33,756 nucleotides of DNA from Methanobacteriota archaeon (lineage in GTDB: Archaea; Thermoplasmatota; Thermoplasmata; RBG-16-68-12). How positions within the stretch are numbered: position 1 is the first letter of the stretch; each line of letters starts with the position of its first letter. Made by a program: the position numbers and the translations under genes. The notes beneath the pieces were generated by a model. The model was not told the DNA's origin. It saw only the letters and a list, made by a program, of their open reading frames with translations, and ran no database searches. The DNA lies in contig VBMG01000121.1 in assembly GCA_005878485.1 (NCBI GenBank), positions 1-33,756 on the forward strand, read 5' to 3'. Positions 1-33,756 of the stretch are shown here, piece after piece.

Positions 1-303
1 GTGGCCGACGTCGCGTCGAAGCAATCGATCAGCGAGCTCGTGAAGGGCGTGATCAGCGGCGACCTCGCGAAGACGATCGCCCAAGCATGCAAGCCGATTC
101 ATCCGGTTTCGCGCGTCGAGGTCCGCAAGTCCGAGGTCTGGGCGATGGGCGAGATTGCCCCGGTGCCCGAGGCGGCCGCTGCAACCGCCGAGATCGCGCC
201 GCCCCCGCCGCCTCCCGTTGAACCGGTTCCTTCGCCACCCCCGGCCCCTGAGCCCGCCCCGGAGGAGCTCACCCCGGAGGAACTGCCTCCCGACGATTTG
301 TGA
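1..303 (+). CDS. rps3ae: Ribosomal protein eS1 (S3Ae), C-terminal part, truncated by window edge
   Basis: Component of the archaeal small ribosomal subunit. The visible residues ISELVKGVISGDLAKTIAQA, followed by a PIHPVSRVEVRKSEVW stretch, match the conserved end of archaeal/eukaryotic eS1 (lysine-rich helix, then a 'P.xRVExRKSEV' strand). Frame 1 is open from base 1, so the GTG at position 1 is probably an internal codon and the N-terminal half lies outside the window. After about residue 52 comes a tail of roughly 48 residues made almost only of Pro, Ala and Glu, ending in an acidic stretch; from memory, typical archaeal eS1 proteins stop soon after the KSEV motif. The gene converges on vapC, with 23 nt between the stop codons. 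The family assignment rests on motif recognition; the tail is read directly. Confidence 0.85.
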   Translation: MADVASKQSISELVKGVISGDLAKTIAQACKPIHPVSRVEVRKSEVWAMGEIAPVPEAAAATAEIAPPPPPPVEPVPSPPPAPEPAPEELTPEELPPDDL

Positions 304-326
304 TGTGGGTGCGGATAGGCCGCGGG

Positions 327-758
327 CTAGTCTGCCTCAGGCCGATAGTCGCGGATGTGGACGATCGATCCTCGCCCGCGGTCGAGCGCCACGAGTTCTT
401 CGTCAGCGCTATACAAGGGACATTGCTCGAGTTCTGCCAGGGCGATATAGGAAGCATCATAGATTGTGAGATCGTCGCGCGTGGACACGTTCACCGCGCG
501 ATCCAGGAATTCCCCAAACAGGGGAACGGTAAGGATCCCCGCGCGGTCGAGTCCCCGGGCAGCCAGGGGCAGGCTGCGGCGGGGGAACCGAGGGTGGAAG
601 CGGAGAGCGTTCAGCACTTCGAAAGGAAGGATGCTGGGAGCCCGCAGCCGAACGATTCCCTCTAGGAAGTCATCCCGAAGTCGGCGGGCCGGCTCGGAGT
701 CGGCCTCCTCGAGGAACCATTTCGCAACTACACTGGCGTCAGCGATGGCCAGGGCCAT
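327..758 (-). CDS. vapC: VapC-family PIN-domain ribonuclease toxin
   Basis: Predicted toxin of a type II toxin-antitoxin pair: a metal-dependent endoribonuclease that cuts RNA when not bound by its antitoxin. The 143-residue length is typical. The acidic PIN residues are visible: D7 in the N-terminal 'IADAS' strand, E47 in 'PFEVLNAL', D101 in 'TIYDASY' and D119 in 'YSADEEL'. It starts at ATG 758, inside the last codons of vapB (20-nt overlap), so the two are translationally coupled with the antitoxin first, the usual VapBC order. The RNA target cannot be read from the sequence. Confidence 0.9.
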   Translation of the reverse strand: MALAIADASVVAKWFLEEADSEPARRLRDDFLEGIVRLRAPSILPFEVLNALRFHPRFPRRSLPLAARGLDRAGILTVPLFGEFLDRAVNVSTRDDLTIYDASYIALAELEQCPLYSADEELVALDRGRGSIVHIRDYRPEAD

Positions 759-984
759 ATCGGGTGTCTCTCATCCGGCGGATGAAAGCCGTACTGTCCC
801 ATCCAGGCGGCGACTTGGTCGACAGCTTCTCCATGATTCGAACCGCTTCGATTCGGTTTTTTCGGGATTCTCGCTCCAATACTTCGCGGATGTGTTCTCG
901 GAGGATTTTGCTCCAGTTAATCCCTTCAATGCGGTCCATCTTTGCCTTCGTCTCGTCGTCCACGCGCACGGTAACTAGGGGCAC
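739..984 (-). CDS. vapB: VapB-like antitoxin
   Basis: 81-residue protein directly before and overlapping vapC. The N-terminus (PLVTVRVDDETKAKMD) looks like a ribbon-helix-helix DNA-binding strand and helix. The C-terminal part, rich in Arg, Pro and Gly, would be the toxin-binding tail. The start is taken as GTG 984 because a TATATAT box lies 26 nt upstream, which fits a leaderless transcript. An ATATAC-AGG-ATATAC direct repeat covers the promoter and could be the autoregulatory site. Function is inferred mainly from position and size plus the RHH-like start. Confidence 0.8.
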   Translation of the reverse strand: MPLVTVRVDDETKAKMDRIEGINWSKILREHIREVLERESRKNRIEAVRIMEKLSTKSPPGWDSTAFIRRMRDTRYGPGHR

Positions 985-994
985 AGATACTAGA

Positions 995-1013
995 CCGTAT
1001 ATCCTGTATATAT
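995..1013 (-). promoter_or_regulatory. vapBC promoter: TATA box with direct repeat
   Basis: On the minus strand the sequence reads ATATATACAGGATATACGG. The TATATAT element (1007-1013) is centred 26 nt upstream of the vapB GTG, the distance expected for a leaderless archaeal transcript. The hexamer ATATAC occurs twice, separated by AGG, overlapping the box; this would suit autorepression by a VapB-VapC complex (inference). Confidence 0.55.
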
Positions 1014-1155
1014 GGATTCCTCGGCGGCGCGACGCAAGAATGGACCCAGGGCATCGCCCCTATCTCGACTGTCTGTGCTTGCGCCGCGAGTACCACACGA
1101 GAGCCCCGATTTGTTCTCCGACGCGGCGCAGGAGATTTTCGACGAGCGCCGCTGA
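1012..1155 (+). CDS. Possible 47-residue small ORF
   Basis: ATG at 1012 opens a 47-codon frame ending at TGA 1153-1155. The N-terminal half is basic (MDSSAARRKNGPR), and the C-terminus is acidic and helix-like (SPDLFSDAAQEIFDERR). It lies between vapB and the end of the calcium-repeat gene. No Shine-Dalgarno sequence or properly spaced TATA box precedes it, and I recognise no family. It may be a chance frame in GC-rich DNA. Confidence 0.2.
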   Translation: MDSSAARRKNGPRASPLSRLSVLAPRVPHESPDLFSDAAQEIFDERR

Positions 1156-1169
1156 CCGCACTACAAGCC

Positions 1170-1187
1170 GAGAAGAAAAGAGAAGAC
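1170..1187 (-). terminator. T-rich putative terminator after the calcium-repeat gene
   Basis: The minus strand carries a pyrimidine tract (TCTTCTCTTTTCTTCT) 43-60 nt past the stop codon of the 1230-3371 gene. Archaeal RNA polymerase terminates at U-rich tracts without needing a hairpin, so this is a reasonable but unproved terminator. Confidence 0.4.
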
Positions 1188-1229
1188 GGAGAGCGGCGTG
1201 GTGCGGGCGCCGCTCCTCCGGTTGGGGGT

Positions 1230-3371
1230 TTAGCGAGAAGGCGTCGGTTCGACGTGCTTCACGACAAGGAGATACACGTTGTCGTACGTGCCGTCCTGGT
1301 CCACGTCCTCGGCGTGGTACTCGACGATGACCCACTCATGGGTGTCTGGGACGCCGTCCTGGTTCGGATCCGTCATGCGCTCTGCGCGGAACGAGAGGTC
1401 GACCTTCTCGAAGACGCCGTTCGAGTCCGCATCGGTCCACGTCGCGTCGAGGCGCAGGTACGCGGTCTCCTCCGGCACGCCGTTCTGGTCCTCGTCGAGG
1501 ACCTCGGAGCCGCGGGCGGTGACCGTCACGAGCTCCGGGTGGCCATCGTCGTTCGCGTCCGTCGCCTGCGCGTACAGGACGAAGGCAGCCGTGTACTCCG
1601 GCACGCCATCGTGGTTCGCGTCCCGCACCGCGCTGGCGCGGATCGTGATGTTCGTCGACTCAAACGCGCCGTTCGAGTTCGCATCGACCGCGAGGACATC
1701 GATCGTCACGCCGCGGGTCTCGTCGATCAAGCCGTCGGAGTTGAAGTCCTTCTGCTCCGTCGCAACGAGGTGCAGCTCGACGCGGTCCGGGTGATCATCC
1801 TCGATCGTGTTCAGGACGACGCCATCGACGGTCGCATAGGAGTGGTCCTCCGGGAAGCCGTCGTCGTTGCGGTCGACCGCGGCCTCAGCACGAATCGTGA
1901 GGATGGCCTTCTCGAAGATCCCGTTCGAATTCGCGTCAGTCGCCTCGAGCGATCCATCGATACTCGCCCGGTACTCCGCGTTGCCGTCCTGGTTCATATC
2001 CCGAACGACCGCGCCGGTCAGGTTGATCGGCGCGAGCTCCGGGTGTCCATCGTCGTTCGCGTCCGTGGCGAGCGCCGTGATTTCGAGGGCCTTGCGGACC
2101 TCCGAGATGCCGTCTGAGTTCAGGTCCGCGCGGGCGTACAGATAGATCCGGCCGTCGATTTGCTCCGGGAATCCGTTCGAGTTCGCGTCCGCGTAGTTGT
2201 AGGAGAGCGCCAAGCCGCGAGCGAGCTCGTCGTGGCCGTCGAGGTTCCAGTCGACCGCTTCATATGCGGTCACGTTGACCGTCGCGCTCTCGTTGTGCCG
2301 GTCATGGTTCGCGTCGCGGATGCTCGCCGTGAGGTCGAGGGCGGCGCGGTACTCCGCGCTTCTGTCGTCTCCGACGTCATACGTCTGGTACACGTGCACC
2401 TCCAGGTCGGCCGAGTTCGGCACGCCGGAACTCGTGTCATCGACCATGCAGATCTCCGCACGAACCGTCCGCACGAATTCCGCATTGCCCGACTCGTTGC
2501 GGTCGAAGCGCTGTTCGCCCGCGAACGTCGCCATGAGGGATTCCGGCTTCTGGTCCTCGTCCGCGTCTTTCAGGCTCAGGGTCCAGACGCCTTCCGCGGT
2601 GTACTCGTGTACGCCGTTCTCGTTCGGATCGACAAAGGCCTCGACGCCTTGCCGGCCTTCGAGGGCATTGAACTTCCCGTTCGAGTCGTTGTCCCACACC
2701 TGGAAGTCCCGGGCGATCGTCACGCCGGCCTCGGCCTTGCCGTTCCGGTCCTGATCGACCGTGCAGGTGCCGAGCTGGCGCACGTGGACGTACTCGGGAT
2801 GGCCATCGTGGTTCGCGTCCGTCGCGGTGACCTCTTGTCTCCAGGTGCATCCGCTCTCATTCGAGTCGGGACCAACAAAGTGCATGATGTCAGGGGCGCC
2901 TCGGACTTGGTCTGCGTCACGAGGCAGCACGCCCAAGCCGAAGGAATCCAGCGATGCGTTCGCGAGATCGTCGCGGGTCCCGTTCAGTTCCCGCAGCGCG
3001 GGCACATCCGTGCCGACGGGGTCCGGGTTCCGCTCGGATTCGCTCGCCGGGGCCACCGACGAATTCGCGGGGGCGTCCGACGGTCCCGTCGACGCGACCT
3101 CGGCGGCGGGGGGAGCCGGGGTGGGCCCGGGTGCGGAGGAAGCGGACAGGACCGCGCGGCCCTGACTCGCATCGTCCGCGCTCAGCGCGGCGAGGGTTGC
3201 GCCGCTATTCGAGGGCGCGTAGCCCAGGAGGCGCAGGTACGTTCCGTCGCGCGCAAGCCCGCCGCCCAGATTCGAGAGGACGACGGTACTCACCGCGACC
3301 ATTCCGAGTGCGATCGCCACCACGACGAAGAGGGCGCGTGGCGGGCGTTTCGAGACGCAGTACGCTTGCAT
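1230..3371 (-). CDS. Secreted or surface-anchored protein with about 24 calcium-loop repeats
   Basis: 713 residues. Residues 13-33 form one hydrophobic helix preceded by basic residues (KRPPR), a signal anchor or signal peptide. Residues 70-130 are a Pro/Ala/Ser/Thr-rich stalk. From about residue 184 to 705 the chain repeats a unit of 21-22 residues: an Asp/Asn-rich loop of the form D-x-N-x-D/N-G-x-x-E (DANHDGHPEY, DANSNGFPEQ, DMNQDGNAEY) followed by about 10 residues alternating polar and hydrophobic, as in a beta strand. The loops resemble EF-hand, dockerin and thrombospondin type-3 calcium sites, so calcium binding is likely; the overall fold is not recognised. At least nine N-x-S/T sequons suggest N-glycosylation. 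The start ATG 3371 has an AAAGGTGG Shine-Dalgarno sequence and a TTAATAAG box 44 nt upstream. It is divergent from the histidine kinase. Its role (surface layer, adhesion or binding of a substrate) is unknown. Confidence 0.85.
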   Translation of the reverse strand: MQAYCVSKRPPRALFVVVAIALGMVAVSTVVLSNLGGGLARDGTYLRLLGYAPSNSGATLAALSADDASQGRAVLSASSAPGPTPAPPAAEVASTGPSDAPANSSVAPASESERNPDPVGTDVPALRELNGTRDDLANASLDSFGLGVLPRDADQVRGAPDIMHFVGPDSNESGCTWRQEVTATDANHDGHPEYVHVRQLGTCTVDQDRNGKAEAGVTIARDFQVWDNDSNGKFNALEGRQGVEAFVDPNENGVHEYTAEGVWTLSLKDADEDQKPESLMATFAGEQRFDRNESGNAEFVRTVRAEICMVDDTSSGVPNSADLEVHVYQTYDVGDDRSAEYRAALDLTASIRDANHDRHNESATVNVTAYEAVDWNLDGHDELARGLALSYNYADANSNGFPEQIDGRIYLYARADLNSDGISEVRKALEITALATDANDDGHPELAPINLTGAVVRDMNQDGNAEYRASIDGSLEATDANSNGIFEKAILTIRAEAAVDRNDDGFPEDHSYATVDGVVLNTIEDDHPDRVELHLVATEQKDFNSDGLIDETRGVTIDVLAVDANSNGAFESTNITIRASAVRDANHDGVPEYTAAFVLYAQATDANDDGHPELVTVTARGSEVLDEDQNGVPEETAYLRLDATWTDADSNGVFEKVDLSFRAERMTDPNQDGVPDTHEWVIVEYHAEDVDQDGTYDNVYLLVVKHVEPTPSR
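1257..2822 (-). repeat. Tandem 21-22-codon repeats encoding D-x-N-x-D-G loops
   Basis: About 24 units in tandem within the 1230-3371 gene, period near 65 nt. The best-conserved DNA segment encodes DANxDG. Units are diverged at the DNA level, with only short stretches shared, so the array is old and not a recent slippage product. A few units have degenerate loops (DVGDDRSAEY, IEDDHPDRVE) that may not bind metal. Confidence 0.85.
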
Positions 3372-3410
3372 CGGGATCCACCTTTGCAGTGCGTACCCGG
3401 GTCCGAGGGC

Positions 3411-3449
3411 TTATTAAGACCCGGAAGAGTCTTCCCGATGGTTTTAAGA
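3411..3449. promoter_or_regulatory. Divergent promoter region with GGAAGA-G-TCTTCC palindrome
   Basis: Three elements lie side by side: TTAATAAG on the minus strand (about 3411-3419), centred 44 nt before the calcium-repeat gene; a perfect 13-bp inverted repeat GGAAGAGTCTTCC at 3423-3435; and a GGTTTTAAGAG box on the plus strand (about 3439-3449) facing the histidine kinase. The palindrome sits between the two boxes, where a regulator could affect both genes (inference). Confidence 0.45.
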
Positions 3450-3653
3450 GTGCGAGCCTGCCGGCCCGGCTCGGATCAGTTGCAAGGGTGATTCTCAGCT
3501 GATACGCAACCACGAGGGGTGCGAGGTTGGCGGCGCGAATTGGAACCGCCGAGAGAAGGCTTAAAGTCGGCGAGGCCCCTCGGAGACCGGACCGAGGAAG
3601 GCCCTCCGAACGGAGCGTCTCGGTCCGTCTCCAAGCCGAATGAGAGGCTGTCT

Positions 3654-5432
3654 GTGAGCACGCCCGCAGCGAGCACGGATCGGACCCGTCCATTGACGCC
3701 AGCACAGAGAGGGAGTGCCGGGCCGCCGCGCCGACGCCGTACTCGAAGGGTCGCCGCGACAGCCGTCGCCCTATGGGTCATCGTCAGCGGACTTTCCGTC
3801 CTCTTCGCGATCATCGCTGTTCTGATCGCGCTCCAGGCAACCCGGCTCACCCTCATCCAGTGGCTTACCGCCATCGCGTTCCTCGCCCCGATCGGGGCCG
3901 CGATCGTTGCGATCTTCTGGTACAGCCAGCGCCTCGGCGGTGCCACACGCGAACTCGAGGAGGCGGCGGGATCGAAGGCGCGTCTTGCAGCCATCGTCGA
4001 GAGTTCCCAGGAAGCGATCATCGGCATGACTGAGGACGCCCGAATCACGGACTGGAATGCCGGCGCCGAGCGCATGTACGGGTTCACCGCGGCGGAGGCG
4101 GTTGGCAAGCCGTTCTCAATCCTCGTCCCCACGGAGCGGTTCGGGGAGCTTGCCGGCAACCTTGAACGTCTCGGTCGGGGGGAATCGATTGAACGCTTCG
4201 AGACCGCCGGCGTGCGGAAGGACGGACGGATCATCGCTGCGTCCGTCGCGATCGCGCCGATCCGAGACTCCACCGGACGCATCGTCGGAGCTTCGTCAAT
4301 CGGGCACGACATCACGGAGGGGAAGCGGGCCCTGGAATCCCTCGCGGTTTCGGAGGCAAAATTCCGCGGACTCTTCGAATCCGCGGCCGACGGCATCTTC
4401 GTCGTCGGGCGACATGGATCAATCCTCGATGTCAATCCCGCCGGGGAGGCGCTGCTCGGTCGGGACCGCTCCCAGCTGATTGGAAGCCGGATCGAAGATC
4501 TGATCTCCGCGGCGACGCCGTCCTCGGGTGGCGGCTTTGTGGTGGCCCTGACGCAGGGCCGCCTTGGTGCCAACGTGTTCGAGGGGACCGCCGCGTCTCC
4601 GGACGGGCGCGAGCTCCGCGTTCAGCTGTCCGCGCAATCCGCCCACCTCATGGGCGAGGCCCCGCAGGTCGTGATCATCGCTCGGAACGTGACGGAGCAA
4701 AGCGAGATGCAGCGCAAGCTTCTCGAGAGCGAACGCGCCGCGTCGATGGGACGACTCGCGTCGTTCGTCGCCCACGAGATCAACACGCCGCTTACGAACA
4801 TCTCGCTCCTCGCGTCGAGCATCGGTCGTCGGAGCTCGGATCCCGAAGTCCAAACGCGCCTGAAGAAAATCAGCGCGCAGGGGAAGATTGCGGCCGGCAT
4901 CACCGCCGAACTCCTGAAATTCGCTCGGCCACGGTCGACGAACCTCGTCGAGACGGATTTGCGCGACGTCGTGCAAGCGGCCGCCGATCAGGCCGGCGTC
5001 TTCCGGAAACCCGGGGTAGAGTTGCGCCTCGATCTCGGGGACGACCCGCTCGTGCTCCGCATCGACCCGGTTCGGATGAACGAGGTGTTCGTGAACCTCC
5101 TGAAAAACGCGTTCGAGGCGACCAACAACGGGGAAGTGGGCGTCCGAACCGAGACGACGGACGATGCCTTCGTGCTCACGGTCTCCGATACGGGGTCCGG
5201 AATCCCGTCCGAGGTTCGGAGGCGGCTCTTCGAGCCCTTTGTATCGACGAAAGGCAAGGGGGAAGGGACCGGCTTAGGCCTCGCGCTGAGCAAGAGTTTC
5301 GTCATCGGCCATGGTGGCGACATTTCCGTTTCCACCGAGGTCGGGAGGGGATCGAGCTTCACCGTCCGGCTCCCCCGAGGCGCGCCGACGTCTCCGTCGG
5401 ATCTTTCGTCGACTCGGGCGGGAACGCATTAA
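3654..5432 (+). CDS. Membrane-bound PAS-PAS sensor histidine kinase
   Basis: Predicted signal sensor that autophosphorylates on histidine. With the GTG start at 3654 (GAGAGG just upstream; TTAAAG box near 3558-3566) it has 592 residues. An upstream in-frame ATG at 3519 would add 45 residues without hydrophobic or conserved character and is less likely. Order: Arg-rich start; two TM helices at about 33-59 and 67-89 with almost no external loop; PAS 1 at about 108-228; PAS 2 at about 236-350; HisKA with phospho-acceptor H374 in 'FVAHEINTPLTN'; HATPase with N-box near 476, G1 'DTGSGIP' near 512 and G2 'GEGTGLGLALS' near 540. The tiny external loop suggests that sensing is through the cytoplasmic PAS domains. 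No response regulator is next to it, so it is an orphan kinase; the gene after it encodes a winged-helix protein. The architecture is bacterial in style, as in many archaeal kinases. Confidence 0.9.
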   Translation: MSTPAASTDRTRPLTPAQRGSAGPPRRRRTRRVAATAVALWVIVSGLSVLFAIIAVLIALQATRLTLIQWLTAIAFLAPIGAAIVAIFWYSQRLGGATRELEEAAGSKARLAAIVESSQEAIIGMTEDARITDWNAGAERMYGFTAAEAVGKPFSILVPTERFGELAGNLERLGRGESIERFETAGVRKDGRIIAASVAIAPIRDSTGRIVGASSIGHDITEGKRALESLAVSEAKFRGLFESAADGIFVVGRHGSILDVNPAGEALLGRDRSQLIGSRIEDLISAATPSSGGGFVVALTQGRLGANVFEGTAASPDGRELRVQLSAQSAHLMGEAPQVVIIARNVTEQSEMQRKLLESERAASMGRLASFVAHEINTPLTNISLLASSIGRRSSDPEVQTRLKKISAQGKIAAGITAELLKFARPRSTNLVETDLRDVVQAAADQAGVFRKPGVELRLDLGDDPLVLRIDPVRMNEVFVNLLKNAFEATNNGEVGVRTETTDDAFVLTVSDTGSGIPSEVRRRLFEPFVSTKGKGEGTGLGLALSKSFVIGHGGDISVSTEVGRGSSFTVRLPRGAPTSPSDLSSTRAGTH

Positions 5433-5437
5433 ATATC
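5429..5437 (+). promoter_or_regulatory. TATA box of the winged-helix gene
   Basis: ATTAAATAT overlapping the kinase stop codon, centred about 31 nt before ATG 5464, so the next gene has its own nearly leaderless promoter. A GGAGG stretch lies just after the box but is too far from the ATG for a normal Shine-Dalgarno role. Confidence 0.55.
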
Positions 5438-5463
5438 GGAGGTCCGCATCGGCGCGCGACCCC

Positions 5464-5847
5464 ATGCCGTCGCGGCCGTACAAGGACCTCGTGATCTACG
5501 GTTGCTTCGTGCTAAACCGTTTGGTCGCGGGCATGGGGATCGAACTATACCAAGACGGCCTCGAATCGAAACTAGATCGCCTCCTGCCGGGCCAGCCCGG
5601 CATGTCGAAGGAAGAAGTGAAACGGGAGATCAAGTCGAACCATTTCATGACGGACCGCGTCATCGAGGCGTTGGAGAAGGACGGCCACGTGACCGTCGAG
5701 GTGGTCGAGGGCCATTACCGGATCCGCATTACGCGCGAAGGATTGCTCCACATCCGGCGCTACAACGAATTCTATCGGAAAATCTACCAGGAGCAGATCC
5801 GCGACCACTACCGATTCACGAAAGCCCCGTTCTGGCTTCGCGAATGA
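5464..5847 (+). CDS. Winged-helix DNA-binding protein, unknown regulon
   Basis: 127 residues, no membrane segment. Residues about 46-100 read as a winged helix: helices over 'SKEEVKREIKSNHFMTDRV' and 'IEALEKDGHVTVEV', then a beta wing 'GHYRIRITREGLLHIRRY'. The C-terminal helix rich in Tyr, Arg and Lys could dimerise. The start ATG is fixed by the upstream TTAAATAT box. It follows the histidine kinase by 31 nt on the same strand but has its own promoter; no receiver domain is present, so it is not a classical response regulator. I cannot assign a known family such as PadR or MarR with confidence. Confidence 0.65.
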   Translation: MPSRPYKDLVIYGCFVLNRLVAGMGIELYQDGLESKLDRLLPGQPGMSKEEVKREIKSNHFMTDRVIEALEKDGHVTVEVVEGHYRIRITREGLLHIRRYNEFYRKIYQEQIRDHYRFTKAPFWLRE

Positions 5848-5904
5848 CGGGAGCGACGAGGTAGCTTGCGCACTCCCATCCTCGCGCCGCATTTTCGGCC
5901 AGTC

Positions 5905-6501
5905 CTACGCTGGTGGACCCACATAGGCCGCGGTGACTTCGATGTTGCCTCCGGTGACCCGGCTTTTCGTCGCGCGAAACGAGTACGCATGGAGGAGGCC
6001 GACCAGGAAGCGCTCGCCGCAGGCGGCCAACGCGGGCGCGAGGTCCGTGTCGACCCGCATCAGGATCTCTTGGTGGAGCTCGTCGGGGCCACGCTGCCGC
6101 TCGATCTCGAAGCGTCGCTCCTCGATCAACGGCTGGACCGCGGGCATCCCGGCCTGGAGGTCCTCGAGGGTCGGATAGTACGCCCGGAGGTGGTCCCCCA
6201 GCTCCTTTCCGGCCTCGACCCATTCCTGGAGGAGCCACTCCCGGTCTCTCGGAAAGAGGCGCTCGACCATCTTCCGGATCAGGCGACGGGGCAGGAACGG
6301 CGTCCCGCTGATGTCCTTCCCCATCCGCGATACCTTCCAGGCGGGGAACATTTCGTTCGCGTTTCCGCCCTCGCCGTAGACGCGGAGCGCGGCCTCCAAG
6401 ATTTCGTTGGTCAGGGAGTAAAGGGTCTTGCCTTTCTTCGAGGCTTGAGCAGCTAGCCGCTGAGCGGTCTCGGACTCCACGGGGACATCTTGCTTCGTCA
6501 T
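5905..6501 (-). CDS. Conserved hypothetical protein with ribbon-helix-helix-like N-terminus
   Basis: 198 residues, soluble. Residues 1-45 (VPVESETAQRLAAQASKKGK, then YSLTNEILEAAL) look like a ribbon-helix-helix or MetJ/Arc-type unit: a beta strand, then two helices with 'T..SLTNEILEAAL'. The rest is mixed alpha/beta, with an Arg-rich central helix (PRRLIRKMVERLFPRDREWL) and a C-terminal strand (GNIEVTAAYVGPPA). I do not recognise the C-terminal domain. It may be a regulator with a sensory C-terminal half (inference). It converges with the winged-helix gene; the next gene upstream on the strand, at 6610, is 108 nt away. Confidence 0.6.
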   Translation of the reverse strand: MTKQDVPVESETAQRLAAQASKKGKTLYSLTNEILEAALRVYGEGGNANEMFPAWKVSRMGKDISGTPFLPRRLIRKMVERLFPRDREWLLQEWVEAGKELGDHLRAYYPTLEDLQAGMPAVQPLIEERRFEIERQRGPDELHQEILMRVDTDLAPALAACGERFLVGLLHAYSFRATKSRVTGGNIEVTAAYVGPPA

Positions 6502-6609
6502 GGGGCGGGCGCTTGGCCGGATATGTGGGCATCAGGCTATCAGGAGTGAGAGTACACTTGGGCAATCGGCATTCGTTTGGAACACAGCGGCACGACTTCC
6601 CCGGACCCT

Positions 6610-7548
6610 TCAGCTTGGAGAAGGCCGCCCAGTCAGGCCGATCGTGGGCTCGACGACGATCGGGATGAAGTCGTACGTGCCGTCGTCCCGCTCGATCCCG
6701 AGTTCGAGCGAGCATGCGAACGTCGCGCCGCGGATTCGCACCCGAGCCGACTCCTTCGTCAGGAAGTCGTAAACGTCCGGCGTGACGCTCTCGTTTCCCT
6801 TGGACCTCCACAAGACGAGGATCCGGGCGGGCGGGATGCGGGTCGCGCTCGAGACGTCTTCGACCGCGGCTTTCAACGACTGCAGGTCTCCGAGGGTGGG
6901 TGCGCGGTCGAACGCTTTCACGAACACCCCGAAGCCCGCGGCTCCGACATTGAGGAAGCGCCAGAGGGTCGAAGGCCGCTGACGCACGTACGCGTCGAAC
7001 GAGTACGTGAGCCCGCTCTTCCCCGTGAGCAGTGCGGGCGTCGCGACCGCGCCGGGGATCGACATGACGCCGCGGACGTCGTTGCTCGTGTTCCCCAGAT
7101 ACGTGAGGATTCGCTGGACGGCGTCTTTCCCTTCCGGCACGTAGACGATGGGGTCGGCCTGTCGCACCCGCTGGATCACCCGGTGCCGCAAGGCGAAGTA
7201 GTCGAAGAACGACCGCAAGTCCCGCATGAGCTCGAGGATGGAGAAGCCGAGGATGAACAGGGCCACGAGGACCGCCCCCAGGAAGAGGAACGGGCCCATC
7301 GAGAGCGCTTGGAAGCCGCCGAACACGATGGCGAGGGCAAGCAGGATGAGCCGCGCGGTCGACGTCTTCGCGAGTCGCACTCCGAGAAGGAAGATCAATA
7401 TCGGGAGGAACAGGAGGAGGGTGAGGCCGGCTCCTCCGCCGGGGAACGACACGATCAGGATGAGGAAGAAGTCGAGGACGAGCCAGAGCGACACGAACCA
7501 GCGGACGTACCGGAGCGTCTTGCGGATCTTCGGCGTCTCCCGGTCCAC
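6610..7548 (-). CDS. Four-TM membrane protein with large cytosolic domain, unknown function
   Basis: 312 residues. Four hydrophobic helices fill about residues 15-115 (FVSLWLVLDFFLILIVSFP, LTLLLFLPILIFLLGV, LILLALAIVFGGFQAL, FLFLGAVLVALFILGF), followed by a soluble domain of about 190 residues with no motif I know. The GTG start at 7548 has GGAG close upstream. The TTTATTAT box at 7621-7629, which serves the tRNA on the other strand, could also be read as ATAATAAAG for this gene, giving a leader of about 50 nt. A longer overlapping frame at 5816-7591 is a shadow: its product is almost only Arg, Pro, Asp and Gly. Confidence 0.7.
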   Translation of the reverse strand: MDRETPKIRKTLRYVRWFVSLWLVLDFFLILIVSFPGGGAGLTLLLFLPILIFLLGVRLAKTSTARLILLALAIVFGGFQALSMGPFLFLGAVLVALFILGFSILELMRDLRSFFDYFALRHRVIQRVRQADPIVYVPEGKDAVQRILTYLGNTSNDVRGVMSIPGAVATPALLTGKSGLTYSFDAYVRQRPSTLWRFLNVGAAGFGVFVKAFDRAPTLGDLQSLKAAVEDVSSATRIPPARILVLWRSKGNESVTPDVYDFLTKESARVRIRGATFACSLELGIERDDGTYDFIPIVVEPTIGLTGRPSPS

Positions 7549-7620
7549 CGACTCCGCGAGATCGAAGATCGCGGCCCGAGATCGTCATCAACTCGTGCGC
7601 AATCGGGCGGGCCTCGCATC

Positions 7621-7629
7621 CTTTATTAT
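7621..7629 (+). promoter_or_regulatory. TATA box of tRNA-Met
   Basis: CTTTATTAT centred 27 nt before the first base of the tRNA, the standard archaeal promoter distance. In reverse it may also serve the membrane protein gene at 6610-7548. Confidence 0.6.
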
Positions 7630-7651
7630 CGCCCCGTCCATGGGCCGAGCC

Positions 7652-7763
7652 GTCGGGGTGGCTCAGCCTGGTGGAGCGTCGGACTCATAGGGTTCTTGCC
7701 GTTTCCTGACCGCGGCGCTCCTGGGGTATCCGGAGGTCCGGGGTTCGAATCCCCGCCCCGACA
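7652..7763 (+). tRNA. Elongator tRNA-Met (CAT) with intron
   Basis: The cloverleaf can be drawn by eye. Acceptor GTCGGGG (7652-7658) pairs fully with CCCCGAC (7756-7762), with discriminator A at 7763. The D stem is GCTC/GAGC. The anticodon stem TCGGA (7679-7683) pairs with TCCGG (7729-7733), with one G-T pair. The anticodon CAT is at 7686-7688, the variable loop is AGGTC, and the T stem CGGGG/CCCCG encloses TTCGAAT. The D loop contains GG. The first pair is a normal G-C rather than the A-U typical of initiators, supporting the elongator. CCA is not encoded. The gene is 112 nt because of a 38-nt intron. Confidence 0.93.
7690..7727 (+). other. tRNA-Met intron at position 37/38 with bulge-helix-bulge
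   Basis: The intron lies between A37 (7689) and A38 (7728). CTCA (7684-7687) pairs with TGGG (7722-7725) as the 4-bp central helix. The three-base bulges are TAG (7688-7690) and GTA (7726-7728). Cutting after the second base of each bulge removes exactly 7690-7727 and restores the loop CTCATAA. An inner hairpin GCCG/CGGC (7698-7701 with 7713-7716) closes the intron. This is the substrate form of the archaeal splicing endonuclease. Confidence 0.9.
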
Positions 7764-7780
7764 TTCTCGACATCGCACCC

Positions 7781-7796
7781 TCCTCCGACCGGAGGA
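7781..7796 (+). other. Small hairpin after tRNA-Met
   Basis: TCCTCC-GACC-GGAGGA, a perfect 6-bp stem with a 4-base loop, 18 nt after the tRNA. No T-run follows it, so a terminator role is uncertain; it could mark the tRNA trailer. Confidence 0.3.
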
Positions 7797-7806
7797 AGGC
7801 GGCCCT

Positions 7807-7825
7807 TGTAACAAGCGGTGTTACA
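7807..7825. promoter_or_regulatory. Operator 1: TGTAACA-N5-TGTTACA, before the DUF4331 unit
   Basis: Perfect 19-bp inverted repeat with core GTAAC-N7-GTTAC. An AATACG element starts 10 nt after the core and could be the TATA box. The same core, spacing and downstream element occur before the TrmB-family gene (12328-12348). The two segments also share the flanking GCC before and ACG, then AATACGCC, after the core. This is the predicted binding site of that regulator (inference). Confidence 0.7.
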
Positions 7826-7862
7826 CACGTCGAAATACGCCGCGAGACCGTGCCGCGGACCG

Positions 7863-7898
7863 GTGGCGAAGGGGGTTGTGTTCCCCCCCCGGCGCCAC
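7863..7898 (+). promoter_or_regulatory. Structured 5' leader of the Tat-protein/DUF4331 operon
   Basis: GTGGCG (7863-7868) pairs with CGCCAC (7893-7898), and GGGGG (7871-7875) pairs with CCCCC (within 7883-7890). The transcription start expected from the AATACG box is near 7861, so the hairpin would fill the leader from its 5' end to the Shine-Dalgarno sequence GGAGGGG at 7903-7909. It could stabilise the mRNA or gate translation; no known riboswitch class is recognised. Confidence 0.45.
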
Positions 7899-7916
7899 AA
7901 CAGGAGGGGAATTCGA

Positions 7917-8198
7917 ATGACTGACGACAAGAAATCGAAGATGACGAGACGGAGCTTCTTGCACAAGACCGCGGTCGGTGCGGCGGCCGTCGGCGCGATG
8001 GCCGCGGCTCCGACCCTTGTGAAACTCACGGAGAATGTCCAGGGCGTGTCGCCGCCCTCGGGAGATCCGACCGCGCCTCTCATGGCGTATGTGAAAGACC
8101 CGGCGCAGGGGACGATCGTGGTCATGTGGGGCACGCGAGAGTTCACCGCCCGAGATCCTGCGCTCGTGTCGCGTCTCGCGACGTACACGAAGGGGTGA
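7917..8198 (+). CDS. Small Tat-signal protein, partner of the DUF4331 protein
   Basis: 93 residues. A twin-arginine signal is clear: 'TRRSFLHK' at about residues 10-17, followed by an Ala/Gly/Val-rich h-region and an AAAP end, so the protein is exported folded. The mature part is only about 60 residues, ending 'VVMWGTREFTARDPALVSRL'. The start ATG 7917 is set by the GGAGGGG Shine-Dalgarno sequence 7 nt upstream. It is followed after 6 nt by the DUF4331 gene, which lacks its own signal; the small protein may carry its partner through the Tat pore or anchor it (inference). The biochemical role is unknown. Confidence 0.8.
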   Translation: MTDDKKSKMTRRSFLHKTAVGAAAVGAMAAAPTLVKLTENVQGVSPPSGDPTAPLMAYVKDPAQGTIVVMWGTREFTARDPALVSRLATYTKG

Positions 8199-8204
8199 GC
8201 CGCG

Positions 8205-9653
8205 ATGTCGTCTCACCGCGAAGCCCCGTCGATTTCGAAGGACCCCGTCGCGGACAACACGGACCTGTACGCGTTCGTCGACCCCGCCGACCCGTCGAAG
8301 GTCACGATCCTCGCGAACTTCATCCCGCTCGAGGAGCCCGCGGGCGGTCCCAACTTCTTCCAGTTCGGGGACGACGTCCTGTACGAGATCCTCATCGACA
8401 ACGACGGGGACGGCGTCGAGGATGTCACGTACCAGTTCCGGTTCAAGACGACCACGCAGAATCCGGGGACGTTCCTCTACAATACGGGCCCGATCGGTTC
8501 CTTGACCGATTCGAACTGGAACGTCCGCCAGATGTATTCCGTCACGAAGGTCCTCGGCCCGCGTCGGACCGGGGCTACGTCCGTCCTGGGGGCGGACCTG
8601 CCGACCCCGCCGGTGCGAATCGGGCCTCGGTCCACGCCGAACTACCCGGTGTTGGCGAGCGCCGCGGTGAATGACCTCGGCGCCGGGGTGAAGACTTTCG
8701 CCGGCCAGCGGGGCGAAGGCTTCTACGTCGACCTCGGATCGATCTTTGACCTCGGCGCGCTGCGGCCGTTCCAACATCTCCATGTGATTCCGCTGCCCGA
8801 CGCGCCCGGCGTGAACGGGACGAAAGGATTCAATGTCCACACGATCGCGATTCAGGTCCCGAAGACAGACCTCACCCGGGGGGAATTCAATCCGACGGAC
8901 CCGGCGGACGCCCGCTCCGTGATCGGCGTGTGGTCCGCGGCGAGCCGGCGGAAGGCGATGGTGCGCGAGAAGGATGCGCGGGTCGTGCAGACGGGCCCCT
9001 GGGTCCAGGTCTCGCGACTCGGCGAGCCCCTGATCAACGAGGTCGTCATCGAACTGGGGGAGAAAGACCTCTGGAACAGCCGGCCGCCCGCGGGCGACTC
9101 CCAGTTCCTCGACGACTACGCGCAACCGGGGTTGCAGACTCTCCTGGCGATTTTATACCCGGGCGTCTTCCCGAACCTCGCGGCTCTCGCGAAATCGGGC
9201 AAGACCCGCGCGGATCTGATCGCGATCCTGCTCACGGGAATCCCGCCTGGCGTGATCACGGGCTTCCAGAACTCGAACGGGCCCACCCAGGCGGACGAGC
9301 TGCGGCTGAACCTTGCGTTCGCCCCGACCTACGACGCGACCGATTCGGGCATCAACCCGCCCGGCGACAGCAACAAGCGGTTCGGGATTCTCCGAGCCTT
9401 TACAGCGGACGGCTTGCCGGATCTCGATGGCTTCCCGAACGGCCGCCGGGTGTTCGACAACGTGACGGCCATCGAATTGCGCGCGATCGCGGGGCTGACG
9501 TTCCCCCTGGTCGATAACACCTTCACCCCCGACGGCGCGGCGGGACTGCTGCTGGACGGGACGAAAGAGGACCTCCCCTTCCTCCCGACGTTCCCGTACC
9601 TCGCCCTGCCGTACGAGGGCTTCGAGCACGAGCACGACCCGGAGGACGAGTAG
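8205..9653 (+). CDS. DUF4331-family protein
   Basis: 482 residues. The N-terminus 'MSSHREAPSISKDPVADNTD' and the following 'LYAFVDP...', 'EEPAGGPNFFQF' and 'YEILIDNDGDGVEDVTYQFRF' are the hallmark start of the DUF4331 family, whose function is not known. An EF-like acidic stretch (DNDGDGVED) may bind a metal. No signal peptide or TM helix is seen, although the partner gene directly upstream encodes a Tat signal. A Shine-Dalgarno sequence (AGGGGTGA) lies in the end of that gene, so the two are co-transcribed and coupled. The C-terminus is acidic and His/Glu/Asp-rich (FEHEHDPEDE). Expression is probably controlled from the palindrome at 7807-7825. Confidence 0.88.
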   Translation: MSSHREAPSISKDPVADNTDLYAFVDPADPSKVTILANFIPLEEPAGGPNFFQFGDDVLYEILIDNDGDGVEDVTYQFRFKTTTQNPGTFLYNTGPIGSLTDSNWNVRQMYSVTKVLGPRRTGATSVLGADLPTPPVRIGPRSTPNYPVLASAAVNDLGAGVKTFAGQRGEGFYVDLGSIFDLGALRPFQHLHVIPLPDAPGVNGTKGFNVHTIAIQVPKTDLTRGEFNPTDPADARSVIGVWSAASRRKAMVREKDARVVQTGPWVQVSRLGEPLINEVVIELGEKDLWNSRPPAGDSQFLDDYAQPGLQTLLAILYPGVFPNLAALAKSGKTRADLIAILLTGIPPGVITGFQNSNGPTQADELRLNLAFAPTYDATDSGINPPGDSNKRFGILRAFTADGLPDLDGFPNGRRVFDNVTAIELRAIAGLTFPLVDNTFTPDGAAGLLLDGTKEDLPFLPTFPYLALPYEGFEHEHDPEDE

Positions 9654-9657
9654 GGAC

Positions 9658-9683
9658 TCCCAGGCCGATTCTCAACCCTGGGA
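9658..9683 (+). terminator. Hairpin after the DUF4331 gene
   Basis: TCCCAGG (9658-9664) and CCTGGGA (9677-9683) form a perfect 7-bp stem with a 12-base loop, beginning 4 nt after the stop codon. No T-run follows, so it may act as a 3' end stabiliser rather than a terminator. Confidence 0.4.
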
Positions 9684-9886
9684 ACGTGTGGGGCGCAGAT
9701 TCCTCGATTCCGTTCACGGATGTCGAAGCGCGATGGCGGCGTGCAGGTCCCTATGAACTTGGCGCCTCGGAGGGGTCGGCTTGAACCTATTGTGGCGGTC
9801 CGCGCGTCAGCACGCTTATGGCCTCGGACCCTTGGTTCGATAGTTGTCCCAATAGGGCTATGACCCGGCATCGGAGGGTGCGGCCT

Positions 9887-9895
9887 AGGAGGTGA
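9887..9895 (+). promoter_or_regulatory. Near-complete Shine-Dalgarno sequence
   Basis: AGGAGGTGA, 7 nt before ATG 9903, is almost fully complementary to the 3' end of archaeal 16S rRNA and is the strongest in the window. A CTTATGG box at about 9814-9821 would give a leader of roughly 60 nt. Confidence 0.6.
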
Positions 9896-9902
9896 AAGCA
9901 CC

Positions 9903-10277
9903 ATGGAATCGACCCGCGCGAAGTCAGGCGCAGGGTTCGGCCAATCGTGGCGCGAACTCTCGCACACGCCGACGTACCAAGTGCCAATCGTGCTTGGCGC
10001 GTTCGTGGCCCTCATCACGGGCATCCTGACTTATCTGTTCGATGCGTCGAAAGCGGGCGCGATCGTCGCCGCGACCACCGCAGAGGCCTACTTGGTCATC
10101 TTCGGTATCGTCGGCCTGATCGGCTACGCCGTGTCGAAACAGAACGTGCAGAATGGCTCCATCGTGGCCATGACCGCCGGTCTGGCGATCGTGGTCCTCG
10201 TGGCGACGCAGCTGGGCCTGTTTGCAGGCCTGCTCCTCCTCGCCGGAGCCATCTGGAGCCTCGCGTCGACCCGATAG
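9903..10277 (+). CDS. Small integral membrane protein, unknown function
   Basis: 124 residues. A short soluble start is followed by about four hydrophobic helices (VPIVLGAFVALITGILTYLF, AEAYLVIFGIVGLIGYAV, IVAMTAGLAIVVLVATQLGL, FAGLLLLAGAIWSL), with very few charges after residue 50. The very strong Shine-Dalgarno sequence implies high translation. It stands alone between the DUF4331 unit and the ABC exporter, which converges on it, and ends before a strong T-rich tract. I recognise no family. Confidence 0.75.
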   Translation: MESTRAKSGAGFGQSWRELSHTPTYQVPIVLGAFVALITGILTYLFDASKAGAIVAATTAEAYLVIFGIVGLIGYAVSKQNVQNGSIVAMTAGLAIVVLVATQLGLFAGLLLLAGAIWSLASTR

Positions 10278-10300
10278 TCGACGGGAGCGAGGCTGAATCC

Positions 10301-10327
10301 TTTTTTTCTCCTTCTTTCTTCTCTTAC
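10301..10327 (+). terminator. T-rich terminator
   Basis: A run of seven T followed by CTCCTTCTTTCTTCTCTT begins 23 nt after the stop of the 9903 gene. This U-rich transcript end is the usual archaeal termination signal. Confidence 0.65.
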
Positions 10328-10361
10328 GGTTTCTTCCGTTCCGCCGACGCGGAGCGCCGCC

Positions 10362-11228
10362 TCAGCGCACGAGGATGTCCATGTAGAGCTTGCGACCGAA
10401 GAAGTACCCGACGACACCCACGAGGACCGCGACGGGGATCACGACGTGGACGTCCGGCCATGCCGCGTAGATCCCGAACACGTCCGAGAGAATCCGGGCG
10501 CCCATATGCTGGGGCGACAAGACGCTGATTGCCCGTGCGAATTGTTGAACCTCGAGGACCTGTTGACGCGTCGGGCCTTGGGGGCCTGCCAGCGCCGCGA
10601 CGAACTGGAGACCGATGACGTTGGCCGCTGTCTCCGTGAGTAGGATTGAGGACAAGAGAGACACGCTCCCGAGGAGGCTGGGGCTTACGATCATGCGGCC
10701 GGCCACCTGGGCCACGACGTGGGCCAGGAACACGCCCGTCCCGAGGGCCAGGAACGCCATCAACAAGGCCATTGCGTGGATCGCGAGGAAATCGCCAACG
10801 GGCCAGACGCCGTAGACGAAGAAGGGCATGGCGAATCCCAGAAACAGGATCGTGGAGAAGCCGGTCGCGAGGACGAAGCTCGACGCCAGCTTCGCGATCG
10901 TCACGTCATTCATGTCGACCGGATAGAGGATGATCGACCGGATCGTGCCGCGTCGGATCTCGCCTCCGTGGACGTACGAAAACGCCAAGCCGAGGATCAT
11001 GGAAGCGAGGAACGCAGCCACCGCGTACAGGCTACGGAGGTTGCCGTCGTACCAGGTGAACGGGATATTATACAGGTCGTTCATTCGACGAATGTTGCCC
11101 GCGATCGACGCCGTCGCGACGGACTCGGTGGCGGCGATGATTAACACCGCGATCCACCACCATCTCGTGACTTTCAGATCTTTCTCAACGATCGCCTCGA
11201 TCCGCTGCAGGCGGTCCCTCCATTCCAT
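10362..11228 (-). CDS. ABC-2 type transporter permease
   Basis: 288 residues, six predicted TM helices: one near residues 22-45, the others from about 65 to the C-terminus (such as AVAAFLASMILGLAFSYVHG and VIPVAVLVGVVGYFFGRKL). The 'GGEIRRGTIRSIILYPV' segment after TM2 is typical of ABC-2 exporters of the NatB/CcmB-like group, where it contacts the ATPase. Its ATG overlaps the TGA of the ATPase gene (TGATG), so the two subunits are translationally coupled. The substrate is not readable. Confidence 0.85.
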   Translation of the reverse strand: MEWRDRLQRIEAIVEKDLKVTRWWWIAVLIIAATESVATASIAGNIRRMNDLYNIPFTWYDGNLRSLYAVAAFLASMILGLAFSYVHGGEIRRGTIRSIILYPVDMNDVTIAKLASSFVLATGFSTILFLGFAMPFFVYGVWPVGDFLAIHAMALLMAFLALGTGVFLAHVVAQVAGRMIVSPSLLGSVSLLSSILLTETAANVIGLQFVAALAGPQGPTRQQVLEVQQFARAISVLSPQHMGARILSDVFGIYAAWPDVHVVIPVAVLVGVVGYFFGRKLYMDILVR

Positions 11229-12166
11229 CAGGAAGCACCCCCGGGCTGGGCGGGCGGCGTCCCCACAGTGATCCGAGAGTAGACGTCTTCCATGGTCCCG
11301 AGGCTCTTCATTTCAAGGAGGTCGATTCCCGCCTCCGTGAGTGCGCGGGCGATGCGCGCCGCATCGCGGCGGGCGAGGAGGCCGATTCGGATTAGTCCCG
11401 GTCCGCTCCGCTCCAGCGTCTGATGAGGGATCGGCTCGAGGACCGTCATGGCCCGTTCGACGTCGCCGACCTCGAGCTGGTACGCCGGAGCCAAGAGGGT
11501 TTCCTTCAGCTCCCGCGCGCTGCCCAGTGCGACAATCCGACCGCGATGAATGAACGCATACCGATCGACAATCGCCTCGCTCTCGAGGAGGTTGTGGCTC
11601 GTGAACAGAATGGCCCCGCCACGGGCCGCCCAATTCCGTAACGTCGTACGCAACCCGATCCGCATGCTCACGTCAATGTTCGAGAATGGCTCGTCCAAGA
11701 AGAGCACCTGGGCGGGCTGCAGGAGGACCCGCGCAAGCTCCGTGCGCTGCCGCTCGCCCATCGACAGCTTCCCGATCCGGCGATCCGCGTGTTGCGTCTG
11801 CTCCAGGACGTGCATCGCCCCAGCGACATGCTCCGGGACCTGAGCCCGCGGGATCCCGGACATCCGCGCAAAGAACACGAGGTAATCGCGGACCGTCATG
11901 TCCTCGTAGGGCGTAGGAAGGTCGAAGAGGATCCCGAGCCGTTTGCGCACTTCGTTCGGTTGGGTGCCCACGTCGACTCCGCACACGGTCGCCTGTCCTC
12001 CGGTCGGGCGCGTGAGGCCGGAGAGGACCCGGAGGCAGGTCGTCTTCCCTGCGCCGTTGGGCCCAAACAGTCCGAAGACCTCGCCCTCGCGGATCTCGAG
12101 GGAGACCTGGTCCAAGGCTCGGATCCGGGGATAGTCCTTGACGAGACCGCTGGCCTGGACAAGCAT
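11228..12166 (-). CDS. ABC transporter ATP-binding protein
   Basis: 312 residues from ATG 12166. This start is chosen because CCTTATCG (12191-12198) lies 29 nt upstream, which fits a leaderless transcript; ATG/GTG codons further upstream add a non-conserved tail. Motifs: Walker A 'GPNGAGKTT' near residue 38, signature 'LSMGERQR' (a variant of LSGGQ), Walker B 'VLFLDEP', and H-loop in 'LFTSHNLLE'. The C-terminal 80 residues form the extra domain seen in ABC-2 ATPases. It powers the permease encoded at 10362-11228. It is divergent from the TrmB-family gene. Confidence 0.9.
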   Translation of the reverse strand: MLVQASGLVKDYPRIRALDQVSLEIREGEVFGLFGPNGAGKTTCLRVLSGLTRPTGGQATVCGVDVGTQPNEVRKRLGILFDLPTPYEDMTVRDYLVFFARMSGIPRAQVPEHVAGAMHVLEQTQHADRRIGKLSMGERQRTELARVLLQPAQVLFLDEPFSNIDVSMRIGLRTTLRNWAARGGAILFTSHNLLESEAIVDRYAFIHRGRIVALGSARELKETLLAPAYQLEVGDVERAMTVLEPIPHQTLERSGPGLIRIGLLARRDAARIARALTEAGIDLLEMKSLGTMEDVYSRITVGTPPAQPGGAS

Positions 12167-12190
12167 TTCCCGCCCGATGCGTGCGCACGT

Positions 12191-12198
12191 CGATAAGG
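12191..12198 (-). promoter_or_regulatory. TATA box of the ABC exporter operon
   Basis: CCTTATCG on the minus strand, centred 29 nt before ATG 12166. Confidence 0.45.
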
Positions 12199-12327
12199 AT
12201 TCCGGCTCTGTAAGGGACACGCCTCAGCCGTGGACGGGGCGGTCTCTCGACGGGACTCGGGCCGGGGCGGGCTGACACATGACTCATCACATCACGGCGC
12301 TTCTATGGGGTGTTCGTGCAGGGCCTT

Positions 12328-12348
12328 TGTAACGCTGCTTGTTACAAC
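12328..12348. promoter_or_regulatory. Operator 2: TTGTAAC-N7-GTTACAA, before the TrmB-family gene
   Basis: Perfect 21-bp inverted repeat with core GTAAC-N7-GTTAC. AATACG begins 10 nt after the core, as in operator 1, and the TAATAC box is centred about 27 nt before ATG 12385. The site sits just upstream of the promoter of the regulator gene, as expected for autoregulation by the encoded protein (inference). Confidence 0.75.
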
Positions 12349-12384
12349 GTTGCTAATACGCCCCGAAAGCCATCTCGTCCACGG

Positions 12385-13197
12385 ATGAAGATCTCCGAGG
12401 CGTCGGAGGCGCTGCAGCGGATCGGCCTGAGTCGATACGAGGCGCTCGTCTTCGTGAACCTCGCTCGGGCTGGCGCAGCGACCGCAGGAGACGTCGCGCG
12501 GGCGAGCGGTGTGAACCGGGTGCAGACGTATCGCGCGCTCGAGGGACTCGAGGCCCGCGGCTTGGTCGAAGTGACGTTGGACCGACCCCGACGGTACGCC
12601 GCACGCGCTCTCCAAGACGTCTTCGACATGATCGCGGACGAAAAGAAGGCTGAGCTTGAGAAGCTCGACGCGGTCCGGAAGATGCTCCTTGAGGAATGGC
12701 CCAAGATCTCGGGTCGCAGGCGGGAGCCCCCGTCGGTGCGGCTCCAAGTGATCAAAGGCCGCGCCCAGATCTACCGCACCCTCCGCCAGTTCGTCGCCTC
12801 CTCGAGGGAAGAGGTCCTCGCCTTCACGACGACGAAGGGCCTCCAGCGATCGTACCGCGCAGGGATCAACGAGGTGCTCGTCGAGGCGATGCGCCATGGC
12901 GTGAAACCACGGCTGCTGGCGGACGTCGACGCGACGAACCAGGTCCTGATGGCGCGTGTCGCGAAGGTCGTCCCGCTCCGTCATGTGGACCGTCAGCGGG
13001 CGCGTTTCATCATCGTGGACCGCGAGTCGATCCTAGCGTTCCTGATCCAGGACGAAAGGACGATCCGCGGGGAGGGAGAGACGGCGCTGTGGACGAACAG
13101 CCCGGACTTCGTGAAAGCCCACCGCGACTTCTTTGAGAAAGCATGGGCAGCGGCGGTCCCGGCTCGGCGTCGTCTAGCGGCGTTGCGTCCTCATTGA
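12385..13197 (+). CDS. TrmB-family transcriptional regulator
   Basis: 270 residues. Residues 1-75 form the TrmB winged helix: 'ALQRIGLSRYEALVFVNLAR', then 'TAGDVARASGVNRVQTYRAL' as the recognition helix and 'GLVEVTLDRPRRYAA' as the wing. Residues 85-115 are a charged coiled-coil-like helix (EKKAELEKLDAVRKML). The C-terminal domain starts near 120 (VIKGRAQIYRTLRQFV), resembling the TrmB regulatory or phospholipase D-like effector domain. In known TrmB proteins this domain senses sugars; the ligand here is not readable. ATG 12385 is chosen because the TAATAC box is about 27 nt upstream. The palindromes at 12328 and 7807 are its likely sites. It lies between the ABC exporter and the CHRD protein gene. 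Confidence 0.88.
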   Translation: MKISEASEALQRIGLSRYEALVFVNLARAGAATAGDVARASGVNRVQTYRALEGLEARGLVEVTLDRPRRYAARALQDVFDMIADEKKAELEKLDAVRKMLLEEWPKISGRRREPPSVRLQVIKGRAQIYRTLRQFVASSREEVLAFTTTKGLQRSYRAGINEVLVEAMRHGVKPRLLADVDATNQVLMARVAKVVPLRHVDRQRARFIIVDRESILAFLIQDERTIRGEGETALWTNSPDFVKAHRDFFEKAWAAAVPARRRLAALRPH

Positions 13198-13247
13198 CAT
13201 GACCTTCGACGGTATCAGATCTGGGAACGCTCACGACTCGGGGAAAG

Positions 13248-13283
13248 AATTAACGCCGTTCGCGTTGTTACGCCTCGACGGAG
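13248..13283 (+). promoter_or_regulatory. Promoter of the CHRD gene
   Basis: AATTAACG (13248-13255) lies 41 nt before ATG 13292. GGAG at 13280-13283 and GGTGG at about 13285-13289 give ribosome binding. A single GTTAC half-site (around 13265) lies in the leader, without its partner. Confidence 0.4.
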
Positions 13284-13291
13284 CGGTGGAC

Positions 13292-13750
13292 ATGAAGAAG
13301 CTGCTAGTCATCCTTGCAGTGGTGTTGATGAGCGTTGTGATTGCCGGCCGGGCCTCTGCGGGTAGCGGCACGGGCGGTGCCCCTCGAATGGGCTCGTTGA
13401 GCGGCAGTCAGGAAACTGGCAGCGCCGATCCCGACGGCAGCGGGTTCGCGATGGTGACCCTCAACACGGGCCAAGACCGAGTGTGTTGGGCGGTCACGTG
13501 GGCCGGCATTGACACCCCATCCGCGTATCATATCCATCATGCGCCCGCCGGCGTGGCCGGCCCTGTCGTGGTCCCGTTCACAGTAGACGGTGCCTTCGTC
13601 CCCAGCGGGTGCCGATCTGGCCTAGACGACCCGGCGCTGCTCCAGGACATCATCGACTTCCCGGACCAGTACTACGTGAACATCCACAACGCGGCGTTCC
13701 CGGGTGGCGCGATTCGCGGGCAGCTCAGTGTACCGGGACAGGCGAGCTAG
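13292..13750 (+). CDS. Secreted CHRD-domain protein
   Basis: 152 residues. A Sec signal peptide covers residues 1-24 (MKKLLVILAVVLMSVVIAG, then RASA). The rest is one CHRD domain (named after chordin): 'LSGSQETGSADPDGSGFAMV' at the start, 'AYHIHHAPAGVAGPVVVPF' with its His-rich strand, then 'QYYVNIHNAAFPGGAIRGQL' at the end. Two Cys (in 'RVCWAV' and 'SGCRSG') could form a disulphide. The domain is known from extracellular proteins in bacteria and animals, but its function in prokaryotes is not settled. It follows the TrmB gene on the same strand with its own promoter. Confidence 0.9.
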   Translation: MKKLLVILAVVLMSVVIAGRASAGSGTGGAPRMGSLSGSQETGSADPDGSGFAMVTLNTGQDRVCWAVTWAGIDTPSAYHIHHAPAGVAGPVVVPFTVDGAFVPSGCRSGLDDPALLQDIIDFPDQYYVNIHNAAFPGGAIRGQLSVPGQAS

Positions 13751-13834
13751 GTCCGTCCAATCCCCGCGGTGCTGCGTCCGGTCGTTCCCACCCGACCCCT
13801 CCCGGAGTCTCTCGGATTCGGAGCGTCCTCGCCT

Positions 13835-15223
13835 TCATCCCGCGGGAGCCTCGATCGCGGTGCAGATCGCGTCGAAATCCCAGAGTCCCGCGGGCTTCGG
13901 GGCCTTCGCCTTCAGATGGTCGAGGTGGCCTTCCCGCCCCAAGAGGTTCACGATCCACGCCGTGTACGCGGGCGAGCCGGTCGCCCCGGGCGAGTTGTAG
14001 TTCGTGACATGGAACGAATGAGGTCCCGGGATCTCGATCGCTTCCTTGATGAAGCTCCCGTGGCGGTCGACGACCTGCGCCCGCACGCCCGCGGTCCCGG
14101 GTCGGGTGAGGTCTTCCACGCGGAGGTCCGGGAGGAACTCCTGCACGCGCTTCGCCATCGCCCGCTTCGAGATCGACGAGGCCCATTCCTGGGTGGCGAG
14201 CGTAATGAACTCCGGGTTCACGAGGACCGCGAGCTTGTTGCCGATCGGAAACTCGAAGAACTTATGCACCAGGTCCGCGGGGTCGTCGAAGAAGCCGCGG
14301 TATGTGTACGGCCCCGGGACGGGGACCGCGTTCGGTCCGATCTCGCGCCGGCCGTCCGCGCGGACGATCCAGTGCGGATCGAGGAACGGGAGCTCCGGGT
14401 GGCGGGGCACCGTGTACAGGTTCCGGCTGGAAAGGTAGTAGCGCGCGGGGTCCACCTCCCAGTACTCGCCGCGGAAGTGAAGGTCCGTGTACTCGCGCGC
14501 GACGCCGAGCGCATGGGCAATGTCGATCGCGTTGCCGCCCGCGGCGTTGATCAGGAACTTCGTCCGGAGCGGTTCCCCCCAGGTCCCGACCGAGACGCGG
14601 ATTCGGGCCCGTGGGTCGACATAGACCCGATCCTCGCCTGCGGCGGGTGCGATCTGGACTTCGAGATGGTCCCCGGCGACGTCAATCGACTCGACGTCGG
14701 CCCCGAGGAGAAATCGTGCGCCGGCGCGTTCCGCGTCGTCCCGCAATGCCACTGTGAACGCCTGATAGTCCACGCTCGTGTCCGTCTTCGACCAGATCGC
14801 GCCATGGCAGCGCACGTTCGGTTCGAGCGCTCGGACCTCGCCTTCCGTCAACAGGGAGAGCTCGTCCTCGCCCATCCCGTTCGCGAGCCCCCACTTTCGG
14901 TACGTCTCGAGGTGGGAGACCCGATCCTCGCGGGTCGCGATCTCGAACGTGCCCACCGGCACCCACGGAAGGCCGCGCGACGCTGCGTACGCTCTCCACA
15001 TGCCGTACGCAATCTGGGACGACCGCGCGAAGACCTTTCGCCCGACCGGGTCGAGATAGAACGGCCGGTGGACCACGCCCGTGTTCCGACGGGACGTGTG
15101 CAAGGCGACCTGCGGCTCCTTCTCCAACACCGCGATGCGGCCCTCGTATCGCGTCGCCAGCCAATACGCAAAGGACGTCCCGAGGATCCCCCCGCCGACG
15201 ATCGTGACGTCCCAGGGCTCCAT
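13835..15223 (-). CDS. FAD-dependent oxidoreductase, L-2-hydroxyglutarate oxidase (LhgO)-like
   Basis: 462 residues. The N-terminal dinucleotide-binding motif 'VTIVGGGILGTSFAYWLA' with the acidic end 'VLEKE' binds FAD. 'TSRRNTGVVHRPFYLDP' matches the conserved 'S..NSGVVH.G.YY' segment of the LhgO/DAO family. A second FAD contact 'FLINAAGGNAIDIA' and the C-terminal 'GPHSFHVTNYNSPGATGSPA' are also family-like. It probably oxidises a 2-hydroxy acid and passes electrons to FAD, then to quinone or another acceptor. Its 462 residues exceed the roughly 400 of LhgO, so a related substrate is possible. ATAATAAG (15249-15256) lies 30 nt upstream of ATG 15223, so it is leaderless. It converges with the CHRD gene. 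Confidence 0.8.
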   Translation of the reverse strand: MEPWDVTIVGGGILGTSFAYWLATRYEGRIAVLEKEPQVALHTSRRNTGVVHRPFYLDPVGRKVFARSSQIAYGMWRAYAASRGLPWVPVGTFEIATREDRVSHLETYRKWGLANGMGEDELSLLTEGEVRALEPNVRCHGAIWSKTDTSVDYQAFTVALRDDAERAGARFLLGADVESIDVAGDHLEVQIAPAAGEDRVYVDPRARIRVSVGTWGEPLRTKFLINAAGGNAIDIAHALGVAREYTDLHFRGEYWEVDPARYYLSSRNLYTVPRHPELPFLDPHWIVRADGRREIGPNAVPVPGPYTYRGFFDDPADLVHKFFEFPIGNKLAVLVNPEFITLATQEWASSISKRAMAKRVQEFLPDLRVEDLTRPGTAGVRAQVVDRHGSFIKEAIEIPGPHSFHVTNYNSPGATGSPAYTAWIVNLLGREGHLDHLKAKAPKPAGLWDFDAICTAIEAPAG

Positions 15224-15248
15224 GTCTGGAGTCGCGAAGAGCCCCGAG

Positions 15249-15256
15249 CTTATTAT
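15249..15256 (-). promoter_or_regulatory. TATA box of the LhgO-like gene
   Basis: ATAATAAG on the minus strand, centred 30 nt before ATG 15223, between this gene and the end of the TMEM175-like remnant. Confidence 0.5.
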
Positions 15257-15284
15257 GGCTGCGTACCCACGCGGGGCCGGCCGC

Positions 15285-15781
15285 CTACGTCATCTCCTGG
15301 CGCCGCCAGAACGCATCGATCCGTCCTGGCAGGACAAAGATCATCGGGAAGACCACGTAGGTGCCGAGGCTGATCAACGGGTTCACGAACGAAAGGAAGA
15401 TCGCGATGGCGGGGAGGCAAGGTCCAAGCAAGATCCGCCGACGACCCGACCGAATGATCGCCGCATCGAGCTCCGCCTCCACGAGATGATGAGGGACGGT
15501 CGCATACCAGAAAGACGCATACAGCAAGAATTCCGCCGCGAGGAGATTCAGCCCGTAGGCGATGAGCGTCACACGCTCCAGGTCGTGGCGGCCTAAGAGC
15601 GCCGTAGAGAGGGGCAAGAGGCCGATAAACAGCAGGAAGAAGATGTTGAGCCAGATCATCCTGTTCGCCTGGGATCCGCGGTTGGTTCGCGGTTCCCGGC
15701 GGGTAGACCTCGTCCAGCGTCGGGCCGATCGTCCCCGAGACCCGCTCCGGATACCACTTGGTAACGTGTTGGTTTCCGACA
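15285..15781 (-). pseudogene. TMEM175-like channel remnant lacking the N-terminal helices
   Basis: From ATG 15659 the 124-residue frame reads 'MIWLNIFFLLFIGLLPLSTA' followed by three to four hydrophobic helices, like the C-terminal half of TMEM175-type potassium channel proteins (DUF1211), including the 'N.l.L..igLLPl.TALLG' motif. The first helices and the 'FSDGVFAI' filter signature are absent. An in-frame ATG at 15781 adds only Arg/Ser-rich sequence. In that upstream part another frame (reading 'TKWYPERVSGTIGPTLDEVY') has a higher share of G/C at third positions, so a frameshift or deletion near 15660 is likely. It could still be an unusual short channel. The neighbouring divergent gene starts 43 nt away. 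Confidence 0.5.
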
Positions 15782-15823
15782 TTCTTGACCTCTCGCGCAT
15801 GATTATCCCGCAAGGCAACGGTC

Positions 15824-16453
15824 TTGAGAATCGTCCTCTTCGGGGCCACTGGCCGGACCGGGCACCTCCTGTTGCAGCGAGCCCTCCGGCTCGGACACAA
15901 CGTATCCGCGTACGTGCGCGACCCGGCTCGACTGGAAGTCAAGCACGATCGCTTGCACGTCGTTCGTGGCGACGTCCTTGATCCGCTGTCCGTCCACTGG
16001 GCCGTCGCCGGAGCCGATGCCGTGCTGAGCGCCCTTGGGTTCAGCGCGCGGCGGCCGCCACCCATCCTCTCCGACGGCGTCCGTCACATTCTCGATGGCA
16101 TGGAGACGCATCGGGTGCGGCGGATCGTGGTCTTGTCCGCGGCGGGTGCACTCCACGAGCGGGCCGGATTCTTCGTCGGAACGGTCGGGCTAGGACTCGC
16201 GCGGCTATTCCTACCTGGCGTCTATGCGGAGCACCGCAAGATGCTCGAAACGCTCCAGCGGCGGAACCTCGACTGGACCGCGGTGAGGCCGGTCCTGCTC
16301 ACGGACGGTCCGCCTACGGGCCGCTACCGCGTGGTCACGGAAGGCATTCCGCGATGGGGCTTTCGCATCTCTCGCGCGGACGTCGCGGATTTCATGATTC
16401 AGCAGCTCACGAGCGACGCGTTCGTCCGGAAGATGCCGGCGATTGCGAACTGA
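15824..16453 (+). CDS. NAD(P)-binding atypical SDR (NmrA/BLVRB-like)
   Basis: 209 residues. 'IVLFGATGRTGHLLLQRALR' is the glycine-rich NAD(P) motif (GATGxTG) of atypical short-chain dehydrogenases of the NmrA-like group. 'VRDPARLE', 'GDVLDPLSVHWAVAGADAVL' and 'RIVVLSAAG' follow in the usual order. No Tyr-x-x-x-Lys catalytic pair is seen, as is common in this group, so it may be a redox sensor, a flavin reductase or a reductase of unknown substrate. The start is the rare TTG at 15824; no Met or Val lies between it and the GATG motif. It faces the TMEM175 remnant, sharing the GGATAATC/GATTATCC region near 15800. Confidence 0.82.
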   Translation: MRIVLFGATGRTGHLLLQRALRLGHNVSAYVRDPARLEVKHDRLHVVRGDVLDPLSVHWAVAGADAVLSALGFSARRPPPILSDGVRHILDGMETHRVRRIVVLSAAGALHERAGFFVGTVGLGLARLFLPGVYAEHRKMLETLQRRNLDWTAVRPVLLTDGPPTGRYRVVTEGIPRWGFRISRADVADFMIQQLTSDAFVRKMPAIAN

Positions 16454-16620
16454 ATCCGGATGAAGCGAGTTTTCGGTCGACGCCGTTCGATGCGAGCGTC
16501 GGATCGCAAGGTGTCTGTCGCAATCGGCCGATCAGGTGGGAGAGGGAGGGCTGGTGATGGAGCGGATGACCTGAAGCAACGAGCCTTCCCACCGGACGAA
16601 GGTGCCGACGCGGTTCGATT

Positions 16621-17028
16621 CTATTTCACCGTGAAGATTTTCGCGGTAAACTCGCCCGTCGGGATGTTGTACGTTCCTTCGAAGCGGAGATTCGCGCCGT
16701 TGAGCCGGGCGAGTCGCGTGGACTGGGTCTGACACAGGGCTTCCCCTTCGGCATGAACCGACGTCGGGCTGACGGTCCTTCCCGTGCCCTTGCCCTTGAA
16801 GATGAGCATGTCCCCGTCGTCGGTTTGGTCAATCCCCCGGGACTCGAACTCGTACGTCCCATCCGGCTTGAAGAACGCATCGACGCTTTCCATGTGGTTC
16901 GCGTCGTATTCGCCCTTGACAGTTCCCTGAAGATTGTAGGATATTAGTACCCCGTCGGGCTTGAACTCCCGAATCGTCACGGACGTCGTTTTCTCATTCA
17001 GTTCCGCCAAAAATTCCTGCTCCGGCAT
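16621..17028 (-). CDS. Small soluble beta-rich protein, unknown function
   Basis: 135 residues, mostly alternating strands (SVTIREFKPDGVLISYNLQG, TYEFESRGIDQTDDGDMLIF, LRFEGTYNIPTGEFTAKIF), suggesting a small beta barrel of the lipocalin or DUF-type. There is one Cys, no signal and no TM. The start ATG 17028 has GGTGGAGG upstream (about 17038-17046) and a CTATAC box about 48 nt away. A longer open frame continues to 17703 but its added part is a shadow of the M29-like gene. The 3' side (16454-16620) is a gene-free convergent gap in which I see nothing. Confidence 0.65.
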   Translation of the reverse strand: MPEQEFLAELNEKTTSVTIREFKPDGVLISYNLQGTVKGEYDANHMESVDAFFKPDGTYEFESRGIDQTDDGDMLIFKGKGTGRTVSPTSVHAEGEALCQTQSTRLARLNGANLRFEGTYNIPTGEFTAKIFTVK

Positions 17029-17096
17029 TGTTTGAACCCCTCCACCTTGCGCCCCGCATGGGGTGTCTCGCAGTATAGCCCTTTCGGAGTCTCGTC

Positions 17097-18194
17097 TCAA
17101 GGTCCGATTTCGAGGCGGACAGGTCCGGTGGTCGCGGTGAAAGACACGGAAGGGTCCGCCGCTCGTCGCTCGAGCTGGGGATGGGGCCCGAGCCCGATTC
17201 CCACATCGTCCTTCACGATTCCGTTGTCGAGCATGCACGCCTCCGCGACCGGATTCAGGCCCACGGAGAAGAAACCGACCCGCGCGGTCGAGACCTTGGA
17301 TTGCACGAGCGCGTGATTGAGCAAATCCTCCCGGTCTTCCGCGCCCCATTTCACGATCCTCCCCGCCTCGATTTTGAACCACGGGCGAACAATCGTGCGG
17401 CCCGCGAGGAAGATCGGGTCCGTCGCGTGGACCTCGCCGTTCACGGATTCGGGACGAACGGCTCCGTCCAGCTTCCCCGCGGGCAAGGAGGTCTCGACGA
17501 ATCCACGTCGGATGTCTCCGGGGCCGACGATCCCATCGTCCACCACGGGCGGAATCGGCTTCGTCTCGAACCGGAGGTCCGTGCCGGCGTCCGAAACGAC
17601 GCGGACCCTCTTCCGTCCGGAGAGCCGGCGTCCCAACGCGGTGCCCCACTTCTGGATTTCCTTCAGGTCGACGCCCAACGCGGCGTGGTAGCTCCGATGC
17701 CATTTCGCAAAGTCGAGCCCGTACGCCTCCGCCCGTTCTCGAGTGACCCGTCCGATTGGCAGATCCACGTAGGGCACTTTCCGCCTCCGCCTCGGTTCAT
17801 GTTGTCGCGACCCGCCCAGCGCGTTCGCGTCGAACTTCTCGGGCGGAATGTCTTTCATGCGACGCGCGTCCGAGGGGCCGCCCAGGTAGATGCGGGCGGT
17901 GCACGTCGAGTCAATTGCATATTCCACGGGAGACGGTTGTCGTAGCCACCTCAGGGATAGCTCGTGCATCGACGTGAACCACAGATCGTCTGTCATCAGG
18001 GTGATGTGGGTGTCGCTCCCGGTTCGGCGCGCCTCGAGCGCGAGCGCCTCCGCGAGCGGGATCGTCGGCGGGTAGGTGTAGATCTCGAACACGTCCTTCC
18101 ATCGAAGACGGAGGGAGGCGCGGACGACTTGCCGCGCGAGCGGGATCCACGCTTCAAATTCGGGGGCGGTGGACGAGGCGGGGCCGACGGGCAT
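17097..18194 (-). CDS. Aminopeptidase T (M29)-like protein, apparent loss of metal ligands
   Basis: 365 residues. The order of segments fits the M29 aminopeptidase family: 'RVVSDAGTDLRFETKPIPPV', then 'RRGFVETSLPAGKLDGAVRP', 'NGEVHATDPIFLAGRTIVRP', 'VGFFSVGLNPVAEACML' and 'VKDDVGIGLGPHPQ'. In active members the segments read roughly 'N.PAGEV', 'a.E.giG.N' and 'K..G..HiA.G', with Glu, Glu and His as metal ligands. Here the matching positions appear to be Lys, Phe/Ser and Gly. This alignment is by eye, so the loss of activity is a hypothesis. The start ATG 18194 has CCTTTTATC (18220-18228) 30 nt upstream and is leaderless. It follows the LDH2-family gene by 59 nt. Confidence 0.7.
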   Translation of the reverse strand: MPVGPASSTAPEFEAWIPLARQVVRASLRLRWKDVFEIYTYPPTIPLAEALALEARRTGSDTHITLMTDDLWFTSMHELSLRWLRQPSPVEYAIDSTCTARIYLGGPSDARRMKDIPPEKFDANALGGSRQHEPRRRRKVPYVDLPIGRVTRERAEAYGLDFAKWHRSYHAALGVDLKEIQKWGTALGRRLSGRKRVRVVSDAGTDLRFETKPIPPVVDDGIVGPGDIRRGFVETSLPAGKLDGAVRPESVNGEVHATDPIFLAGRTIVRPWFKIEAGRIVKWGAEDREDLLNHALVQSKVSTARVGFFSVGLNPVAEACMLDNGIVKDDVGIGLGPHPQLERRAADPSVSFTATTGPVRLEIGP

Positions 18195-18219
18195 GGGGAA
18201 CGACAATCGTCCGAGAGCC

Positions 18220-18228
18220 GATAAAAGG
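18220..18228 (-). promoter_or_regulatory. TATA box of the M29-like gene
   Basis: CCTTTTATC on the minus strand, centred 30 nt before ATG 18194; this decides the start over the upstream in-frame codon at 18266. Confidence 0.5.
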
Positions 18229-18253
18229 TGCGAATGGGGGAAGGTTCGTCGAC

Positions 18254-19336
18254 CTACGAAGCCCACGTGACGCTGAGGTCGGTGCCGATTTTCTTGAGCG
18301 CCTGGACGACTCTTGGGTCGAGCGGAATCCCTTCGTTTCGGAATTTCTCCATGCGGACGAAGCTCTTTTCGCCGTGCACATAGATCCGCTCCTGCCCTTG
18401 GGCCTTCGGGCTGTCCTTCAATTCCCGGGCGAGGCGGTCCATGTCCCGGCGGAACTCGTCGAGCGGACGGAACGCCCCCGGGTCCAGGGCCAGGAAGAAG
18501 TGCCCGACGTCGGGCCGCTTCTCATCCGCGTAGACTTGCAATCCCGTCGCGGCGCCGCTGAGGACTCCGCTCAGGACATCGACCAAGAGCGCGAGGCCGT
18601 AGCCTTTGTGGCCGCCGAGGTCCTCGCCTTCGCCACCGAGGGGGAGGAGGCCGCCGCCGAGGCGCTTCGCGAGGGCGTTCAAGACGCGCGCCGGATCCGT
18701 GGAGCTTCTTCCGGTTTCATCGACCGCCCAACCGTGTGGAATCGGTTTCCCCGCGCGGTTATACACCTCGACTTTCCCGCGCGGAACCGTGGCCGTGGCC
18801 ATGTCGAGGACGAACGCCTTCTCGTTCATCGCGGGAGCCGCCAGACTGATCGGGTTCGTGCCGAGGACCGAGATCCGCCCAAACGTCGGCACGACGAGCG
18901 GGGCTGCGTTCGTCATGCTCACGCCGATTAAGTTGTGCGGAAGCCCCATCATCGCGTAATAGCCCGCGATCCCGTAGTGATTCGAGTTCCGCACCGCGAC
19001 GACGCCGACCGCGGTGTCCTTCGCCTTCCGGATCGCGAGGTTCATCGCACGCGTGCCGACGACCTGACCCAAGCTCTGCCCGCCATCGAGCAGCGCGGTC
19101 GCCTTCGTCTCCTTGATCATGCGGCTCTGGTCCGTCGGTTTCATGAAGCCTTCTTTGAGGCCGCTGACGTAGCGGCCGAGGCGCGCGACTCCATGGCTGT
19201 CGATCCCACGCAGATCCGCGACGACTAAGACATCGGTCGTCACCCGCGCGTCTTCCGCGGGTACGCCGAGCTTCATCAGGACTTGCTCACAAAAGTGACG
19301 GAGCGGTTTTTCGTGGATCGTCACCGTCTCGGCCAT
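18254..19336 (-). CDS. Ldh family (LDH2/malate dehydrogenase-type) NAD(P)-dependent oxidoreductase
   Basis: 360 residues, the usual family length (330-370). 'ADLRGIDSHGVARLGRYV' with the family His, 'VAVRNSNHYGIAGYYAM' with the nucleotide- and substrate-binding Asn/His, 'PTFGRISVLGTNPISLAAP' and 'EDLGGHKGYGLALLVDVLSG' are all hallmark segments of the LDH2 (YlbC/ComC) family, which reduces 2-oxo acids to 2-hydroxy acids such as malate, sulpholactate or ureidoglycolate. The precise substrate cannot be read. The start ATG 19336 is preceded 41 nt upstream by CTTATACG. Longer starts up to 19561 overlap the AlkD-like gene and look non-coding. Together with the LhgO-like oxidase 3 kb away it may point to 2-hydroxy acid turnover (inference). 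Confidence 0.9.
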   Translation of the reverse strand: MAETVTIHEKPLRHFCEQVLMKLGVPAEDARVTTDVLVVADLRGIDSHGVARLGRYVSGLKEGFMKPTDQSRMIKETKATALLDGGQSLGQVVGTRAMNLAIRKAKDTAVGVVAVRNSNHYGIAGYYAMMGLPHNLIGVSMTNAAPLVVPTFGRISVLGTNPISLAAPAMNEKAFVLDMATATVPRGKVEVYNRAGKPIPHGWAVDETGRSSTDPARVLNALAKRLGGGLLPLGGEGEDLGGHKGYGLALLVDVLSGVLSGAATGLQVYADEKRPDVGHFFLALDPGAFRPLDEFRRDMDRLARELKDSPKAQGQERIYVHGEKSFVRMEKFRNEGIPLDPRVVQALKKIGTDLSVTWAS

Positions 19337-19406
19337 CGATGCGTCTCGTCCGACCAACGGAATCGACCTGCGCGTATAAGCTTGCGGTCCGCCCTTCCTG
19401 CGGGCC

Positions 19407-20123
19407 TCACCGTCCCCTGCGCAGCTCATCTCGGAGTGCCTTGGGCGCCCGTTCCGTCGCGACCGTGATGAGGACGCGGGGCAGGCCGCGAATGTGCTTG
19501 CGAAGGAACGCCTCCGTTCGGCGTCGGTCTCGCTTCCAGCACTCCCGCAGCCAGGTGCCAACCGCGCGTTGGACCCAGAACTCGTCGTCGTAGAGGAGTT
19601 TCTCCAGGATTCTGAACGGCTGGTCCAGCTCGCCCGCGAAGACGAGATCGTGCATCGCGTAAGTCGATGCGCGTCGGCGCCAGATGTTCGTCGAGCGCGT
19701 CCATCGCAGGACCTCCGAGAACCGAGGGCGGTCCCGACGGACCATCTTCGCGATCGGGCCGGAGGCCAGCGCGTCGCTCAGCGCCCATCCGGTCGCCTCG
19801 TCGACCCAGCGGTCCGCGAGCGCCCACGACGCTCCATCGAGGATCTCCGCGAATCGATCGAGGAGCATGATCCCCAGCGCCTTCTCCTCCAGGACCTCGC
19901 CGGACCAGAGCGCCACGGCGAGCGAGTTCACCTCGGACGCCGTCAGATCCCGATGCGCCTTCGCAAACGTCGTCAGGATTGCCCGCTGCGTCGGGACGCG
20001 GAGCCCGAGGACGGGCACCGGGGAGCCGAGATACGAAACAGGGTCGGAGGGCGTGGGGGACCGAGGCGCCTTTCGGATTTGCTCGACGAGTTGGGCGCGA
20101 GCCGCGCCAACGTTGAAGGGCAT
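19407..20123 (-). CDS. AlkD-like DNA glycosylase (DNA alkylation repair, HEAT-like)
   Basis: 238 residues, all alpha. It removes alkylated bases from DNA in characterised members. Key residues of AlkD can be placed: Trp and Asp in 'WALSDALA', Arg in 'NIWRRRAS', and Trp/Arg in 'FWVQRAVGTWLRE'. The last third is basic (RDRRRTEAFLRKHIRGLPR), suitable for DNA contact. ATG 20123 is chosen because GCTTTATG lies 28-29 nt upstream (20148-20155), giving a leaderless transcript; further upstream codons are in-frame but unlike the family. It is divergent from the SDR gene. Confidence 0.85.
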   Translation of the reverse strand: MPFNVGAARAQLVEQIRKAPRSPTPSDPVSYLGSPVPVLGLRVPTQRAILTTFAKAHRDLTASEVNSLAVALWSGEVLEEKALGIMLLDRFAEILDGASWALADRWVDEATGWALSDALASGPIAKMVRRDRPRFSEVLRWTRSTNIWRRRASTYAMHDLVFAGELDQPFRILEKLLYDDEFWVQRAVGTWLRECWKRDRRRTEAFLRKHIRGLPRVLITVATERAPKALRDELRRGR

Positions 20124-20147
20124 CGTTTGGGAGGAATTCAGATGCCG

Positions 20148-20233
20148 CATAAAGCTGACAGCCCAACCCCGTCCGGTTGCTGCGTCGGGTCCCGCTGGGT
20201 TTGTAGAGTTTGTAAACCAGAAGCGAGATAAAT
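20148..20233. promoter_or_regulatory. Divergent leaderless promoters, AlkD-like and SDR genes
   Basis: GCTTTATG on the minus strand at 20148-20155 serves the AlkD-like gene. AGATAAAT at 20226-20233 on the plus strand lies 25 nt before ATG 20255 and serves the SDR gene. The span between the boxes is about 70 nt and includes a TTTGTAGAGTTTGTAAAC direct repeat (TTTGTA twice) near 20200-20217. Confidence 0.45.
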
Positions 20234-20254
20234 CGCGGAAGGCCTGTGTCGGCC

Positions 20255-21025
20255 ATGGAGAATTCTTCAAGTGTCGATCCCGCCCCGTCACCGAAACAGG
20301 CCCCGACGGAGCGGGTCGCCCTAATCACGGGCGCGAGCCGCGGCCTCGGTTATACCCTGGCTGAATTCCTCGCGCGACAGCGGTGGACCCTCGTTCTGAG
20401 CGCGCCACATGAGACGCCCCTGGGTGCGGCCACGGAGCGCCTGCGGGCTGCGGGCGCGATCGTGACGGCCGTGACCGGTGACGTCGCGCGTCCGAAGGAC
20501 CGCCGGGTGATCGCGGATTCGGTGCGTCGCGCGGGTCGTTTGGATCTGCTGGTCAACAATGCGTCGGAGTTGGGGCCTTCACCGCTCCCTCCGCTGCTGG
20601 AGCACCCGCTCCCGGCCCTGCGGCACGTGTTTGAGGTCAACGTGCTCGCGCCGATCGCCCTGGTCCGCGCTTGCCTTCCGCTGCTGAGCTCGTCGCGGGG
20701 CCTCGTCATCAACATCACAAGCGACGCGGCGCGCGGCGGCTATCCCGGATGGGGCGGGTACGGATCGAGCAAGGCCGCGCTCGAACTCGTCTCGAAGACG
20801 CTCGCGAATGAGTTGCGGGATGCTGGCGTCGGCGTCGTCGCGGTGGACCCGGGGGACCTTCGGACCCAGATGCATCAGGACGCGTTCCCGGGGCAAGACA
20901 TCAGCGACCGTCCGCTGCCCGACATCACGTTGCCGTTCTGGGCGTGGCTCGAGGGACAGGATCCCGCGCGAGTCTCAGGCCTTCGGTTCGAAGCCCAAGG
21001 CACCGTCTGGGAGGTGCCCGCATGA
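20255..21025 (+). CDS. Short-chain dehydrogenase/reductase (classical SDR)
   Basis: 256 residues. The cofactor motif 'TGASRGLG' is at 25-32, 'NNAS' marks the central strand, and the catalytic triad is S156, Y169 and K173 (YGSSK), with the usual 13-residue Ser-Tyr distance. No acidic residue follows the second strand ('LVLSAP'), leaning to NADP(H) (inference). The substrate is unknown. Start ATG 20255 fits a TATA box at 25 nt; the GTG at 20246 is the alternative. The last codons overlap the start of the QueA-like gene (ATGA), so the two are translationally coupled and may act together. Confidence 0.88.
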   Translation: MENSSSVDPAPSPKQAPTERVALITGASRGLGYTLAEFLARQRWTLVLSAPHETPLGAATERLRAAGAIVTAVTGDVARPKDRRVIADSVRRAGRLDLLVNNASELGPSPLPPLLEHPLPALRHVFEVNVLAPIALVRACLPLLSSSRGLVINITSDAARGGYPGWGGYGSSKAALELVSKTLANELRDAGVGVVAVDPGDLRTQMHQDAFPGQDISDRPLPDITLPFWAWLEGQDPARVSGLRFEAQGTVWEVPA

Positions 21026-22056
21026 ACCGGCAGGAACTCGTCTTCGAGCAACCGCGGGAGCTGTTCGCCTCGACTCCCATCGAGACGGAGCGGGGCACCC
21101 GGGATGCGGTTCGGCTCCTCGTCACGACGCCCGCTGGGAACCGCCACGCGACGTTCGCCGAGTTGCCGCGATTTCTTTCCGCGGGAGATCTCCTCGTCGC
21201 GAACGAGAGCGCGACACTCGCCGCGAGCCTCCAAGCCCACGGGCCCGCAGGCACCTACACGCTTGACCTCAGCACGCGGTACGCGGACCGTCTCTGGCTC
21301 GCGGAACCGCGTTGGGATTCGGCGCATCCGGGCCCGATGCCGATCCAGCCCGGCGAGGAGGCCCGCCTGGACGGGGCGACCGTCCGGTATGTCGCGCCGT
21401 ATCCGGGAATCCCGCGGCTCTGGTTCATCCGCTCGGATCGTCCCCTCGAGCCGATTCTGGAGCGGGCGGGCGTGCCGATTCATTACGGTTACGTTCAGAA
21501 AATCTGGCCCCTGGATGCGTATCAGAGCCTGTTCTCCCGGGTCCCCGGAAGCGCGGAGATGCCGTCTGCGGCGCGACCGATTACTCCGAGAATCCAGGAG
21601 GCTCTCGAGGCGGGGGGCGTCCGATTCACGTCCGTCGTGCTGCACTCGGGCGTCAGCAGTCTGGAGATCGAGACGGACTCCGTGGAACAGCAATCCGTGT
21701 ATCCCGAACCGTTTCAGGTCTCACGAGCCACGGCGGAGCTGGTGAACCGCACCCGCGAAGAGGGTCACCGTGTCGTGGCCATCGGGACCACGGTCGTCCG
21801 TGCACTCGAGTCCGCATGGACGCTGGACGGCTTGCGGCCGCGGCAGGGCTTCACACGGCTCTTCGTCCATCCCGGAAATCCGGTGCGATCCGTCGACGGC
21901 CTGCTCACGGGGTTCCACGACCCGGTCACGAGCCATCTCGCCATGCTCGCCGCCCTGATCGGCCTGCCGCGCGTCATGGGCGCCTACCGGGAGGCGATCG
22001 CGAACGGGTACCGGTGGCACGAGTTCGGGGACAGCCACCTGATTCTTCGAAAGTGA
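21022..22056 (+). CDS. QueA-like protein (S-adenosylmethionine:tRNA ribosyltransferase-isomerase family), divergent type
   Basis: 344 residues. Family order is clear: 'FLSAGDLLVANESATLAASL' (compare GDLLV.NDTRV.PARL in QueA), 'YQSLFSRVPGSAEMPSAARP', 'VVLHSGVSSLE', 'GHRVVAIGTTVVRALES', 'GLLTGFHDPVTSHLAMLAAL', and the C-terminal 'YRWHEFGDSHLI'. True QueA has A-P-T-A-G-L-H-F where this has M-P-S-A-A-R-P-I (residues 180-187), and TLHVG where this has VLHSG. The variant motifs resemble the QueA-like group I remember from Actinobacteria. QueA makes epoxyqueuosine in bacterial tRNA; archaea normally make archaeosine instead, so this protein may do something else. It is coupled to the SDR by ATGA overlap and converges tightly on the FAD oxidase. 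Confidence 0.85.
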   Translation: MNRQELVFEQPRELFASTPIETERGTRDAVRLLVTTPAGNRHATFAELPRFLSAGDLLVANESATLAASLQAHGPAGTYTLDLSTRYADRLWLAEPRWDSAHPGPMPIQPGEEARLDGATVRYVAPYPGIPRLWFIRSDRPLEPILERAGVPIHYGYVQKIWPLDAYQSLFSRVPGSAEMPSAARPITPRIQEALEAGGVRFTSVVLHSGVSSLEIETDSVEQQSVYPEPFQVSRATAELVNRTREEGHRVVAIGTTVVRALESAWTLDGLRPRQGFTRLFVHPGNPVRSVDGLLTGFHDPVTSHLAMLAALIGLPRVMGAYREAIANGYRWHEFGDSHLILRK

Positions 22057-22082
22057 CCGGCCCCATCATGTGCGGCCGGCCA

Positions 22083-23444
22083 TCACGGCCGAATGTTCTG
22101 GTTCATCCGGAACAAGTTCTGCGGATCGTACTTCCGTTTGAGGGCGACGAGCCGCTCGTACTTCTCAGGGTCGTATGCGGCCCGAACCCGCTCCGCTCCC
22201 TCTTCTCGTTCCTCCCCGAGATAGTTCACGTAGACGCCGCCCGAAGCGAACGGTTCCATCGCCTTCCACAGCTCTCGGGTCCATGCGATGTTCACCTCGT
22301 CCTCCGCGGGATCGGACCATAGGGACGTGATGATCAGGTCGAACCGCGCGTCCCGATGACCGAACGCCGTGTCCCGTTCCCCGACACGCGAGACCGCGCC
22401 CCCCAGGTATTCCAGGACGACCGCGGTGCGCTTCGAGGGCACGCGCTCGAAGTGGCGAACCAAGGTGTCGATGGCCTCCTCACTGAGGTCCGCCAGGAAG
22501 CCCGACTTCCAGTAGTTCCGAACCCCTGGCGGATATGAGGGCGCAAGGATTCCCTGGAGGTCCACGTACGACATTCGCTTGATGTCATCCACAATGGGCG
22601 GCCCGAACTCCCGCAGCGGGCGGAGGATTCGCTCGCCTTCCTCTGCCGGGCCGATGTAGCCCGCCACGAGAAGGGTCACGGGGGCGCCGTCGGGCGAGGT
22701 TCCGAGGGCCGCAAACAGCGTGACCTCGTCCGGTGCGCCTTCGACGAATTTCCGGTAGAACCGCAGGGCGTCTCGGGCTCGATCAAATGGATGGACCGCG
22801 ACTCCGCCGAGTATCGGACCCACTGGATGGAGTTTGAACTCGAACGATGTGGCGACGCCGAAGTTCCCTCCGCCACCCCGGACGCCCCAGAACAGGTCCG
22901 GATTCTCTCTATCGCTCACGTGCACAAGGCGTCCGTCCGCGGTGACGAGCTCGACGCCGAGGAGGTTGTCGCAGGCGAGGCCGTGCTTCCGGGCGAGGAA
23001 ACCGAAACCGCCTCCGAGGGTCAGTCCGGCGACACCGGTGGCGGGAACCACTCCCCCGGTCGTTGCGAGCCCCGAAGCTTGCGCCGCCTTGTCGAATTCG
23101 CCCCATGTGACGCCACCGCCGACGACGGCCGTGCGGCGTTCTGTGTCGATCCGGACCTCTTTCATGGGCGACAAGTCGATGACCAGGCCGTCGTCACAGA
23201 GCGCGTTCCCCGAGACGTTGTGGCCGCCGCCGCGGACCGCCAATGGGAGTCCGTGATTCCTTGCAAAGGCGATCGACCGGGTCACGTCCTCCGCGTCCCT
23301 ACATCGCACAATCAATGCAGGTCTGCGGTCGATCATCGCGTTCCAGATTTTCCTCGCATCATCATACCCTTCGTCCTCCGGTCGAACGACCCCCCCGTGC
23401 AGTTGGTTTGCGAACTCCGCAAGCTCTTGGCCCGATATCGACAC
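22083..23444 (-). CDS. BBE-type FAD-linked oxidase
   Basis: 453 residues from GTG 23444, preceded by GGAGGGGG. Longer in-frame starts (ATG 23528) add a low-complexity tail. The FAD-binding domain begins 'RPALIVRCRDAEDVTRSIAF'. 'PLAVRGGGHNVSGNAL' holds the His for covalent FAD. 'GVAGLTLGGGFGFLARKHGL', then 'CDNLLGVELVTADGRL', is the second half. In berberine bridge enzyme-like oxidases the segment before it carries a Cys as second covalent link (G-x-C-x-x-V-G); here it reads GGVVPATG, so only the His link is expected. The C-terminal BBE element 'ERLVALKRKYDPQNLFRMNQNI' is present. Substrate unknown (sugars or secondary alcohols in relatives). No signal peptide, so cytosolic. Confidence 0.88.
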   Translation of the reverse strand: MSISGQELAEFANQLHGGVVRPEDEGYDDARKIWNAMIDRRPALIVRCRDAEDVTRSIAFARNHGLPLAVRGGGHNVSGNALCDDGLVIDLSPMKEVRIDTERRTAVVGGGVTWGEFDKAAQASGLATTGGVVPATGVAGLTLGGGFGFLARKHGLACDNLLGVELVTADGRLVHVSDRENPDLFWGVRGGGGNFGVATSFEFKLHPVGPILGGVAVHPFDRARDALRFYRKFVEGAPDEVTLFAALGTSPDGAPVTLLVAGYIGPAEEGERILRPLREFGPPIVDDIKRMSYVDLQGILAPSYPPGVRNYWKSGFLADLSEEAIDTLVRHFERVPSKRTAVVLEYLGGAVSRVGERDTAFGHRDARFDLIITSLWSDPAEDEVNIAWTRELWKAMEPFASGGVYVNYLGEEREEGAERVRAAYDPEKYERLVALKRKYDPQNLFRMNQNIRP

Positions 23445-23604
23445 CGCTCCCCCTCCAAGATTCGGACTGGAATGCGGAGGCCGGCGTAAAGGACTTGCGG
23501 TGCGACCGCTCACTCCACGTTGTCCCATCTCCCTCCAGTGGACGCTCCCTTTAAGTGCCCGGCGCTCAATCCTGCGGACGCCCGAGTTCCGCGTGTGGTG
23601 GAGC
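23445..23604. promoter_or_regulatory. Divergent promoter region, FAD oxidase and Pro-rich protein
   Basis: CCTTTACGCC on the minus strand, centred near 23489, is 45 nt before GTG 23444 with its Shine-Dalgarno sequence. CTTTAAGTG (about 23549-23558) on the plus strand is about 50 nt before ATG 23605. The latter box could also be read on the minus strand for the alternative oxidase start at 23528. Confidence 0.4.
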
Positions 23605-24141
23605 ATGCAGCCAGGTCCGCCCCAACAGCCCCCGCAACAGTGGCCCCAACAGCCCCCGCCGTATCCGTATCCTCCCCCGGCGCTTCCGCCATACTACCAG
23701 CCGCCCGTGCCTCCGAAAAAATCGAACACGACGCTCGTCGTCATCCTCGTTGTAGTTGCGTTGGTGGTGATCGGTGCCTTGGCTGCCGGCGTGTACCTCT
23801 TGGGGGCGTCGTCCCACACGGTCCGGATCACCGCTGAGAACCTCGACATCACGGGCGCGACAAACTGCTGGACGTCCAGCACCGGATCCGGCGAGGTCGT
23901 CCCGGGCGGCGCCCAGTTCACGACGACATGGACGTTGAGTTACACCGCCGGGGCCTTCGACCCGAACAGCTGCACGGTCCAAAGTGTTTCCGTGCAGACA
24001 GCCGGATTCTCCCTCGTGAGCGCAAACACTCCTCTCACCGTGCCCGACGGCGGCAGCCAGTCACTGACCATTCGGATTCAGGTTCCGAACGCCGATTTCA
24101 CGGGAGTCCTTACGCTCCTTCTCACCGTGACCTCGCCGTAG
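23605..24141 (+). CDS. Pro-rich, single-pass membrane-anchored extracellular protein
   Basis: 178 residues. Residues 1-40 are almost only Pro, Gln and Tyr (PGPPQQPPQQWPQQPPPYPY), then KK, then one TM helix (TTLVVILVVVALVVIGALAA) at about 43-65. The outer part of about 110 residues is beta-rich, Ser/Thr-rich and has two Cys ('NCWTSS' and 'NSCTVQ') that may pair. The layout (cytosolic Pro-rich tail, TM, small beta-sandwich) recurs in archaeal surface proteins, but no named family is recognised. It converges with the PNGase A-like gene. Confidence 0.75.
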   Translation: MQPGPPQQPPQQWPQQPPPYPYPPPALPPYYQPPVPPKKSNTTLVVILVVVALVVIGALAAGVYLLGASSHTVRITAENLDITGATNCWTSSTGSGEVVPGGAQFTTTWTLSYTAGAFDPNSCTVQSVSVQTAGFSLVSANTPLTVPDGGSQSLTIRIQVPNADFTGVLTLLLTVTSP

Positions 24142-24173
24142 TCCGCCGGCCGAAACCGAATTCCTCGAGCGAT

Positions 24174-25832
24174 TCAGCAGAGTAGGACGTCAACCGTGAC
24201 GAAGCCTTGGGCGGCTTCGAGGGCGTGGATGTAGCAGCCGCCGCGGGAAGTTGTAAAGGAGAACAGCTCAGAGTCCGTGCCCGTCGCGACGAGGTTCTGT
24301 CCCGTGCTCAGGCTCCGCTTGAGGACCGCCGAGGCCGAGGTCGCGTCCGAGATCGCGATCGAAACCACGATGGCGTCGTTTACGGTAATGGTAATCGTCC
24401 GGTCGAGCGCTTGGTCGACATGGGCAGGGAGCTGGAAGAACCCGTCCGATCCGGGTGGAATAATGAAGGCGGAGGCAAGGACGATCGGATAGGAGTCCGC
24501 CACAGTCGCAACCCGTACGGTTCCATCGGGGAAGATGGTCGTCGTCACGCTCGTGATGCCCTCGGTCTGTTGGATGTTCTCGCGGAAATTGACCAGGTTA
24601 AGGACTTGGTGGCTCGCGAACGCGAACTCCTGGCGGACCGTCGTCGTGATCCGTCCGCTCGAGGTGTCGACGTAGCCCGCGACACTCAGGGAGCGGGCCG
24701 CGGAGAACTGGAATGTCGCGCCGTTGTTGCCCGTCGTCTGGACCACGCTTTGGTCCGCATCCGGGGCGACCTCATACGTGGTCAGCGCGCCCGACGTCTG
24801 GGCAAGACCCGAGTCTTCACCCACCAGGAGGTTGCCGCCGAGCTGCCAGTAGAAGCCGTTGTTCACGACCGTGAACGCAATCGTATGCGGATTGCCGTCC
24901 ACGAGCATGCCGATGAACGGCGTCAAGTCGACCTGATAGGGGTCTTCGTTGTACGCTCCGACCGCCGCGATCGGCCGCCACAGGAAGGGGTTCACGCCGC
25001 CCGTGAAGATGTATGGGAACGGCCACACGACCCCGGCGAGCGTCCCGTCCACCGTGACCTGGATCTCGCGGAACGCCCCTCCGCCGCACAGGCCGTTCGC
25101 ATCGGCATACGCGTCCGGCTCACTTCCGTACCAGAACTCGTCGCACGAGTTCCCTTTCGCGAAGAGCTCGAGCACGATGCGCAACGCGTTCGTCGGCAAC
25201 GTCACCGGCGCGGCGGCGACCGGCGCACGCCCAGGATCGAAGATCCAGTCGCCCGAGAGGCCGATGATAGCGTCGGGATACCTCCCGACAGGCCAACCGG
25301 GGCCGGTCGTGTAGAAGGTCAGGGTTGCCGTGACGTAGACGATTCCCGTGTAGACGTTGTTGACGACGTTCGGGAGGTGGATTGCGTACGGCTGGGAGGC
25401 GGCGAACACGGTCGCGTATTGGCTCACGTCCTTCTCGACATGCCACGTGATCCCTGCGGGCGTCGGCTCCGGTGTCGTGCCGAAGTAGATCAGGACGCCG
25501 CCGACCCAGATTTCCGTCTCGCGGTCGAATTGGCGACCCGCGACGCTGCCCGTGTAGTCGAGCGCGACCATGGACCATGGTGCCGGGCATGAGTCGGGAG
25601 GCGCTAGGATGCCCGTCGCAGGGACGTCGTATCCGCTGGGCCCGAACGCAAAGTGGTCGGCCAGCGTCACCGTGCAGCTCGATGTTGTTGGACGGACAAG
25701 CGGCGGGAGCGCCGTGACCGGATTCTGATAATTCGTTTCGATGGCCGCGACGGGCAACGAGCCCGACATCAGAACGATCAATGCCACGGCGATGACGACA
25801 AAGCCCATTCGGAGCGCGCGCCGGAGCCCCAC
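24174..25832 (-). CDS. Secreted peptide N-glycanase A (PNGase A)-like protein
   Basis: 552 residues. A signal peptide covers about 1-30 (RMGFVVIAVALIVLMSGS). The N-terminal domain follows the PNGase A family closely: 'CTVTLADHFAFGPSGYDVPA' (53-72), 'GRQFDRETEIWVGGV' (99-113), 'TPEPTPAGITWHVEKDVSQY' (120-139) and 'NNVYTGIVYVTATLTFY' (158-174). A second beta-rich domain carries 'NSCDEFWYGSEPDAYADANG', 'REIQVTVDG' and 'PYQVDLTPF'. In plants and fungi PNGase A cleaves the bond between Asn and the first N-acetylglucosamine of N-glycans. Here it would act outside the cell, on self or foreign glycoproteins. The GTG start at 25832 is 32 nt after GTAAATACG; an ATG at 25808 is the alternative. Activity toward archaeal or eukaryotic glycans is unknown. 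Confidence 0.85.
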   Translation of the reverse strand: MGLRRALRMGFVVIAVALIVLMSGSLPVAAIETNYQNPVTALPPLVRPTTSSCTVTLADHFAFGPSGYDVPATGILAPPDSCPAPWSMVALDYTGSVAGRQFDRETEIWVGGVLIYFGTTPEPTPAGITWHVEKDVSQYATVFAASQPYAIHLPNVVNNVYTGIVYVTATLTFYTTGPGWPVGRYPDAIIGLSGDWIFDPGRAPVAAAPVTLPTNALRIVLELFAKGNSCDEFWYGSEPDAYADANGLCGGGAFREIQVTVDGTLAGVVWPFPYIFTGGVNPFLWRPIAAVGAYNEDPYQVDLTPFIGMLVDGNPHTIAFTVVNNGFYWQLGGNLLVGEDSGLAQTSGALTTYEVAPDADQSVVQTTGNNGATFQFSAARSLSVAGYVDTSSGRITTTVRQEFAFASHQVLNLVNFRENIQQTEGITSVTTTIFPDGTVRVATVADSYPIVLASAFIIPPGSDGFFQLPAHVDQALDRTITITVNDAIVVSIAISDATSASAVLKRSLSTGQNLVATGTDSELFSFTTSRGGCYIHALEAAQGFVTVDVLLC

Positions 25833-25859
25833 GTTGTTCCCCGTCCCGGGAGGCCGCCT

Positions 25860-25965
25860 GCGTATTTACGCCCGTTGCGTTCGCTTCTCGTGGAGATGAA
25901 ACGCTCGCTCAATCTCCCCGTCGATTGCGTCGCCCGTCTCTCTCTTCCGAGGGGAAGGCTTTAAG
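25860..25965. promoter_or_regulatory. Divergent promoters, PNGase A-like and LsrF genes
   Basis: CGTAAATACGC on the minus strand at about 25860-25870, 32 nt before GTG 25832. CTTTAAG on the plus strand at 25959-25965, 50 nt before ATG 26012, with GGAGGG at 26002-26007 as ribosome-binding site. Between them lies about 90 nt without a recognised site. Confidence 0.45.
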
Positions 25966-26011
25966 GGCCGCCGCGGAATTCGACGCGTCGCGGAGTCGAC
26001 CGGAGGGCCAC

Positions 26012-26806
26012 ATGACCTGGGGACTTCAGAACCGCCTGTCTCGGATCATCCGGCCGACGGACGGTCGCACCGTCATGCTCGCGGCAGACCACGGTTACTT
26101 CCTCGGACCGACGCACAAGCTCGAGATCCCGCGGAAGACGTTGGAGCCGCTCCTCCCGTACGCGGACGCGATCATGGTCACCCGCGGCGTGGTGCGCACC
26201 TCGATCGACCCGGGATCGAACGTGCCGATCGTCCTGCGCGTGAGCGGCGGCGCGAGCGTGCTGAACGAAGACCTCTCGAACGAGAAGATTACCACATCGA
26301 TGGAGGAAGCCGTTCGACTGAACGCATCCGCCGTCGCCTTATCGATCTTCGTCGGCGCGGCCCACGAGCACGATTCCTTGGTCAACCTGGGCAAGCTCGT
26401 CGATGAAGGCGAGGAGGCCGGGATCCCGGTCCTCGCGGTGACCGCGGTGGGCAAGGAGCTCGAGAAGCGGGACGCACGGTACCTCGGCCTCGCCTGCCGC
26501 ATCGCCTCCGAGTTCGGCGCGCATTTCGTCAAGACCTACTATTGCGAGGACTTTTCGAAGGTCGTCGAGTCGTGCCCCGTCCCGCTCGTCGTCGCGGGCG
26601 GCCCGAAGCTCGAGACGGAATTCGATGCCCTCGAACTTGCGTTCGACGCGACGCAGGACGGCGCGCGGGGCGTCGACATGGGCCGCAACATCTGGCAGTC
26701 GACGAACCCCGTCGGCATGATCCGCGCGATTCGATCGATCGTCCACGAGCGCGCGACGCCGAAGGAGGCGCTCGAGCTCGTGAAGGGCGCGAAGCCGAAG
26801 AAGTAG
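26012..26806 (+). CDS. LsrF/DhnA-type class I aldolase or thiolase
   Basis: 264 residues, a TIM-barrel enzyme. The sequence tracks E. coli LsrF closely: 'WGLQNRLSRIIRPTDGRTVM', 'LAADHGYFLGPT', 'VTRGVVRTSIDPGSNVPIVL', 'RLNASAVALSIFVGAAHEH', 'FGAHFVKTYYCEDF' with the Schiff-base Lys at K174, and 'ARGVDMGRNIWQSTNPVGMI' for phosphate binding. LsrF breaks down phosphorylated AI-2 in bacteria, but archaeal relatives of this family also include fructose-bisphosphate aldolase and ADTH synthase, so the substrate is open. No other lsr genes are nearby. It forms an operon with the zinc dehydrogenase 6 nt downstream. Confidence 0.88.
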   Translation: MTWGLQNRLSRIIRPTDGRTVMLAADHGYFLGPTHKLEIPRKTLEPLLPYADAIMVTRGVVRTSIDPGSNVPIVLRVSGGASVLNEDLSNEKITTSMEEAVRLNASAVALSIFVGAAHEHDSLVNLGKLVDEGEEAGIPVLAVTAVGKELEKRDARYLGLACRIASEFGAHFVKTYYCEDFSKVVESCPVPLVVAGGPKLETEFDALELAFDATQDGARGVDMGRNIWQSTNPVGMIRAIRSIVHERATPKEALELVKGAKPKK

Positions 26807-26812
26807 GCCCAC

Positions 26813-27832
26813 ATGCGCGCCGCGATGTACTACGCGAACGACGATGTCCGGATTGTCGAGTTACCGAAGCCCCGGATCGGACCCGGAGAAATCCTCGTCC
26901 GCGTGAAGGCGAGTGGGATCTGTGGCTCCGACGTCATGGAGTGGTACCGCAAGCCGAAGGCGCCCCTCGTCCTCGGGCATGAGATCGCCGCGGAGGTCGT
27001 CGAGGTCGGAGCCGGCGTCGATGCCGCGACAGTCGGTAATCGCGTCTTCGTGTCCCACCATGTGCCGTGCGGGTCATGCCGCTACTGTCGGGCGGGCCAC
27101 GAGACCGTGTGCGACACGTTGCGGACGACGAACTTCGATCCCGGTGGCTTCGCCGAGTACGTCCGCGTGCCCGCGATCAACGTCAAGCACGGGGTGTTTC
27201 CGCTCCCGCGGGAAATCTCGGATGACGAGGGCACCTTCATCGAGCCCCTCGCCTGTGTCATCCGGGGGCAACGGCTCGCCGGCTTCCGGCCGGGAAGCAC
27301 CCTGCTCGTCCTCGGGAGCGGCGTCGCCGGACTCCTGCACATCAAGCTCGCGAAAGCGGCCGGCGCGGCGAAGGTCATCGCGACGGACGTCGTGGAGTTC
27401 CGGAAGGCCGCGGCGCGGAAGGCCGGTGCCGATCTTGTCGTCGACGGTCGGGAGGATGTCCCTGCGAGTGTGAGGACGGCGAACGGCGGGAACCTCGCGG
27501 ACCTCGTCGTCACGTGCACGAGTGCTCCACGGGCGATCGCCCAAGGGCTCGCGTCGGTCGACCGGGGCGGGACCGTTCTGTTCTTCGCGCCGATCGAGCC
27601 GGCCGCCAAAGTTGAGATCCCGTTCAACGAGCTCTGGCGGGAGGAGGTCACGATGACGTCTTCGTACGGCGGAAGCCCGCGGGACATCCGCGAATCGATC
27701 AACTTGCTCCGGGAGAAACGACTCGGGGTCTCGGATCTGATTACGCATGTCCTGCCGTTGGGCAAGGCCGCTGAGGGATTCCGACTCGTCGCGCAGGCCC
27801 GGGACTCGATCAAAGTCGTGATGCGACCCTGA
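26813..27832 (+). CDS. Zinc-dependent medium-chain dehydrogenase (threonine/sorbitol dehydrogenase-like)
   Basis: 339 residues. The catalytic zinc site shows C37 in 'SGICGSDV' and the His-Glu pair in 'VLGHEIAAEV'. The structural zinc site has the four-Cys pattern 'PCGSCRYCRAGHETVC'. The Rossmann motif is 'LLVLGSGVAGLLHIKLAK', and 'ATDVVEF' with an Asp at the end of the second strand suggests NAD(H). It oxidises a secondary alcohol or polyol. Position 6 nt after the LsrF-type gene suggests sequential steps on the same substrate, perhaps a sugar or hydroxyketone phosphate (inference). Confidence 0.9.
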   Translation: MRAAMYYANDDVRIVELPKPRIGPGEILVRVKASGICGSDVMEWYRKPKAPLVLGHEIAAEVVEVGAGVDAATVGNRVFVSHHVPCGSCRYCRAGHETVCDTLRTTNFDPGGFAEYVRVPAINVKHGVFPLPREISDDEGTFIEPLACVIRGQRLAGFRPGSTLLVLGSGVAGLLHIKLAKAAGAAKVIATDVVEFRKAAARKAGADLVVDGREDVPASVRTANGGNLADLVVTCTSAPRAIAQGLASVDRGGTVLFFAPIEPAAKVEIPFNELWREEVTMTSSYGGSPRDIRESINLLREKRLGVSDLITHVLPLGKAAEGFRLVAQARDSIKVVMRP

Positions 27833-27952
27833 GGGACGATGTGACGCCTCCCTCGAGCCGAAGTCACGAAATACGGCGCTGGTGGTCGGGGCCAATGCAA
27901 GTTGGAGGTCACTACGTTGGATGGGCCCCCGAGGGGCTTTCGGAGCCGTGTC

Positions 27953-28630
27953 GTGTCCTCGCGGCGGCTCACGCCGACCACCCACGCGATCCAGCTGGAG
28001 AAACCGGAGACCTTCGCGTTTCGTGCGACGCAGTTCACCTTCCTCTAGCTCAGGACCGAGGACGGCATGGATGCGCGCCCGATGTCGCTCGCGACGAGTC
28101 CGACACGTCCGCACCTTGAGTATGCGGTCCGCCTCTCGGACTCGCCTTACAAGCGCGCGTTCGCGGGCCTGCGGCCCGGCGACGAAACCCGTGTCTTTGG
28201 CCCGATTGGCGACTTCGTGTTGCACGAAAGGCGTCCCGCCGTGCTCCTGGCGGGAGGCATCGGGATCACGCCCCTCAAAGGCATGGCCGAATATGCGGCC
28301 GACAAAACACTCCCCATCCCGATCCGGCTCGTTTACAGCAATCGAAGCGAGGACGAGATTGTGTATCGACACGAACTCGACGCGTTGGAAAAACAGAATG
28401 CGAACTTCCGCGTACGGTACACCCTCACCCGCACGGTCGACCCGGGATGGCAGGGCACGACGGGACGGATTAGTCAAGAAGCCCTCCGCGAAGTGGCGAT
28501 CGGGCTCGCGGATCCGATTTACTACGTCAGCGGCACACCTGGCATGGTCGTGGGAACACTGCGGTTACTAAGGGACCTGGGCATTCCGGATGACGACATC
28601 GAGATCGAAGCGTTCCGAGGATACGCGTGA
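27953..28630 (+). pseudogene. Ferredoxin-NADP reductase-like gene with in-frame TAG
   Basis: From ATG 28067 the 187-residue frame has FNR-family features: 'RPMSLATSPT' (FAD binding), 'SPYKRAFAGLRPGD', 'GPIGDFVL', 'AVLLAGGIGITPLKGM' (NAD(P) site), 'VYSNRSEDEIVY' and 'YYVSGTPGMV'. The missing first strand pair is in the same frame just upstream: GTG 27953 begins 'SSRRLTPTTHAIQLEKPETF' and continues 'AFRATQFTFL', then TAG at 28046-28048, then 'LRTEDGMDARPMSLAT'. Total length would be 225 residues, the family norm. So one stop splits a conserved flavin-binding barrel. It may be a decayed gene, a sequencing error, or read through. At least four other genes here end in TAG, which argues against routine decoding as pyrrolysine. 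Confidence 0.7.
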
Positions 28631-28808
28631 CGGTCCGAGGCGACGTGACGGTCGCGTTCCAGTCTCCGGCAAATGGCCGGGGGCGGGATGGCTCAACGCA
28701 TCCGCCGTCGGCTTGTCGATCAAGGTCGTCCTTCGACCCTAGACTTCGTTTCGGGTCGTGAGAGCTCCGCGAGACGGACGGCGGTCTCTTCAATCCCGTT
28801 GTCTCACT

Positions 28809-30245
28809 TCATCGTTGGTCCGACGTCGGCCCGGTCCGCGGCATCGAGGCGGAGGCGCCGAGTGCCGGCCCCAGGGCGACTTCCTCCCAGATTCTGACGT
28901 CCTTTGTCTCTTTCAGGTACTTCTGGCCGATGATCAGGGTCATCAGAGGGACCGAGATGCACCACACCAACCCGATAAAGATGTTCCCGAAGGCCGCGTT
29001 GAGCACGAATGGAATCAAGATCGTCGCCCCACCAAATTCTCCGTTACCGAGGTGATACGGAAGAGAGAGGCAGGTATAGCGGATCCGCGCGGGGAACATC
29101 TCGACGAGGAGGGCGGCAATCGGCCCGTACACCATCGTGACATAGAATACTTGGACGAACACGAGCCCGACGAGGACGGGGATGTTCGGTGGTTTCGAGA
29201 ACGCCGCCATCCCCAGGTACAGTGGATAGTACGTCACGACCGCGAGCGCGCATCCGAACATGATGATTTTCTTTCGGCCAATCCGATCGGACAGATGTCC
29301 CCACACCAGGAAAAACGGTGTGGCAAGGACGAGCGCCGTGAACATGATGACGTTGGAGGTCGCGAGGCTGATCCCGAGGGCTTTCTGCATGAATAGAGGC
29401 GCGAAGAATTGACCTGTATACCAAACGACGGCTTGGCCCGAGGTCGCCCCAAAGAGCGCGAGCAAAATCAACTTCCAATTTGCCCAGCTCGCTAGAGCCT
29501 CACGTAGCGGGGTGCGGGACGTGCGTCCAGCTGCTTTGAGGCGGGCGAACAAGGGCGTCTCCTTCAAACGCCACCGGATGAACAGCGAGACGGCAACCAA
29601 GGCGATGGAAAGGAGGAAAGGTATCCTCCACCCCCACGCCTTGAAGGCCGTGTCTCCCATGAGATAGTTTGTGACGCCGACGACGCCAATGGAGATGAAG
29701 AGGCCCACCGTCGCGGTCGTCTGGATGAAGCTGGTCCAATACCCTCTTCGATCATCCGGTGCATGCTCCGCGACGTAGATGACGGCGCCCCCATACTCTC
29801 CCCCGAGAGCAAGCCCTTGAACGAGCCGAAGGAGGACGAGGACGATTGGGGCTAAGATTCCGATTTGGGAGAACCCGGGCAACACACCTATCGCAGCCGT
29901 CCCTCCACCCATGATCGTGACCGTCAGGAGAAACGCGTACTTTCGACCGATGAGATCGCCAATGCGCCCGAAGACGACGGCACCGAAGGGCCGGACCGCG
30001 AAACCCGTCGCGAAGGTTGCTAGATACACGAGGAAGTTGACGGTCGGATCGTTGCTCACGGGAGTGAAGATCGGCGCGAGGACAAATGTGAGGGCGCCGT
30101 AGAGGTAGAAGTCATACCATTCGATGATCGTCCCCGCGGAGGAAGCTCCGACAATGAACCTCATCTTCTGTCGCGTTTCGCCTGCAAAATTGCCTACGGC
30201 TTGCCCGACCCCCGTCGCCATGACACGCCCAAACATGGGAGGCAT
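28809..30245 (-). CDS. MFS transporter, metabolite:H+ symporter (MHS) family
   Basis: 478 residues, 12 predicted TM helices. 'GTIIEWYDFYLYGALTFVLA' in TM1, 'FGRIGDLIGRKYAFLLTV' (the loop 2-3 motif G-x-x-x-D-x-x-G-R), 'LRLVQGLALGGEYGGAVIYV' and 'AEHAPDDRRGYW' are diagnostic of MHS members such as KgtP, ShiA and ProP, which import carboxylates, shikimate or betaines with protons. It is divergent from acetyl-CoA synthetase, so a short carboxylate is a sensible guess (inference). Starts at 30245, 30236 and 30221 are possible; a GTAAACATC box at about 30258-30265 favours one of the inner two if leaderless. Confidence 0.88.
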   Translation of the reverse strand: MPPMFGRVMATGVGQAVGNFAGETRQKMRFIVGASSAGTIIEWYDFYLYGALTFVLAPIFTPVSNDPTVNFLVYLATFATGFAVRPFGAVVFGRIGDLIGRKYAFLLTVTIMGGGTAAIGVLPGFSQIGILAPIVLVLLRLVQGLALGGEYGGAVIYVAEHAPDDRRGYWTSFIQTTATVGLFISIGVVGVTNYLMGDTAFKAWGWRIPFLLSIALVAVSLFIRWRLKETPLFARLKAAGRTSRTPLREALASWANWKLILLALFGATSGQAVVWYTGQFFAPLFMQKALGISLATSNVIMFTALVLATPFFLVWGHLSDRIGRKKIIMFGCALAVVTYYPLYLGMAAFSKPPNIPVLVGLVFVQVFYVTMVYGPIAALLVEMFPARIRYTCLSLPYHLGNGEFGGATILIPFVLNAAFGNIFIGLVWCISVPLMTLIIGQKYLKETKDVRIWEEVALGPALGASASMPRTGPTSDQR

Positions 30246-30287
30246 CTAAAGGGGGGATGTTTACAGGCGACCACAGGTGTGTTCGTC

Positions 30288-30303
30288 GGCCGTTCCAACG
30301 GCC
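30288..30303. promoter_or_regulatory. Palindrome GGCCGTT-CC-AACGGCC in the divergent transporter/acs region
   Basis: A perfect 16-bp inverted repeat in the 186-bp region between the MHS transporter and acetyl-CoA synthetase. It lies 43 nt from the transporter start and about 80 nt before the CTTTAACC box of acs. It is a candidate operator for joint control of uptake and activation of a carboxylate (inference). Confidence 0.45.
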
Positions 30304-30364
30304 TGACGGGTCTACTGGCCGCTCCCCCAACGCACCCCTGCCATCAGGATGATTCATTACCATC

Positions 30365-30427
30365 TTTAACCTGAAACCGCTCTACCGCCACCTGCCGACC
30401 GCACACAAGGTCGGTCCGTGGGTGAGG
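30365..30427 (+). promoter_or_regulatory. acs promoter and ribosome-binding site
   Basis: CTTTAACC (30365-30372) is 64 nt before ATG 30432, giving a leader of about 38 nt, with GGTGAGG at 30421-30427. Confidence 0.4.
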
Positions 30428-30431
30428 ATCC

Positions 30432-32393
30432 ATGGTCGTCTCCGGTGCAACGATTGACAGCCTGCTGAAGGAGAAAGAGCAGTATCCGCCTTCGGCCGCC
30501 TTCCGCAAGAAAGCGGTCGTGAAGGACGATGCCTTCCGCCTCGACGCCGCGAAGGATCCCGAGGCGTTCTGGGCCCGCATGGCGAAGGAGCTCGCATGGA
30601 TCGCCCCCTGGTCGAAGGTCCTCGAATGGAATCTCCCCTTCGCCAAGTGGTTCGTGGGCGGGAAGCTGAACGTCTCCGCGAATTGCCTCGACCGTCATCT
30701 CTCGGGAGCTCGTCGGAACAAGGCGGCGATTGTCTGGGAAGGCGAGCCGGGCGAACGCCGAGTCCTGACGTATCACGACCTCTGGCGCGAGGTGAACCGG
30801 TTCGCGAATGTACTCAAGGGCCTCGGGGTGAAGAAGGGGGACCGCGTGACGATCTACCTTCCGATGATTCCGGAGCTCCCGGTCGCGCTCCTCGCGTGCG
30901 CGCGAATCGGGGCCGTGCACAGCGTGATCTTTGGCGGATTCAGCGCCCGCGCGATCCGGGACCGCGCGGCCGACGCCGAGTCCCACGTGATCGTGACGGC
31001 TGACGGCGGGTACCGCCGCGGGGCCGTCCTGCCCCTGAAGAAGATCGTGGACGAGGCGATCGACGGACTCGATGTCGTCCGCCACGTCGTCGTTTTCCGA
31101 CGCACGGGCGTCGAGGTGACGATGCGGGAGGGCCGCGATCGGTGGTGGCACGAGCTCATGACGAAGGCCGATGGGGAATGTGCGGCCGAATCGATGGATG
31201 CGACCGACCCGCTGTTCATCCTGTACACCTCGGGCACTACGGGCAAGCCGAAGGGCATCCAGCACTCGACCGGCGGATACCTGGTCGGCGTCGCGACCAC
31301 GACGCGGTACGTGTTCGACTTGAAGGAGGAGGACCTCTTCTGGTGCACCGCGGACATCGGATGGGTCACGGGTCATTCCTACATCGTGTACGGGCCCTTG
31401 GCGAACGGCGCGAGCATCTTCATGTACGAAGGCGCGCCCGACTGGCCGGAGCCAGACCGCTTTTGGCGGATGATCGAGGAATACGACATCACGACTCTTT
31501 ACACCGCGCCCACTGCGATTCGAGCGTTCATGCGCTGGGGGGACGAGTATCCGAAGCGGCACGACCTGTCGAGCCTGCGTCTCCTCGGGACAGTCGGCGA
31601 ACCGATCAACCCCGAAGCCTGGCGTTGGTACCAGAAGACGATCGGGGGAGGCCGTTGTCCGATCGTCGACACGTGGTGGCAGACGGAGACGGGAATGATC
31701 CTGATCACGCCGCTGCCGGGCATCACGACCTTGAAGCCGGGATCCGCGACGTTCCCGTTCCCCGGCGTGAGCGCAGAGGTCGTCGACGAGAAAGGCGATC
31801 CGGTCCCGGTGAACAAAGGCGGTTACCTCGTCATCTCGAAGCCGTGGCCCGCAATGCTTCAAACTCTGTACAAGGATCCGGAGCGGTTCAAGCAGGTCTA
31901 CTGGTCCCAGATCCCCGGCAAGTACTTCACCGGAGACGGCGCCCGGGTCGACGAGGACGGCTGCTTCTGGCTCATGGGCCGCATCGACGACGTGATCAAC
32001 GTCGCCGGCCACCGGATCGGCACGATGGAGGTCGAGTCCGCCCTGGTAAGCCATCCGAAAGTCGCGGAGGCCGCCGTCGTGGGACGGCCGGATCCGCTCA
32101 AAGGCCAGGTGCTCGTGGCCTACGTCGTCCTGAAGCGAGGCGAGGCCGGGTCCGATTCGCTGAGGCAGGAGTTGCGGGAACACGTCCGTCGAGAGATCGG
32201 GGCGATCGCCGCCCCCGAGGCACTGTACATCACGGACAAGCTGCCGAAGACCCGGAGCGGGAAGATCATGCGCCGTGTGATCCGGTCTCTCGTCTCCGGC
32301 CAGGAAATCGGCGACACAACGACGCTCGAAGATCCCGGTGCGGTGGACGAAGTGCGGAAGTGGCTCGCCGAAGTGGAAGCACGGAAGTCGTGA
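30432..32393 (+). CDS. acs: Acetyl-CoA synthetase (AMP-forming)
   Basis: 653 residues, standard length. Activates acetate (or a close acid) with ATP to acetyl-AMP, then to acetyl-CoA. Motifs: A3 '[20 protein letters not shown]', A5 'DTWWQTETG', A7 '[20 protein letters not shown]', then '[20 protein letters not shown]', and A10 '[11 protein letters not shown]' with the Lys that is acetylated in bacterial Acs. 'IGWVTGHSY' and the Trp in 'WWQTE' favour acetate over longer acids. No acetyltransferase or deacetylase is adjacent. It is divergent from an MHS-type carboxylate transporter. It converges with the ABC exporter, 63 nt away. Confidence 0.95.
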
Positions 32394-32456
32394 GGCCACG
32401 CGGCTTCCGGTGTTCTCGCGGAGTTTCAGCCGCGGCTCGAGGTCGGCGCGAACGCC

Positions 32457-33200
32457 CTACGGATCCACCCAGTGCGCCCGCCGCGAGGCGAGGAAGCCCA
32501 TCAGAGCCGCGAAGCTGAGCAGGTAGATCCATCCGACCCAGACCTGCCACGCCGGGATGGAAATGAGCCCGAAGTAGTACTTCGCGAGTTGGGCGGCATG
32601 GGTCGTCGGGATGAGCATCGCGACGGCCTGGGCGATGGGGATGTCGTGCAGACGTTCGAGCGGATAGTAGACGGGTGGCAGGAAGCCCAAGGCGATGCTG
32701 AGGACCTGTGGGATCGAGTTCGCACGACGCGCGTTCTTCGTCGTGGCGCCGATCGCGAACCCCACGAAGACCAGCCCGATCCATAGAAGCACGGACGTCC
32801 CCAGGAGGAGGAGCACCCCGGCCGCGGTGGCCGACTTGGAGAGCAGCAGGAGGACCATGGCCACGACGACGCCGGGGAGCGCGACGACGAGGCCGCTCAA
32901 CGAGAGACCGAGCGCATAAGAGGCGGGCGACACCCTCGAAGCGACGAACATATCCTGGAAGCGGAACCACTGTTTGTTGAAGTAGACGCTCTGGGACGCG
33001 AAGAGCCCCGTGAAGGAGAATGTCAAGACAATCGCCCCAATGAGGGATTGAACGGCCGACGCCTGGTCCGCGAAGACGAAGATGAAAATAACCGGCAGGA
33101 AGGAGAAGAGGCTGATCACGACCAGGAGCATCGGATCGCGCAGGAGGGGTAACGCGTCGAACAGCCCGATGTACATCGCTTCACGTATTTTCGACTTCAA
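32457..33200 (-). CDS. ABC-2 type transporter permease
   Basis: 247 residues, six TM helices. The N-terminal amphipathic segment (KSKIREAMYIGLFDALPLLR) and the long first TM are typical of DrrB/ABC-2 permeases. 'QSVYFNKQWFRFQDMFVASR' matches the segment contacting the ATPase, and 'LPPVYYPLERLHDIPIAQAV' the conserved ABC-2 loop before TM6. It begins 20 nt inside the end of the ATPase gene, so the two are coupled. Likely an exporter of lipids, drugs or polysaccharides; the substrate is not readable. Confidence 0.88.
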   Translation of the reverse strand: MKSKIREAMYIGLFDALPLLRDPMLLVVISLFSFLPVIFIFVFADQASAVQSLIGAIVLTFSFTGLFASQSVYFNKQWFRFQDMFVASRVSPASYALGLSLSGLVVALPGVVVAMVLLLLSKSATAAGVLLLLGTSVLLWIGLVFVGFAIGATTKNARRANSIPQVLSIALGFLPPVYYPLERLHDIPIAQAVAMLIPTTHAAQLAKYYFGLISIPAWQVWVGWIYLLSFAALMGFLASRRAHWVDP

Positions 33201-33756
33201 TCGATCCCCCCACGATTTTGATGAACGCGTCCTCGAGGCTCGCCGGTTTGAATGTCACCTTCCGCTTCTCCCGCAGCCCCCGCTCCACGATGGCCAGAAT
33301 CTCTTCGCTCGATTTGGGCTCGAGCACCTCCGGTGCGGCGGACCCATTCCCCGCGGCGGGCTCCATGATCACCCGCATCCCCACCCCGGTATCGCCTTTC
33401 GCCTCGTCGACCGTCCCCAAGAACGCGGTGCGTCCCTTGTCCACGATGAGCAGATGGTCGGCGAGAATCTCGGCCTCGTCGAGATAGTGCGTTGTGAGGA
33501 GGATCGTGACGCCCTTCTTCGTCAAAGCGCGCAGCATGGACCAGACGGACCGCCGACCGAGGGGATCGAGTCCAATCGTGGGTTCGTCCAGGAAGAGCAC
33601 CTCGGGATCTGCGACCATCGCCATCGCGATGATCAGGCGTTGGCGAAGTCCGCCGGAGAGGTCTGCTGCGAGTTTGTCGCGGTGTTCCCAGAGGTCGAGC
33701 TCCTCCATGACCGTCCGGGTCCGTTCCCGCGCCTCCGCCCGTGTGCGGCCGCGGAT
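33181..33756 (-). CDS. ABC transporter ATP-binding protein, N-terminus cut by window end
   Basis: The open frame runs to the last base (…TRAEARERTRTVMEELDLW), so the Walker A part lies outside the window. Visible motifs: signature 'LSGGLRQRLIIAMAMV', Walker B 'EVLFLDEPTIGLDP', H-loop 'LLTTHYLDEAE'. The end 'KVTFKPASLEDAFIKIVGG' is the C-terminal extension of the DrrA/daunorubicin-type ATPases. It energises the permease encoded at 32457-33200, whose start lies within its last codons. Confidence 0.9.
   Translation of the reverse strand: MRGRTRAEARERTRTVMEELDLWEHRDKLAADLSGGLRQRLIIAMAMVADPEVLFLDEPTIGLDPLGRRSVWSMLRALTKKGVTILLTTHYLDEAEILADHLLIVDKGRTAFLGTVDEAKGDTGVGMRVIMEPAAGNGSAAPEVLEPKSSEEILAIVERGLREKRKVTFKPASLEDAFIKIVGGSIEVENT

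Follow-up and report, generated by a model that had tools for sequence, protein, structure and literature searches.

A 25-unit array of 21-residue calcium-type loop repeats in an archaeal protein, predicted to form a wide antiparallel beta meander outside the cytoplasmic membrane

RHS/YD repeats are units of about 21 residues, each a strand plus a turn, that together form one long sheet. OspA of Borrelia contains a one-layer antiparallel hairpin sheet with few strands and no calcium loops. Thrombospondin type 3 repeats form a calcium-wrapped chain without long strands, and propellers made of calcium blades have a period of about 60 residues. The calcium loop Dx[DN]xDG had been counted in 16 structural contexts by 2011, archaeal cases being rare (PMC3123361). 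In the calcium-blade form of this site, an additional acidic ligand lies two residues past the motif (PMC3123361).

Here we analyze a repeat protein encoded in a contig of a Thermoplasmata archaeon; the window, i.e., the whole stretch of DNA analyzed, is 33,756 nucleotides long. An earlier note on this DNA had identified the open reading frame with the correct coordinates, and had described about 24 repeats of 21-22 residues. The repeats are indeed there, but they number 25, and their spacing is always 21 and never 22. That is, they form a single unbroken register, without any insertion or deletion. Each unit consists of a 9-residue loop, D1-x-[N/D]3-x-[D/N/S]5-G6-x-x-[E/D]9, followed by 12 residues predicted as a beta strand. 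The strict motif D.[ND].[DNS][GR] occurs 22 times, versus 0.33 expected; when the same residues were shuffled 1000 times, it never occurred more than 4 times. The gene is present as a single copy in its own genome. Its differences from a 79%-identical ortholog are distributed over the three codon positions as 107/69/238; thus, the stretch is coding and selection on the repeat protein is purifying. Across the same DNA, the large plus-strand frames are shadows of this GC-rich gene. Longest-ORF gene calls, which pick such shadow frames in GC-rich DNA, were left unused.

Table 1. Features of the repeat-protein gene and its surroundings (positions in the window)
Feature	Position	Strand	Basis or remark
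3' end of ribosomal protein S3Ae gene	1-300	plus	found close to the repeat gene in several related genomes too
PIN-domain gene (Pfam E 7e-10) and short same-strand upstream ORF (742-1059)	327-1059	minus	
Whole ORF of the repeat protein, 713 aa plus stop	1230..3371	minus	ORF translation; codon-position bias
25 tandem 21-residue units, residues 185-709, superperiods 42 and 84	1245..2819	minus	motif, register, profile
Units 12-15 and surroundings, site of the 84-residue module loss in family f2	1812..2063	minus	ortholog comparison
Cys203, in the strand of the first unit	2763..2765	minus	ortholog alignment
Leading strand, residues 173-184, conserved Cys173 at its start	2820..2855	minus	ortholog alignment; AF2 strand 175-183 (low-confidence model)
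Low-complexity Pro/Ala/Ser/Thr/Asp stalk, residues 35-172	2856..3269	minus	gapped and variable across orthologs
N-terminal hydrophobic helix, residues 13-34, after K8/R9	3270..3335	minus	sequence; AF2 helix 17-33 (low-confidence model)
PAS-PAS histidine kinase, on the upstream side of the repeat gene and in divergent orientation	3519-5432	plus	
Small winged-helix-like protein gene	5464..5847	plus	SelB-wing_2 E=0.005, below cutoff
Protein of 312 aa without Pfam match, containing several hydrophobic segments	6610..7548	minus	

The signal anchor and the Pro/Ala/Ser/Thr stalk that the earlier note had recognized are both present, and they support a tethered extracytoplasmic protein. Judging from its sequence, the N-terminal helix is a signal anchor, or possibly a cleaved signal. 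Cys173 and Cys203 are probably joined across strands by a disulfide at the N-terminal edge; in the ortholog alignment, a second cysteine is present in every family, shifted two residues earlier in genus g2. As to the many N-glycosylation sequons claimed before, 10 are found versus 5.2 expected (p = 0.02), an excess for which 'many' is a generous word, as only 6 are within the repeat domain. Taken together, the hydrophobic helix, the variable stalk, the cysteine pair found in all families and the sequons lead us to a probable location of the domain on the outer side of the cytoplasmic membrane. The domain carries a net charge of about -71 (pI 4.2), and with acidic charge this dense it is hard to imagine how it could fold without cations.

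The chemistry of the loops is that of a known ion site. Ligands at positions 1, 3, 5 and 9, together with the carbonyl at position 7, fit the calcium-blade form of the Dx[DN]xDG site, and position 9 is Asp or Glu in nearly all units, at the spacing of the calcium-blade acidic ligand. The complete ligand set with Gly6 is found in 19 of the 25 units; arrays of 21-25 units contain 13-19 full sets, and roughly one quarter of units lack one. Across the orthologs in the host order, D1 is conserved at 93-99%, G6 at 85-96% and E9 at 75-86%. Each loop is predicted to hold one calcium ion, and loop chemistry makes stiffening by calcium plausible.

The units are also organized at longer range. The autocorrelation of the sequence peaks at 84 > 42 > 126 > 63 > 21 > 105, all well above the remaining lags; i.e., units pair (42), and pairs pair again (84). 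The alternating beta-like linkers of the earlier note are borne out, in that even-numbered units have their hydrophobic strand positions at 11, 13 and 15 and odd-numbered ones at 14, 16, 18 and 20, and in the order's orthologs the strand residues of neighboring units are strongly unlike each other. Compared with shuffles that preserve parity, units four apart are more similar to each other in the window protein (p = 0.0015). The same holds for L014 (p = 0.0005), L018 (p < 0.0005) and L022 (p = 0.001), which are orthologs from other families, and for L050 (p = 0.0005), a distant relative; L037 and L015 showed no clear excess over such shuffles. Even-numbered loops alternate between DANDDGHPE and DANSNGxFE types. 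We take this alternation to mean that adjacent bulky loops, one per two strands on an edge, lean opposite ways; an ancient duplication of an 84-residue module is an alternative.

The structure of consecutive repeats was predicted from related sequences. Alignment A1 comprises three non-overlapping stretches of eight or nine units from nine proteins, all taken from the window and the related loci retrieved, and aligned together in repeat-shifted fashion to increase depth; the nine-unit AlphaFold2 model covers the last nine of the 25 units, with 24 related rows. In keeping with the proposal of the earlier note, this segment is predicted to be ordered (pLDDT 84.3, pTM 0.76), with nine strands of 12-14 residues and no helix. 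The model points to a wide meander of antiparallel beta strands, which may take the form of a ribbon, a folded-back sandwich or a closed barrel. The order of the strands in space was inferred, with strand adjacency read off DSSP, Foldseek and hydrophobicity. In both loop classes, the correlation of hydrophobicity between neighboring strands is highest with position p opposite 31-p (r = 0.21 and 0.23). This register is that of an antiparallel hairpin centered on the loop, and it was obtained independently of the AlphaFold2 model. For even-numbered loops, register 29 is almost equal to 31 (r 0.197 versus 0.208). A case for an open ribbon based on zero shear was dropped, as neither DSSP nor hydrophobicity fixes the even-loop register. 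The full-length single-sequence model was poor (pLDDT 41), too poor for use, and a fold search with it is meaningless.

When the nine-unit model was searched against the PDB with Foldseek, nothing was found at E <= 0.001, the best match having an E of 0.1. Outer-membrane up-and-down barrels, large pore sheets and the broad sheet of coproporphyrinogen oxidase make up most of the weak matches, with no prominent propeller among the PDB matches listed. A viral fold library contained no match for the repeat model.

The earlier note had held that these calcium-type loops recur with a period unfamiliar from EF-hands, dockerins or thrombospondin type 3 repeats, and no Pfam or NCBIfam model exceeds its cutoff for the window protein; EF-hand, dockerin and thrombospondin type 3 models are among those without a match. 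FG-GAP and FG-GAP_3 score 10.1 and 8.5 bits against cutoffs of 26.9 and 22.1, or 14.6 and 13.0 bits as repeat domain, and the best FG-GAP_3 E-value among ten members is 1.1e-4. These weak matches are due to the loops. A profile search of solved structures returned only lanmodulins, over two loops (last two units, E 3.5e-5). The tandem 21-residue loop-strand arrangement was not found in the family libraries or literature searched.

Each of the closest systems shares part of this design. The calcium blades of FG-GAP/integrin-type propellers (PF01839, PF13517) likewise place an acidic ligand two residues after Dx[DN]xDG, between strands and in an extracellular setting, whereas here the period is 21, there is a loop at every turn, and a meander is predicted instead of blades. 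EF-hands and lanmodulins share the loop start Dx[DN]xDG, but the EF-hand has a 12-residue loop with Glu or Asp at position 12 and helices on either side, versus a 9-residue loop with its acid at position 9 and predicted strands here. Dockerins and thrombospondin type 3 proteins are also surface proteins with tandem Asp/Asn-rich calcium loops; however, the former have two loop-helix units, as opposed to 25 units and no helix in our model, and unlike the latter, whose pattern is DxDxDGxxDxxD, the repeats described here lack an acid at position 12, where they have a strand. RHS/YD repeats resemble the array in their 21-residue strand-plus-turn unit and single long sheet, yet the turns here are D-x-N-x-D-G-x-x-E rather than the YD motif, and there is no RHS Pfam match, with neither a cage nor a toxin in evidence. 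OspA is similar in its hairpin-built one-layer sheet, and dissimilar in its few strands without calcium loops.

Orthologs were found in 26 of the 37 genomes of the host order, and in 8 of the 11 of best quality, with one gene per genome, split contigs or split matches aside. Those relatives that carry a name are Euryarchaeota assembled from soil and subsurface metagenomes. Within the order, orthologs correspond unit by unit at offset 0, the next best offset usually being +/-4 units, and the array has no insertion or deletion relative to a 54%-identical ortholog. Families f1, f3, f4 and f5 have about 25 units (for L013 and L018, automatic counting gave 23-24 because of boundary effects), and one f3 loop has an 11-residue insert. 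Family f2 has 21 units; offsets 0 and 4 are its best two, and thus one four-unit (84-residue) module is missing. In one ortholog from the same genus as the window protein (L012, ORF 1456-3567), the calcium loops have largely decayed, leaving 15 recognizable units and 12 loose motifs, while the length and the strands are retained. This protein constitutes a natural test of the calcium requirement.

In the wider phylum, matches were found in 28 of 390 sampled genomes. Array length ranges from 7 to over 40 units in these distant relatives, with unbroken runs of 25 (L050), 27 (L051), 11 (L054 and L060) and 7 (L058 and L059); L052 has 21 units plus degraded ones. At the N-terminus of some of them there is a hydrophobic segment or a lipobox-like cysteine. 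The 27-unit array of L051 is rich in Ala, Gly and Trp, and its positions 18 and 20 are hydrophobic in both parities, unlike in the window family. No relatives were found among viral contigs and plasmids. From these sequences, the repeat family seems to be common to one archaeal phylum, often at equal array length.

On balance, we favor the view that the protein is a membrane-tethered, extracytoplasmic, calcium-stiffened antiparallel beta meander with a structural or adhesive function at the surface. Each Dx[DN]xDGxx[DE] loop would bind one calcium ion and lead into a single long strand. Each strand would be antiparallel to the next, so that the loops become the turns along both edges of a single, very wide up-and-down sheet of 25 unit strands plus the leading strand. 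Calcium bound in the turns would neutralize the acidic charge and lock each turn, and the sheet would thus fold or stiffen after export. The amphipathic strands would leave one face for burial, by curling, folding back or self-association. The cysteine pair would staple the N-terminal edge, joining the leading strand to the strand of the first unit, and the helix and stalk would keep the domain off the membrane. The most likely role would be that of a surface scaffold, or of an adhesive or ligand-binding platform.

Other readings of the same array are considerably less probable. The likeliest among them, though still unlikely, is an extendable adhesin rod whose length varies through gain and loss of repeats: anchor, stalk and tandem repeats would suit it, as would the wide range of unit numbers among the distant relatives, but within the order there are 25 or 21 units in unit-by-unit correspondence. 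The rod-like shape that the earlier note thought possible is not supported by these data: a near-fixed unit number is unlike typical extendable adhesin rods, and the model suggests a wide meander. Somewhat more doubtful is an FG-GAP/integrin-like propeller with six 84-residue, four-strand blades, calcium-blade loops and one closing strand. The 84-residue superperiod, the fact that family f2 lost precisely 84 residues, the 4n+1 units within the order, the shared loop chemistry and the weak FG-GAP_3 matches all speak for it. However, the basic period is 21, no FG/GAP signature was seen in the repeat protein, and its FG-GAP scores are below cutoff; the same 9-residue loop is found at all 25 turns, even though one turn in four would have to bridge two blades; the strands are uniformly long; and the PDB matches listed include no propeller.

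We regard it as improbable that the protein is mainly a buffer or sink for calcium or another metal at the cell surface, with the strands as spacers. Up to 25 sites per chain, the strongly negative charge, and lanmodulins as the sole solved-structure sequence matches of the profile, via loop similarity, would be in keeping with such a function, but the strand residues are amphipathic and kept in register between families, the gene is single copy, and no metal-related neighbor was recognized. Least probable of all is a closed, giant, porin-like up-and-down antiparallel barrel of about 26 strands, lying in or against an envelope layer with calcium at both rims. Its strand number is even, as an antiparallel barrel requires, the strands are amphipathic with about four hydrophobic residues on one face, the array length is near-fixed, and outer-membrane barrels dominate the weak Foldseek matches. 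Those scores are nevertheless below significance, calcium turns at both ends and an inner-membrane-type N-terminal helix are unlike porins, and some relatives have 27 units or strands of mixed polarity (L051). To our knowledge, archaea of the host's type are not thought to make giant beta-barrels. Moreover, most archaea lack an outer membrane (PMC12448462). One continuous, calcium-edged beta meander, which would give the Dx[DN]xDG loop a new structural context, is much more likely than such a barrel.

If the meander is correct, calcium would form almost every turn of a sheet, an additional context for this loop, in an array fixed in length across one archaeal order and with related forms across its phylum. 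An unnamed repeat family would gain a testable model, and the protein would be a candidate surface component of uncultured soil archaea. The Thermoplasmatales, within the same phylum, have no S-layer (PMC12448462). The array may also be a possible scaffold for designed single-chain sheets.

In families f1, f3 and f5 (three of five), the genes for the winged-helix-like and 312-aa proteins lie side by side, at most a few kilobases from the repeat gene; in the window, the PAS histidine kinase is located between this pair and the repeat gene. A partnership with the pair was considered and set aside, as linkage in three of five families is too weak to infer one. The PIN-domain gene and its short upstream frame are arranged like a VapBC toxin-antitoxin pair, and relatives of both adjoin the repeat gene in L031.

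Follow-up and report, generated by a model that had tools for sequence, protein, structure and literature searches.

Is a DUF4331 protein that lacks an export signal nonetheless exported, and could the small protein encoded directly before it supply the missing signal? The question is raised by two adjacent genes in the window, 33,756 nucleotides of contig VBMG01000121.1 (assembly GCA_005878485.1) from a Thermoplasmata archaeon. The first gene encodes a small twin-arginine-signal protein, here called sTat, and the second encodes a long-form DUF4331 protein.

7917–8198, + strand: sTat, a 93-residue protein with a twin-arginine signal (PF10399, TIGR01409, family alignment, regional dN/dS)
8076–8195, + strand: conserved mature core of sTat, residues 54–93 (invariant residues; AlphaFold2 secondary structure at low confidence)
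8192–8198, + strand: GGGGTGA, a Shine-Dalgarno-like stretch that overlaps the sTat stop codon (GGTGA-stop overlap at 12 of 12 loci, in 11 genomes)
8205–9653, + strand: long-form DUF4331 protein of 482 residues, without a signal peptide and starting M-SSHREAP (PF14224, alignment)

The gene pair and its distribution

The original prediction described a 93-residue protein with a clear twin-arginine signal, and this description is confirmed by two Tat-signal models whose cut-offs are reached: PF10399 (28.6 bits versus 24, hmmscan against Pfam) and TIGR01409 (20.0 bits versus 16.7). The twin-arginine motif reads M-T-R-R-S-F-L, an 18-residue hydrophobic stretch starts at residue 18, and the arginine pair is invariant across the 11 rows of the family alignment. 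By motif, hydrophobic stretch and model match together, sTat has the signal expected of a Tat substrate. Residues 1–53 comprise the signal and a linker, and residues 54–93 form the conserved core; the predicted figure of about 60 mature residues is fair, with a conserved share of about 40. In this core, P54, Y58, G65, V68, M70, G72, T73, E75, D80, L83 and R86 are invariant in the alignment. The median pairwise dN/dS is 0.19 for the core (45 pairs) and 0.40 for the linker (39 usable of 45 pairs), and purifying selection acts on the mature core. An AlphaFold2 model built from a two-sequence input, with a mean pLDDT of 47.8 and read for secondary structure only, places three strands and a helix in succession. 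No Pfam domain was found over the core by hmmscan, which returned weak Tat-signal or chance hits besides PF10399. The best NCBIfam hit of sTat, TIGR02811 (formate_TAT, a formate-dehydrogenase-region TAT target), is also a small Tat-signal protein. Membership in that family was rejected, as the match covers the signal only (residues 1–42) and scores 31.7 bits versus a curated cut-off of 48.45.

The DUF4331 protein had been predicted to be signal-less and to lie 6 nt downstream, and both statements hold. PF14224 matches residues 2–469 over the whole model (431.9 bits versus a gathering threshold of 27). The domain begins at residue 2, leaving no space for a signal peptide, and upstream in the same frame there are just two codons before the sTat stop codon TGA. 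The two genes lie on the same strand with 6 nt between the sTat stop and the DUF4331 start. No other Pfam family was found in the protein by hmmscan, no PDB relatives were found by sequence, and the AlphaFold2 model has a pLDDT of 41. Neither 'DUF4331' nor 'PF14224' was found in the open-access literature searched, a scope that leaves subscription journals outside. The candidate location, partner, regulator and ligand site described below would be testable handles on DUF4331, a family with no known function.

To follow the pair, 400 genomes of the class were searched for sTat by HMM and for DUF4331 by PF14224. Matches to PF14224 occur in 20 of these genomes, 13 with a long form and 7 with short or partial forms. 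The window's genus accounts for 12 of the long forms (out of 19 genomes) and the rest of its family, with 3 genomes, for one; the 7 genomes with short or partial forms belong to other families of the class. At E<1e-30, sTat was detected in 12 of the 400 genomes, all of them among the 13 with a long-form DUF4331, which in each case lies directly downstream (gap of 4–6 nt where read). In the thirteenth, G183, the 5' end of the DUF4331 gene is lost at a contig start. Conservation in other genomes had been set beforehand as the test on which the prediction would fall, and the pair was found in 12 of 12 testable genomes, those whose long-form DUF4331 5' end is present, a second genus included. This recurrence places the pairing beyond chance, with the limit that all sTat genomes come from one family and the count of 12 of 12 overstates their independence.

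The pair was read directly in 11 genomes at 12 loci (L001 and L011 are the same sequence). The gap between the genes is 6 nt in nine of the 11 genomes, 5 nt in G195 and 4 nt in G207, and the DUF4331 protein start is the same at all 12 loci. In G179, match coordinates place the two genes next to each other where a contig ends. The GGGGTGA stretch, which would serve as ribosome site for DUF4331 while containing the sTat stop, suggests translational coupling of the two genes.

Outside this family the pair was not encountered. Long-form DUF4331 was not seen elsewhere in a 389-genome sample of the phylum, sTat was absent from the plasmids searched (tblastn gave one chance hit, E=1), neither protein was found in viral contigs, and no DUF4331 was found in phages. 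Three weak sTat hits (G279, G137 and G078; E of 7e-5 to 1e-3) were inspected and discarded: in two, the match is confined to the Tat signals of other proteins, by eye a substrate-binding and a Rieske-like protein, and the remaining one lies in an unrelated ORF without a Tat signal.

Two further elements lie near the pair. The first was weighed as a possible third partner and discounted, since pairless genomes such as G159 have it as well.

9903–10277, + strand: predicted membrane protein of 124 residues, a frequent neighbour of the pair and not specific to it

The second, upstream at 7652–7763, is a tRNA-like sequence with a CAT anticodon and an intron, similar to one in L001; run with bacterial settings, ARAGORN called no tRNA there.

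A shared inverted repeat and joint loss of the pair

The promoter region of the pair contains an inverted repeat that recurs in the window in front of a regulator gene.

7807–7825, no strand: inverted repeat TGTAAC-N7-GTTACA, putative operator in the promoter region of the pair (repeat search)
12328–12346, no strand: the inverted repeat again, in front of the TrmB-like gene (repeat search)
12385–13197, + strand: TrmB-like regulator (PF01978, 59.6 bits versus 25.6)

When up to one mismatch is allowed, these are the only two matches in the 2.08-Mb assembly. Across the 19 genomes of the genus, exact copies occur at 14 sites, 10 before sTat, 4 before the TrmB ortholog and none elsewhere. Copies with one mismatch precede the TrmB gene in G183, G144 and G187, and in the sister genus an exact copy precedes sTat. 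For the regulator, the ATG at 12385, which lies past the repeat, was taken as the start; the GTG at 12310 would give the longest ORF. The score against PF01978 assigns a TrmB HTH domain to the protein, and the cut-offs of the sugar-sensing TrmB/TrmBL equivalogs are not reached (best 49.4 versus 650 bits). An ortholog (76–86% identity) is present in 9 of 12 pair-bearing versus 1 of 7 pairless genomes of the genus (Fisher p 0.02, uncorrected for relatedness or assembly gaps), and neighbours the pair in several genomes. From this distribution, the regulator is probably dedicated to the pair. We infer that it binds the inverted repeat, through which it would switch both the pair and itself.

The pairless genome G159 (91% complete, scored as lacking the pair in the PF14224 search) retains a scar. 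At positions 6903–7142 of its locus L098, a one-mismatch copy of the promoter repeat runs straight into the DUF4331 sequence from residue 415 onward. As read from this junction, sTat and most of DUF4331 have been removed by one deletion. The TrmB ortholog nearby is broken, and the gene for the membrane protein next to the pair is preserved intact, with 96% identity. The scar check covered G159 among the 7 pairless genomes of the genus.

Bacterial relatives and a proposed escort role

DUF4331 matches were present in 40 plasmid records, of which 26 were read; the other 14 are mostly close relatives. A signal-peptide-like leader is found in 22 of the 26, made up of 21 long forms and one Nostoc protein, so that every bacterial long form read (21 of 21) has a leader of its own. 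Cleavage sites were assigned by visual inspection under the −3,−1 rule. In all 22 records S-S-H, A-S-H or S-D-H follows immediately on the leader, whose last residue is Ala in 19, Ser in 2 and Gly in 1. Most of these leaders look Sec-type; some actinobacterial ones hold an RR and could be Tat signals. The remaining 4 of the 26 proteins are short and leaderless, and their start codon is followed at once by S-N-H or S-H-H. M-S-S-H opens the archaeal long forms, at the very point where the bacterial leaders end, and the domain and predicted mature N-terminus are the same in both groups. In contrast to the archaeal pair, the bacterial genes carry their leader in cis, have TPR and NicO/HupE neighbours (a TPR gene near at least 16 of the 22 leader-bearing genes) and are without sTat in the plasmids searched. 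In a tree of 34 DUF4331 proteins, whose root is arbitrary, all 10 from archaea group in a single clade (100/100) that falls among the leader-bearing proteins, and its nearest neighbour is Miltoncostaea, with weak support. The bacterial leader ends exactly at the archaeal start, and the simplest reading is that an ancestral cis signal has probably disappeared, its role taken over in trans by sTat.

Other neighbourhoods were noted among the bacterial records. In five Rhodobacterales plasmids (L060, L061, L063, L092 and L093), DUF4331 lies beside type II secretion genes rather than a transporter, with GspK or PulK in all five and a prepilin peptidase in four. In the Pseudoalteromonas plasmids L059 and L096, genes for a sigma-70-type factor and an anti-sigma factor are followed by DUF4331.

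Taken together with the gene order, these observations make it likely that sTat is a Tat escort (a hitchhiker carrier or caddie) for the DUF4331 protein. A signal in one partner only, with adjacent and apparently coupled genes, is the arrangement expected of hitchhiker pairs and is the one found here. A carrier model also predicts that relatives of the pair will have in cis the signal that is missing, which fits the 21 of 21 bacterial long forms. The predicted charges of the two proteins are opposite (computed pI of 8.4 for mature sTat versus 4.65 for DUF4331) and count in favour of an escort, as do purifying selection on the sTat core and the presence of TatC in 17 of the 19 genus genomes. 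In the proposed sequence of events, sTat and DUF4331 would be made from one mRNA, with the stop codon of the first overlapping the ribosome site of the second. Binding of sTat to DUF4331 would then take place in the cytoplasm while DUF4331 folds, perhaps with uptake of a ligand, and the two would leave together through the Tat translocase on the twin-arginine signal of sTat. The earlier proposal of a two-part secreted complex is supported in part, by the conservation of the pair, the bacterial cis signals and the joint loss in one genome; complex formation and Tat-dependent passage stand as predictions. The pairing is more regular than the window by itself could show. With linkage, conservation, joint loss, a shared repeat and leader-bearing bacterial relatives all visible at the sequence level, comparative genomics gives the carrier interpretation good support.

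Comparable arrangements have been described. In the Streptomyces tyrosinase operon, a Tat-signal helper, MelC1, is reported to carry the signal-less enzyme MelC2 (PMC2758597, PMC3817396). As in that account, a small upstream helper with a Tat signal and a signal-less downstream partner would form a two-gene operon in the archaea. The sequences are unrelated, since sTat matches only PF10399-type models and DUF4331 only PF14224 (hmmscan, Pfam), and MelC1 is tied in the cited description to copper delivery, whereas sTat/DUF4331 has no known cofactor. In the FAD glucose dehydrogenase of Burkholderia cepacia, a Tat-signal gamma subunit is described as needed for folding and secretion of the alpha subunit (PMC6719666), which likewise pairs a small Tat-signal protein with a large partner. 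That gamma subunit, in the same description, has five helices in its mature part of 121 residues, and the alpha subunit is a flavoenzyme; in contrast, sTat has about 50–60 mature residues with predicted strands and a helix, and its partner is DUF4331. The archaeal pair probably works like these two systems while being a member of neither by sequence. The partners of E. coli PaoABC are reported to be co-translocated by Tat through a hitchhiker mechanism (PMC4273604); unlike sTat/DUF4331, PaoABC is described as a three-subunit aldehyde oxidoreductase, and the likeness is one of description alone. If the escort model is right, the family would have switched export route, from a cis signal to a trans Tat escort, with the mature N-terminus kept the same to the residue, and a very small escort would be at work in uncultured soil archaea.

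A possible metal ligand and alternatives to the escort model

The conserved start of DUF4331 resembles a known metal site.

8208–8216, + strand: codons Ser-Ser-His, the predicted mature N-terminus after Met removal (ATCUN pattern; bacterial post-leader starts are alike)

An ATCUN site consists of a free amine and a His at position 3 and is described as binding Cu(II) and Ni(II) (PMC9698028). By eye, the DUF4331 sequence fits this pattern, with His predicted as the third residue of the mature chain. The escort model has a compatible extension, in which DUF4331 handles a metal through a free X-X-His, is folded or loaded before export, and has in sTat a MelC1-like metal caddie; we hold this to be possible and tentative. 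All bacterial records read are predicted to start X-X-His (22 of 22 with a leader, 4 of 4 without one), and so are the archaeal long forms at every locus read. Among the 8 short archaeal loci it is predicted at the 5 that have an ATG start; at the remaining three, translation would have to begin at a CTG. At these three loci (L017, L018 and L030, from other Thermoplasmata families), the frame ahead of T-H-H-Y-S-G-P holds no ATG, GTG or TTG near a strong GGAGG, and a CTG at 7–8 nt spacing is the likely start. That the same X-X-His start is predicted to arise by either Met removal or signal cleavage is a new observation. The N-terminus would be freed by Met removal in leaderless forms and by signal peptidase in exported bacterial forms; in the archaea, Met removal would be followed by Tat hitchhiking on sTat. 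An escort unrelated to MelC1 would thereby let a cytoplasm-processed and possibly metal-loaded DUF4331 leave the cell folded.

Gene neighbourhoods point both ways. A NicO or HupE/UreJ-type gene lies near 13 of the 22 leader-bearing bacterial DUF4331 genes, and NicO adjoins one of the 4 short bacterial forms; HupE/UreJ and NiCoT have been described as transporting nickel/cobalt (PMC2667541). In contrast, the surroundings of the archaeal pair showed no NicO/HupE-type transporter, NicO exceeds its cut-off in 3 of 12 pair-bearing versus 3 of 7 pairless genomes of the genus, and HupE_UreJ_2 is present in 0 of 19. A nickel-transport link within the archaea is thus not supported, and with neither adjacency nor tracking of the pair by NicO, metal binding stays hypothetical. 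There is also no Cys in sTat or DUF4331, N-terminal acetylation would abolish an ATCUN site, and the X-X-His conservation could be purely structural. Copper is a possible ligand of the archaeal protein. Copper monooxygenases are reported in soil Thermoplasmata (PMC9038741), and an AMO-like copper-enzyme gene is present in 4 of the 19 genus genomes, all pair-bearing (4 of 12 versus 0 of 7 pairless, too few to count). These AMO/pMMO subunit A-like matches (PF02461) are in the window's own genome (G000:C133:4775-5227, 49.1 bits), G179, G191 and G215. The full combination, a metal-binding family with a free X-X-His and a new caddie family under a dedicated TrmB switch, is doubtful.

A variant also compatible with the escort model is that the sTat signal is kept as a membrane anchor, so that DUF4331 would not be released but held on the outer face or bound to a partner in the membrane. 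A clear A-x-A cleavage site is missing from several sTat members in the alignment, and members from the genus conserve a T-E-N stretch after the hydrophobic part, as an anchor might. GAHA precedes the linker in G207, however, and several members have Ala near the signal end, and we consider a permanent anchor unlikely.

DUF4331 could instead act inside the cell while sTat is exported alone, the two sharing only an operon and a stimulus. Short-form DUF4331 proteins from class archaea and plasmid records have no signal and no sTat partner, and show M-S-x-H at ATG or GTG starts; a cytoplasmic role of DUF4331 is thus possible, and a missing signal alone does not mean hitchhiking. TatC was not found in two of the 19 genus genomes, the window's own (84% complete) and G167 (76%), and gaps in these assemblies can account for that. 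Against an intracellular DUF4331 stand the leaders in all bacterial long-form records read, and the GGTGA overlap and unbroken pairing, which suggest matched protein amounts. We judge separate fates of the two proteins, for example as a cytoplasmic DUF4331 binder and an envelope sensor or anchor, quite improbable.

Read-through of the sTat stop into a single Tat-tagged DUF4331 fusion, for which the shared frame in 9 of 11 genomes might speak, is extremely improbable and was rejected, because a ribosome-site-like stretch of its own precedes DUF4331 in every genome read and the two frames differ in G195 and G207, where the gaps are 5 and 4 nt.
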